This document shows, one piece after another, positions 1 through 28,206 of a stretch of DNA of 28,206 nucleotides. The DNA comes from a virus. The DNA lies in IMG/VR virus record IMGVR_UViG_3300024518_001972, positions 1 through 28,206 of that record, one strand, 5' to 3'. Both the position numbers and the translations under genes were made by a program. How positions within the stretch are numbered: position 1 is the stretch's first letter; the number at the start of each line of letters is the position of its first letter. Below the pieces are notes generated by a model. It had not been told where the DNA came from, ran no database searches, and worked only from the letters and a program-made list of their open reading frames with translations.

Positions 1-70
1 ACATTGACGTCGGAAATGCGCGATTGATTGTTCGGCCGCGCGGCGGTGGTTCGTGTGGTAACTTTCCCAT
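1..70 (-). CDS. Partial gene at window edge, unknown
   Basis: An ATG at 70 lies one base after the stop of the preceding membrane-protein gene and stays open to the window edge. The visible N-terminus is MGKLPHEPPPRGRTINRAF, rich in Pro and Arg. The tight spacing fits the rest of this operon. The product cannot be identified from about 23 residues. Confidence 0.5.
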   Translation of the reverse strand, partial: MGKLPHEPPPRGRTINRAFPTSM

Positions 71-71
71 G

Positions 72-311
72 TCAGTTTAAATGCAATTTGATGTTCATTT
101 CGTTTTTGTGATCTTCTTCCGGCTTTTGGTATTTAATGTAGTACACGTCGGCTTTCGCGGTGACGATATACACCGGCATGAATTTCGTTCGTTCGAGCAT
201 CAACTCGAATTTCCTTTTTTGCGTTTTTCGTCCGACCCATACGCCGATTAAATAGGCCATTAAAACCGGAACGAAGATTTGAAGCATTGCAATGATCGAG
301 TCGATTGTCAT
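72..311 (-). CDS. Small membrane-anchored protein, unknown
   Basis: This 79-aa protein has one hydrophobic segment near the N-terminus (about residues 4-24, IIAMLQIFVPVLMAYLIGVW), then a basic stretch and a charged C-terminal domain. That suggests an N-in, single-pass inner-membrane protein with a cytoplasmic tail, although the orientation is inferred. I chose ATG 311 because AGGGA lies just upstream. A TTG at 344 would add 11 unremarkable residues. The size and single TM would suit an accessory lysis or superinfection protein, but no family is recognised. The gene is separated from the upstream HTH gene by about 85 bases that contain one copy of AAACCGAAAC (366-375). Confidence 0.65.
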   Translation of the reverse strand: MTIDSIIAMLQIFVPVLMAYLIGVWVGRKTQKRKFELMLERTKFMPVYIVTAKADVYYIKYQKPEEDHKNEMNIKLHLN

Positions 312-396
312 ATTTTCCCTGATCGGATTATTAGTCCGTGTCAACCCCGTTTTGTGCGAAGTTTCGTTTCGGTTTCGTCGTGCAATTCGGGGTTTT

Positions 397-612
397 TTAT
401 TTCCCGATCGCCTTGTGTAGATCGCGCGACAATGCGACGAGTTGCGCCGACAACGCGCGCGCTTCGATCGACGTTAGTTCACGCGGTCCACGAATGCCGT
501 GTTCGTTACGCGTGATCGAGTAAACAATTTTGTCGGCGAGTCCCGCGTCCTTCGCGAGACGATTCAAATTGATGCGGTGTTTTAATCCGCGCAGTTTTTC
601 GGTTGTCAGCAT
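397..612 (-). CDS. Small HTH DNA-binding protein (putative)
   Basis: This 71-aa protein has an N-terminal helical region with the look of a Cro/CI-type helix-turn-helix: RINLNRLAKDAGLADKIVY at about residues 13-31, followed by SITRNEHGIRGP and a helical tail. Such proteins bind operators in phage regulatory regions. The ATG at 612 overlaps the stop of the upstream gene by a few bases, so translation is probably coupled. Four exact AAACCGAAAC copies lie in non-coding gaps within 1.3 kb and are possible targets, but that link is speculation. The HTH assignment is by eye. Confidence 0.6.
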   Translation of the reverse strand: MLTTEKLRGLKHRINLNRLAKDAGLADKIVYSITRNEHGIRGPRELTSIEARALSAQLVALSRDLHKAIGK

Positions 613-821
613 GGGTCGTAATGATTGATTTTCAAAGTGAAGTCGTCGACCGTCAACGGATCAAGCCCGAGTTCAGGACGAATGTAATTCATCGACGTCA
701 AAAACACTTTGAGCGAAATGAATGCCGCCTCGCGAACGTCGATCGTTTCCGATGCACGACCGGACGCATGAACGCGCGCGAATCCCTCGCCGTCGATGAA
801 TTGGTATTTGACTCGTTTCAT
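606..821 (-). CDS. Hypothetical protein, 71 aa
   Basis: This small soluble protein starts MKRVKYQFIDGEGFARVHA and contains no signal peptide, TM segment or motif I recognise. The ATG at 821 is directly preceded by AAACCGAAACC, the motif shared by several genes here, and there is no Shine-Dalgarno sequence. Its stop overlaps the start of the downstream HTH gene. The uninterrupted frame, ATG and overlap support a real gene. No function is proposed. Confidence 0.65.
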   Translation of the reverse strand: MKRVKYQFIDGEGFARVHASGRASETIDVREAAFISLKVFLTSMNYIRPELGLDPLTVDDFTLKINHYDPC

Positions 822-822
822 G

Positions 823-832
823 GTTTCGGTTT
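823..832 (-). promoter_or_regulatory. AAACCGAAAC motif upstream of start at 821
   Basis: An exact AAACCGAAAC lies one base upstream of the ATG at 821. The same 10-mer precedes other starts in this operon. It may be a non-SD translation signal or an operator. No SD is present. Confidence 0.4.
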
Positions 833-1016
833 ATAGAAGATTGAGTAATGTCGCGATCCAAATCGCAGCGGCGATTCTAGTGACAACGAAAAAGACCACC
901 AATTCGGGCGTGGATTCTTTTGTTCGCGGCCATTCGGCGGTTTTGCCGAGCGCGTGAAAACCGGTCGCGATGCGAACAATTAAAAGCGCGAGCGTCGCGT
1001 AAAGAAATATTGTCAT
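831..1016 (-). CDS. Small two-helix membrane protein
   Basis: This 61-aa protein has two hydrophobic segments: about residues 2-18 (TIFLYATLALLIVRIAT) and about 40-60 (VVFFVVTRIAAAIWIATLL), linked by a polar loop. Small two-TM proteins of this size in phage genomes include holins, but nothing family-specific is visible and no endolysin is next to it, so holin is only a possibility. The start at 1016 has AAACCGAAACAATC immediately upstream and no SD. Confidence 0.6.
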   Translation of the reverse strand: MTIFLYATLALLIVRIATGFHALGKTAEWPRTKESTPELVVFFVVTRIAAAIWIATLLNLL

Positions 1017-1020
1017 GATT

Positions 1021-1030
1021 GTTTCGGTTT
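1021..1030 (-). promoter_or_regulatory. AAACCGAAAC motif upstream of start at 1016
   Basis: An exact AAACCGAAAC lies four bases before the ATG at 1016, in the gap after the preceding gene. It has the same sequence and placement as the copies before the genes at 821 and 1662. Confidence 0.4.
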
Positions 1031-1043
1031 GTGATAATGATAA

Positions 1044-1298
1044 TTATCGTGCTTCAACGACGCCGATCATTTCGGTTTTGATAATTTGGCGAATGTCGGT
1101 GATCGAACCGGATTGCGCCGTTGCTTGCGCGGCGTAATCGTCCGAGCCGGCCCAAATAAATAAATGCGGCGTTGTATATGCCGAAACAGTTCGTTCGGCC
1201 TCGGTGCCGTAAGCGGCTCGTTCGATTTTGTCGATCGCGTCGATGATTGCATCGCGCGCTTCGTCGAGCAGTTCGATTTTTTCTTCGTATGAATACAT
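1044..1298 (-). CDS. Hypothetical protein, 84 aa, coiled N-terminus
   Basis: The chosen start is the ATG at 1298 (MYSYEEKIELLDEARDAIID), which directly follows the upstream 51-aa gene. Longer in-frame versions run across that gene and are rejected. The N-terminal 30 residues look like an acidic amphipathic helix, and the rest is mixed with no recognised motif. AAACGAAATC, a variant of the local motif, lies next to the start. Function is unknown. Confidence 0.6.
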   Translation of the reverse strand: MYSYEEKIELLDEARDAIIDAIDKIERAAYGTEAERTVSAYTTPHLFIWAGSDDYAAQATAQSGSITDIRQIIKTEMIGVVEAR

Positions 1299-1306
1299 GA
1301 TTTCGT

Positions 1307-1462
1307 TTATTTGATTTCGGTTTCGGCGGCTTCGTCCTTCGCACATTGAACGTGCCGGTGTTCGCGTTCGTCCCAACTTGTTTCGAATGCTTCGTCCTCG
1401 GCGATCGGGTCGCCGCAATATGAACATTCGATTTTGAGGTATGCCGTTTCGTAATCAATCAT
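1307..1462 (-). CDS. 51-aa Cys-rich mini-protein (zinc-finger-like)
   Basis: This short ORF encodes 51 residues starting MIDYETAYLKIECSYCGDPI. It has a CxxC pair (C13, C16) and a downstream H/C cluster (H35, H37, C40), which together resemble a small zinc-binding treble-clef or zinc-ribbon fold; this is inferred from spacing only. Its ATG overlaps the previous stop as ATGA (1459-1462), and its TAA is followed by the next start after 8 bases. Longer out-of-frame ORFs over this stretch have poor composition. Acidic residues dominate the second half. Confidence 0.65.
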   Translation of the reverse strand: MIDYETAYLKIECSYCGDPIAEDEAFETSWDEREHRHVQCAKDEAAETEIK

Positions 1463-1662
1463 AACATCACGCTTTTGTCGATTGCGTCCATTTGCAGGGA
1501 CATGTCACGAAAGGCGTTTGCACGAGCGCGCAAATTAGCTGCGACGTCCTCGAACGGGCCGCCGCGTCGGTCGTACCGCGCGGCCGCTTCGGTTAATGCG
1601 GAATTCATGTGATCGGCGAATTCATGCGCGCGATCGAATTTCTTTTGTCCTTGTGATTTCAT
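1459..1662 (-). CDS. Hypothetical protein, 67 aa
   Basis: This small, charged, helical-looking protein starts MKSQGQKKFDRAHEFADHMN and has no recognisable domain. The ATG at 1662 is directly preceded by AAACCGAAACA. The stop forms an ATGA overlap with the 51-aa gene, so the two are likely translationally coupled. Nothing beyond a soluble helical protein can be claimed. Confidence 0.65.
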   Translation of the reverse strand: MKSQGQKKFDRAHEFADHMNSALTEAAARYDRRGGPFEDVAANLRARANAFRDMSLQMDAIDKSVML

Positions 1663-1663
1663 T

Positions 1664-1673
1664 GTTTCGGTTT
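1664..1673 (-). promoter_or_regulatory. AAACCGAAAC motif upstream of start at 1662
   Basis: An exact AAACCGAAAC lies one base before the ATG at 1662. It matches the copies at 1021-1030 and 823-832. Confidence 0.4.
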
Positions 1674-1675
1674 GT

Positions 1676-2023
1676 TTAGAATTTTAATGGCGACGGCATG
1701 AATTCACGGACAAGACGAACGCTGCCGATCCACGATTTCCCGCAACTGTGCGCGAGGCGAATTCCGGCGACGTATCGTTTCACCAATTTGATGCGGCCGT
1801 GAATTTTAGAATTCAAAAGTACGCGCGTTTCGTCGCCGATCACATGAACCCACACGAGGCCGAGCCGCAAACAAACATGATCGGAAACTTCGTCGGACTC
1901 GTGATGCGTCAAAAACGTGCTGCCGTATGAATACCAATGACCGCAATACGGAGCGGTTTCGCCTTCGTTTTGTTCGCCGAATCCGTGTCGAATAAGAAAG
2001 AAATGCAAACGATAAATAAACAT
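1676..2023 (-). CDS. Hypothetical protein, 115 aa
   Basis: I chose the ATG at 2023 (MFIYRLHFFLIRHGFGEQNE); the longer frame needs a TTG at 2077. This is the first gene after the terminator at 2132-2167, so it probably begins a separate transcript. The protein is rich in His, aromatic and basic residues, with a few Cys and no clear TM or motif. AAACCGGACACGACA precedes the start, and no SD is seen. It may be a moderately basic nucleic-acid-associated protein, but that is a guess. Confidence 0.5.
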   Translation of the reverse strand: MFIYRLHFFLIRHGFGEQNEGETAPYCGHWYSYGSTFLTHHESDEVSDHVCLRLGLVWVHVIGDETRVLLNSKIHGRIKLVKRYVAGIRLAHSCGKSWIGSVRLVREFMPSPLKF

Positions 2024-2069
2024 TGTCGTGTCCGGTTTGAATTGTTGTAACGATTCAAAGTACAATATC

Positions 2070-2085
2070 GTCAACAATAGTTGAC
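2070..2085. promoter_or_regulatory. Operator-like palindrome in intergenic gap
   Basis: GTCAAC-AATA-GTTGAC is a perfect 6-bp inverted repeat. It lies in an AT-rich gap between the late-operon terminator and the next gene. A related half-site, TTGACATAAAT, occurs at 2111. It could be a repressor site over a promoter for the 2023-1 gene run, but I could not pick a convincing -35/-10 pair. Confidence 0.3.
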
Positions 2086-2131
2086 ATATTAAATGTGAAC
2101 GTTTCGTGAATTGACATAAATAGTGGACAAC

Positions 2132-2167
2132 AAAAAAGGCGACCCGCCTGATCAGCGATCGCCCTTT
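2132..2167 (-). terminator. Rho-independent terminator closing the tail operon
   Basis: Read on the minus strand, AAAGGGCGA pairs with TCGCCTTT with one bulged G, across a 16-nt loop, and is followed by six T. It lies about 55 bases after the stop of the last tail-region gene (2221). It is the only terminator seen in the first 14 kb of the window. Confidence 0.7.
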
Positions 2168-2220
2168 CTGCGTTACAACAAACCGTCCATTGTTTATTGT
2201 CGAATCAATGTAATCAATAT

Positions 2221-2547
2221 TTACAATTCCAACAACGCCTCGATTTCGCCGTCGGTCAGCGGGTACGTCATGCCGCCGAAAACATTGTCGCGCGATTGTG
2301 TCATCTCGAAAACAAGTTTGACCCGCATCGCATAATCGAGCTTCGCGATGTTCGTCGCTTTCGCTTGGTACACGTCATCGATGTCGGTCATCGTTGTTAA
2401 TTCGTCGACCGATAGACCATAGAACGCGGTGCCTTTCGTTGCGATTGCCGTTCGTAACGATGCCGCATTCGTGAGCCATAAATAAACCATGCCCGGCAAT
2501 GCCTCGGAATCGCCGATCGTTCGCATTCGTTGAAATAAATCGACCAT
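2221..2547 (-). CDS. Hypothetical protein, 108 aa, end of tail operon
   Basis: This acidic, mostly helical protein starts MVDLFQRMRTIGDSEALPGM. Its ATG overlaps the previous stop as TAATG, indicating coupling to the third fibre paralogue. It is the last gene before the terminator. No TM or known motif is seen. By position it could be a tail-fibre accessory or chaperone, which is inference only. Confidence 0.7.
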   Translation of the reverse strand: MVDLFQRMRTIGDSEALPGMVYLWLTNAASLRTAIATKGTAFYGLSVDELTTMTDIDDVYQAKATNIAKLDYAMRVKLVFEMTQSRDNVFGGMTYPLTDGEIEALLEL

Positions 2548-3137
2548 TAGCCTTTGATTTTTCGTGCGATCATGAATGATTTGTCCTCGATCGAAACGGC
2601 CGACGAGTTGGCATCGCCTTTCGAAAGCTGAAGATCAATCGACCCGGCAGCCGTTGCACACGCAACACCATAAATTCGAGCAGGCATCGCCAATAATGTG
2701 CCGGACGTAATGATCGGAATTACTTGTGAAATCGTCGACGCGGTTCCGGCGAACGGATAGCCGAACCATCCTTGCGGTGTCGTTTCGTCGCGGTACGCGC
2801 ATTGAATGATTCCGTATACTTGAACATCGGTCGGAATCACCAACGCTAGCTCAAGCGTCGTCGTGCCGCCACGCGTCCAATGTAAAATGTACTCGAACTC
2901 CCATTGTTCACCCGCCCCCGGCGACCACGCAAGATCAGGAACCGACGTCAGCGTTTCCGTCGATACATCAACGTCGGAATTGTTAAATCGAAATATTACG
3001 TTCGGGTCGTCGAACGCGACGTCGGTCATGTGTACCGGTTCGGCCGTGTCTGATCCATGATCGAGTGCCGCGCCAATGCCGGAAAATAACGACCCGCGAA
3101 CGGTGTCATTTTGTACCGGTTGCAAAACTACTGTCAC
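2547..3137 (-). CDS. Tail-tip/fibre paralogue 3, short form
   Basis: This 196-aa protein is the third of three tandem relatives. It shares with the two upstream genes a WEFEYILH strand region and the C-terminal signature SFMIARKIKG (compare SFLVARRLLG and SIMIARRITG). It lacks their N-terminal domain. I chose a GTG at 3137: it overlaps the previous stop as GTGA and has GGAGGA seven bases upstream. The ATG at 3215 would lie within the previous gene and add a shadow sequence. It is probably a beta-rich virion protein at the tail tip, by position and homology within the window. Confidence 0.7.
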   Translation of the reverse strand: MTVVLQPVQNDTVRGSLFSGIGAALDHGSDTAEPVHMTDVAFDDPNVIFRFNNSDVDVSTETLTSVPDLAWSPGAGEQWEFEYILHWTRGGTTTLELALVIPTDVQVYGIIQCAYRDETTPQGWFGYPFAGTASTISQVIPIITSGTLLAMPARIYGVACATAAGSIDLQLSKGDANSSAVSIEDKSFMIARKIKG

Positions 3138-3982
3138 CCTGTGATCCTCCGCGCGATCATTATCGATCCCGCCTTGACTAAAGTCGCCGAGCCGGACGAT
3201 GACCCCTGCGCCCAACGCAGGTTAATTGTCGTCGATCCGGCGGTCGCGAATAAAATACTCCGAATGAATACGGCGATGTTTGCCGTGGTTGCGGTATGCT
3301 GAACCGTGAACGCCGTCGTTGCGAAGTCATTAAATTGACCGCCGACTTCGGAGCCTGTCGTCGCGTCCGACGCCGACAGCGTCATGCACGACCCGGCGAC
3401 GGAGCCGGAACCGGCGTGTAACAATGATTTAAAATCAACCGTCCCCGCGTTTTGCTCGCATTCAAGTATACATGTGACCTCCCACACTTCGCCGTTCGCA
3501 ACGGTGAACGTCAAGTCGTCATCAGCCTGAACGGTCGTCGACGACGAAACAGACTCATCGGCCGTTTTTACGAGTGCAACACACAAGTCGGTGTCTTGTC
3601 GCGTGCCGTCGGGGTCGGCACCGATCGAGCGCATGTGTGTAATCGACGAAATCGTGCCGCCGGACGTGACGACCTTCGCAATTAGTAGATCGGAACCGGG
3701 GTTCGCCCCGGCGACCTCGTCGGCGAGTACACCCGCTTCCGACAACCAAATATAATTCGTGTCGTTGTTCGCTAGTGCCTGAGTCGTGTTCGTCGTAATA
3801 TTGACCTCGATTCCGTTGACGATCGCGAATCCATCACCGACCGTTGCATTCAACGAACCGCCGTCGGTGACTTCGAAACCGGAAACAACGAACGACGCAT
3901 TGATCGCGAGTTTATTAGTTGCCGCCGCCCACGTTGCCGCGCTCATGTGAACGGTATCGGTGAATGTGGCGTCGACGCTCAT
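3134..3982 (-). CDS. Tail-tip/fibre paralogue 2
   Basis: This 282-aa beta-rich protein is Thr/Ala/Gly-rich. Its N-terminal half resembles the upstream gene (GFEVTDGGSLNATVGDGFAI against GFNVTDGGGLVASVALGTAI, then VVTSGGTISSIT against VVTSGGSITSIT). The C-terminal half has TVQADDDLTF, EVWEVTCIL and the terminal signature SIMIARRITG. Its ATG overlaps the previous stop as ATGA, with GGAGG eight bases upstream. The position after the tail hub suggests a tail-tip, fibre or receptor-contact protein. No enzymatic motif is seen. Confidence 0.75.
   Translation of the reverse strand: MSVDATFTDTVHMSAATWAAATNKLAINASFVVSGFEVTDGGSLNATVGDGFAIVNGIEVNITTNTTQALANNDTNYIWLSEAGVLADEVAGANPGSDLLIAKVVTSGGTISSITHMRSIGADPDGTRQDTDLCVALVKTADESVSSSTTVQADDDLTFTVANGEVWEVTCILECEQNAGTVDFKSLLHAGSGSVAGSCMTLSASDATTGSEVGGQFNDFATTAFTVQHTATTANIAVFIRSILFATAGSTTINLRWAQGSSSGSATLVKAGSIMIARRITG
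3145..3150 (-). promoter_or_regulatory. Shine-Dalgarno GGAGGA deciding the GTG start at 3137
   Basis: GGAGGA sits seven bases upstream of the GTG at 3137. It is encoded inside the conserved C-terminal codons of the upstream paralogue. It supports the short GTG start over the ATG at 3215. Confidence 0.65.
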
Positions 3983-4779
3983 CCTAGAAGCCTCCGAGCT
4001 ACGAGAAAACTATTCGCTTTGACGGTCGTGTTTCCGGCGTCCGATGTGTTTTGTGCCCATTGTAATTTGAAATCACCGTCGGCTTCGGCGACGAAATACC
4101 CATGCGCGTACACGTGACCGTCGGCCGACGAATGATGCAAAACGGTCATCGCCGTCCCGATCGATGCGGCATAACACGAACGATTTGTTATATCGGCGTC
4201 GCGACCGGATGAAAAATGAATGATATGGCCTGCCGTTTGATTCGTTTGAAACTTGAAATCAGGCGTTGCGCCGGATGACGTGTCGAGAACTATCTTAAAT
4301 TCCCACATTTGACCCGCTAAAATCGGGAATTGCAGGTCATTATCGTCTTGCATTGTCGTCGACGAATTGACGGTTTCGTCTGAACTTTTCAATTTGAAAA
4401 CATTCAGGTTGTTTTCGACGTCATGCCGAACGGTGATCGACGTTATTGATCCGCCGGACGTCACGACCGTCGCAAGAAACAATGAACCGGCCGGAATCGA
4501 TCCGGTCGTATCTCCGACCGTTCCGTCGGTGTCGAGATAAACCTTATTCGTTGTATTGTTCGCACACGTCGTCGTTTGCGCGGCATCCGAATCGATTAAA
4601 ACACCGGCGATGATTGCCGTACCTAGCGCGACCGACGCCACAAGGCCGCCGCCGTCGGTTACGTTAAAACCTGAATGAACGTAGCTCGCTCCGGCAGCAA
4701 GCGAATTGAATAGCGATATCGCTTTTGCGGCCGTCCCGTTGTCGGCTACCGAATCCGAAGGATGTACGTTGACAGCCAT
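3979..4779 (-). CDS. Tail-tip/fibre paralogue 1
   Basis: This 266-aa protein is the first of the tandem paralogue trio. The N-terminal domain (about residues 1-125) contains SGFNVTDGGGLVASV and VVTSGGSITSI; such VTDGGGL modules are common in phage tail-associated proteins. The C-terminal domain has TTMQDDNDLQFPILAGQMWE and ends SFLVARRLLG. The final CGG AGG codons double as the SD for the next gene. It starts directly after the gene at 4780. The role in host contact is inferred from position. Confidence 0.75.
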   Translation of the reverse strand: MAVNVHPSDSVADNGTAAKAISLFNSLAAGASYVHSGFNVTDGGGLVASVALGTAIIAGVLIDSDAAQTTTCANNTTNKVYLDTDGTVGDTTGSIPAGSLFLATVVTSGGSITSITVRHDVENNLNVFKLKSSDETVNSSTTMQDDNDLQFPILAGQMWEFKIVLDTSSGATPDFKFQTNQTAGHIIHFSSGRDADITNRSCYAASIGTAMTVLHHSSADGHVYAHGYFVAEADGDFKLQWAQNTSDAGNTTVKANSFLVARRLLG

Positions 4780-5244
4780 TTACGCATTTTCGTTTGTGGC
4801 GTACCACGTGATCGTCAGCGATTTCGTCGCGTCTTTCACGACCGTCGTGTCGAGTACAGCGGCAGCAAGCAGAACGCCCGACGACGCGGCGTCAAACAAC
4901 CCGGCGTTCGCGATCGTGTTGCCGTTCGCGTCACCTGAACCCCATGTCGCTGACGCGCGGTACGTGGCCCCTGACGACGTGTTCGTTCCTAGTGCGATTC
5001 GTGGACTGACTTCGGATTCGAGCGTCGTATCGCCGAGCGTGATCGCCGTCGTGCCCGTTCCGATCGCCATGTGACTTGGCAGGTCGGTCGCATCTCCCGC
5101 CCATGCTTTCGCGAGAGAATTTAAACCCCCCGCGACGATCATGTTTTTTATCCATTCTTCGTGGATAATTTTACCCGTTCGGACGTCGCGCCATTCGGCG
5201 TGAACATTGACTCGGCGTTTCACTGTTTTATTGATTATCCCCAT
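4780..5244 (-). CDS. Tail fibre-like protein, 154 aa
   Basis: The ATG at 5244 (MGIINKTVKRRVNVHAEWRD) overlaps the end of the hub gene; an upstream ATG at 5271 would add nine residues. The layout resembles small phage tail-fibre proteins: a short basic N-terminus, the conserved-looking NMIVAGGLNSLAKAWAGD, then MAIGTGTTAITLGDTTLESE and a beta-rich C-terminus. Proteins with this IGTGTTA pattern are usually annotated as tail-associated in phages. It is followed immediately by the three paralogues. Confidence 0.7.
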   Translation of the reverse strand: MGIINKTVKRRVNVHAEWRDVRTGKIIHEEWIKNMIVAGGLNSLAKAWAGDATDLPSHMAIGTGTTAITLGDTTLESEVSPRIALGTNTSSGATYRASATWGSGDANGNTIANAGLFDAASSGVLLAAAVLDTTVVKDATKSLTITWYATNENA

Positions 5245-7256
5245 GTCGCCATTCCGATCATTGAATCCCAATCTTGCGCTACTCCCGAACCGACTGTCGG
5301 AATATAAGGCGACGGGTACGGGTTCGCGTCAGGAACCGCTTCGACTTGTACCCCCCAAACACCGATCGCGCTCACCCCGTCACCGGCATAAGACCCTGAA
5401 TGGTTTGCGTTCGACATATATAGTTCGATTCGCCCCGTTGCGGTCGCGTCGCACTGAGCAACAAACCAACACCGATACCACCCATTCCCGTAATCAATTA
5501 TCCCGTATTCATCAAGCCCTCCTTCGGGGCTCGGATCAACCGTCCCATTCGCGATGTCACAATAAAACGTCGGGAGTGTTGTCGCCCATGCCGTCGACCC
5601 GAGATCCATTCGAATCCAATCTCGGCCGTCTGCCTTGAAAAAGGCAGAAAAACAATAGGACGTCCCGGCCACAAACCCTGTAGCGATGTTTTGCTGTAAA
5701 AGATGAAAGGCCGACGTCGCCGCTTCGATCCATTTATCTGCGGTCAGCGTCCCGTCAGGGGCGATGTACTGATCCGCCGTGATCGACGCGTCCCCCTTGA
5801 CCCATGTCCCCGAGTCCATCGTCTGCGACTGTAAACAAATATTCGTTCGCTGCGCCCCCACAGAAAACCCGAACGTCGTCGGCGCGATCGCTTCAACCGT
5901 GTCGGTGAGTTGATTCGTTTCGCGCTCGGTCTTCATTTTGTAAACGACTTCGTTTTCACGCGAAATAATATCGGCCGGATTCAAAAGTTTTTGGTAATAC
6001 GCTTGCCACCCGCCGAGCGATTGACCCGAAACGGCGGTGACGGAATACCGCGCGTCGCCGTCTAAATCGAAACCGCGAACGGACTCGATAAGCCACTCGC
6101 CGGAAATATTCATGTCGGTCAACGTGATCGTTTGCAGCGTTCCGGCAATAAGACCCGGCGTGTCGGTCGTATAAACGACTTGTTCGTGTATCGATCCAAA
6201 CCGCTCTAGTCGTGCGGCCGCAATGTCGATCGCTAAATCGACGTCATCGATTTTTTGATCGGTGAAAACGTTTTCGTAAATGCCCGATCCTGATTCGACG
6301 GCGGCTCGCGCGGTGATTTCCGAACCGAGTTCCGATTCAATGATCACCGGCACTTCGGCGTCGAACGTTATGCGGATCAAATCGGCGGCGTTCAACACGG
6401 TCCCGCCGACGTCTTGTTCGATCGTGTGCGATCCTTTTTGCCAATAGAAATCGGAACCTGATTCTCCGGCCGTGTCGTGAGTTTTTGTCGTAAATCCTGC
6501 CGACGCGATATTCGTTTCAACGAGCGTGACATTGTTCGCCGACTTGCGAATCAAAAACGCGCGCGTGTTTCCGTCACCGGCGATCGTTTCCGTCAATCCG
6601 GTGTCGATGTCGATGCCGCCGCGAAGGATCTGTTTGTTGATGTATTGATTCGTCGTTTTAGATTTCGAAATATCGAGATAATCCTTATTCGACGATGTCA
6701 AATTGAACGCCGCCGCCGTTGCCGTTCGCGGTTTGAATTGCAACGCTTTATTCAAATTGATTTCCCAATCGAAACCCGCGAGCGCGGCCAATTCATCAAG
6801 CACGACCGACGCATACATATGTGGGTAAACGATTTTTGATATCGTCGGGCCGCCCTCGATCGTGCCTTCGGTGACAGATTCCCCGTCGAGGTAATTCGTA
6901 ATAATATCCGACACGATTGCACCGGCCGTTTGTGCGGAATACGAATCGTTCACGACACGGCGAATTGCAATTTGATCGAAATCGAGACACGAATACGACA
7001 ACAACCGTTGCGTTCGGCCGGTCATTAGAACGTCGGTTTCTTTAATATGAACGACGCGACCCCCGAAAACTTTTGTACCGGCGTCGAGAATAAAAACATC
7101 TTCGCCCTCGTCAACGGGGTACGTCGTGACGTCAGGCCCGGCTTCGACGATAAACGTTGCGGTGCCGCGTTGATTGATCGAGTTTTCCCACGTCGGCGAA
7201 CCGGCTTTGAAATTGATGTCGGTGGCCGCCCCGTCCTGAATCGTAATCGCGCCCAT
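5235..7256 (-). CDS. Tail hub / baseplate protein with C-terminal lectin-like domain
   Basis: This 673-aa protein directly follows the tape measure gene (ATGG start overlapping its stop), the usual site of distal-tail and hub proteins. Residues 1-430 look like a gp27/gpD-like hub: beta-rich, with GGRVVHIKETD, a helical VLDELAALAGFDWEINL segment and GEWLIESVRGFDLDGDARYS. Residues of about 465-655 form a separate domain: NICLQSQTMDSGTWVKGDAS, GTLTADKWIEA, FSAFFKADGRDWIRMDL, NGWYRCWFVA and a terminal YIPTVGSGV. That pattern is typical of carbohydrate-binding, head-spike-like modules in phages. The glycan-binding role is inferred. Confidence 0.75.
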   Translation of the reverse strand: MGAITIQDGAATDINFKAGSPTWENSINQRGTATFIVEAGPDVTTYPVDEGEDVFILDAGTKVFGGRVVHIKETDVLMTGRTQRLLSYSCLDFDQIAIRRVVNDSYSAQTAGAIVSDIITNYLDGESVTEGTIEGGPTISKIVYPHMYASVVLDELAALAGFDWEINLNKALQFKPRTATAAAFNLTSSNKDYLDISKSKTTNQYINKQILRGGIDIDTGLTETIAGDGNTRAFLIRKSANNVTLVETNIASAGFTTKTHDTAGESGSDFYWQKGSHTIEQDVGGTVLNAADLIRITFDAEVPVIIESELGSEITARAAVESGSGIYENVFTDQKIDDVDLAIDIAAARLERFGSIHEQVVYTTDTPGLIAGTLQTITLTDMNISGEWLIESVRGFDLDGDARYSVTAVSGQSLGGWQAYYQKLLNPADIISRENEVVYKMKTERETNQLTDTVEAIAPTTFGFSVGAQRTNICLQSQTMDSGTWVKGDASITADQYIAPDGTLTADKWIEAATSAFHLLQQNIATGFVAGTSYCFSAFFKADGRDWIRMDLGSTAWATTLPTFYCDIANGTVDPSPEGGLDEYGIIDYGNGWYRCWFVAQCDATATGRIELYMSNANHSGSYAGDGVSAIGVWGVQVEAVPDANPYPSPYIPTVGSGVAQDWDSMIGMATWG

Positions 7257-9892
7257 TAACCGCCCCCGACAATTCCGTACGTATCAAGAACGCCGGGAAG
7301 CCCACGAACGACCGAACGCCCTATTTGAACACCGTCAAGATTGATGATCACCGTTTGAACGATGTCGGACCCGACGCCGAGTCCTCGACCGGGCGGACGA
7401 ACGCCTATCGAACCGCTACCGGTGAACGCACCGCCGAACTGCGTGACACCAATCCCGCGGCCTGTATTCAAACCGATCGCACCGCCGAGCGGCGTGAAAC
7501 CGGGGATGAATCCCTCACCGAATGCTGTGAACGGCGACCCGCGTGTGCTTCCTGTTTTGAAATCATTGCCTAATTTCCCTTCGTTCATGCCGCTTCCGGT
7601 CGGCCATGCGAATATAGGATTTCCGTTTTCATCGACACCCACCGGAACGGGTGTATCAATCACACCGGCCGTTCCGATTCCGGTCGGGCGTCCTCCCGGC
7701 CATAGAATCGACTCGATCAACGTCATCAATTGTTGCTCTGACAATCCTGATGTGCCGAACAATTCGCCTTCGGCGATGATTTGATCGAAAATACCTTCGG
7801 CACCCACGCCCTGACTTTGAAGCCCTTTAATAACTCCCGGCAATATTTTATCGCGAGCAATGCCGACGAGCTTGTCGCCGATCGTTCCGAATCCTAATGC
7901 GTCGGACAACCCTTGAACGGTTGACGTGATACCGGAAACGATGTTTGAAATCACCGGCGCAAGTGCCGCAAACGCGGGGCCGATGCCCGGAATTACGGTC
8001 GACGCTAAATTCGTCAACACGCCGGTCAATCCTGAACCGCTGCCGAGTGCACTGAATACGCCTCCGAAAATTCCGCTACCCGCCGGACCAAGTCCCATCG
8101 ACGCACCGAAATCAGTAAACACGGCCGTGATACCTCCCGGCCCGTCGACCTTTCGTGCAAGCGCATCGATTTCCATCCCGGCACCGGCGCGGAATTGTTG
8201 CCACGGCGTCATGTCGACAACGACCGGAACGAGATCATTCGTGATCGTCGCCGGTAGTTCGAGCAATTTAGCTTTCATGCCGTCGACACGCAGGGCGATT
8301 TCTGTTTCGGACTGCCCGAATTGAACGTGTGCGACGTCGAATATCGACGTTCCGAGTCCGGCGATTATCGGAGACAATAGAAATGCTTCCTTCGAAACGG
8401 CTTTTAAACCGTGGTTTTCATCCTTTCCGGCTAATTCTTCGGCGGCTTTTTTGCCGTCCTCCAACGCGCCGATCGTCTTTCCCATTTCGGATGCTAGACC
8501 ACCCGGCGAATCGCCGACGGCATCGACGGCTGTTTTCGCGGCGTCCGGTACATCTTCCTCTAATTTTTCAGCGATGTCGTCGGCACCACCGGCGACGTCC
8601 TCCGTAATGCCGAGCCAATCTTTCACGAACCCCGGCAAGATTTTCATAATGCCCTGAATCGCGGCGGCGAACGCGTCTTTGATGCGGTCCCACATGCCGG
8701 AAAATAAATTCTTTACGCCCTCCCATAAACCGGCCCAATCACCGGAAAACAATGCTTTGAAAATGTCCCACGTCGATGTGAAAATGTGAATCCACCAATC
8801 GAACGCTTTCCAAATAACGTTGAACCCGAACTTGAACGCTTCGACGACGGACACGAATAAATCTTTGACGCCGATCCAAACGTTGTCCATGATGCGGCCG
8901 ATGATCGGCATCTTCGTATCGATCCACGCTTTGATGTCCTTCCATTTGATGATCAACAATGCGACGGCCGCAACAACGAGGCCGATCGCGACGGCCCATG
9001 GATTGATAACGGCCATCAATGCACCGATGCCAAAAATCAAGGGAGGTAAAGCCGCCGCAATCGCCGCGATGACCACGATCAGTTTCTTTTTCTCCGGCGA
9101 CAATTTCATGATCTTTTCCGTGACGGCTTTGAACTTCGCGGCCAACGGAATCAATGCTTCGGTGATGATTTTGCCGAACATTTCGGTCATGTCGCCGACC
9201 GTATTCATCAACTGTTGAAATGGACCGGCACCGGCGGCGGCGGCCGCTGCAGCTGCGCCACCGAATTGCGTTTCAAGCTCGCCGAGTATAATCGTTTGCG
9301 CGTCGGCGAGCCGACCGCCTTCGGCAAGTGCCTTGATGACCTCTTTTTGTTCGACGGAAAATTGAATACCGGCACGACCGAGCGCGCCCATGTTCGCGAC
9401 CGGATCGTTTAACGCTTTGCCCAACATGATTGTCGACGACGTTAAATCGGTGCCGATTTTCTGCGACAAATCAACGGCGACTTGTTGGGTGCGAATAAAC
9501 GCTTCGCCGGAAATATTCGTGAACGTTAAAAGATTCGCCGTCGCCTTGGTCATGATTTCCTCATCACCAAAAATCGAATTCGATTGAATCTCTTGCGCGG
9601 CTTTTTGGAGCTCCGCCGTCGTGAGGCCGACTTGCCCACCGGTCGATTTTAGACCGGCTTCGACTTGCGCGATTGCTTTTGCTTGTTTGTCCCACGCGAT
9701 GACCGACGCAACGCCGAACGCAAGTATCGGGGCCGACACCGATTTTGTGAACGTCTTGCCGACGCCCATCATTTTCTTTCCGGCACCGTTGATCTTCTTC
9801 GTGACGGATTTTAGACCTTTATCGAACTCCTTCGGATTTAATCCGACGCCGATAAATAGTTGATCAACTTGTTTGCCGATTCCTAATGCCAT
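7256..9892 (-). CDS. Tail tape measure protein
   Basis: This 878-aa protein is long, helical and Ala/Gly-rich, and lies between the tail chaperones and the hub, the classic tape measure position. The N-terminus has the typical pattern of repeated helices with GKQVDQLFIGVGLNPKEFDK, then KKINGAGKKMMGVGKTFTKS and AQVEAGLKSTGG. Residues 213-221 include an alanine run. Two hydrophobic segments lie at about 271-294 and 299-316, as expected for a protein that enters the host membrane. A Gly-rich C-terminal tail follows. The ATG at 9892 overlaps the chaperone stop. Length predicts a tail of roughly 130 nm using the usual 1.5 Å per residue rule. Confidence 0.9.
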   Translation of the reverse strand: MALGIGKQVDQLFIGVGLNPKEFDKGLKSVTKKINGAGKKMMGVGKTFTKSVSAPILAFGVASVIAWDKQAKAIAQVEAGLKSTGGQVGLTTAELQKAAQEIQSNSIFGDEEIMTKATANLLTFTNISGEAFIRTQQVAVDLSQKIGTDLTSSTIMLGKALNDPVANMGALGRAGIQFSVEQKEVIKALAEGGRLADAQTIILGELETQFGGAAAAAAAAGAGPFQQLMNTVGDMTEMFGKIITEALIPLAAKFKAVTEKIMKLSPEKKKLIVVIAAIAAALPPLIFGIGALMAVINPWAVAIGLVVAAVALLIIKWKDIKAWIDTKMPIIGRIMDNVWIGVKDLFVSVVEAFKFGFNVIWKAFDWWIHIFTSTWDIFKALFSGDWAGLWEGVKNLFSGMWDRIKDAFAAAIQGIMKILPGFVKDWLGITEDVAGGADDIAEKLEEDVPDAAKTAVDAVGDSPGGLASEMGKTIGALEDGKKAAEELAGKDENHGLKAVSKEAFLLSPIIAGLGTSIFDVAHVQFGQSETEIALRVDGMKAKLLELPATITNDLVPVVVDMTPWQQFRAGAGMEIDALARKVDGPGGITAVFTDFGASMGLGPAGSGIFGGVFSALGSGSGLTGVLTNLASTVIPGIGPAFAALAPVISNIVSGITSTVQGLSDALGFGTIGDKLVGIARDKILPGVIKGLQSQGVGAEGIFDQIIAEGELFGTSGLSEQQLMTLIESILWPGGRPTGIGTAGVIDTPVPVGVDENGNPIFAWPTGSGMNEGKLGNDFKTGSTRGSPFTAFGEGFIPGFTPLGGAIGLNTGRGIGVTQFGGAFTGSGSIGVRPPGRGLGVGSDIVQTVIINLDGVQIGRSVVRGLPGVLDTYGIVGGG

Positions 9893-10193
9893 TCCGTTGC
9901 GCGCGGTCGCGTGATCTGAGTTTAGCTAATTCGAATTCTCGTTCTAATTCGGCCCCGCCGATTTGTTTTTGCCGCCGTTGTTTTCCGGCGTCACCGATCG
10001 TTTGATCGTAAACGTATGTCAGCGGCACGTTGTCTTTTATACTCGAACCGCCGCCCCATTTCAAAACGGCCGTCGCAATGGCGAGCGACCGTTGCCAAGC
10101 GAAATCGGTTTCGTCTCGTTTTTCTTGCGCGGCCCATAATAGCGCGCGAAAGAAATATCGAATTGATAATTTGTCTATCTGTGCCGGGTACAA
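9864..10193 (-). CDS. Tail assembly chaperone, gpT-like frame
   Basis: As an independent ORF this is 109 aa from a TTG at 10193. The frame stays open upstream: before the TTG it reads DFDAVDEAGFRLLG and then LYPAQIDKLSIRYFFRALLW, so the conserved-looking part begins before the TTG. It is in the -1 frame relative to the upstream gpG-like gene and remains open across that gene's stop. This matches the lambda gpG/gpGT arrangement, in which a fraction of ribosomes shift -1. I see no canonical slippery heptamer in the overlap, so initiation at TTG or non-standard shifting are alternatives. Confidence 0.7.
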   Translation of the reverse strand: MYPAQIDKLSIRYFFRALLWAAQEKRDETDFAWQRSLAIATAVLKWGGGSSIKDNVPLTYVYDQTIGDAGKQRRQKQIGGAELEREFELAKLRSRDRAQRNGIRNRQTS

Positions 10194-10234
10194 TCCGAGT
10201 AATCGAAATCCGGCTTCGTCAACCGCGTCGAAAT

Positions 10235-10645
10235 CTAGGAATCGTCTGCGTTGACCACTTCTATGGTCTCCGTCGTCTCGGTCGTCTGACCGTTTGTCGT
10301 CAACTCGGACGCTTCGACTCCATGCCTGAAACTGTTCATCGATTCCCCGACGTCGGCCATTCCTTTACCAAGCACGAATTGAATTCGTTGCTGTGATTCG
10401 GGCGGTTCCTTCATCAATTGGATCATTACGTCGATTTCTTTCAACATATGATCGTCGTGTAAAAGTGCGCACCATACGAGGGTCGCGAACATCGAGGGTT
10501 TGAACGTCCCGTCGTCGAGTGTCGTCAAATCGACAATGACGCCGTGAACTTCTTCGGCGACACGAATCGAGGCGAGCGAGAGCCGAAGGAATTTCGGCTC
10601 GCCGCCCAACTCGATTTTATAGCCGTCGTGATATGCGTTCTGCAT
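10235..10645 (-). CDS. Tail assembly chaperone, gpG-like
   Basis: This 136-aa protein lies between the tail tube and tape measure genes, the standard place for the gpG chaperone that coats the tape measure protein during tail assembly. It starts MQNAYHDGYKIELGGEPKFL, has a helical core (residues of about 24-85, LASIRVAEEVHGVIVDL) and a Thr/Glu-rich tail (TETTETIEVV), as is common in these proteins. The start is preceded by a strong hairpin (10653-10699) that may limit its translation. Assignment is by position and general features. Confidence 0.75.
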   Translation of the reverse strand: MQNAYHDGYKIELGGEPKFLRLSLASIRVAEEVHGVIVDLTTLDDGTFKPSMFATLVWCALLHDDHMLKEIDVMIQLMKEPPESQQRIQFVLGKGMADVGESMNSFRHGVEASELTTNGQTTETTETIEVVNADDS

Positions 10646-10652
10646 ATGGGAT

Positions 10653-10699
10653 CACCGTAACTAATTGAAGGGAATAAATTTCCCTTTTAAGTTATGGTG
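10653..10699 (-). promoter_or_regulatory. Nested RNA hairpin between tail tube and chaperone genes
   Basis: On the minus strand AAGGGAA-ATTTA-TTCCCTT (10686-10668) is a perfect 7-bp hairpin starting just after the tail tube stop. It is enclosed by CACCATAACT (10699-10690) pairing with AGTTACGGTG (10662-10653) with one mismatch. There is no U tract, so it is not a standard terminator. It could protect the abundant tail-tube mRNA or hide the next gene's initiation site, which begins 7 nt downstream. Confidence 0.55.
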
Positions 10700-11133
10700 C
10701 CCTGAGTCAGCGCGCCAGTGACGTTTGCGGAGATCGAAACTTCGATCGCCGATTCGTCATCAAGGTTCACGTCGTACGATGTAAGAATCGCTTTCCCATA
10801 ATATTCCTCGTCACCGGCGACGTCGGAACTGAAAAGGAACCACAATTCTTTTGTGGCCGATTCGAACGCGGCAACGAATTTTCCTTGCCCCCCGTCCTCG
10901 GCCGTTTTAAATCGCATCGTTGCTGTGAACGATGTCGACCGACGGCCGCCGAGGTATTCAGAATTTTCGCCCGAATCTTTGTTCGAAATATCGATCGCGT
11001 TGACCGATGACGAAATCGACAACGACACCAAATACGCGGCAACCGTGTACGCGGCGTCGGCCGTCGAGTGTCCGAGTGTGGGCGCAGCGGTCGCGAAGTA
11101 CGCGAGGAACGCCCGTCCGTTTTTAATACTCAT
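10687..11133 (-). CDS. Major tail (tube) protein
   Basis: This 148-aa protein has the compact beta-rich pattern of TP901-1-like tail tube proteins: MSIKNGRAFLAYFATAAPTL, then DISNKDSGENSEYLGGRRST (a typical IDVTNKDS-like motif), SFTATMRFKTAEDGGQG, ELWFLFSS and a C-terminal AIEVSISANVTGALTQG. It polymerises as stacked hexamers forming the tail tube. The ATG overlaps the glycosyltransferase stop as ATGA. It is followed by the nested hairpin and the chaperone genes, which fits the siphovirus order. Confidence 0.85.
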   Translation of the reverse strand: MSIKNGRAFLAYFATAAPTLGHSTADAAYTVAAYLVSLSISSSVNAIDISNKDSGENSEYLGGRRSTSFTATMRFKTAEDGGQGKFVAAFESATKELWFLFSSDVAGDEEYYGKAILTSYDVNLDDESAIEVSISANVTGALTQGTIT

Positions 11134-11864
11134 TTATCTGTTTGTTTTGTTACGGTGATCCTTTCGAGCTTCTTTCGTAGCCCACGAAAATGCGTATCGA
11201 GAAAAACGTTTGCGGGACGGTGATCGAGTTTGACGATCTTCCGCATGGCTCTCATCGACCACATGTTTTCATCGGTTTTCACATCGAGAATCGGGACGAT
11301 ATGATTTTTATACAGGCAATCCGTAATCACGTAGGCCGGATTCGCCTTGTCCCAAACCAATTCTTTGAACGACCGGTCGAGGTATTTCGTCAACGTCGGA
11401 TCGAACATCTTCCATCGTAGATTGTCGAGCAACGCCGTCGACACCGTTGCGCCGACGCCGGTGATAAACCGCGCGTGATACACGCGGTCGTTGCCGTTGT
11501 AAAAACAACACGACCGATGCGAAATCGCCTGATAACCTTCGTCGATTTTTTCGACAACGAAATCGGCGTATGCCTGTGAAATGAAATCATCCGATCCGAG
11601 CCACATCACGGCGTCACAATCGGCGGCTTGTAATGTCGGAACGGCGGCCATGCATTTCGCGCCCAACGGTTGATTTTTGTGTTCGACGTATTCGAATCCT
11701 GCCTTTTCGGCAACGGCCTTTGATTTCGCTCCCTCGCTGCCCACGACGACGCCCACGACCTCGGCACCGGCGCGCTCTAATGCACGACGGTTCCATTCGA
11801 GCGACGCGGCCGCGAGGCGGTGACGACCCCATACGGGCACCATGATTCCTATTCTGATATCCAT
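11130..11864 (-). CDS. Glycosyltransferase-like protein (GT-A fold)
   Basis: I chose the ATG at 11864 (MDIRIGIMVPVWGRHRLA), directly after the previous stop; the frame from 11954 adds an N-terminus that overlaps the upstream gene. The 244-aa protein has the GT-A layout: IMVPVWGRHR strand-turn at the start, an alternating VVGVVVGSEG segment, and VMWLGSDDF with an acidic metal-binding-like motif (SDD) at about residues 95-105, then TGVGATVS. It probably transfers a sugar from a nucleotide-sugar donor. It is embedded between the tail terminator-like and tail tube genes, so a virion protein is a candidate acceptor. The family is inferred by eye. Confidence 0.7.
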   Translation of the reverse strand: MDIRIGIMVPVWGRHRLAAASLEWNRRALERAGAEVVGVVVGSEGAKSKAVAEKAGFEYVEHKNQPLGAKCMAAVPTLQAADCDAVMWLGSDDFISQAYADFVVEKIDEGYQAISHRSCCFYNGNDRVYHARFITGVGATVSTALLDNLRWKMFDPTLTKYLDRSFKELVWDKANPAYVITDCLYKNHIVPILDVKTDENMWSMRAMRKIVKLDHRPANVFLDTHFRGLRKKLERITVTKQTDK

Positions 11865-11868
11865 TCGT

Positions 11869-12297
11869 TTATCCGGTTTCCATTGTGTGATAGCGCATTC
11901 GAACGACGACGCCGTAATAATCGATTTCGCCGACGCGCCATTCGAGATTCGCATCTTCGTCGGTGAATTCAGGCCACGCCATTTTCGTTTCGTGCGGTGA
12001 ATCGAGCGTCAATAAATTGCGCCCGAGTTTCGAAACAATCGACGCGGCGACGGTCATTGCTTCGGTTAATGTTTCGGCGACCGCGACCATTGTCAATCGA
12101 CAGTTCGCGCCCTCGTGTGTGCGCGTCGACCACGGTTGATAGGACATTTGATTCAATTGGATGTACGGCCGTGGCGTATCAATATCAGGATTCGTCACAA
12201 CGCGATTCGCCGTGTCGGTCGTGTAACCGTCGGCGGTCAATTGAACAATCAATGCGTCACCGGCGGCGTCGCGTATCGTAACTCGTGGATCAAGCAT
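11869..12297 (-). CDS. Tail terminator-like protein
   Basis: This 142-aa protein starts MLDPRVTIRDAAGDALIVQL, followed by PRPYIQLNQMSYQPWSTRTH and CRLTMVAVAETLTEAMTVA. The central PYI.L..... pattern, the helix after a beta strand, and the position between the HK97 gp10-like gene and the tail tube gene fit the tail-completion or tail-terminator family (lambda gpU-like fold). Its start overlaps the upstream gene by 8 bases. The assignment rests mainly on synteny. Confidence 0.65.
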   Translation of the reverse strand: MLDPRVTIRDAAGDALIVQLTADGYTTDTANRVVTNPDIDTPRPYIQLNQMSYQPWSTRTHEGANCRLTMVAVAETLTEAMTVAASIVSKLGRNLLTLDSPHETKMAWPEFTDEDANLEWRVGEIDYYGVVVRMRYHTMETG

Positions 12298-12757
12298 TCG
12301 GTCGGAGTGCCCTCACAACACGGTCAATGTGTGGTTGCCGTTGCGATTCGGCGGCCGGTGCCATGAACGGTTGCGCGGCGGTGCCGGGGTGATTTACTTT
12401 TTTCGCCCACACGATTTGTCCTCCGACTTTGAATCGCAAAATCGTTGCGTTGACCGGCTCGATTGTGTGTGCTTTCGTGCCGTATTCGATGTCGGACGCA
12501 TAATCGACGTCGTTTTGCCCACCGACGAGAATGCGGCCTTCGTATGAACCGATCTTATCAGGTCGAATCGTGCGTTTTAAATTGCCTCGCTTCACCGGTA
12601 CGAGCCGAACGGCCTCGCGTTGAACGGCTAACAACGTATCTTCGACGGCGTGTTTTAGACGTCGACGTACGCCGTCGCCGTATTTGCCCATGTTCTTCGT
12701 GACACGATCCATTTCACGACGACTGATTTTAAATTCTATGGCTCCGCGTTTCGGCAT
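12290..12757 (-). CDS. HK97 gp10-like tail completion protein
   Basis: This 155-aa protein has the hallmarks of the HK97 gp10 family: a helical N-terminal half (RVTKNMGKYGDGVRRRLKHA), then AVRLVPVKRGNLKRTIR (the common PVDTGNLRRSI-like motif), VGGQNDVDYASDIEYGTKAH (YA..VEYGT motif) and NHPGTAAQPFMAPAAES (G....PFM.PA). It acts at the head-tail joint in siphoviruses. Its ATG overlaps the upstream stop. Length is normal. Confidence 0.85.
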   Translation of the reverse strand: MPKRGAIEFKISRREMDRVTKNMGKYGDGVRRRLKHAVEDTLLAVQREAVRLVPVKRGNLKRTIRPDKIGSYEGRILVGGQNDVDYASDIEYGTKAHTIEPVNATILRFKVGGQIVWAKKVNHPGTAAQPFMAPAAESQRQPHIDRVVRALRPNA

Positions 12758-13098
12758 TACGTCTGCAATTCCTCGAATACAATCATAAGTTCACGACCGC
12801 GTTCATTCGGCCGATAGATCCCTGTAATTCCAAAACGGCGCGAATCAAAAATCATGTGATGTTCGGCCTTGATTGATTCGCCTTTCAACGCGAAATCAGG
12901 ATCGAAATTCACGCGCGCGAAATGCGTTGCGACGCCACGGAATTGCTCCGCGATTTCACCGCGTCGGCCGGTGACGTTTTTCAATGTGCCCCAAATTGTT
13001 TTCAATACTTTGTCGGCCGGAACGCGTTCGTGTGAAGCGTTCTTCGTCATCGTCCGATCGACGAATTGCAAACGATGTGGATGTCTTAGTCGCGGCAT
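12757..13098 (-). CDS. Head-tail adaptor / head closure protein
   Basis: This 113-aa protein starts at the ATG at 13098 (MPRLRHPHRLQFVDRTMTKN), which overlaps the connector gene stop as TAATG. The longer version from 13119 lies within the upstream gene. The body has a beta-rich pattern with VTGRRGEIAEQFRGVATHFA, HHMIFDSRRFGITGIYRP and RELMIVFEEL, consistent with the SPP1 gp16 / HK97-type head-closure family (W.....R.E......., then I.....Y.I.GI). Position between connector and gp10-like genes supports this. Confidence 0.75.
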   Translation of the reverse strand: MPRLRHPHRLQFVDRTMTKNASHERVPADKVLKTIWGTLKNVTGRRGEIAEQFRGVATHFARVNFDPDFALKGESIKAEHHMIFDSRRFGITGIYRPNERGRELMIVFEELQT

Positions 13099-13676
13099 TA
13101 CATTATCACGAATGAACAATATTTATCAACGACGTCGTCGAACGAAACCGGCGTTTTCGTTTGAACTGACATGCCCGGAATCACCGATGATTCATTCCAA
13201 AACCGATCGGACACGCGCGTCAATAACGCGTCGCGAATGTCTTTCGGTACGGTGTCGGCGGTCGCACCGTAACCGCATGACGCGATCATTTGAAACGCTT
13301 GATGACGGCGTTCCGCAATAAACAACGAGTTGTCAGGAACGAGTTTCATCGGATCAAGCCCGTACGTATAAAAATCCGAACCGTCGGTCCATGCGGTCGC
13401 AACACCGTCGGACGTGTAATATTTAAACGACGTCAACGTGATCACCGGCCGAATCGGGAATATTGCCGACATGACATTGATGTCACCGGAATCAAATTCA
13501 ACGGTCACCGTTTGCGTGATTAACGCGCGATCGGTGTTGCCTTCGAATTCGACGCGCGCGGCTTCGATCAATGATTTGATATACAAATCATCGTCGTCGT
13601 GTTCGATTTGCAAATGCGTTTTCGCTTCGGCAATCGTAACCGGTTCAATCGACGGATCGGTTCGTGTTACGTGCAT
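13098..13676 (-). CDS. Head-tail connector protein (gp6-like)
   Basis: This 192-aa protein starts MHVTRTDPSIEPVTIAEAKT, then HLQIEHDDDDLYIKSLIEAA and ARVEFEGNTDRALITQTVTV. That is the typical N-terminal signature of the gp6/gp8-like connector family (VTLAEAK.HLR...DDDD.I..LI.AA.......T.R.L). The middle is beta-rich, with a helical C-terminus (KDIRDALLTRVSDRFW). It forms a ring beneath the portal. It starts exactly one base before the upstream gene's stop region ends. Confidence 0.85.
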   Translation of the reverse strand: MHVTRTDPSIEPVTIAEAKTHLQIEHDDDDLYIKSLIEAARVEFEGNTDRALITQTVTVEFDSGDINVMSAIFPIRPVITLTSFKYYTSDGVATAWTDGSDFYTYGLDPMKLVPDNSLFIAERRHQAFQMIASCGYGATADTVPKDIRDALLTRVSDRFWNESSVIPGMSVQTKTPVSFDDVVDKYCSFVIM

Positions 13677-14039
13677 TTATTCCTCGATGTATAAAACGAC
13701 CGTTCCGGTTAATACGTTACCGCCTTGTGCGACGGTGACGGTGATTGCACCGGCAACGAACGGGTGTACGTACTCCGACGACGACGCACCGGCTACATTC
13801 GAACCAAGACCGCGAACGTCGTGCCATGCGTCGGCGGTAACATTCGTTAACACAATCAAGTCGCGATCAATGCCACCCGGCGACGACGTACATGCAATCG
13901 TAATATCGGCCGTCGCCGCAAGGTCGATGTCGTTGACTTCGACGGCAACGAGTCGGCCGAAACCAACGGCGGTTTCTTCGCTGAAATCACCACCGGCATC
14001 TGTGACGACGTTGATTTTGATGTCTCTGAATTTGCTCAT
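13677..14039 (-). CDS. Hypothetical virion-region protein, 120 aa
   Basis: This Val/Thr/Ala-rich beta protein starts MSKFRDIKINVVTDAGGDFS and ends TGTVVLYIEE. It lies between the small 68-aa head gene and the connector, with a 4-base ATGA overlap upstream and direct abutment downstream. There are no Cys, TM segments or known motifs. It may be a head decoration or stabilisation protein, because such beta-sandwich proteins are common here, but that is inference. Confidence 0.65.
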   Translation of the reverse strand: MSKFRDIKINVVTDAGGDFSEETAVGFGRLVAVEVNDIDLAATADITIACTSSPGGIDRDLIVLTNVTADAWHDVRGLGSNVAGASSSEYVHPFVAGAITVTVAQGGNVLTGTVVLYIEE

Positions 14040-14242
14040 TTCTTCGCCTTTGATTTAGCGGGTGTTTTCTTTTTCGCGGGAGCTTTTTTCTTCGGTGCGG
14101 CTTTTTTGCCGACCTGTTTTGCGGCACCGACAGAAATCAAAACGGCCCCGGTGTGTTCACCACATTCCCATTCCTCACCGGTTTCAAAAAAACGCTCGCG
14201 TGTCGGTTTGCCTCGATAATCGCGGATAAATTCTACTTTCAT
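14036..14242 (-). CDS. Small head-region protein with Lys-rich tail
   Basis: This 68-aa protein has MKVEFIRDYRGKPTRERFFE, GEEWECGEHTGAVLISVGAA and then a tail of about 20 residues built of Lys, Ala and Pro (KKAAPKKKAPAKKKTPA). The N-terminal part resembles the small head-tail-region proteins (KV.VL.DY..., G..V......A..LI..G.A) found after capsid genes. The histone-H1-like tail may contact DNA or be a flexible anchor. AAACCAACACGACA precedes the ATG. The terminator hairpin at 14261-14292 lies just upstream. Confidence 0.7.
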   Translation of the reverse strand: MKVEFIRDYRGKPTRERFFETGEEWECGEHTGAVLISVGAAKQVGKKAAPKKKAPAKKKTPAKSKAKK

Positions 14243-14260
14243 TGTCGTGTTGGTTTAACA

Positions 14261-14292
14261 AGAAAACCCGTCCATCTTGTAGGACGGACGGG
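14261..14292 (-). terminator. Strong hairpin terminator after decoration gene
   Basis: On the minus strand CCCGTCC (14292-14286) pairs perfectly with GGACGGG (14273-14267), 12-nt loop, followed by TTTTCTTGTT. It lies between the probable decoration gene and the 68-aa gene. It probably reduces transcription from capsid into connector and tail genes, giving the usual capsid excess. Confidence 0.75.
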
Positions 14293-14309
14293 CTTCCCCT
14301 TCGTGCGTA

Positions 14310-14330
14310 AACGGTTGACCCCAAACCGTT
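14310..14330 (-). promoter_or_regulatory. Second intergenic hairpin
   Basis: AACGGTT-TGGGGTC-AACCGTT is a perfect 7-bp stem with a 7-nt loop on the minus strand, sitting 17 bases before the terminator stem and just after the decoration gene stop. There is no U tract. It may be an mRNA 3'-end stabiliser, or a site for an antitermination or processing factor. Confidence 0.5.
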
Positions 14331-14344
14331 GACGGTCTGCGGGT

Positions 14345-14815
14345 TTATACGCTGACGGCTTGTTCTTTCGAAGCCTCGACGTAAATCACGGTCATTAGTG
14401 TTCGGCCTGCGCTCCCATCTTGGCCGCCCGATGTGACGACGCCGATGATATTATTTGCAGCCGGATAGTAGACGGCGCGATGTCCGGTTGCCGCAACGAG
14501 ATAAACGCCTTGTTTACCACCGAAATTTTCAAAGTTGATTTCTTCGCCGACAACGAGATCCGTCGCTTTTACGTTTACAGCAGCGAAAAATCCGTTCGCA
14601 TCGTCGTCGTCACCGACGATCATCGTCGCCGATGTGCCGTCATCCCACAAAACGGTATTACGAACTTTGATATCGAGAACAAGTGAACCCGCCGGGATAG
14701 CGACCGAACCGGTTATGGTCGTGCCTCCGTCCTCGGTGAATTCTACCGTTTTCGCGCGTACGCCGTGGACACCCGCCGCTGCTTCGCGTTGGATATACGT
14801 TCCACCTTTACCCAT
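14345..14815 (-). CDS. Probable head decoration protein
   Basis: This 156-aa beta-rich protein directly follows the capsid gene, the normal position for decoration or cementing proteins. It starts MGKGGTYIQREAAAGVHGVR, with IPAGSLVLDIKVRNTVLWDD, a DDDDANGFF acidic stretch and AGRTLMTVIYVEAS near the end. Phage beta-sandwich proteins with IPAGA.V....V.....W.DGTSA are often annotated as virion structural. I do not recognise a specific family. Two hairpins follow its stop. Confidence 0.65.
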   Translation of the reverse strand: MGKGGTYIQREAAAGVHGVRAKTVEFTEDGGTTITGSVAIPAGSLVLDIKVRNTVLWDDGTSATMIVGDDDDANGFFAAVNVKATDLVVGEEINFENFGGKQGVYLVAATGHRAVYYPAANNIIGVVTSGGQDGSAGRTLMTVIYVEASKEQAVSV

Positions 14816-14824
14816 GATTGCACC

Positions 14825-17026
14825 CTAAACGGTTACATTGTATGTGATTGCAGATCCTTCGGTGTCTCGTTGAACGAGTCCACAGCGTAAGATATACGTG
14901 AATTCTGTCGCGTCGGCGCGCGGGACGCGCTGAGCCTCGATCGTTCCACGACGACGCCAACCGAACATCCAACGGTCGCCGCGATACGCAAGAATTGCGC
15001 CTTTCGCGTTGTTCGCCGTCGTGTCGAGATCAACCTTACCGGCTGCGTTCGCTTTACGATCGGTCGAGCCACGATGCATGTTGTATGACGTTGCAACGGG
15101 ATATCCGTAAACATTCGTCAGACGGCCGTTTTCAATTGTCGCTTGTCCGTTGACATCGCGCGTTTTGAAAACAGGAAGCTGAACGGCTTTGCGATGCGTT
15201 GCCGGATCGATTACGAACTGAACTTTCGTAATGTCGGCACCTTCTTTTCCTGCATCACCCATAAGCGCGGCCGTTTCCAAAAAATCGTTTTCATCAAGCA
15301 CACCACCGTCGCGAGAATTCGCGGTCGTCGTTACAAGACACGATTTCCGCATTCCGTTGAATGCCATGAAAAATTCCGTTCCTCCCGGCGTTCCGGCAAT
15401 ATCGTTGATATTTGCCGACGCACCGGCGGCGGTGTCGCCGTCCAAGACCATCGAGTCGAGCACTTCGCGCCCTTCCTCGATGAAATCGTCACGCAGAACC
15501 GATACGACCGGAAGAAATGAATCCTCCGACAGTTCGCCCGTGATCGTTGATCCGGCCCCGACTTTCGCGAGCGACAACGAAACCTGACCTGTCGTCATTT
15601 TCGATGTCGTGACGGTGTGTGTCGTATCGCCGGGGTTCGCCGATTGTGCCGACGCCTGTGCGATCGTGTAAAATGTTACCGAACCGGTTTTCTTGCCGAT
15701 CGTCATTGATTCGGCTCCGGCAGGGAATTCAATTTGCTTCAACGTCGGCAATACGAACTGCGAGTCACGAATTTCGTCCCATATTTCTGAGGAATATGCT
15801 ACGCCGATCCATTCGTCACCGCCTGCGGCGAGTGTCGATTGCATCAATTCATTTGCTTTCAACGTCAATCCGTTCAATCGGGCAAACTCAAGAAATTCAT
15901 TTTTTGCGAATTTGTACCGATCGAGTTCACCGTCGGACGCCATCAATCGCGATGCAAGGTGCGCGTAAAGCCCTTGTGACGGTGCGCGGTTTTTCGCCGT
16001 GACACCGAAACCGGCATCGAGGAAATCCGCGCACATCGCGAGTTCACAAATCGAATAGTTATCGTACTTGTGATGCGGAATGCCATGCGTAATGATTGCA
16101 GCAGCATTCGTTGCAAAATTGGAACCGCCACCGGCGTTGACTCCCGCTTTCAGAGCGTCGTCACCCGCAGCCGCTACACGTGCGGCTTCGGCCGCTTCGA
16201 GTGCTTTGACCCGTCCGTTCGACTCGGAAACGACTTCGATCAGCGTGTCTAATTTCGCTGAAAGATCCGTTTCTTTTTTGTCGACGGCTTCTGTGTTTTG
16301 AGCTTCGTTCATCGTTTTTGTTTGATCTTTTTCGGGAGTGCTGATATTGATATTTACATCGATCGCTTTTGCGACTTGTTCGCCGTCGATCTTGACTTCG
16401 GTCTTTTGCGTGTCGCCGATCAGTGATTTGAACGTCGGACGGTTTCTAATTTCTGCGTATGTCGCCAACGCATGAGCGTTTTTGACGGGATCGGCTTCGG
16501 CGCGTGGTTCGGCCGGGTTCGGTGTCAAAGAAATTTCTCCGATGATCCATTGATCCCATTGAAATGATTTGCCCATAAACCGACCCGATGCAAGGTGCGA
16601 AAGCGCACCGGTCGACAGTCCGAGGACGCCGCCATCAAGAAGTTTATAGATCGGGCGAAGCCATTTTTGTGCTTCTTCGGCCTCGTTGCGCGATAAGTAT
16701 TCCTCACGTATTTCGAGTTGCCCTTCCAACCACAAACCTTCTTCGTCGATATTGAGTTTCGCCGTTCCGATTTGCAGGTTTTTCAACGTCCCGTCGAATC
16801 CGTGTTGATAATAAATCGGGTACGTATTCCCTTCGACTTCGCCGTAGTAGGTTTTCGCGTGGAAATAATCCCCGATCAAATCAACATCGCCGGGAGAACC
16901 CCAACGAACGGCGCGACCTGCGAATTTGTTGTTTCCGAGTGCTTTGACCGTGTCGCCTAATTGAACGAGTTGACGCGTGTCGTCGACACCGTATCGTTCG
17001 AGTAGGGCTTTCAGTTCGTCATTCAT
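14825..17026 (-). CDS. Prohead protease-major capsid protein fusion
   Basis: This 733-aa protein joins two normally separate head proteins. Residues of about 30-180 match the HK97-type prohead protease (S78): YYQHGFDGT with His75, GLSTGALSH with Ser138, and IIGEISLTPNPAEPRA as the third core motif. Residues of about 230-300 are an acidic, coiled, scaffold-like linker. Residues of about 300-733 resemble the HK97-fold major capsid (DEWIGVAYSSEIWDEIRDSQ, KQIEFPAGAESMTI, VFKTRDVNGQ, GDRWMFGWRRRGTIEAQRVP). The protease part probably self-releases the capsid protein. The Met at residue 239 (ATG at 16312) is a plausible internal start. It lies after a terminator-like leader (17029-17069). Confidence 0.85.
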   Translation of the reverse strand: MNDELKALLERYGVDDTRQLVQLGDTVKALGNNKFAGRAVRWGSPGDVDLIGDYFHAKTYYGEVEGNTYPIYYQHGFDGTLKNLQIGTAKLNIDEEGLWLEGQLEIREEYLSRNEAEEAQKWLRPIYKLLDGGVLGLSTGALSHLASGRFMGKSFQWDQWIIGEISLTPNPAEPRAEADPVKNAHALATYAEIRNRPTFKSLIGDTQKTEVKIDGEQVAKAIDVNINISTPEKDQTKTMNEAQNTEAVDKKETDLSAKLDTLIEVVSESNGRVKALEAAEAARVAAAGDDALKAGVNAGGGSNFATNAAAIITHGIPHHKYDNYSICELAMCADFLDAGFGVTAKNRAPSQGLYAHLASRLMASDGELDRYKFAKNEFLEFARLNGLTLKANELMQSTLAAGGDEWIGVAYSSEIWDEIRDSQFVLPTLKQIEFPAGAESMTIGKKTGSVTFYTIAQASAQSANPGDTTHTVTTSKMTTGQVSLSLAKVGAGSTITGELSEDSFLPVVSVLRDDFIEEGREVLDSMVLDGDTAAGASANINDIAGTPGGTEFFMAFNGMRKSCLVTTTANSRDGGVLDENDFLETAALMGDAGKEGADITKVQFVIDPATHRKAVQLPVFKTRDVNGQATIENGRLTNVYGYPVATSYNMHRGSTDRKANAAGKVDLDTTANNAKGAILAYRGDRWMFGWRRRGTIEAQRVPRADATEFTYILRCGLVQRDTEGSAITYNVTV

Positions 17027-17028
17027 AT

Positions 17029-17069
17029 AAAAAGAAAAGGCGGCCCGATCCCTTTAAAATCAAGCCGCC
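17029..17069 (-). terminator. Terminator hairpin in capsid leader
   Basis: On the minus strand GGCGGC (17069-17064) pairs with GCCGCC (17044-17039), and TTTTCTTTTT follows directly, ending two bases before the capsid start codon (ATG at 17026). A terminator this close to a start suggests attenuation or antitermination of the capsid gene, or the end of a short leader RNA from the promoter at 17156-17184. Confidence 0.65.
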
Positions 17070-17155
17070 CTCTGATATGAGCGTTCCGCAATGCGAGCTT
17101 TTTTTACAGACGCAATTCCTGATCATCCCACCACGATAGAGAGAATTGCACAGGC

Positions 17156-17184
17156 AATGTACCTATCGGTCGACGTCGTGTCAA
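17156..17184 (-). promoter_or_regulatory. Sigma70-like promoter upstream of capsid gene
   Basis: On the minus strand TTGACA (17184-17179) and TACATT (17161-17156) are separated by exactly 17 bases, in a true intergenic gap. The -35 is a perfect consensus and the -10 matches four of six positions. Transcription would start near 17150 and give a leader of about 120 nt ahead of the capsid gene. It is the only good promoter of this type I found. Confidence 0.6.
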
Positions 17185-17197
17185 TACGTGCCGAGTG

Positions 17198-17392
17198 CTA
17201 TCGGGCACCAACCGAGTGTTGTAGCCGTTTTTGGTCTATTTTCAGCGATTTCCCTTTTCGTTTTATTACGATTTCGTCGCAATGCCCGTTGAACATTCGT
17301 TCGACTGCGCCGAGGACTTCGCCTTTTTGATTGTCCGATAATGACCGCGTTTCGTTTCCGGTCATGTATTCTTCGATTCGAACTTCCGTCAT
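17198..17392 (-). CDS. Hypothetical protein, 64 aa
   Basis: I chose the ATG at 17392 (MTEVRIEEYMTGNETRSLSD), four bases after the MuF gene stop; the ATG at 17419 would overlap that gene by 23 bases. This small charged protein has a basic C-terminus (IVIKRKGKSLKIDQKRLQHS). No motif is recognised. It is the last gene before the intergenic promoter and capsid leader. It may be a head-assembly accessory by location only. Confidence 0.6.
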   Translation of the reverse strand: MTEVRIEEYMTGNETRSLSDNQKGEVLGAVERMFNGHCDEIVIKRKGKSLKIDQKRLQHSVGAR

Positions 17393-17396
17393 TTTG

Positions 17397-18206
17397 TCAA
17401 ATAGTTTCGAGTGCCTCATACGATATACCGCATCGGCAATTATAGATTTCAGCCATATCGACGCCGCGCGAAGTATCTCCCGGCATCATTAGTTGGCCGC
17501 CTTCGAGATCGAACGCTTCGTCCATCAATCGTGGTTGCGAATCCGCAATCGCGTGTGAATCGCGCGTTTTTCCGTCAAGCGTTGCCATCCAAATTTTCAT
17601 GACTTCGCGGTCCATGCCTTGAAATCCTGAATTCATTCCGAGGTTCATTCCGTTGACCGCCGTGTCGGACACGATCCCGATCGTTCGCACCTTTGCATTG
17701 TCGGTCCACCATCGATCGATCAAGGAAAGAATTTCGGCGATCTCCGCGCTTTCGAATGTTTTAAGGACGTCTTGCCGGAAGTATTTCGTTCGTACGTCCG
17801 AAATAATACCACCGACAATGCGGCGCAAATGATTGTCGTACATACTGACGCGGCGAACAACTTCGTTTCGCGAATACGCTTCGATGATTTCGCGCGCCCG
17901 TTCGATTGCGCCCTCGTCGCGGTCTCGTTCTCCGAATTTTTCCTTGGCGGCCGCAATAGAGATTTTGGCGAAGTGTTCGCCGATGTCGAGTGTAGTCGAG
18001 TCAACCGCTTGCTCAAGTGGTTCCGAATGAATCTTGTCGAAGTTTCCGGTTTGCCGTATGTCATCCTTTATCAATTCAATTTGTGTATCGAGCGCGCGAC
18101 GCATCGGTTTTCGATGACGTTTTTCGCGGCGTTCGCGTTCGGCGTCCATCGCCTTTTTTAACGCGCGCCGTTTCTTGCCCTTCGCAAATAGATCAAGCGA
18201 CGCCAT
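17397..18206 (-). CDS. Minor head protein, MuF/SPP1 gp7-like
   Basis: This 269-aa protein starts at the ATG at 18206 (MASLDLFAKGKKRRALKKAM), overlapping the portal end by 14 bases; the longer frame from 18272 adds a shadow of the portal. It has a long helical N-terminal region and the family C-terminal motif MATLDGKTRDSHAIADSQPR followed by FDLEGGQLMMPGDTSRG and YNCRCGISYE. This MuF pattern is found in minor head proteins co-packaged near the portal and acting in DNA entry or capsid assembly. Position after the portal is the family's usual one. Confidence 0.85.
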   Translation of the reverse strand: MASLDLFAKGKKRRALKKAMDAERERREKRHRKPMRRALDTQIELIKDDIRQTGNFDKIHSEPLEQAVDSTTLDIGEHFAKISIAAAKEKFGERDRDEGAIERAREIIEAYSRNEVVRRVSMYDNHLRRIVGGIISDVRTKYFRQDVLKTFESAEIAEILSLIDRWWTDNAKVRTIGIVSDTAVNGMNLGMNSGFQGMDREVMKIWMATLDGKTRDSHAIADSQPRLMDEAFDLEGGQLMMPGDTSRGVDMAEIYNCRCGISYEALETI

Positions 18207-19578
18207 TCGTGATCGGGTAATTGTCGACCCACGGCGGCGAAAATGCTGCCGCCAACGGTTCGCCGTTGTCAAGTCGCGTTTGGATCGTTTTCACAATTCG
18301 ATCGGGAATCCCTTCGGTCGATTGAATGAAATCGCGCCCGTAATCGTACGCGTTTTTCTCCCATGCACGAACGAGTTTCAATGTATCGAATCCAAGTGTT
18401 TTCCCTGTCGACAGCGCGAGCGTTTGTTTTTCGCGAAGCACATCACCACCGGCGATCGGTTCTTTCCCGATGATTTCGCGCCCTTCGTTCGGCGTTAGAA
18501 TTCCTTTTTCGACGACTTCACCGACGGCTTTCGCTTGTTCGAGCTCGGCCGTTTGTAGCGATTCGATCAGCTTGTATTGAAATTCAAAATGCAAACCGAT
18601 TGTCGAAAATAACTGAAACACGAGTTCGGCTGCATGATTCTGACATTGCGGGATCGTCGTTCCGGTCGTCATATTCAATTTGTCCTGCTGAGAAACCGCA
18701 TAATTTGCAGCATCCGACGTCAGGACACTATGCGGAATCCGCAACGAGGCGGCGATTGCCCGTCGTTGTTCAGACTCGATTGCGGCGTCGTGCAAATCCG
18801 CGAGCCCGTTACCGATCATTACGGGGTCAACCTTGTCGGCGCGCATGACGGCATACTTTTTCTTCGATCGTGCGCCTTTGAAATTTTCGTCCATGAACGT
18901 TTTTAAAACCGACCGTTCATTCACCGGCGTTTGTGGACCGACAAGCAGAAGCATGTTTTTTAATAAACCGCCTTTCAAATCGCCCGACAAAAACTCATTG
19001 AGATTGTGGATTATCGTCGCGTTTATCAACGCCGCCTGTGCGTCGGGAACCGTTCCGTGTTGTTCGTCGAACACGTCTAACGGTGCAATGAATACGACGT
19101 CCTCGATCGCGAGCGTGACGTCTTTTCCGTTGACTTTCCGGTTGTAATGAACCAATTGCCCGGTCGTGCGGTGATAAATCGGCGTCACCGACAACGGGTT
19201 CATCCAAATCAGATTCACAACCGACCGGCCGGAACGCTCGATAAACATCGCGGCTTTTCCGGTGAGGCATACAGATGCTTCGATCAAAAAAATCAGGTGC
19301 GACAGCTTCGAAAACCACATGTATTGAGGCGGCAATTCACCGAGGCGCGAATCGTATATCGGCTTTTCCCGCTTCGGTCGTCCTTTGCGCCGGATCACAA
19401 ACGGCACATTCGCGACGTCACCGGCGCGAAATCGTACGGCCGCTCGCATGTATGAAACGGTTTGATACGCTTTTTGAATACTGATTTTGTCCGTGTCAAG
19501 GGCCTTGTTCATCAATTGAACAAGCTCGGTTCCACCGGCCGTTTTCAGCGTATGAATATCGACTATTCTACGATCCAT
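18193..19578 (-). CDS. Portal protein (HK97-like)
   Basis: This 461-aa protein has portal-family features: an N-terminal helical/beta clip region with AYQTVSYMRAAVRFRAGDVA, LIWMNPLSVTPIYH, VHYNRKVNGKDVTLAIEDVV (the L...D......), RRAIAASLRIPHSVLTSDAA and a long helix ending EVVEKGILTPNEGREIIGKE. This GI.T.NE.R..... motif near the C-terminus is typical. It forms the dodecameric DNA channel. It overlaps the large terminase by 16 bases, and its size matches the family. Confidence 0.9.
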   Translation of the reverse strand: MDRRIVDIHTLKTAGGTELVQLMNKALDTDKISIQKAYQTVSYMRAAVRFRAGDVANVPFVIRRKGRPKREKPIYDSRLGELPPQYMWFSKLSHLIFLIEASVCLTGKAAMFIERSGRSVVNLIWMNPLSVTPIYHRTTGQLVHYNRKVNGKDVTLAIEDVVFIAPLDVFDEQHGTVPDAQAALINATIIHNLNEFLSGDLKGGLLKNMLLLVGPQTPVNERSVLKTFMDENFKGARSKKKYAVMRADKVDPVMIGNGLADLHDAAIESEQRRAIAASLRIPHSVLTSDAANYAVSQQDKLNMTTGTTIPQCQNHAAELVFQLFSTIGLHFEFQYKLIESLQTAELEQAKAVGEVVEKGILTPNEGREIIGKEPIAGGDVLREKQTLALSTGKTLGFDTLKLVRAWEKNAYDYGRDFIQSTEGIPDRIVKTIQTRLDNGEPLAAAFSPPWVDNYPITNGVA

Positions 19579-20768
19579 GATTCGCCCCCGCGTTCACCAA
19601 AATGAGAATGTGTTGCATAGCGACCCGCATCGATGGCGTGATCGCGAAATTTTACGGGGTCTTCGAGTACACGATTGTCACGATCGACCTTGAATCTGTA
19701 TGCACGAAGTTCTTTTTGCAGATCCGACGATCGTTTTGTCACGCGCAATTTATATGATTTTACGGACTTTATCCCGTCGCCGACTGATTTATCCGACGGA
19801 CCGGCGTTATACCCGGCGCGTTGAAGGTTTTCAATCGTCTGCACCGACGATGAATCGACATACATCGGGCGGTGTTTTATGATTCCCAACGCATCGAATC
19901 GCGCAATCAAATCGTCATCGGTCAATCGTCGTTCATATAACAGTTGATCCCATACGAGTTCATCTTTGCCGTCGCGCGTTTCGTTGACGACGACCTGAAC
20001 AAGTGCCGTCTGATTCGTGAAACCGATGTCGAGTCCATACACCGGATCGATTGCGTCGTCGGGGAATTCTTCTTCGAACTCCCATAGCGGAAATATTGTC
20101 GCTTGATTGACGCCGCGTTTTCCGAGTCCATAGACTTGCCAATAATCGGGGTCCATGTCCTTTAACGACTCGATTTCGTCGACCAACGATTGCGGCAAAT
20201 ACGGATTGTCGATGTACGTCGAATTGAATATCGTGCAATCGTCGCGCGGTAACACTTTCTCGTATATCCAATGAAACTGATCGGACGGATTGTAATCGAA
20301 AATCAGTTGTTTTCGCGTACGGACGCGCAATTGAAGGAAATCTTCTTCGGTTAATTCGTTCGCCTCGTTTGCGAACAACCGATCGCGGCCACGGCCACGG
20401 ATCTTTTGCGCCTGATCAAGTCCGAGAAACGACACCTTTGTGTCGTAATGCGGAACGACATATTCGTTTTGCGACTTGTTGTGCCAATCGGGATTGTATA
20501 AATCATTCGCGTGTAAGATTTCAAAGAAATCAACCATTGCCGAGCCGCGTAACGACGGCATCGTTTTACGAACGACGTCCATTCGTGCGCCATATTCCGA
20601 CGGCGTGAACAACCGTGTCGCGAACGATTGCATGACCGAATACGTTTTCGATGATCGTGTGCCGCCTTGTAAAACGAGGTAACGCGACGTGCAATTGAGG
20701 GTTTCTTCTAATATCCACGTCCCTTCGATCGGCGATTCAATCGTCGTCGGCGTCGTCGCTATCTGCAT
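19563..20768 (-). CDS. terL: Terminase large subunit
   Basis: This 401-aa protein is the packaging ATPase-nuclease. The ATPase half shows Walker A LQGGTRSSKT (residues 33-42), a Walker B-like segment LFANEANEL (131-139) and the coupling motif FDYNPSD (157-163). The nuclease half shows acidic positions in GLDIGF (Asp247), YVDSSS (Asp305) and FRDHAIDAGRYA (Asp380). This is the PBSX/Terminase_3 style. It overlaps the small subunit by 32 bases and the portal by 16, so the packaging genes are coupled. All key motifs are intact. Confidence 0.95.
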   Translation of the reverse strand: MQIATTPTTIESPIEGTWILEETLNCTSRYLVLQGGTRSSKTYSVMQSFATRLFTPSEYGARMDVVRKTMPSLRGSAMVDFFEILHANDLYNPDWHNKSQNEYVVPHYDTKVSFLGLDQAQKIRGRGRDRLFANEANELTEEDFLQLRVRTRKQLIFDYNPSDQFHWIYEKVLPRDDCTIFNSTYIDNPYLPQSLVDEIESLKDMDPDYWQVYGLGKRGVNQATIFPLWEFEEEFPDDAIDPVYGLDIGFTNQTALVQVVVNETRDGKDELVWDQLLYERRLTDDDLIARFDALGIIKHRPMYVDSSSVQTIENLQRAGYNAGPSDKSVGDGIKSVKSYKLRVTKRSSDLQKELRAYRFKVDRDNRVLEDPVKFRDHAIDAGRYATHSHFGERGGESWIVE

Positions 20769-21135
20769 CCTGCCGTTTGTTTACGATCGTAATTTTAAAC
20801 CCTTCCGGCATCTTGAATCCTGAATGCTCAATTTCCTGCCGGTCGCCATAACCGCGTTTTCGATAACGCGTTCGCAAACCGAACCGCAAAGCGGCGAAAT
20901 AGTCCTTGTGTTTCGGTTTTCGTATCAACGAAATCAATTGACCTTCCCATTCGTCGCCGATCGATTCGTATTGTTCTTCCCATGCGGCCATGACTTCGGG
21001 GTAGCGATCCATGTACGCTTTGACGGTGTTGCGCGAACATCCGACGTGACGCGCGGCGGCGGCGATGACACCGGATGCGGCCTTCAACGCTTCGATCATG
21101 CGATCAGGCGTGTATTTTTCGTAGTTCTCAGGCAT
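20737..21135 (-). CDS. terS: Terminase small subunit
   Basis: This 132-aa protein directly precedes terL. Residues of about 9-48 form a helix-turn-helix of the terminase small-subunit type (MIEALKAASGVIAAAARHVG, then CSRNTVKAYMDRYPEVMAAW), followed by a central helical oligomerisation region and an acidic tail (DADSDDADDD). It recognises the packaging site and regulates the large subunit. It overlaps the GNAT gene by 8 bases. Length is at the short end of normal. Confidence 0.85.
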   Translation of the reverse strand: MPENYEKYTPDRMIEALKAASGVIAAAARHVGCSRNTVKAYMDRYPEVMAAWEEQYESIGDEWEGQLISLIRKPKHKDYFAALRFGLRTRYRKRGYGDRQEIEHSGFKMPEGFKITIVNKRQDADSDDADDD

Positions 21136-21670
21136 ATTCGTCGAGTTCTATTCCCCCAATATAGCGAAACGCAAATACTCGCACGTTTTCCCGAAACGAT
21201 GTTTGACGATTCATGTTGCCGCCGACACGCGTTTTCCCGATCGGACGTTGTTCGTCTTGAAATTGCCAACACGATTGACGTTCCATGGCGCGGAATACCG
21301 GAACGCTCGAGAATTTGGCTCGAACGTCGTACCCTTCGCGCGTCATGTATTCCGACGTCACGTTGATGACGCGGATTCCGAGTCCGAGGCCGACATAATC
21401 AGGATGCACAACCGTTCGATTCGAATGCATTTTTTCGCGCGTGTTGACCTTGTCGCGCCACGGCACGTAATTCGCGAAACATTGAAACCCGATTTGATCG
21501 TCGCCGCAAAACAAACCGAACGTTTCGATGTGCCCACCCGGGAGCCGTTCGCTCAAATAATGATACTTGCTAAAATATCGCCATGTGCTTCGGTCGACAC
21601 GCCGGATGTCGAACTGTAGTTTTTCGCGCCGTTCTTTTTTTTTTGAACGGTGAATGTCTGTTTGTTGCAA
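21128..21670 (-). CDS. GNAT-like acetyltransferase domain protein (frameshift partner)
   Basis: As a separate frame this is 180 aa, but its only upstream start is a TTG at 21670 that lies inside the ATPase gene. Core GNAT features follow: KYHYLSERLPGG, GLFCGDDQIGFQCFANYV (beta hairpin), VHPDYVGLGLGIRVINV (acetyl-CoA motif A, V-x-P-x-x-x-G-x-G-x-G) and a following helix. The first 12 residues are translated from the A10 region. It is in the -1 frame of the ATPase, so the likely product is an ATPase-GNAT fusion of 372 aa. It resembles the GNAT-fold Mom type in general, but substrate is unknown. Confidence 0.75.
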   Translation of the reverse strand: MQQTDIHRSKKKERREKLQFDIRRVDRSTWRYFSKYHYLSERLPGGHIETFGLFCGDDQIGFQCFANYVPWRDKVNTREKMHSNRTVVHPDYVGLGLGIRVINVTSEYMTREGYDVRAKFSSVPVFRAMERQSCWQFQDEQRPIGKTRVGGNMNRQTSFRENVRVFAFRYIGGIELDEYA

Positions 21671-22245
21671 TCAAGAATCCAATCCGGTTGCAACCACTCG
21701 ATGACGTCGTAATGACACGAACACAAAACGAATCGCCGTTTATTCCGACGCGCGTGTTTTTGAACGGTGTGTGACATTGCTTTGGCAACGGTGCGGTCGA
21801 CGACGGATGTCCATTCATCGATCGCCACAACGCCTGAGACGTCGTGTGCCATGTGCAATGCGATTTCCGCACGTACTCGTTGACCGTTCGACAACGTCAC
21901 GCTCGGACGAATCCAGCACACAACCTGCGACAATCCGACACCGATCAGCAACGCCGCGCAATCGTTGTATTCCATGTCGTCGGGGAATTGATCAATCACC
22001 GGCCGTCCTAAATCAAGATGTTCGTGAAAACAATCGTCGCCGAATACGTGTTTTGCTAATGTTGTTTTACCGGAACCGGATGCGCCGACGATTAAACCGA
22101 CATTGAATTCGGAATCGAAATCGGCATCAACCGAAAAATGGTGTGTCAATTTCTTTTCGATATCGATGTCGAGCGAGTTCGCGGCTTTCATGCACCGGAA
22201 CGATTGCGACGGTGTCGCCGATAATGTTAGCTCATAATTCTGCAT
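21553..22245 (-). CDS. ABC-type ATPase without transporter partner
   Basis: This 230-aa ATPase domain is complete: Walker A GASGSGKT (residues 54-61), signature LSNGQ (118-122), Walker B VVAIDEW with Glu144, D-loop SVVD (147-150) and a His in SCHYD (178). There is no TM partner, so it is not a transporter; it is a soluble ABC-class ATPase. After residue 200 the frame runs through A10 and gives a tail (KKKNGAKNYSSTSGVSTEAH) that is a shadow of the GNAT frame. A -1 shift would give the fused 372-aa product instead. The gene overlaps the ParB-like gene by 19 bases. Confidence 0.85.
   Translation of the reverse strand: MQNYELTLSATPSQSFRCMKAANSLDIDIEKKLTHHFSVDADFDSEFNVGLIVGASGSGKTTLAKHVFGDDCFHEHLDLGRPVIDQFPDDMEYNDCAALLIGVGLSQVVCWIRPSVTLSNGQRVRAEIALHMAHDVSGVVAIDEWTSVVDRTVAKAMSHTVQKHARRNKRRFVLCSCHYDVIEWLQPDWILDCNKQTFTVQKKKNGAKNYSSTSGVSTEAHGDILASIII
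21634..21644 (-). promoter_or_regulatory. A10 slippery site joining ATPase and GNAT frames
   Basis: On the minus strand the ATPase reads CAA AAA AAA AAG AAC. Its last seven bases (21640-21634) are A AAA AAG, the classical -1 slippery heptamer of the dnaX type. A -1 shift enters the GNAT frame at GAA (21634). A 6-bp stem (TCGACA 21612-21607, TGTCGA 21599-21594) lies 21 nt downstream. RNA polymerase slippage on A10 is an alternative. Confidence 0.65.
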
Positions 22246-22772
22246 TTGTGGCCTCGGTTTACCATTTCGCCGTATAACGTGCGAAGCTCGTTTTCGGATT
22301 CGCAGTTCACGATCAATGTGTTTTGTTCATCTCCGGCGATGCGCGAATCACTGAAATCAGGCTCGCCGATGTCTTTCAACAGCGCATCGAGGTCGTCACC
22401 GTCGAATCCGGTGCCCGATAATCCGTCCGGCGTCTTTGCCAATTCAACAAGCAACGTCGACAATTCATCGTTTCGATACGTCGCAAGGTCGTTCGATCGG
22501 TTATCAACCGTCAGAATTCGCAAGGCACGATCGTCATCGACATCGACGTATTGCACCGGGACCGTTTTATATCCCAAATGACACGCGGCTTTGTACCGAT
22601 GATTTCCTGCAATGATATGACCGGTTGACTTTTGGACGACGATGCGCCCATAGAATCCGTTTTCAGCAATTGATTCTGCAATCGCTCCGACATCTCCCTC
22701 GCGTGGGTTCGCCGGATGCGGTTCAATATCTTCGACTGCGACGTCGAGAGTTCCGTCGTTGACATTTTTCAT
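22227..22772 (-). CDS. ParB/Spo0J-like N-terminal domain protein
   Basis: This 181-aa protein has the ParB nuclease-like core: DIEPHPANPREGDVGAIAES (residues 15-34), ENGFYGRIVVQKSTG, GHIIAGNHRYKAACHLGYKT (51-70) and VPVQYVDVDDDRALRILTVD with NRSND after it. The GNHRY motif is the conserved nucleotide-binding/nuclease box. The C-terminal ~80 residues are acidic and unlike a ParB DNA-binding domain, so it is probably not a partition protein. Its end overlaps the ATPase start by 19 bases. AAAACCGAAC precedes the ATG. It belongs to the phage ParB group usually near terminase or modification genes. Confidence 0.85.
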   Translation of the reverse strand: MKNVNDGTLDVAVEDIEPHPANPREGDVGAIAESIAENGFYGRIVVQKSTGHIIAGNHRYKAACHLGYKTVPVQYVDVDDDRALRILTVDNRSNDLATYRNDELSTLLVELAKTPDGLSGTGFDGDDLDALLKDIGEPDFSDSRIAGDEQNTLIVNCESENELRTLYGEMVNRGHKCRIMS

Positions 22773-22806
22773 GTTCGGTTTTCTTACGAGTGATCAATTC
22801 GATCAG

Positions 22807-23034
22807 CTACATCCATCCGTCTTTTGTCTGCAAACGGACTAGTTTCGTGCCTTTTTTGGGGAATCGGACTGTTTCCGACGGGAGTGGATCACCGTCTTTT
22901 TCGGGCACCATACCTGAAAACGTTGCGATCATTTTCGATTTGTTTTTCGGGTCGTGCCCGAATGTGACCGTTCCGCATTGTACGGTTTTGTCGATCGATT
23001 TGTCGTCGTTTTCTACTATGAGTCTGATATACAT
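22807..23034 (-). CDS. Hypothetical protein, 75 aa
   Basis: This small soluble beta-rich protein starts MYIRLIVENDDKSIDKTVQC, with KSKMIATFSGMVPEKDGDPL and a basic C-terminal half (FPKKGTKLVRLQTKDGWM). No known motif is seen. It lies between the repeat-bearing LamG protein and the ParB-like gene, and may be the first gene of the ParB/ABC/GNAT cassette. AAACCG directly precedes the start codon. Confidence 0.65.
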   Translation of the reverse strand: MYIRLIVENDDKSIDKTVQCGTVTFGHDPKNKSKMIATFSGMVPEKDGDPLPSETVRFPKKGTKLVRLQTKDGWM

Positions 23035-23057
23035 CGGTTTACGTGTTTGGGGTTTTA

Positions 23058-24701
23058 TTAGGCGAGGAATCGGCCCTCGGCGGTTTCGAATGTAAACTCG
23101 CCATCGGTTGTTTCAATTGCAAACGCTCCGGCTGCGGTTTCGTGTGTGAACGCACCGGCACACGTTTCTAATTTTTGCGCTTCGCTTACGTGGGCAATCG
23201 TTGCGGCAAGCGATTGAGCCGCGATCGTCAACGACGACGTGATTTCTAATTCGGCATCAATCGTTGCGGCGAGCGTTGCAGCGGCATTCGTCAGTGCCGA
23301 CGACGCTTCTAATTCGTTATCGATGACGGCGGCAATCACGGCTGCGGCGTTCGCAAGTGCCACCGATGTTTCCAATTCATTGTCCACCGTCGCCGCAAGT
23401 ACGGCAGCCGCATTCACAAGCGCGGCCGACAAATTCGTTCCGGTCGTAATATTACCCGCGAGCACCGGCGCGGGACTCGATAACGCTATCGATGCTTCTA
23501 ATTCGACATCGATTGTTGCGGCAATTACGGCGGCGGCATTTGATAACGCGACCGATGCTTCCAATTCGTTATCAATCGTTGCTGCGACTACGGCGGCCGC
23601 GTTCGATAACGCTGAACTTAATTCGGGTTCTACGTCTATGTTTGCTGCGACAACGGCAGCGGCGTTCGCTAATGCGGCCGATGCTTCGAGTTCGTTGTCG
23701 ATCGTAGCAGAAACGACCGGTGTCGGACTCGACAATGCCGACGAAATATCGTCGAGCACTTCAAGTGTGCCCGAAACAATCTGCGCGGCGTTTGTTAATA
23801 CGGCCGAAACGTCGTTGTCGACATCAATCGTTCCGGCAAGTACAGCGGCCGCGTTGATTAATCCTGCCGTTATTTCAGGTTCGACGTCAATATTCGCCGA
23901 CAATGTTGCGGCGGCGTTCGCCAATGCGACGCTTAAATCGACCTCGGTTACTGATGAAAACAGCCCCGGCACGTACATCGGCATTCGATTCAGCAACGAC
24001 GGGTAATCATTTTTTATTTGTTGCGTCGTGTGCCACACTTCTTCCGCCGTGAACGCTCGATCATAAATCAACGACGAATAAAACGGGAAATTCCCGACAC
24101 CGTACGTCAGGTTGTTTCCGATTTTGAATTCCCTAGACTGATCGGTACACGCCCCGACCGCTGCGATTGAAACGTCGAAACGCCCGTCGACATAAAACGA
24201 CACGTTGCCGGGATATTCGAACGTCACCGCAATAATGTGTCTTTTTTCATCTGACAATACTCCGGCCGCGTACGCCCACCCACCGATTGAATCGGTTTGA
24301 TGCGTCCCCGATTGATTTCCAAAACGCCAATATCGTTTGTTCGCCATGTACCAATCCCAAGAATCGGTTCCTGATCCTTCGACGGCCATGAATGCGAAAT
24401 CATCGGCGGCGTCGGGTATCATTTCTAAATCCATGAACATCGTACACGACGTCAATAATCGGCCTTGCCGCAAATATGCCGGTGCCGTTGACGGTGTTGC
24501 GAATGCGTTCGTTTCATTGAATTTGAACCCGCGGCCTTCGCGCGGCACCGTTCCGGTGTTTGCAGGTACTTCGGTGCCTCGAATTAAGCCGTGAATCACC
24601 GCACCGGACGCGCGTATTTCGGCGTGAAACATTTCAACAAGGCCGGCGGCGAACGCACTTTTCTTGTTTACCGGATTCAGTATGTCAATCGGCCGGTTCA
24701 T
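23058..24701 (-). CDS. LamG-like protein with 12 x 21-residue repeats
   Basis: This 547-aa protein has three parts. Residues of about 80-240 are a concanavalin-like/LamG domain (SFYVDGRFDVSIA, EFKIGNNL, IYDRAFTAEEV and a terminal NDYPSLLNR). Residues 254-505 are twelve repeats of exactly 21 residues, core ALSNAAAVIAATID, in which AAA is often replaced by SSP or AAQ. Residues 516-547 are three 9-residue repeats (GAFTHETAA, GAFAIETTD, GEFTFETAE) plus GRFLA. It is probably a long beta-helical or fibrous virion appendage with a glycan-binding head. Two more LamG genes precede it. Confidence 0.8.
   Translation of the reverse strand: MNRPIDILNPVNKKSAFAAGLVEMFHAEIRASGAVIHGLIRGTEVPANTGTVPREGRGFKFNETNAFATPSTAPAYLRQGRLLTSCTMFMDLEMIPDAADDFAFMAVEGSGTDSWDWYMANKRYWRFGNQSGTHQTDSIGGWAYAAGVLSDEKRHIIAVTFEYPGNVSFYVDGRFDVSIAAVGACTDQSREFKIGNNLTYGVGNFPFYSSLIYDRAFTAEEVWHTTQQIKNDYPSLLNRMPMYVPGLFSSVTEVDLSVALANAAATLSANIDVEPEITAGLINAAAVLAGTIDVDNDVSAVLTNAAQIVSGTLEVLDDISSALSSPTPVVSATIDNELEASAALANAAAVVAANIDVEPELSSALSNAAAVVAATIDNELEASVALSNAAAVIAATIDVELEASIALSSPAPVLAGNITTGTNLSAALVNAAAVLAATVDNELETSVALANAAAVIAAVIDNELEASSALTNAAATLAATIDAELEITSSLTIAAQSLAATIAHVSEAQKLETCAGAFTHETAAGAFAIETTDGEFTFETAEGRFLA
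23061..23156 (-). repeat. Nine-residue C-terminal repeats (27-bp units)
   Basis: It encodes GAFTHETAA, GAFAIETTD, GEFTFETAE and the partial GRFLA: three and a half 9-residue units with a fixed GxF at the start and ET in the middle. It forms the end of the 547-aa protein and may be a small beta-roll cap. Confidence 0.7.
23187..23942 (-). repeat. Twelve in-frame 63-bp repeats
   Basis: It encodes residues 254-505 of the LamG-repeat protein: twelve 21-residue units with no insertions or deletions. Nearly every unit holds ALxNAAAVxAxxID or its SSPxPVxAxxI variant (units 4 and 8). Nucleotide divergence between units is moderate, so it is an old repeat rather than a recent slippage product. The period suggests one coil or two strands per unit. 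Confidence 0.85.
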
Positions 24702-25531
24702 ACTCGGTACGGGTACAATCGTGCGTCGGCATTAGCCCCGCTTGGGCCGTAGATCGGCACCGCGACCGGCCCTCGGTTAATGATATTTTGATAACCGCTT
24801 ACGATTTCATTGTGCATCGCCAAAATCTCTTGTTCTGACAATGGTCGCTCCCACGTAAACAACGACTCGTATTCTCCTTCAACCGTGTACAAATTATTGT
24901 TGTGCCGATTCCCGATCGTGATATCGTCATTCGTGCCCCACCCTAACTCGTTCGTACCATACGCGTCCGTGTCGTTTTGAATGTGCCCATTCATATACGT
25001 TGCCGAAATTCCATGCCTGATATCAATCGTCGTCGCAATAGACTGCCAGTTTCCAAGCCTCAAAACTGACTGCGGATTGTCGAAATCCATCGTTCGCGTC
25101 GTTCCGGTGGGTTGAAATTGACACCGCCAACGTTCCGTCGCTCCCGACCCCGTTCCGTTAACCCATAATTTCGATGTAAACGTAACCACACGCGGGTCGG
25201 TAACTTCTTCCGATATCGCATAAAAAAACATCATGAACGTGAATTGGTAATCGTTCGGGCACCACCGTCTTGCTAAACTTGTATCATACTTCGCGTCCGT
25301 CCTCACCGACGTCGTTCCGACATACAACACCGGAAACGGCCTGCCCATTTCGCTCGGCCGCATTTTCGTGTCGTTATTCAGCGCAATCGTGAACGGCACG
25401 TTGAGTCCCATCCCGTCATACCACACGTCGATACCATTATTCGAGAACGGGGTCCACGCCAGCCGACAACCATGCATCAACGGATGCTTCCGCCTGATCA
25501 CGCCATTTATTTTTTCGTACTGATTACCCAT
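24698..25531 (-). CDS. LamG/concanavalin-like protein 2
   Basis: This 277-aa protein is homologous in layout to its two neighbours. It has an N-terminal RRKHPLMHGCRLAWTPFSNN, a jelly-roll body (YQFTMMFFYAI, VVTFTSKLWVNG, NWQSIATTIDI, ATYMNGHIQND, DDITIGNRHNNNLYTVEGEY) and the typical LamG end FTWERPLSEQEILAMHNEIV then NIINR. It probably binds glycans or is a tail/fibre component. It overlaps both neighbouring genes by a few bases. No catalytic glycosidase motif is seen, so it is likely a binding protein. Confidence 0.75.
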   Translation of the reverse strand: MGNQYEKINGVIRRKHPLMHGCRLAWTPFSNNGIDVWYDGMGLNVPFTIALNNDTKMRPSEMGRPFPVLYVGTTSVRTDAKYDTSLARRWCPNDYQFTFMMFFYAISEEVTDPRVVTFTSKLWVNGTGSGATERWRCQFQPTGTTRTMDFDNPQSVLRLGNWQSIATTIDIRHGISATYMNGHIQNDTDAYGTNELGWGTNDDITIGNRHNNNLYTVEGEYESLFTWERPLSEQEILAMHNEIVSGYQNIINRGPVAVPIYGPSGANADARLYPYRV

Positions 25532-26381
25532 AATTCGGCAGCAATATCATTCCTTTTGTTTTCGACGCCGGTGCCTTCCGTCCGACAAACAGTGTTCGGC
25601 TCTGCCGGTTCAGCATATTGGGATAATCCAATAACGATTCTTGATACAATTGCACGACTTCTGAATTCCTCAATCCTCGATTCCACACGCCCACATCTGC
25701 AATCGCACCGGGCCAAAACTTCGACGCCGTCGTTCCATCCGTCCGCGCTCCTATCGACATGATATTGGTTTCCCAATCATTGTGTTCATTGACCGCCGTC
25801 AGCGTCGTCATGTCCGTCGATATTTGAATGCCATTGATCCAATACCGCGCGATGTTGTTGATATTGTCGAACGTGAATCCCCAATGATACCACTTCCCGA
25901 CGGTATGCAGAAATGATACGTCACTAAAATGATCGGCGACGAATCGCACCGTCGTATGTTGTTTCGATCCGGATTGGTAATACCCATGCGCCCACCCATC
26001 CCCGCCGGGGCCGTCAACGTGGGCAAATATAAAATCTGCGCCGCTCCCGTCATCGTCTTCATTAAACGCCCATCCGAAACAGCTAATCCCCTGCGCGTAC
26101 CCCTTCCATCCGTGATTGCAAGCGATCCGATCCGTCAACCCGTCGAACAACATTCCGTTCATCAATTTTGTCGGCCCCGGTTGACCGATCTCCGGCGACC
26201 CATCCCCGACGGTCGCTTGTACGCCGTTGATTAAATTGATCGGGTGCAACGAATCGCCAAGACTGTGCCACCAACCGAACATGCCTCTCGTAATTGGGTG
26301 CTGCCGGTTGACGGGGTTCATAGCATCGAGCCGACCCGCCCCCATTTGATATGGGATTGACAATACGTTTTGAAGCGCCAT
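25524..26381 (-). CDS. LamG/concanavalin-like protein 1
   Basis: This 285-aa protein starts MALQNVLSIPYQMGAGRLDA, then NPVNRQHPITRGMFGWWHSL. The body has the LamG jelly-roll pattern: MLFDGLTDRIACNHGWKGY, WYHWGFTFDNINNIARYWIN (with a WINGIQI strand), NIMSIGARTDG and VGVWNRGLRNSEVVQLYQES. The end is DYPNMLNRQSRTLFVGRKAP. Such domains in phages bind surface sugars. AGGGG lies about seven bases upstream of the ATG, one of the few good SDs in this region. Confidence 0.8.
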   Translation of the reverse strand: MALQNVLSIPYQMGAGRLDAMNPVNRQHPITRGMFGWWHSLGDSLHPINLINGVQATVGDGSPEIGQPGPTKLMNGMLFDGLTDRIACNHGWKGYAQGISCFGWAFNEDDDGSGADFIFAHVDGPGGDGWAHGYYQSGSKQHTTVRFVADHFSDVSFLHTVGKWYHWGFTFDNINNIARYWINGIQISTDMTTLTAVNEHNDWETNIMSIGARTDGTTASKFWPGAIADVGVWNRGLRNSEVVQLYQESLLDYPNMLNRQSRTLFVGRKAPASKTKGMILLPNYG

Positions 26382-26395
26382 ATTTCAACCCCTTT

Positions 26396-26878
26396 CTATT
26401 GGAGTTGTGGCGATACGTATCGGAAATGAATCAATGATCCTGCCGCCGCGAGTGCGTGTCCGTTTGCTTCGATCAATAGAATCCAATCGGCGTTCGGATT
26501 GATAATGTCGAATTCAAACGACAACGTCGCGTCGGCACCGGTATTCCATACGACCGTCCTGACGGGCGGGATCATGTTCTGAATATCGAGGATTTTCCCG
26601 GCCGTTGAGTGCTCCGTTTCCGTTTCCGATAAATTCGCCGGCCACACTTCCGATCCGTGTTCGTTGCCGTTCGCGAATCGGAGCGTGTAATAATCTCCGT
26701 CCGTTGGGGTTGCCGCCATTTCTAGCGTCCCCCAAATGCGGAGTATCAAATCGGTCGGGTCATTCGTTTGATCTTGTTTCGCCGACTGCCAAATATTACC
26801 GTCGGCAAGCGAATGTAAATTCGTCAACGTCGCAATTGCGGCGGCCGCGACCCATGAATTTCTTCCTTCGTTAGCCAT
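26396..26878 (-). CDS. Hypothetical virion-type protein, 160 aa
   Basis: This mixed beta protein starts MANEGRNSWVAAAAIATLTN and contains FANGNEHGSEVWPANLSETE and ADATLSFEFDIINPNADWIL. It has the Trp/Asn-rich, beta-sandwich look of tail-associated proteins. It lies directly before the LamG run with a 14-base gap. No motif is recognised. Structural role is inferred from location. Confidence 0.7.
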   Translation of the reverse strand: MANEGRNSWVAAAAIATLTNLHSLADGNIWQSAKQDQTNDPTDLILRIWGTLEMAATPTDGDYYTLRFANGNEHGSEVWPANLSETETEHSTAGKILDIQNMIPPVRTVVWNTGADATLSFEFDIINPNADWILLIEANGHALAAAGSLIHFRYVSPQLQ

Positions 26879-26884
26879 GATAAA

Positions 26885-27385
26885 CTATAGTTGTGCGTGA
26901 CGAATATCACGGTGATGAATATGCCCGAGTCCGAGTTCCGCGCCTCGCGTGACGTTTTCGTTTCGCGCTGCCGCGAGGTTTGAAACCGTCACCGAACCGC
27001 CGCCGAAAATTCGAACCAATGATTTCGCCGTCCGACCGAACGGGTTAACATCTTCTGAAATTGTCAACAATGAAAGCACTTCCTGCCGCTTCGCCGCTGT
27101 TAGTGCGTCGTATTCTGCGTCGTCGAATCCTTCAAATATTTCGACGGCCGACATCGCTGATTTATTTACCGGCCGGTTTGCATTGTTCACGATCACATAC
27201 ACGGCGTCGGTGTATGCTTCGATCGCCGGTTGATCGACGCTCGGCGTGTGTACTTCCGACGGTTGACCGGCGTTTGTTACCGTGACCCATTCCCATGCGT
27301 TGTTCCACGCAGGGTAACCGAGTGTCGCGGGGTCAGTGTTCAACTCGGATTTCAGCGCGTCGAGCTTCGTTTTGTTTATCGGCAT
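26885..27385 (-). CDS. Hypothetical phage protein, 166 aa
   Basis: This mostly helical protein starts MPINKTKLDALKSELNTDPA, with VDQPAIEAYTDAVYVIVNNA and a C-terminal LAAARNENVTRGAELGLGHI HHRDIRHA region. The ending ARN..VTRG.ELGLG.V...DI is a familiar pattern in uncharacterised phage structural-region proteins. Four bases separate it from the gene upstream. Function is not known to me; it may be an assembly or fibre accessory. Confidence 0.75.
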   Translation of the reverse strand: MPINKTKLDALKSELNTDPATLGYPAWNNAWEWVTVTNAGQPSEVHTPSVDQPAIEAYTDAVYVIVNNANRPVNKSAMSAVEIFEGFDDAEYDALTAAKRQEVLSLLTISEDVNPFGRTAKSLVRIFGGGSVTVSNLAAARNENVTRGAELGLGHIHHRDIRHAQL

Positions 27386-27389
27386 CGTT

Positions 27390-27779
27390 TTATATCGTAT
27401 TAGGTTGCGTCCATGTGAACGCGGTCAAGTTACACGTTTGTCCCGAAACGATCGATGTGTTGTCGATAATCACGTCGGTTCCCGACGTGCCGACCGTCAA
27501 ACCGGTGATTTGATAAATCCCGATCGTCAGTGTTGCTTCGGCCGCCGTCCCGGTCGCGGTTGCGTCCGCGGCATCCGGTACGCCGTTCAGCGTACATACT
27601 CCGGCGGCGGCGGCATTAAACGCGGCGGCCGGAAACGTGTACGTGACAAGCGTCGCCGCCATTCCCGTCGTTCCAATCACCAACACCGCCGAATCCATCA
27701 AATCACCGAACGTATCCGCAAGCGCGTTTCTTAAATCGGCGTCGATTGTTGCGCCCAAAATCAATGGAAAAATAAACAT
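27390..27779 (-). CDS. Hypothetical protein, 129 aa
   Basis: It starts MFIFPLILGATIDADLRNAL. The N-terminal 20 residues are hydrophobic but lack a clear signal peptide. The rest is Ala/Thr/Gly-rich, with VLVIGTTGMAATLVTYTFPA and GIYQITGLTVGTSGTDVIID; the pattern suggests a beta-rich virion protein. It is separated by 5 bases from both neighbours. No family is recognised. Confidence 0.65.
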   Translation of the reverse strand: MFIFPLILGATIDADLRNALADTFGDLMDSAVLVIGTTGMAATLVTYTFPAAAFNAAAAGVCTLNGVPDAADATATGTAAEATLTIGIYQITGLTVGTSGTDVIIDNTSIVSGQTCNLTAFTWTQPNTI

Positions 27780-27784
27780 AGCTT

Positions 27785-28138
27785 TTAGAATGTATTTAGT
27801 GCTTTTATTTCGATCACGTAGGGAAAGCCGGTGTAATTATTGGGGATCAATGTTTTGGGGTTTGCGCCGTTTTTATCGGCGACCGCTTCGAGTTCCCAAA
27901 AACCGGGCGCGATTCCTGACGTCGCCAAATCGAGTATCGTTGCGATTGCGGTCCCGGCAACTGCGCCGGATGCATTCGTTTCAACTTCGATCGCTGATGC
28001 GCCTGCCGTGTCGTATTGCGTAAGCGTCACAACAACGGTGTCGCCGTTCGAGTCGGTGATTGTTGGATGATCGGTTGTCCCGATCGTGAAAGTTGCCATT
28101 GACTTTTCAGCCAATTGCGCTCGAATTTTGACTCCCAT
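27785..28138 (-). CDS. Hypothetical protein, 117 aa
   Basis: I chose the ATG at 28138, which overlaps the preceding stop as TAATG; a Met at residue 14 (MATFTIGTTDHPTITDSNGD) is an alternative. The protein is beta-rich and acidic, with VVVTLTQYDTAGASAIEVET and FWELEAVADKNGANPKTLIP, resembling a small Ig-like or fibre-associated domain. The function is unknown. Coupling to the partial upstream gene indicates one operon. Confidence 0.65.
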   Translation of the reverse strand: MGVKIRAQLAEKSMATFTIGTTDHPTITDSNGDTVVVTLTQYDTAGASAIEVETNASGAVAGTAIATILDLATSGIAPGFWELEAVADKNGANPKTLIPNNYTGFPYVIEIKALNTF

Positions 28139-28206
28139 TAAACAAGCCTAACAAGGCGTTGGTGTTTAAAACGTCCGTTGTTACCGGCCTTTTTCTTCAT
28201 CTTTTT
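28138..28206 (-). CDS. Partial gene at right edge, basic C-terminus
   Basis: The frame is open from the window edge to a TAA that overlaps the next start (28138-28140). The visible end is MKKKAGNNGRFKHQRLVRLV, strongly basic. An ATG at 28200 could make a 20-aa peptide, but an open frame continues upstream, so it is more likely the end of a longer gene. No function can be assigned. Confidence 0.45.
   Translation of the reverse strand, partial: KKMKKKAGNNGRFKHQRLVRLV

What the first reader, a model, noticed from the sequence alone, without database searches (positions are those of the whole stretch)
21553..22245. ABC ATPase and GNAT frames joined by a dnaX-type -1 slippery site
Seen: the ATPase and GNAT frames overlap by 118 bases, the GNAT frame is -1 relative to the ATPase, and both meet at A10 followed by G, giving the heptamer A AAA AAG in the correct register (21640-21634). 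The 26 ATPase residues after it read as a GNAT shadow, and the GNAT frame's own start is only a TTG inside the ATPase gene. A -1 shift gives a 372-aa ATPase-GNAT fusion. Known: A AAA AAG is the most efficient bacterial -1 heptamer. Inference: the phage makes both a lone ATPase and a fused protein, as dnaX makes gamma and tau. A sequencing error in the homopolymer (A11) would also give a simple fusion, and transcriptional slippage is another option.
Basis: partly seen in the sequence, partly recalled or inferred. Interest (0 to 1): 0.88.

Follow-up and report, generated by a model that had tools for sequence, protein, structure and literature searches.

The report
Phage ABC-GNAT gene with conserved frameshift
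A phage gene appears to make two proteins, an ATPase alone and the same ATPase fused to an acetyltransferase, by slipping on a run of ten A's, and hundreds of relatives keep a frameshift signal at the same junction, most of them one resembling the signal known from the bacterial gene prfB.

Summary
The ATPase and GNAT frames overlap by 118 nt, GNAT lies in the -1 frame, and A10-G gives an in-register A AAA AAG. Among 309 distinct relatives, 282 have both domains in one frame; in 24, including the window and its near-twin, GNAT is in -1. One-frame relatives carry, exactly at the junction, a prfB (RF2)-like +1 site: SD (NGG AGG), 3 nt, CTT/GTT, pyrimidine. It occurs in 165 of 217 clustered sequences, against 4 in synonymous shuffles and none elsewhere in those genes. 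The +1 frame after it is open in 165/165 and ends at one conserved stop, giving an ATPase with a 24-31 aa tail (..LASIII). That is the product the window makes in its zero frame. Sequences without the SD site often have A10, T10 or T9 runs; sequences with it never do (29/55 vs 0/184). So the family seems to make the same two products by interchangeable devices. In the window I favour RNA polymerase slippage on A10, with or without -1 ribosomal frameshifting. A near-identical contig has the same A10 but a stop at its edge. Nothing was tested at the bench.

The parts
22227..22772 (-). ParB-like gene directly upstream, overlapping the ATPase start by 19 nt
   Evidence: Pfam ParB_N 9.5e-09, PHROG 723 3e-37; same neighbour in many relatives
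21553..22245 (-). ABC-type ATPase ORF, zero frame, 230 aa including an alternate-frame tail
   Evidence: ABC_tran 7.9e-06; PHROG 11143 1.4e-53 over residues 19-202; predicted fold of residues 1-200 confident
21635..21644 (-). A10 slippery run at the domain junction (T10 on the + strand)
   Evidence: same length in a second contig; eight -1 loci with A10 at this junction
21634..21640 (-). in-register heptamer A AAA AAG
   Evidence: direct reading of the sequence
21553..21633 (-). ATPase tail (residues 205-230 and TGA stop), ends ..GDILASIII*; overlaps GNAT codons in another frame
   Evidence: G..L..I.I pattern conserved in 15 aligned ATPase+tail products; disordered in the model; raised synonymous constraint over this stretch in the fusions
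21128..21670 (-). GNAT frame, -1 relative to the ATPase; fused product would use 21634-21131
   Evidence: PHROG 11143 5.4e-17 onto profile 189-352; relatives of the same domain lie in frame with the ATPase
21645..21645 (-). site of the C->T difference in the near-identical contig: ATPase Q201stop, GNAT-frame S9L
19563..21135 (-). terminase small and large subunits directly downstream
   Evidence: PHROGs 309, 4044, 3717; terminase genes also follow the gene in Pasteurella, Leptospira, Lactococcus and Streptococcus phages

Best explanation
One gene encodes an ABC ATPase and a GNAT acyltransferase, and slippage at the junction yields two proteins: ATPase plus a short tail, and the ATPase-GNAT fusion. 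In the window the zero frame gives the 230-aa ATPase with tail, and slippage on A10 gives the 372-aa fusion. I think the main route in the window is RNA polymerase slippage on A10 (mRNAs with A11 or A8 read into GNAT), with -1 ribosomal slippage on A AAA AAG as a co-route or alternative (about 55:35 within this explanation; the rest is undecided). In most relatives the polarity is reversed: the fusion is in frame, and an RF2-like +1 site (SD, 3 nt, CTT/GTT, pyrimidine) diverts ribosomes into the +1 frame to make ATPase plus tail. Shown here: arrangement, conservation, statistics. Inferred: that both products are made, their ratio, and the purpose. The purpose is probably to set how many ATPase subunits carry the GNAT domain, as gamma and tau do in dnaX; the literature predicts that the enzyme acyl-modifies a DNA base.
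For: Relatives are single-ORF fusions at the same joint. Of 309 distinct loci 282 are one-frame, 24 have GNAT in -1, 3 are broken or unclear. RF2-like motif in 165/217 clustered one-frame genes vs mean 4.0, maximum 9 in synonymous shuffles, 0 elsewhere in 74,641 codons, present in 21 of 30 groups below 50% identity. +1 frame open from site to stop 165/165 vs 113.8 expected. +1 stop at the Leu codon of GNAT H-Y-L in 211/217 vs 81.3 expected. Synonymous constraint high from site to +1 stop (ratio 1.48-4.3) and at background before and after (1.11, 1.09). A/T runs of 9 or more at the junction 0/184 in SD loci vs 29/55 without SD, p = 2e-22. Parsimony on a 239-sequence tree: +1 device at the root, at least 16 device changes, window inside a +1 clade. 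Sequenced isolates with the -1 arrangement: Lactococcus P335, Streptococcus Javan141 and MismyG, Enterococcus 9184. RNAP slippage is efficient at runs of 9 A or T (PMC5009743).
Against: No protein or RNA data. The nearest contig has a TAA at the edge of A10, so it could not make the fusion by slippage there. Several members show no recognisable device (T4-like phages, pT24, part of the 'none' class). T10 runs in AT-rich genomes are only mildly improbable given codon usage (10.6 of 16 expected). Sequences are related, so z-scores are not probabilities; the tree was midpoint-rooted.
Confidence: 0.8

Rival explanations
1. Purely dnaX-type programmed -1 ribosomal frameshifting on A AAA AAG, with no part for transcriptional slippage.
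For: The heptamer is in register in the window; Enterococcus phage 9184 has GCA AAA AAG in register.
Against: No stable structure downstream and no SD seen upstream by eye; A10 occurs in all three registers with constant length, more in line with an RNA polymerase requirement.
Confidence: 0.3
2. Assembly or sequencing error: the true run is A11 and the gene is an ordinary in-frame fusion.
For: Most relatives are in-frame fusions; homopolymers are error-prone; all -1 cases would be explained by one lost base.
Against: Same A10 in two contigs; -1 arrangement in phage isolates without long runs; A10 in eight loci. Even A11 would be a slippery run, as the in-frame A10 and T10 relatives are.
Confidence: 0.08
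3. Two separate proteins: GNAT starts at TTG 21670 by translational coupling, no fusion is made.
For: The near-identical contig stops the ATPase at the junction; TTG follows a stop in that frame.
Against: The TTG lies inside the ATPase coding sequence with no obvious SD; relatives are fused; the tail end and the junction are conserved; no relative with a separate ATG-started GNAT was seen.
Confidence: 0.08
4. The conserved SD in relatives is an internal ribosome-binding site that makes GNAT alone, or merely a pause site for folding.
For: Strong SD exactly between domains; a few relatives (L070, L104, L272) have ATG at the CTT position.
Against: CTT/GTT plus pyrimidine is not a start codon; neither idea predicts the open +1 frame, the conserved +1 stop, or replacement by homopolymers.
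Confidence: 0.06

Closest known systems
prfB (release factor 2) +1 programmed frameshift
   Same: SD-like sequence, 3-nt spacer, CTT, next base T (or C here): same order and spacing (PMC12421855, PMC3711429)
   Different: A-site is a sense codon (CGG, TGG, CGA, CAA, TGT, CAG), not TGA; the shift produces the short product instead of the long one; different gene. PRFect reports that all CUU-stop +1 cases in RECODE are prfB (PMC10885494)
dnaX of E. coli (gamma/tau, -1 frameshifting)
   Same: Two ATPase products from one gene; A AAA AAG in the window
   Different: No structure found downstream; in the window the shift makes the long product, in E. coli dnaX the short one
dnaX of Thermus thermophilus (transcriptional slippage on 9 T/A)
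   Same: Long homopolymer at a domain border yields two products (PMC5009743); like the in-frame T10/A10 relatives
   Different: Other gene; in the window the in-frame product is the short one
ABC ATPase-GNAT predicted DNA-modification protein (Iyer et al., PMC7824862; PHROG 11143)
   Same: Same domain pair; the paper names Tenacibaculum phage pT24, which is hit H27 here
   Different: Frameshifting is not mentioned in the passages I read; the 2013 source paper could not be read
TmcA, tRNA(Met) cytidine acetyltransferase (2zpa)
   Same: ATPase plus GNAT acting on a nucleobase; Foldseek rank 35
   Different: TmcA's ATPase is a helicase-type module, not ABC (from general knowledge); target here unknown
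Phage Mu Mom
   Same: GNAT-fold DNA modifier; a Mom appears at rank 40 in the viral fold search
   Different: Profile comparison gives no support (probability 0.6%)

Membership tests
ABC ATPase-GNAT family (PHROG 11143) | Both domains, contiguous on one profile | tested here: met
   ATPase and GNAT frames hit adjacent parts of PHROG 11143
ABC ATPase-GNAT family (PHROG 11143) | Acyl modification of a DNA base | not testable with these tools
   Prediction in PMC7824862 only
dnaX-type -1 programmed frameshift | X XXY YYZ heptamer in register in an overlap | tested here: met
   A AAA AAG at 21640-21634
dnaX-type -1 programmed frameshift | Stimulators: upstream SD about 10 nt away and a downstream stem | tested here: not met
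   z = +0.69 downstream; no AGGAG-like sequence seen upstream of A10, by inspection
dnaX-type -1 programmed frameshift | Both products observed | not testable with these tools
   no expression data
RNA polymerase slippage gene (Thermus dnaX kind) | Run of 9 or more A/T at the switch point | tested here: met
   A10; threshold from PMC5009743
RNA polymerase slippage gene (Thermus dnaX kind) | Transcripts of mixed run length | not testable with these tools
   needs RNA sequencing
RF2 (prfB)-type +1 site, relatives not window | SD, 3-nt spacer, CTT-pyrimidine | tested here: met
   141 CTT and 24 GTT of 217
RF2 (prfB)-type +1 site, relatives not window | In-frame stop (TGA) in the A site | tested here: not met
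   A-site codons are sense codons; so RF2-like, not RF2 autoregulation
RF2 (prfB)-type +1 site | Present in the window itself | tested here: not met
   window reads ACC GTT CAA with no SD before it
Mom family | Detectable profile similarity to Mom | tested here: not met
   hhalign E 0.094, probability 0.6% over 32 columns

The most novel reading that the evidence does not exclude
A large phage and bacterial gene family is built around an obligate two-product switch at the ABC-GNAT joint. Its ancestral device is an RF2-like +1 frameshift at sense codons, natural outside prfB, and lineages have repeatedly swapped it for homopolymer slippage, even reversing which product is in frame. The alternate-frame tail ending LASIII is itself selected.
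Probability: 0.6. Interest if true: 0.87.

Novelty: new variant of a known kind. Interest (0 to 1): 0.8.

Why it matters
Programmed +1 shifts of the RF2 kind are described, in the sources I could read, only for prfB. Here the same layout sits in a different gene, on sense codons, in phages and bacterial genomes from marine metagenomes to Nonomuraea, and it is replaced by A10, T10 or T9 runs when lost. That makes it a natural test of how selection keeps a two-product ratio while the decoding device changes. It also means that annotations showing a lone ABC protein plus a truncated GNAT (Lactococcus, Streptococcus, Oenococcus phages) are probably incomplete. Working out what the two products do would bear on the predicted new DNA-base modification.

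Tried and rejected
Literature for a described ABC-GNAT frameshift: none found. COG2401: no paper. Mom homology by profile: no support. Downstream RNA stimulator after A10: none. Genome-wide enrichment of the SD-NTT-Y pattern in three genomes: none, so the motif is specific to this gene's joint and not a general trait. PADLOC hits: ATPase matches mad3 at 1e-10 on ABC motifs only, not taken as membership. Internal initiation of GNAT at the SD: rejected, no conserved start codon. Sequencing error as a general cause: rejected for the family, small residual for the window. A first pairwise alignment to the twin contig failed by orientation and was redone. L069/L287 was set aside as a frameshift device because its shift lies inside the ATPase domain. 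The 2013 Iyer paper is not held.

Full report
OBSERVATION. The minus-strand ORFs 22245-21553 and 21670-21128 overlap by 118 nt, with the second in -1. A10 at 21644-21635 followed by G puts A AAA AAG in the ATPase register. The first is an ABC-type ATPase and the second a GNAT domain. Both hit PHROG 11143, a 357-position profile that covers the ATPase at 16-195 and GNAT at 189-352. The gene sits between a ParB-like gene and the terminase genes, as in isolates such as Pasteurella phage Pmp13 and Leptospira phage LE4.

RELATIVES. Two viral scans, four later scans of viral and bacterial genome collections and a tblastn of phage records gave 309 distinct loci with both domains. In 282 the domains are in one frame, in 24 GNAT is in -1 of the ATPase, and 3 are in +1 and look broken or unclear. 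In the -1 loci the zero-frame ATPase ORF nearly always runs about 100 nt into GNAT and ends at the same point, the shadow of GNAT's F-S-K-Y-H-Y-L (..LASIII*). The exception is the window's near-twin, where the ORF stops at the junction. The count of 24 includes that twin (L002) and one locus that looks damaged (L244); the remaining 22 are the ones used below.

THE JUNCTION IN ONE-FRAME RELATIVES. The nucleotides there are conserved beyond the protein: NGG AGG NNN CTT YNN, or GTT in place of CTT. The layout is that of the prfB +1 site (AGG GGG TAT CTT TGA in E. coli, from general knowledge; SD, 3-nt spacer and CTTT confirmed in PMC12421855). After clustering at 85% DNA identity, 217 one-frame genes remain. 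The motif is in 165. Synonymous shuffles with each gene's own codon usage give 4.0 on average and 9 at most, and the same ORFs hold none elsewhere in 74,641 codons. Within motif-bearing genes, Leu is CTT in 146/146 (19.8 expected) and Arg is AGG in 142/143 (11.8 expected); these two counts are partly circular because the class was defined by the motif. The shuffle and elsewhere counts are not circular. The motif occurs in 21 of 30 groups at 50% protein identity. A sense codon always follows: CGG, TGG, CGA, CAA, TGT, CAG and a few others.

THE +1 FRAME. From the site to H-Y-L the +1 frame is open in 165/165 (113.8 expected) and -1 in 36 (56.9 expected). The first +1 stop falls on the Leu codon of H-Y-L in 211/217 (81.3 expected from codon usage), giving tails of 24-31 aa. 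Among conserved residues, identical codons exceed expectation by 1.11 in the ATPase, 4.3 at the site, 1.48 between site and stop, 1.65 at the stop and 1.09 in the rest of GNAT. So the stretch between shift and +1 stop is read in two frames.

DEVICE SWAPPING. A or T runs of 9 or more at the junction occur in 0/184 genes with an SD element and 29/55 without (p = 2e-22). Lengths are T10 (16) and A10 (2) where the fusion is in frame, A10 (8) and T9 (3) where GNAT is in -1. In T10 genomes, codon usage alone makes the run fairly likely, so T10 is weaker evidence than A10 or the SD site. On a FastTree of 239 sequences the +1 device is ancestral by parsimony with at least 16 changes, and the window lies inside a clade of RF2-like relatives (L003, L010, L006; support 0.90). 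The outcome is the same pair of proteins: fusion in frame plus a +1 shift to ATPase-tail, or ATPase-tail in frame plus a shift to the fusion. Sequenced isolates show the -1 arrangement without long runs (Lactococcus P335, Streptococcus Javan141, MismyG, Oenococcus Vinitor-27, Enterococcus 9184 with A AAA AAG, Thomasclavelia TR-TP2), so sequencing error is not the general cause. Other isolates carry the RF2-like site (Pmp13, LE4, Gordonia Jace, Arthrobacter EastWest).

THE WINDOW. A10 is the same in a contig differing at about 14 places in 28.2 kb. One difference, C21645T, gives GTT TAA at the edge of A10. That variant should make a 200-aa ATPase without tail and could not make the fusion by slipping on the run. 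It may be a real variant or a consensus error, and it is the main evidence against the need for the fusion in this lineage. The A10 of the eight -1 loci starts at codon position 1, 2 or 3, and no RNA structure follows it in the window. RNA polymerase slippage, efficient at runs of 9 (PMC5009743), is therefore my first choice, with -1 ribosomal slippage close behind.

PROTEINS AND FUNCTION. A relative's fusion (L009) is predicted with pLDDT 90 as an ABC nucleotide-binding domain plus GNAT. PDB matches are ABC ATPases, and TmcA, an ATPase-GNAT enzyme that acetylates a tRNA base, appears at rank 35. In the ATPase-tail product the domain is complete at residue 200 and the tail is disordered. Iyer et al. 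predict that ABC-GNAT proteins modify a DNA base (PMC7824862). I infer that the two products set the number of GNAT domains per ATPase complex. This is untested.

LIMITS. No expression data; related sequences; midpoint rooting; members without a visible device (T4-like phages, pT24, several with unusual P-site codons); the Streptococcus/Lactococcus device is not identified. The literature search covers open-licence papers only. The statement that RF2-like sites were known only from prfB rests on PMC10885494, which concerns CUU followed by a stop. CUU followed by sense codons has been used in laboratory assays of the RF2 site (Curran and Yarus 1989, from memory).

Noticed in passing
window 10235-10645 and 9864-10364, minus strand: Two ORFs before the tape measure gene overlap by 130 nt in -1 when the second is read from its upstream stop, like tail-assembly chaperones G/GT; no XXXYYYZ heptamer in the overlap and no PHROG hit.
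   Followed up: partly
window 14825-17026, minus strand: 733-aa ORF whose major-head-protein match (phrog_617) starts at residue 152; the N-terminal part may be a fused maturation protease.
   Followed up: no
window 23058-24701, minus strand: 547-aa ORF with many near-repeats of about 19-20 aa (ALANAAAVVAANIDVEPEL and variants), no PHROG hit.
   Followed up: no
L164-L167 and L333, junction: Streptococcus/Lactococcus phages keep a block GTTTTTC..(TT/TA)YCCCCCAC in the overlap; which part is the slippery device is unclear.
   Followed up: no
L006, L043, L053, L065, L070, L104, L105, L205, L354, L365: Relatives with the SD but GAA AGN, ATG GTY, GTG GTC, CAC CGG or CCC CGA in place of CTT Y; mechanism unexplained.
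   Followed up: no
L177-L252: Bacterial genomes (Nonomuraea, Planctomycetes, Endozoicomonas, Rhizobium and others) carry the fusion with the RF2-like site; whether chromosomal or prophage was not checked.
   Followed up: partly
L069/L287; L172; L383: Likely damaged members: ATPase frameshift in a T10 phage, broken GNAT in Javan420, in-frame TGA in GNAT of pT24.
   Followed up: partly
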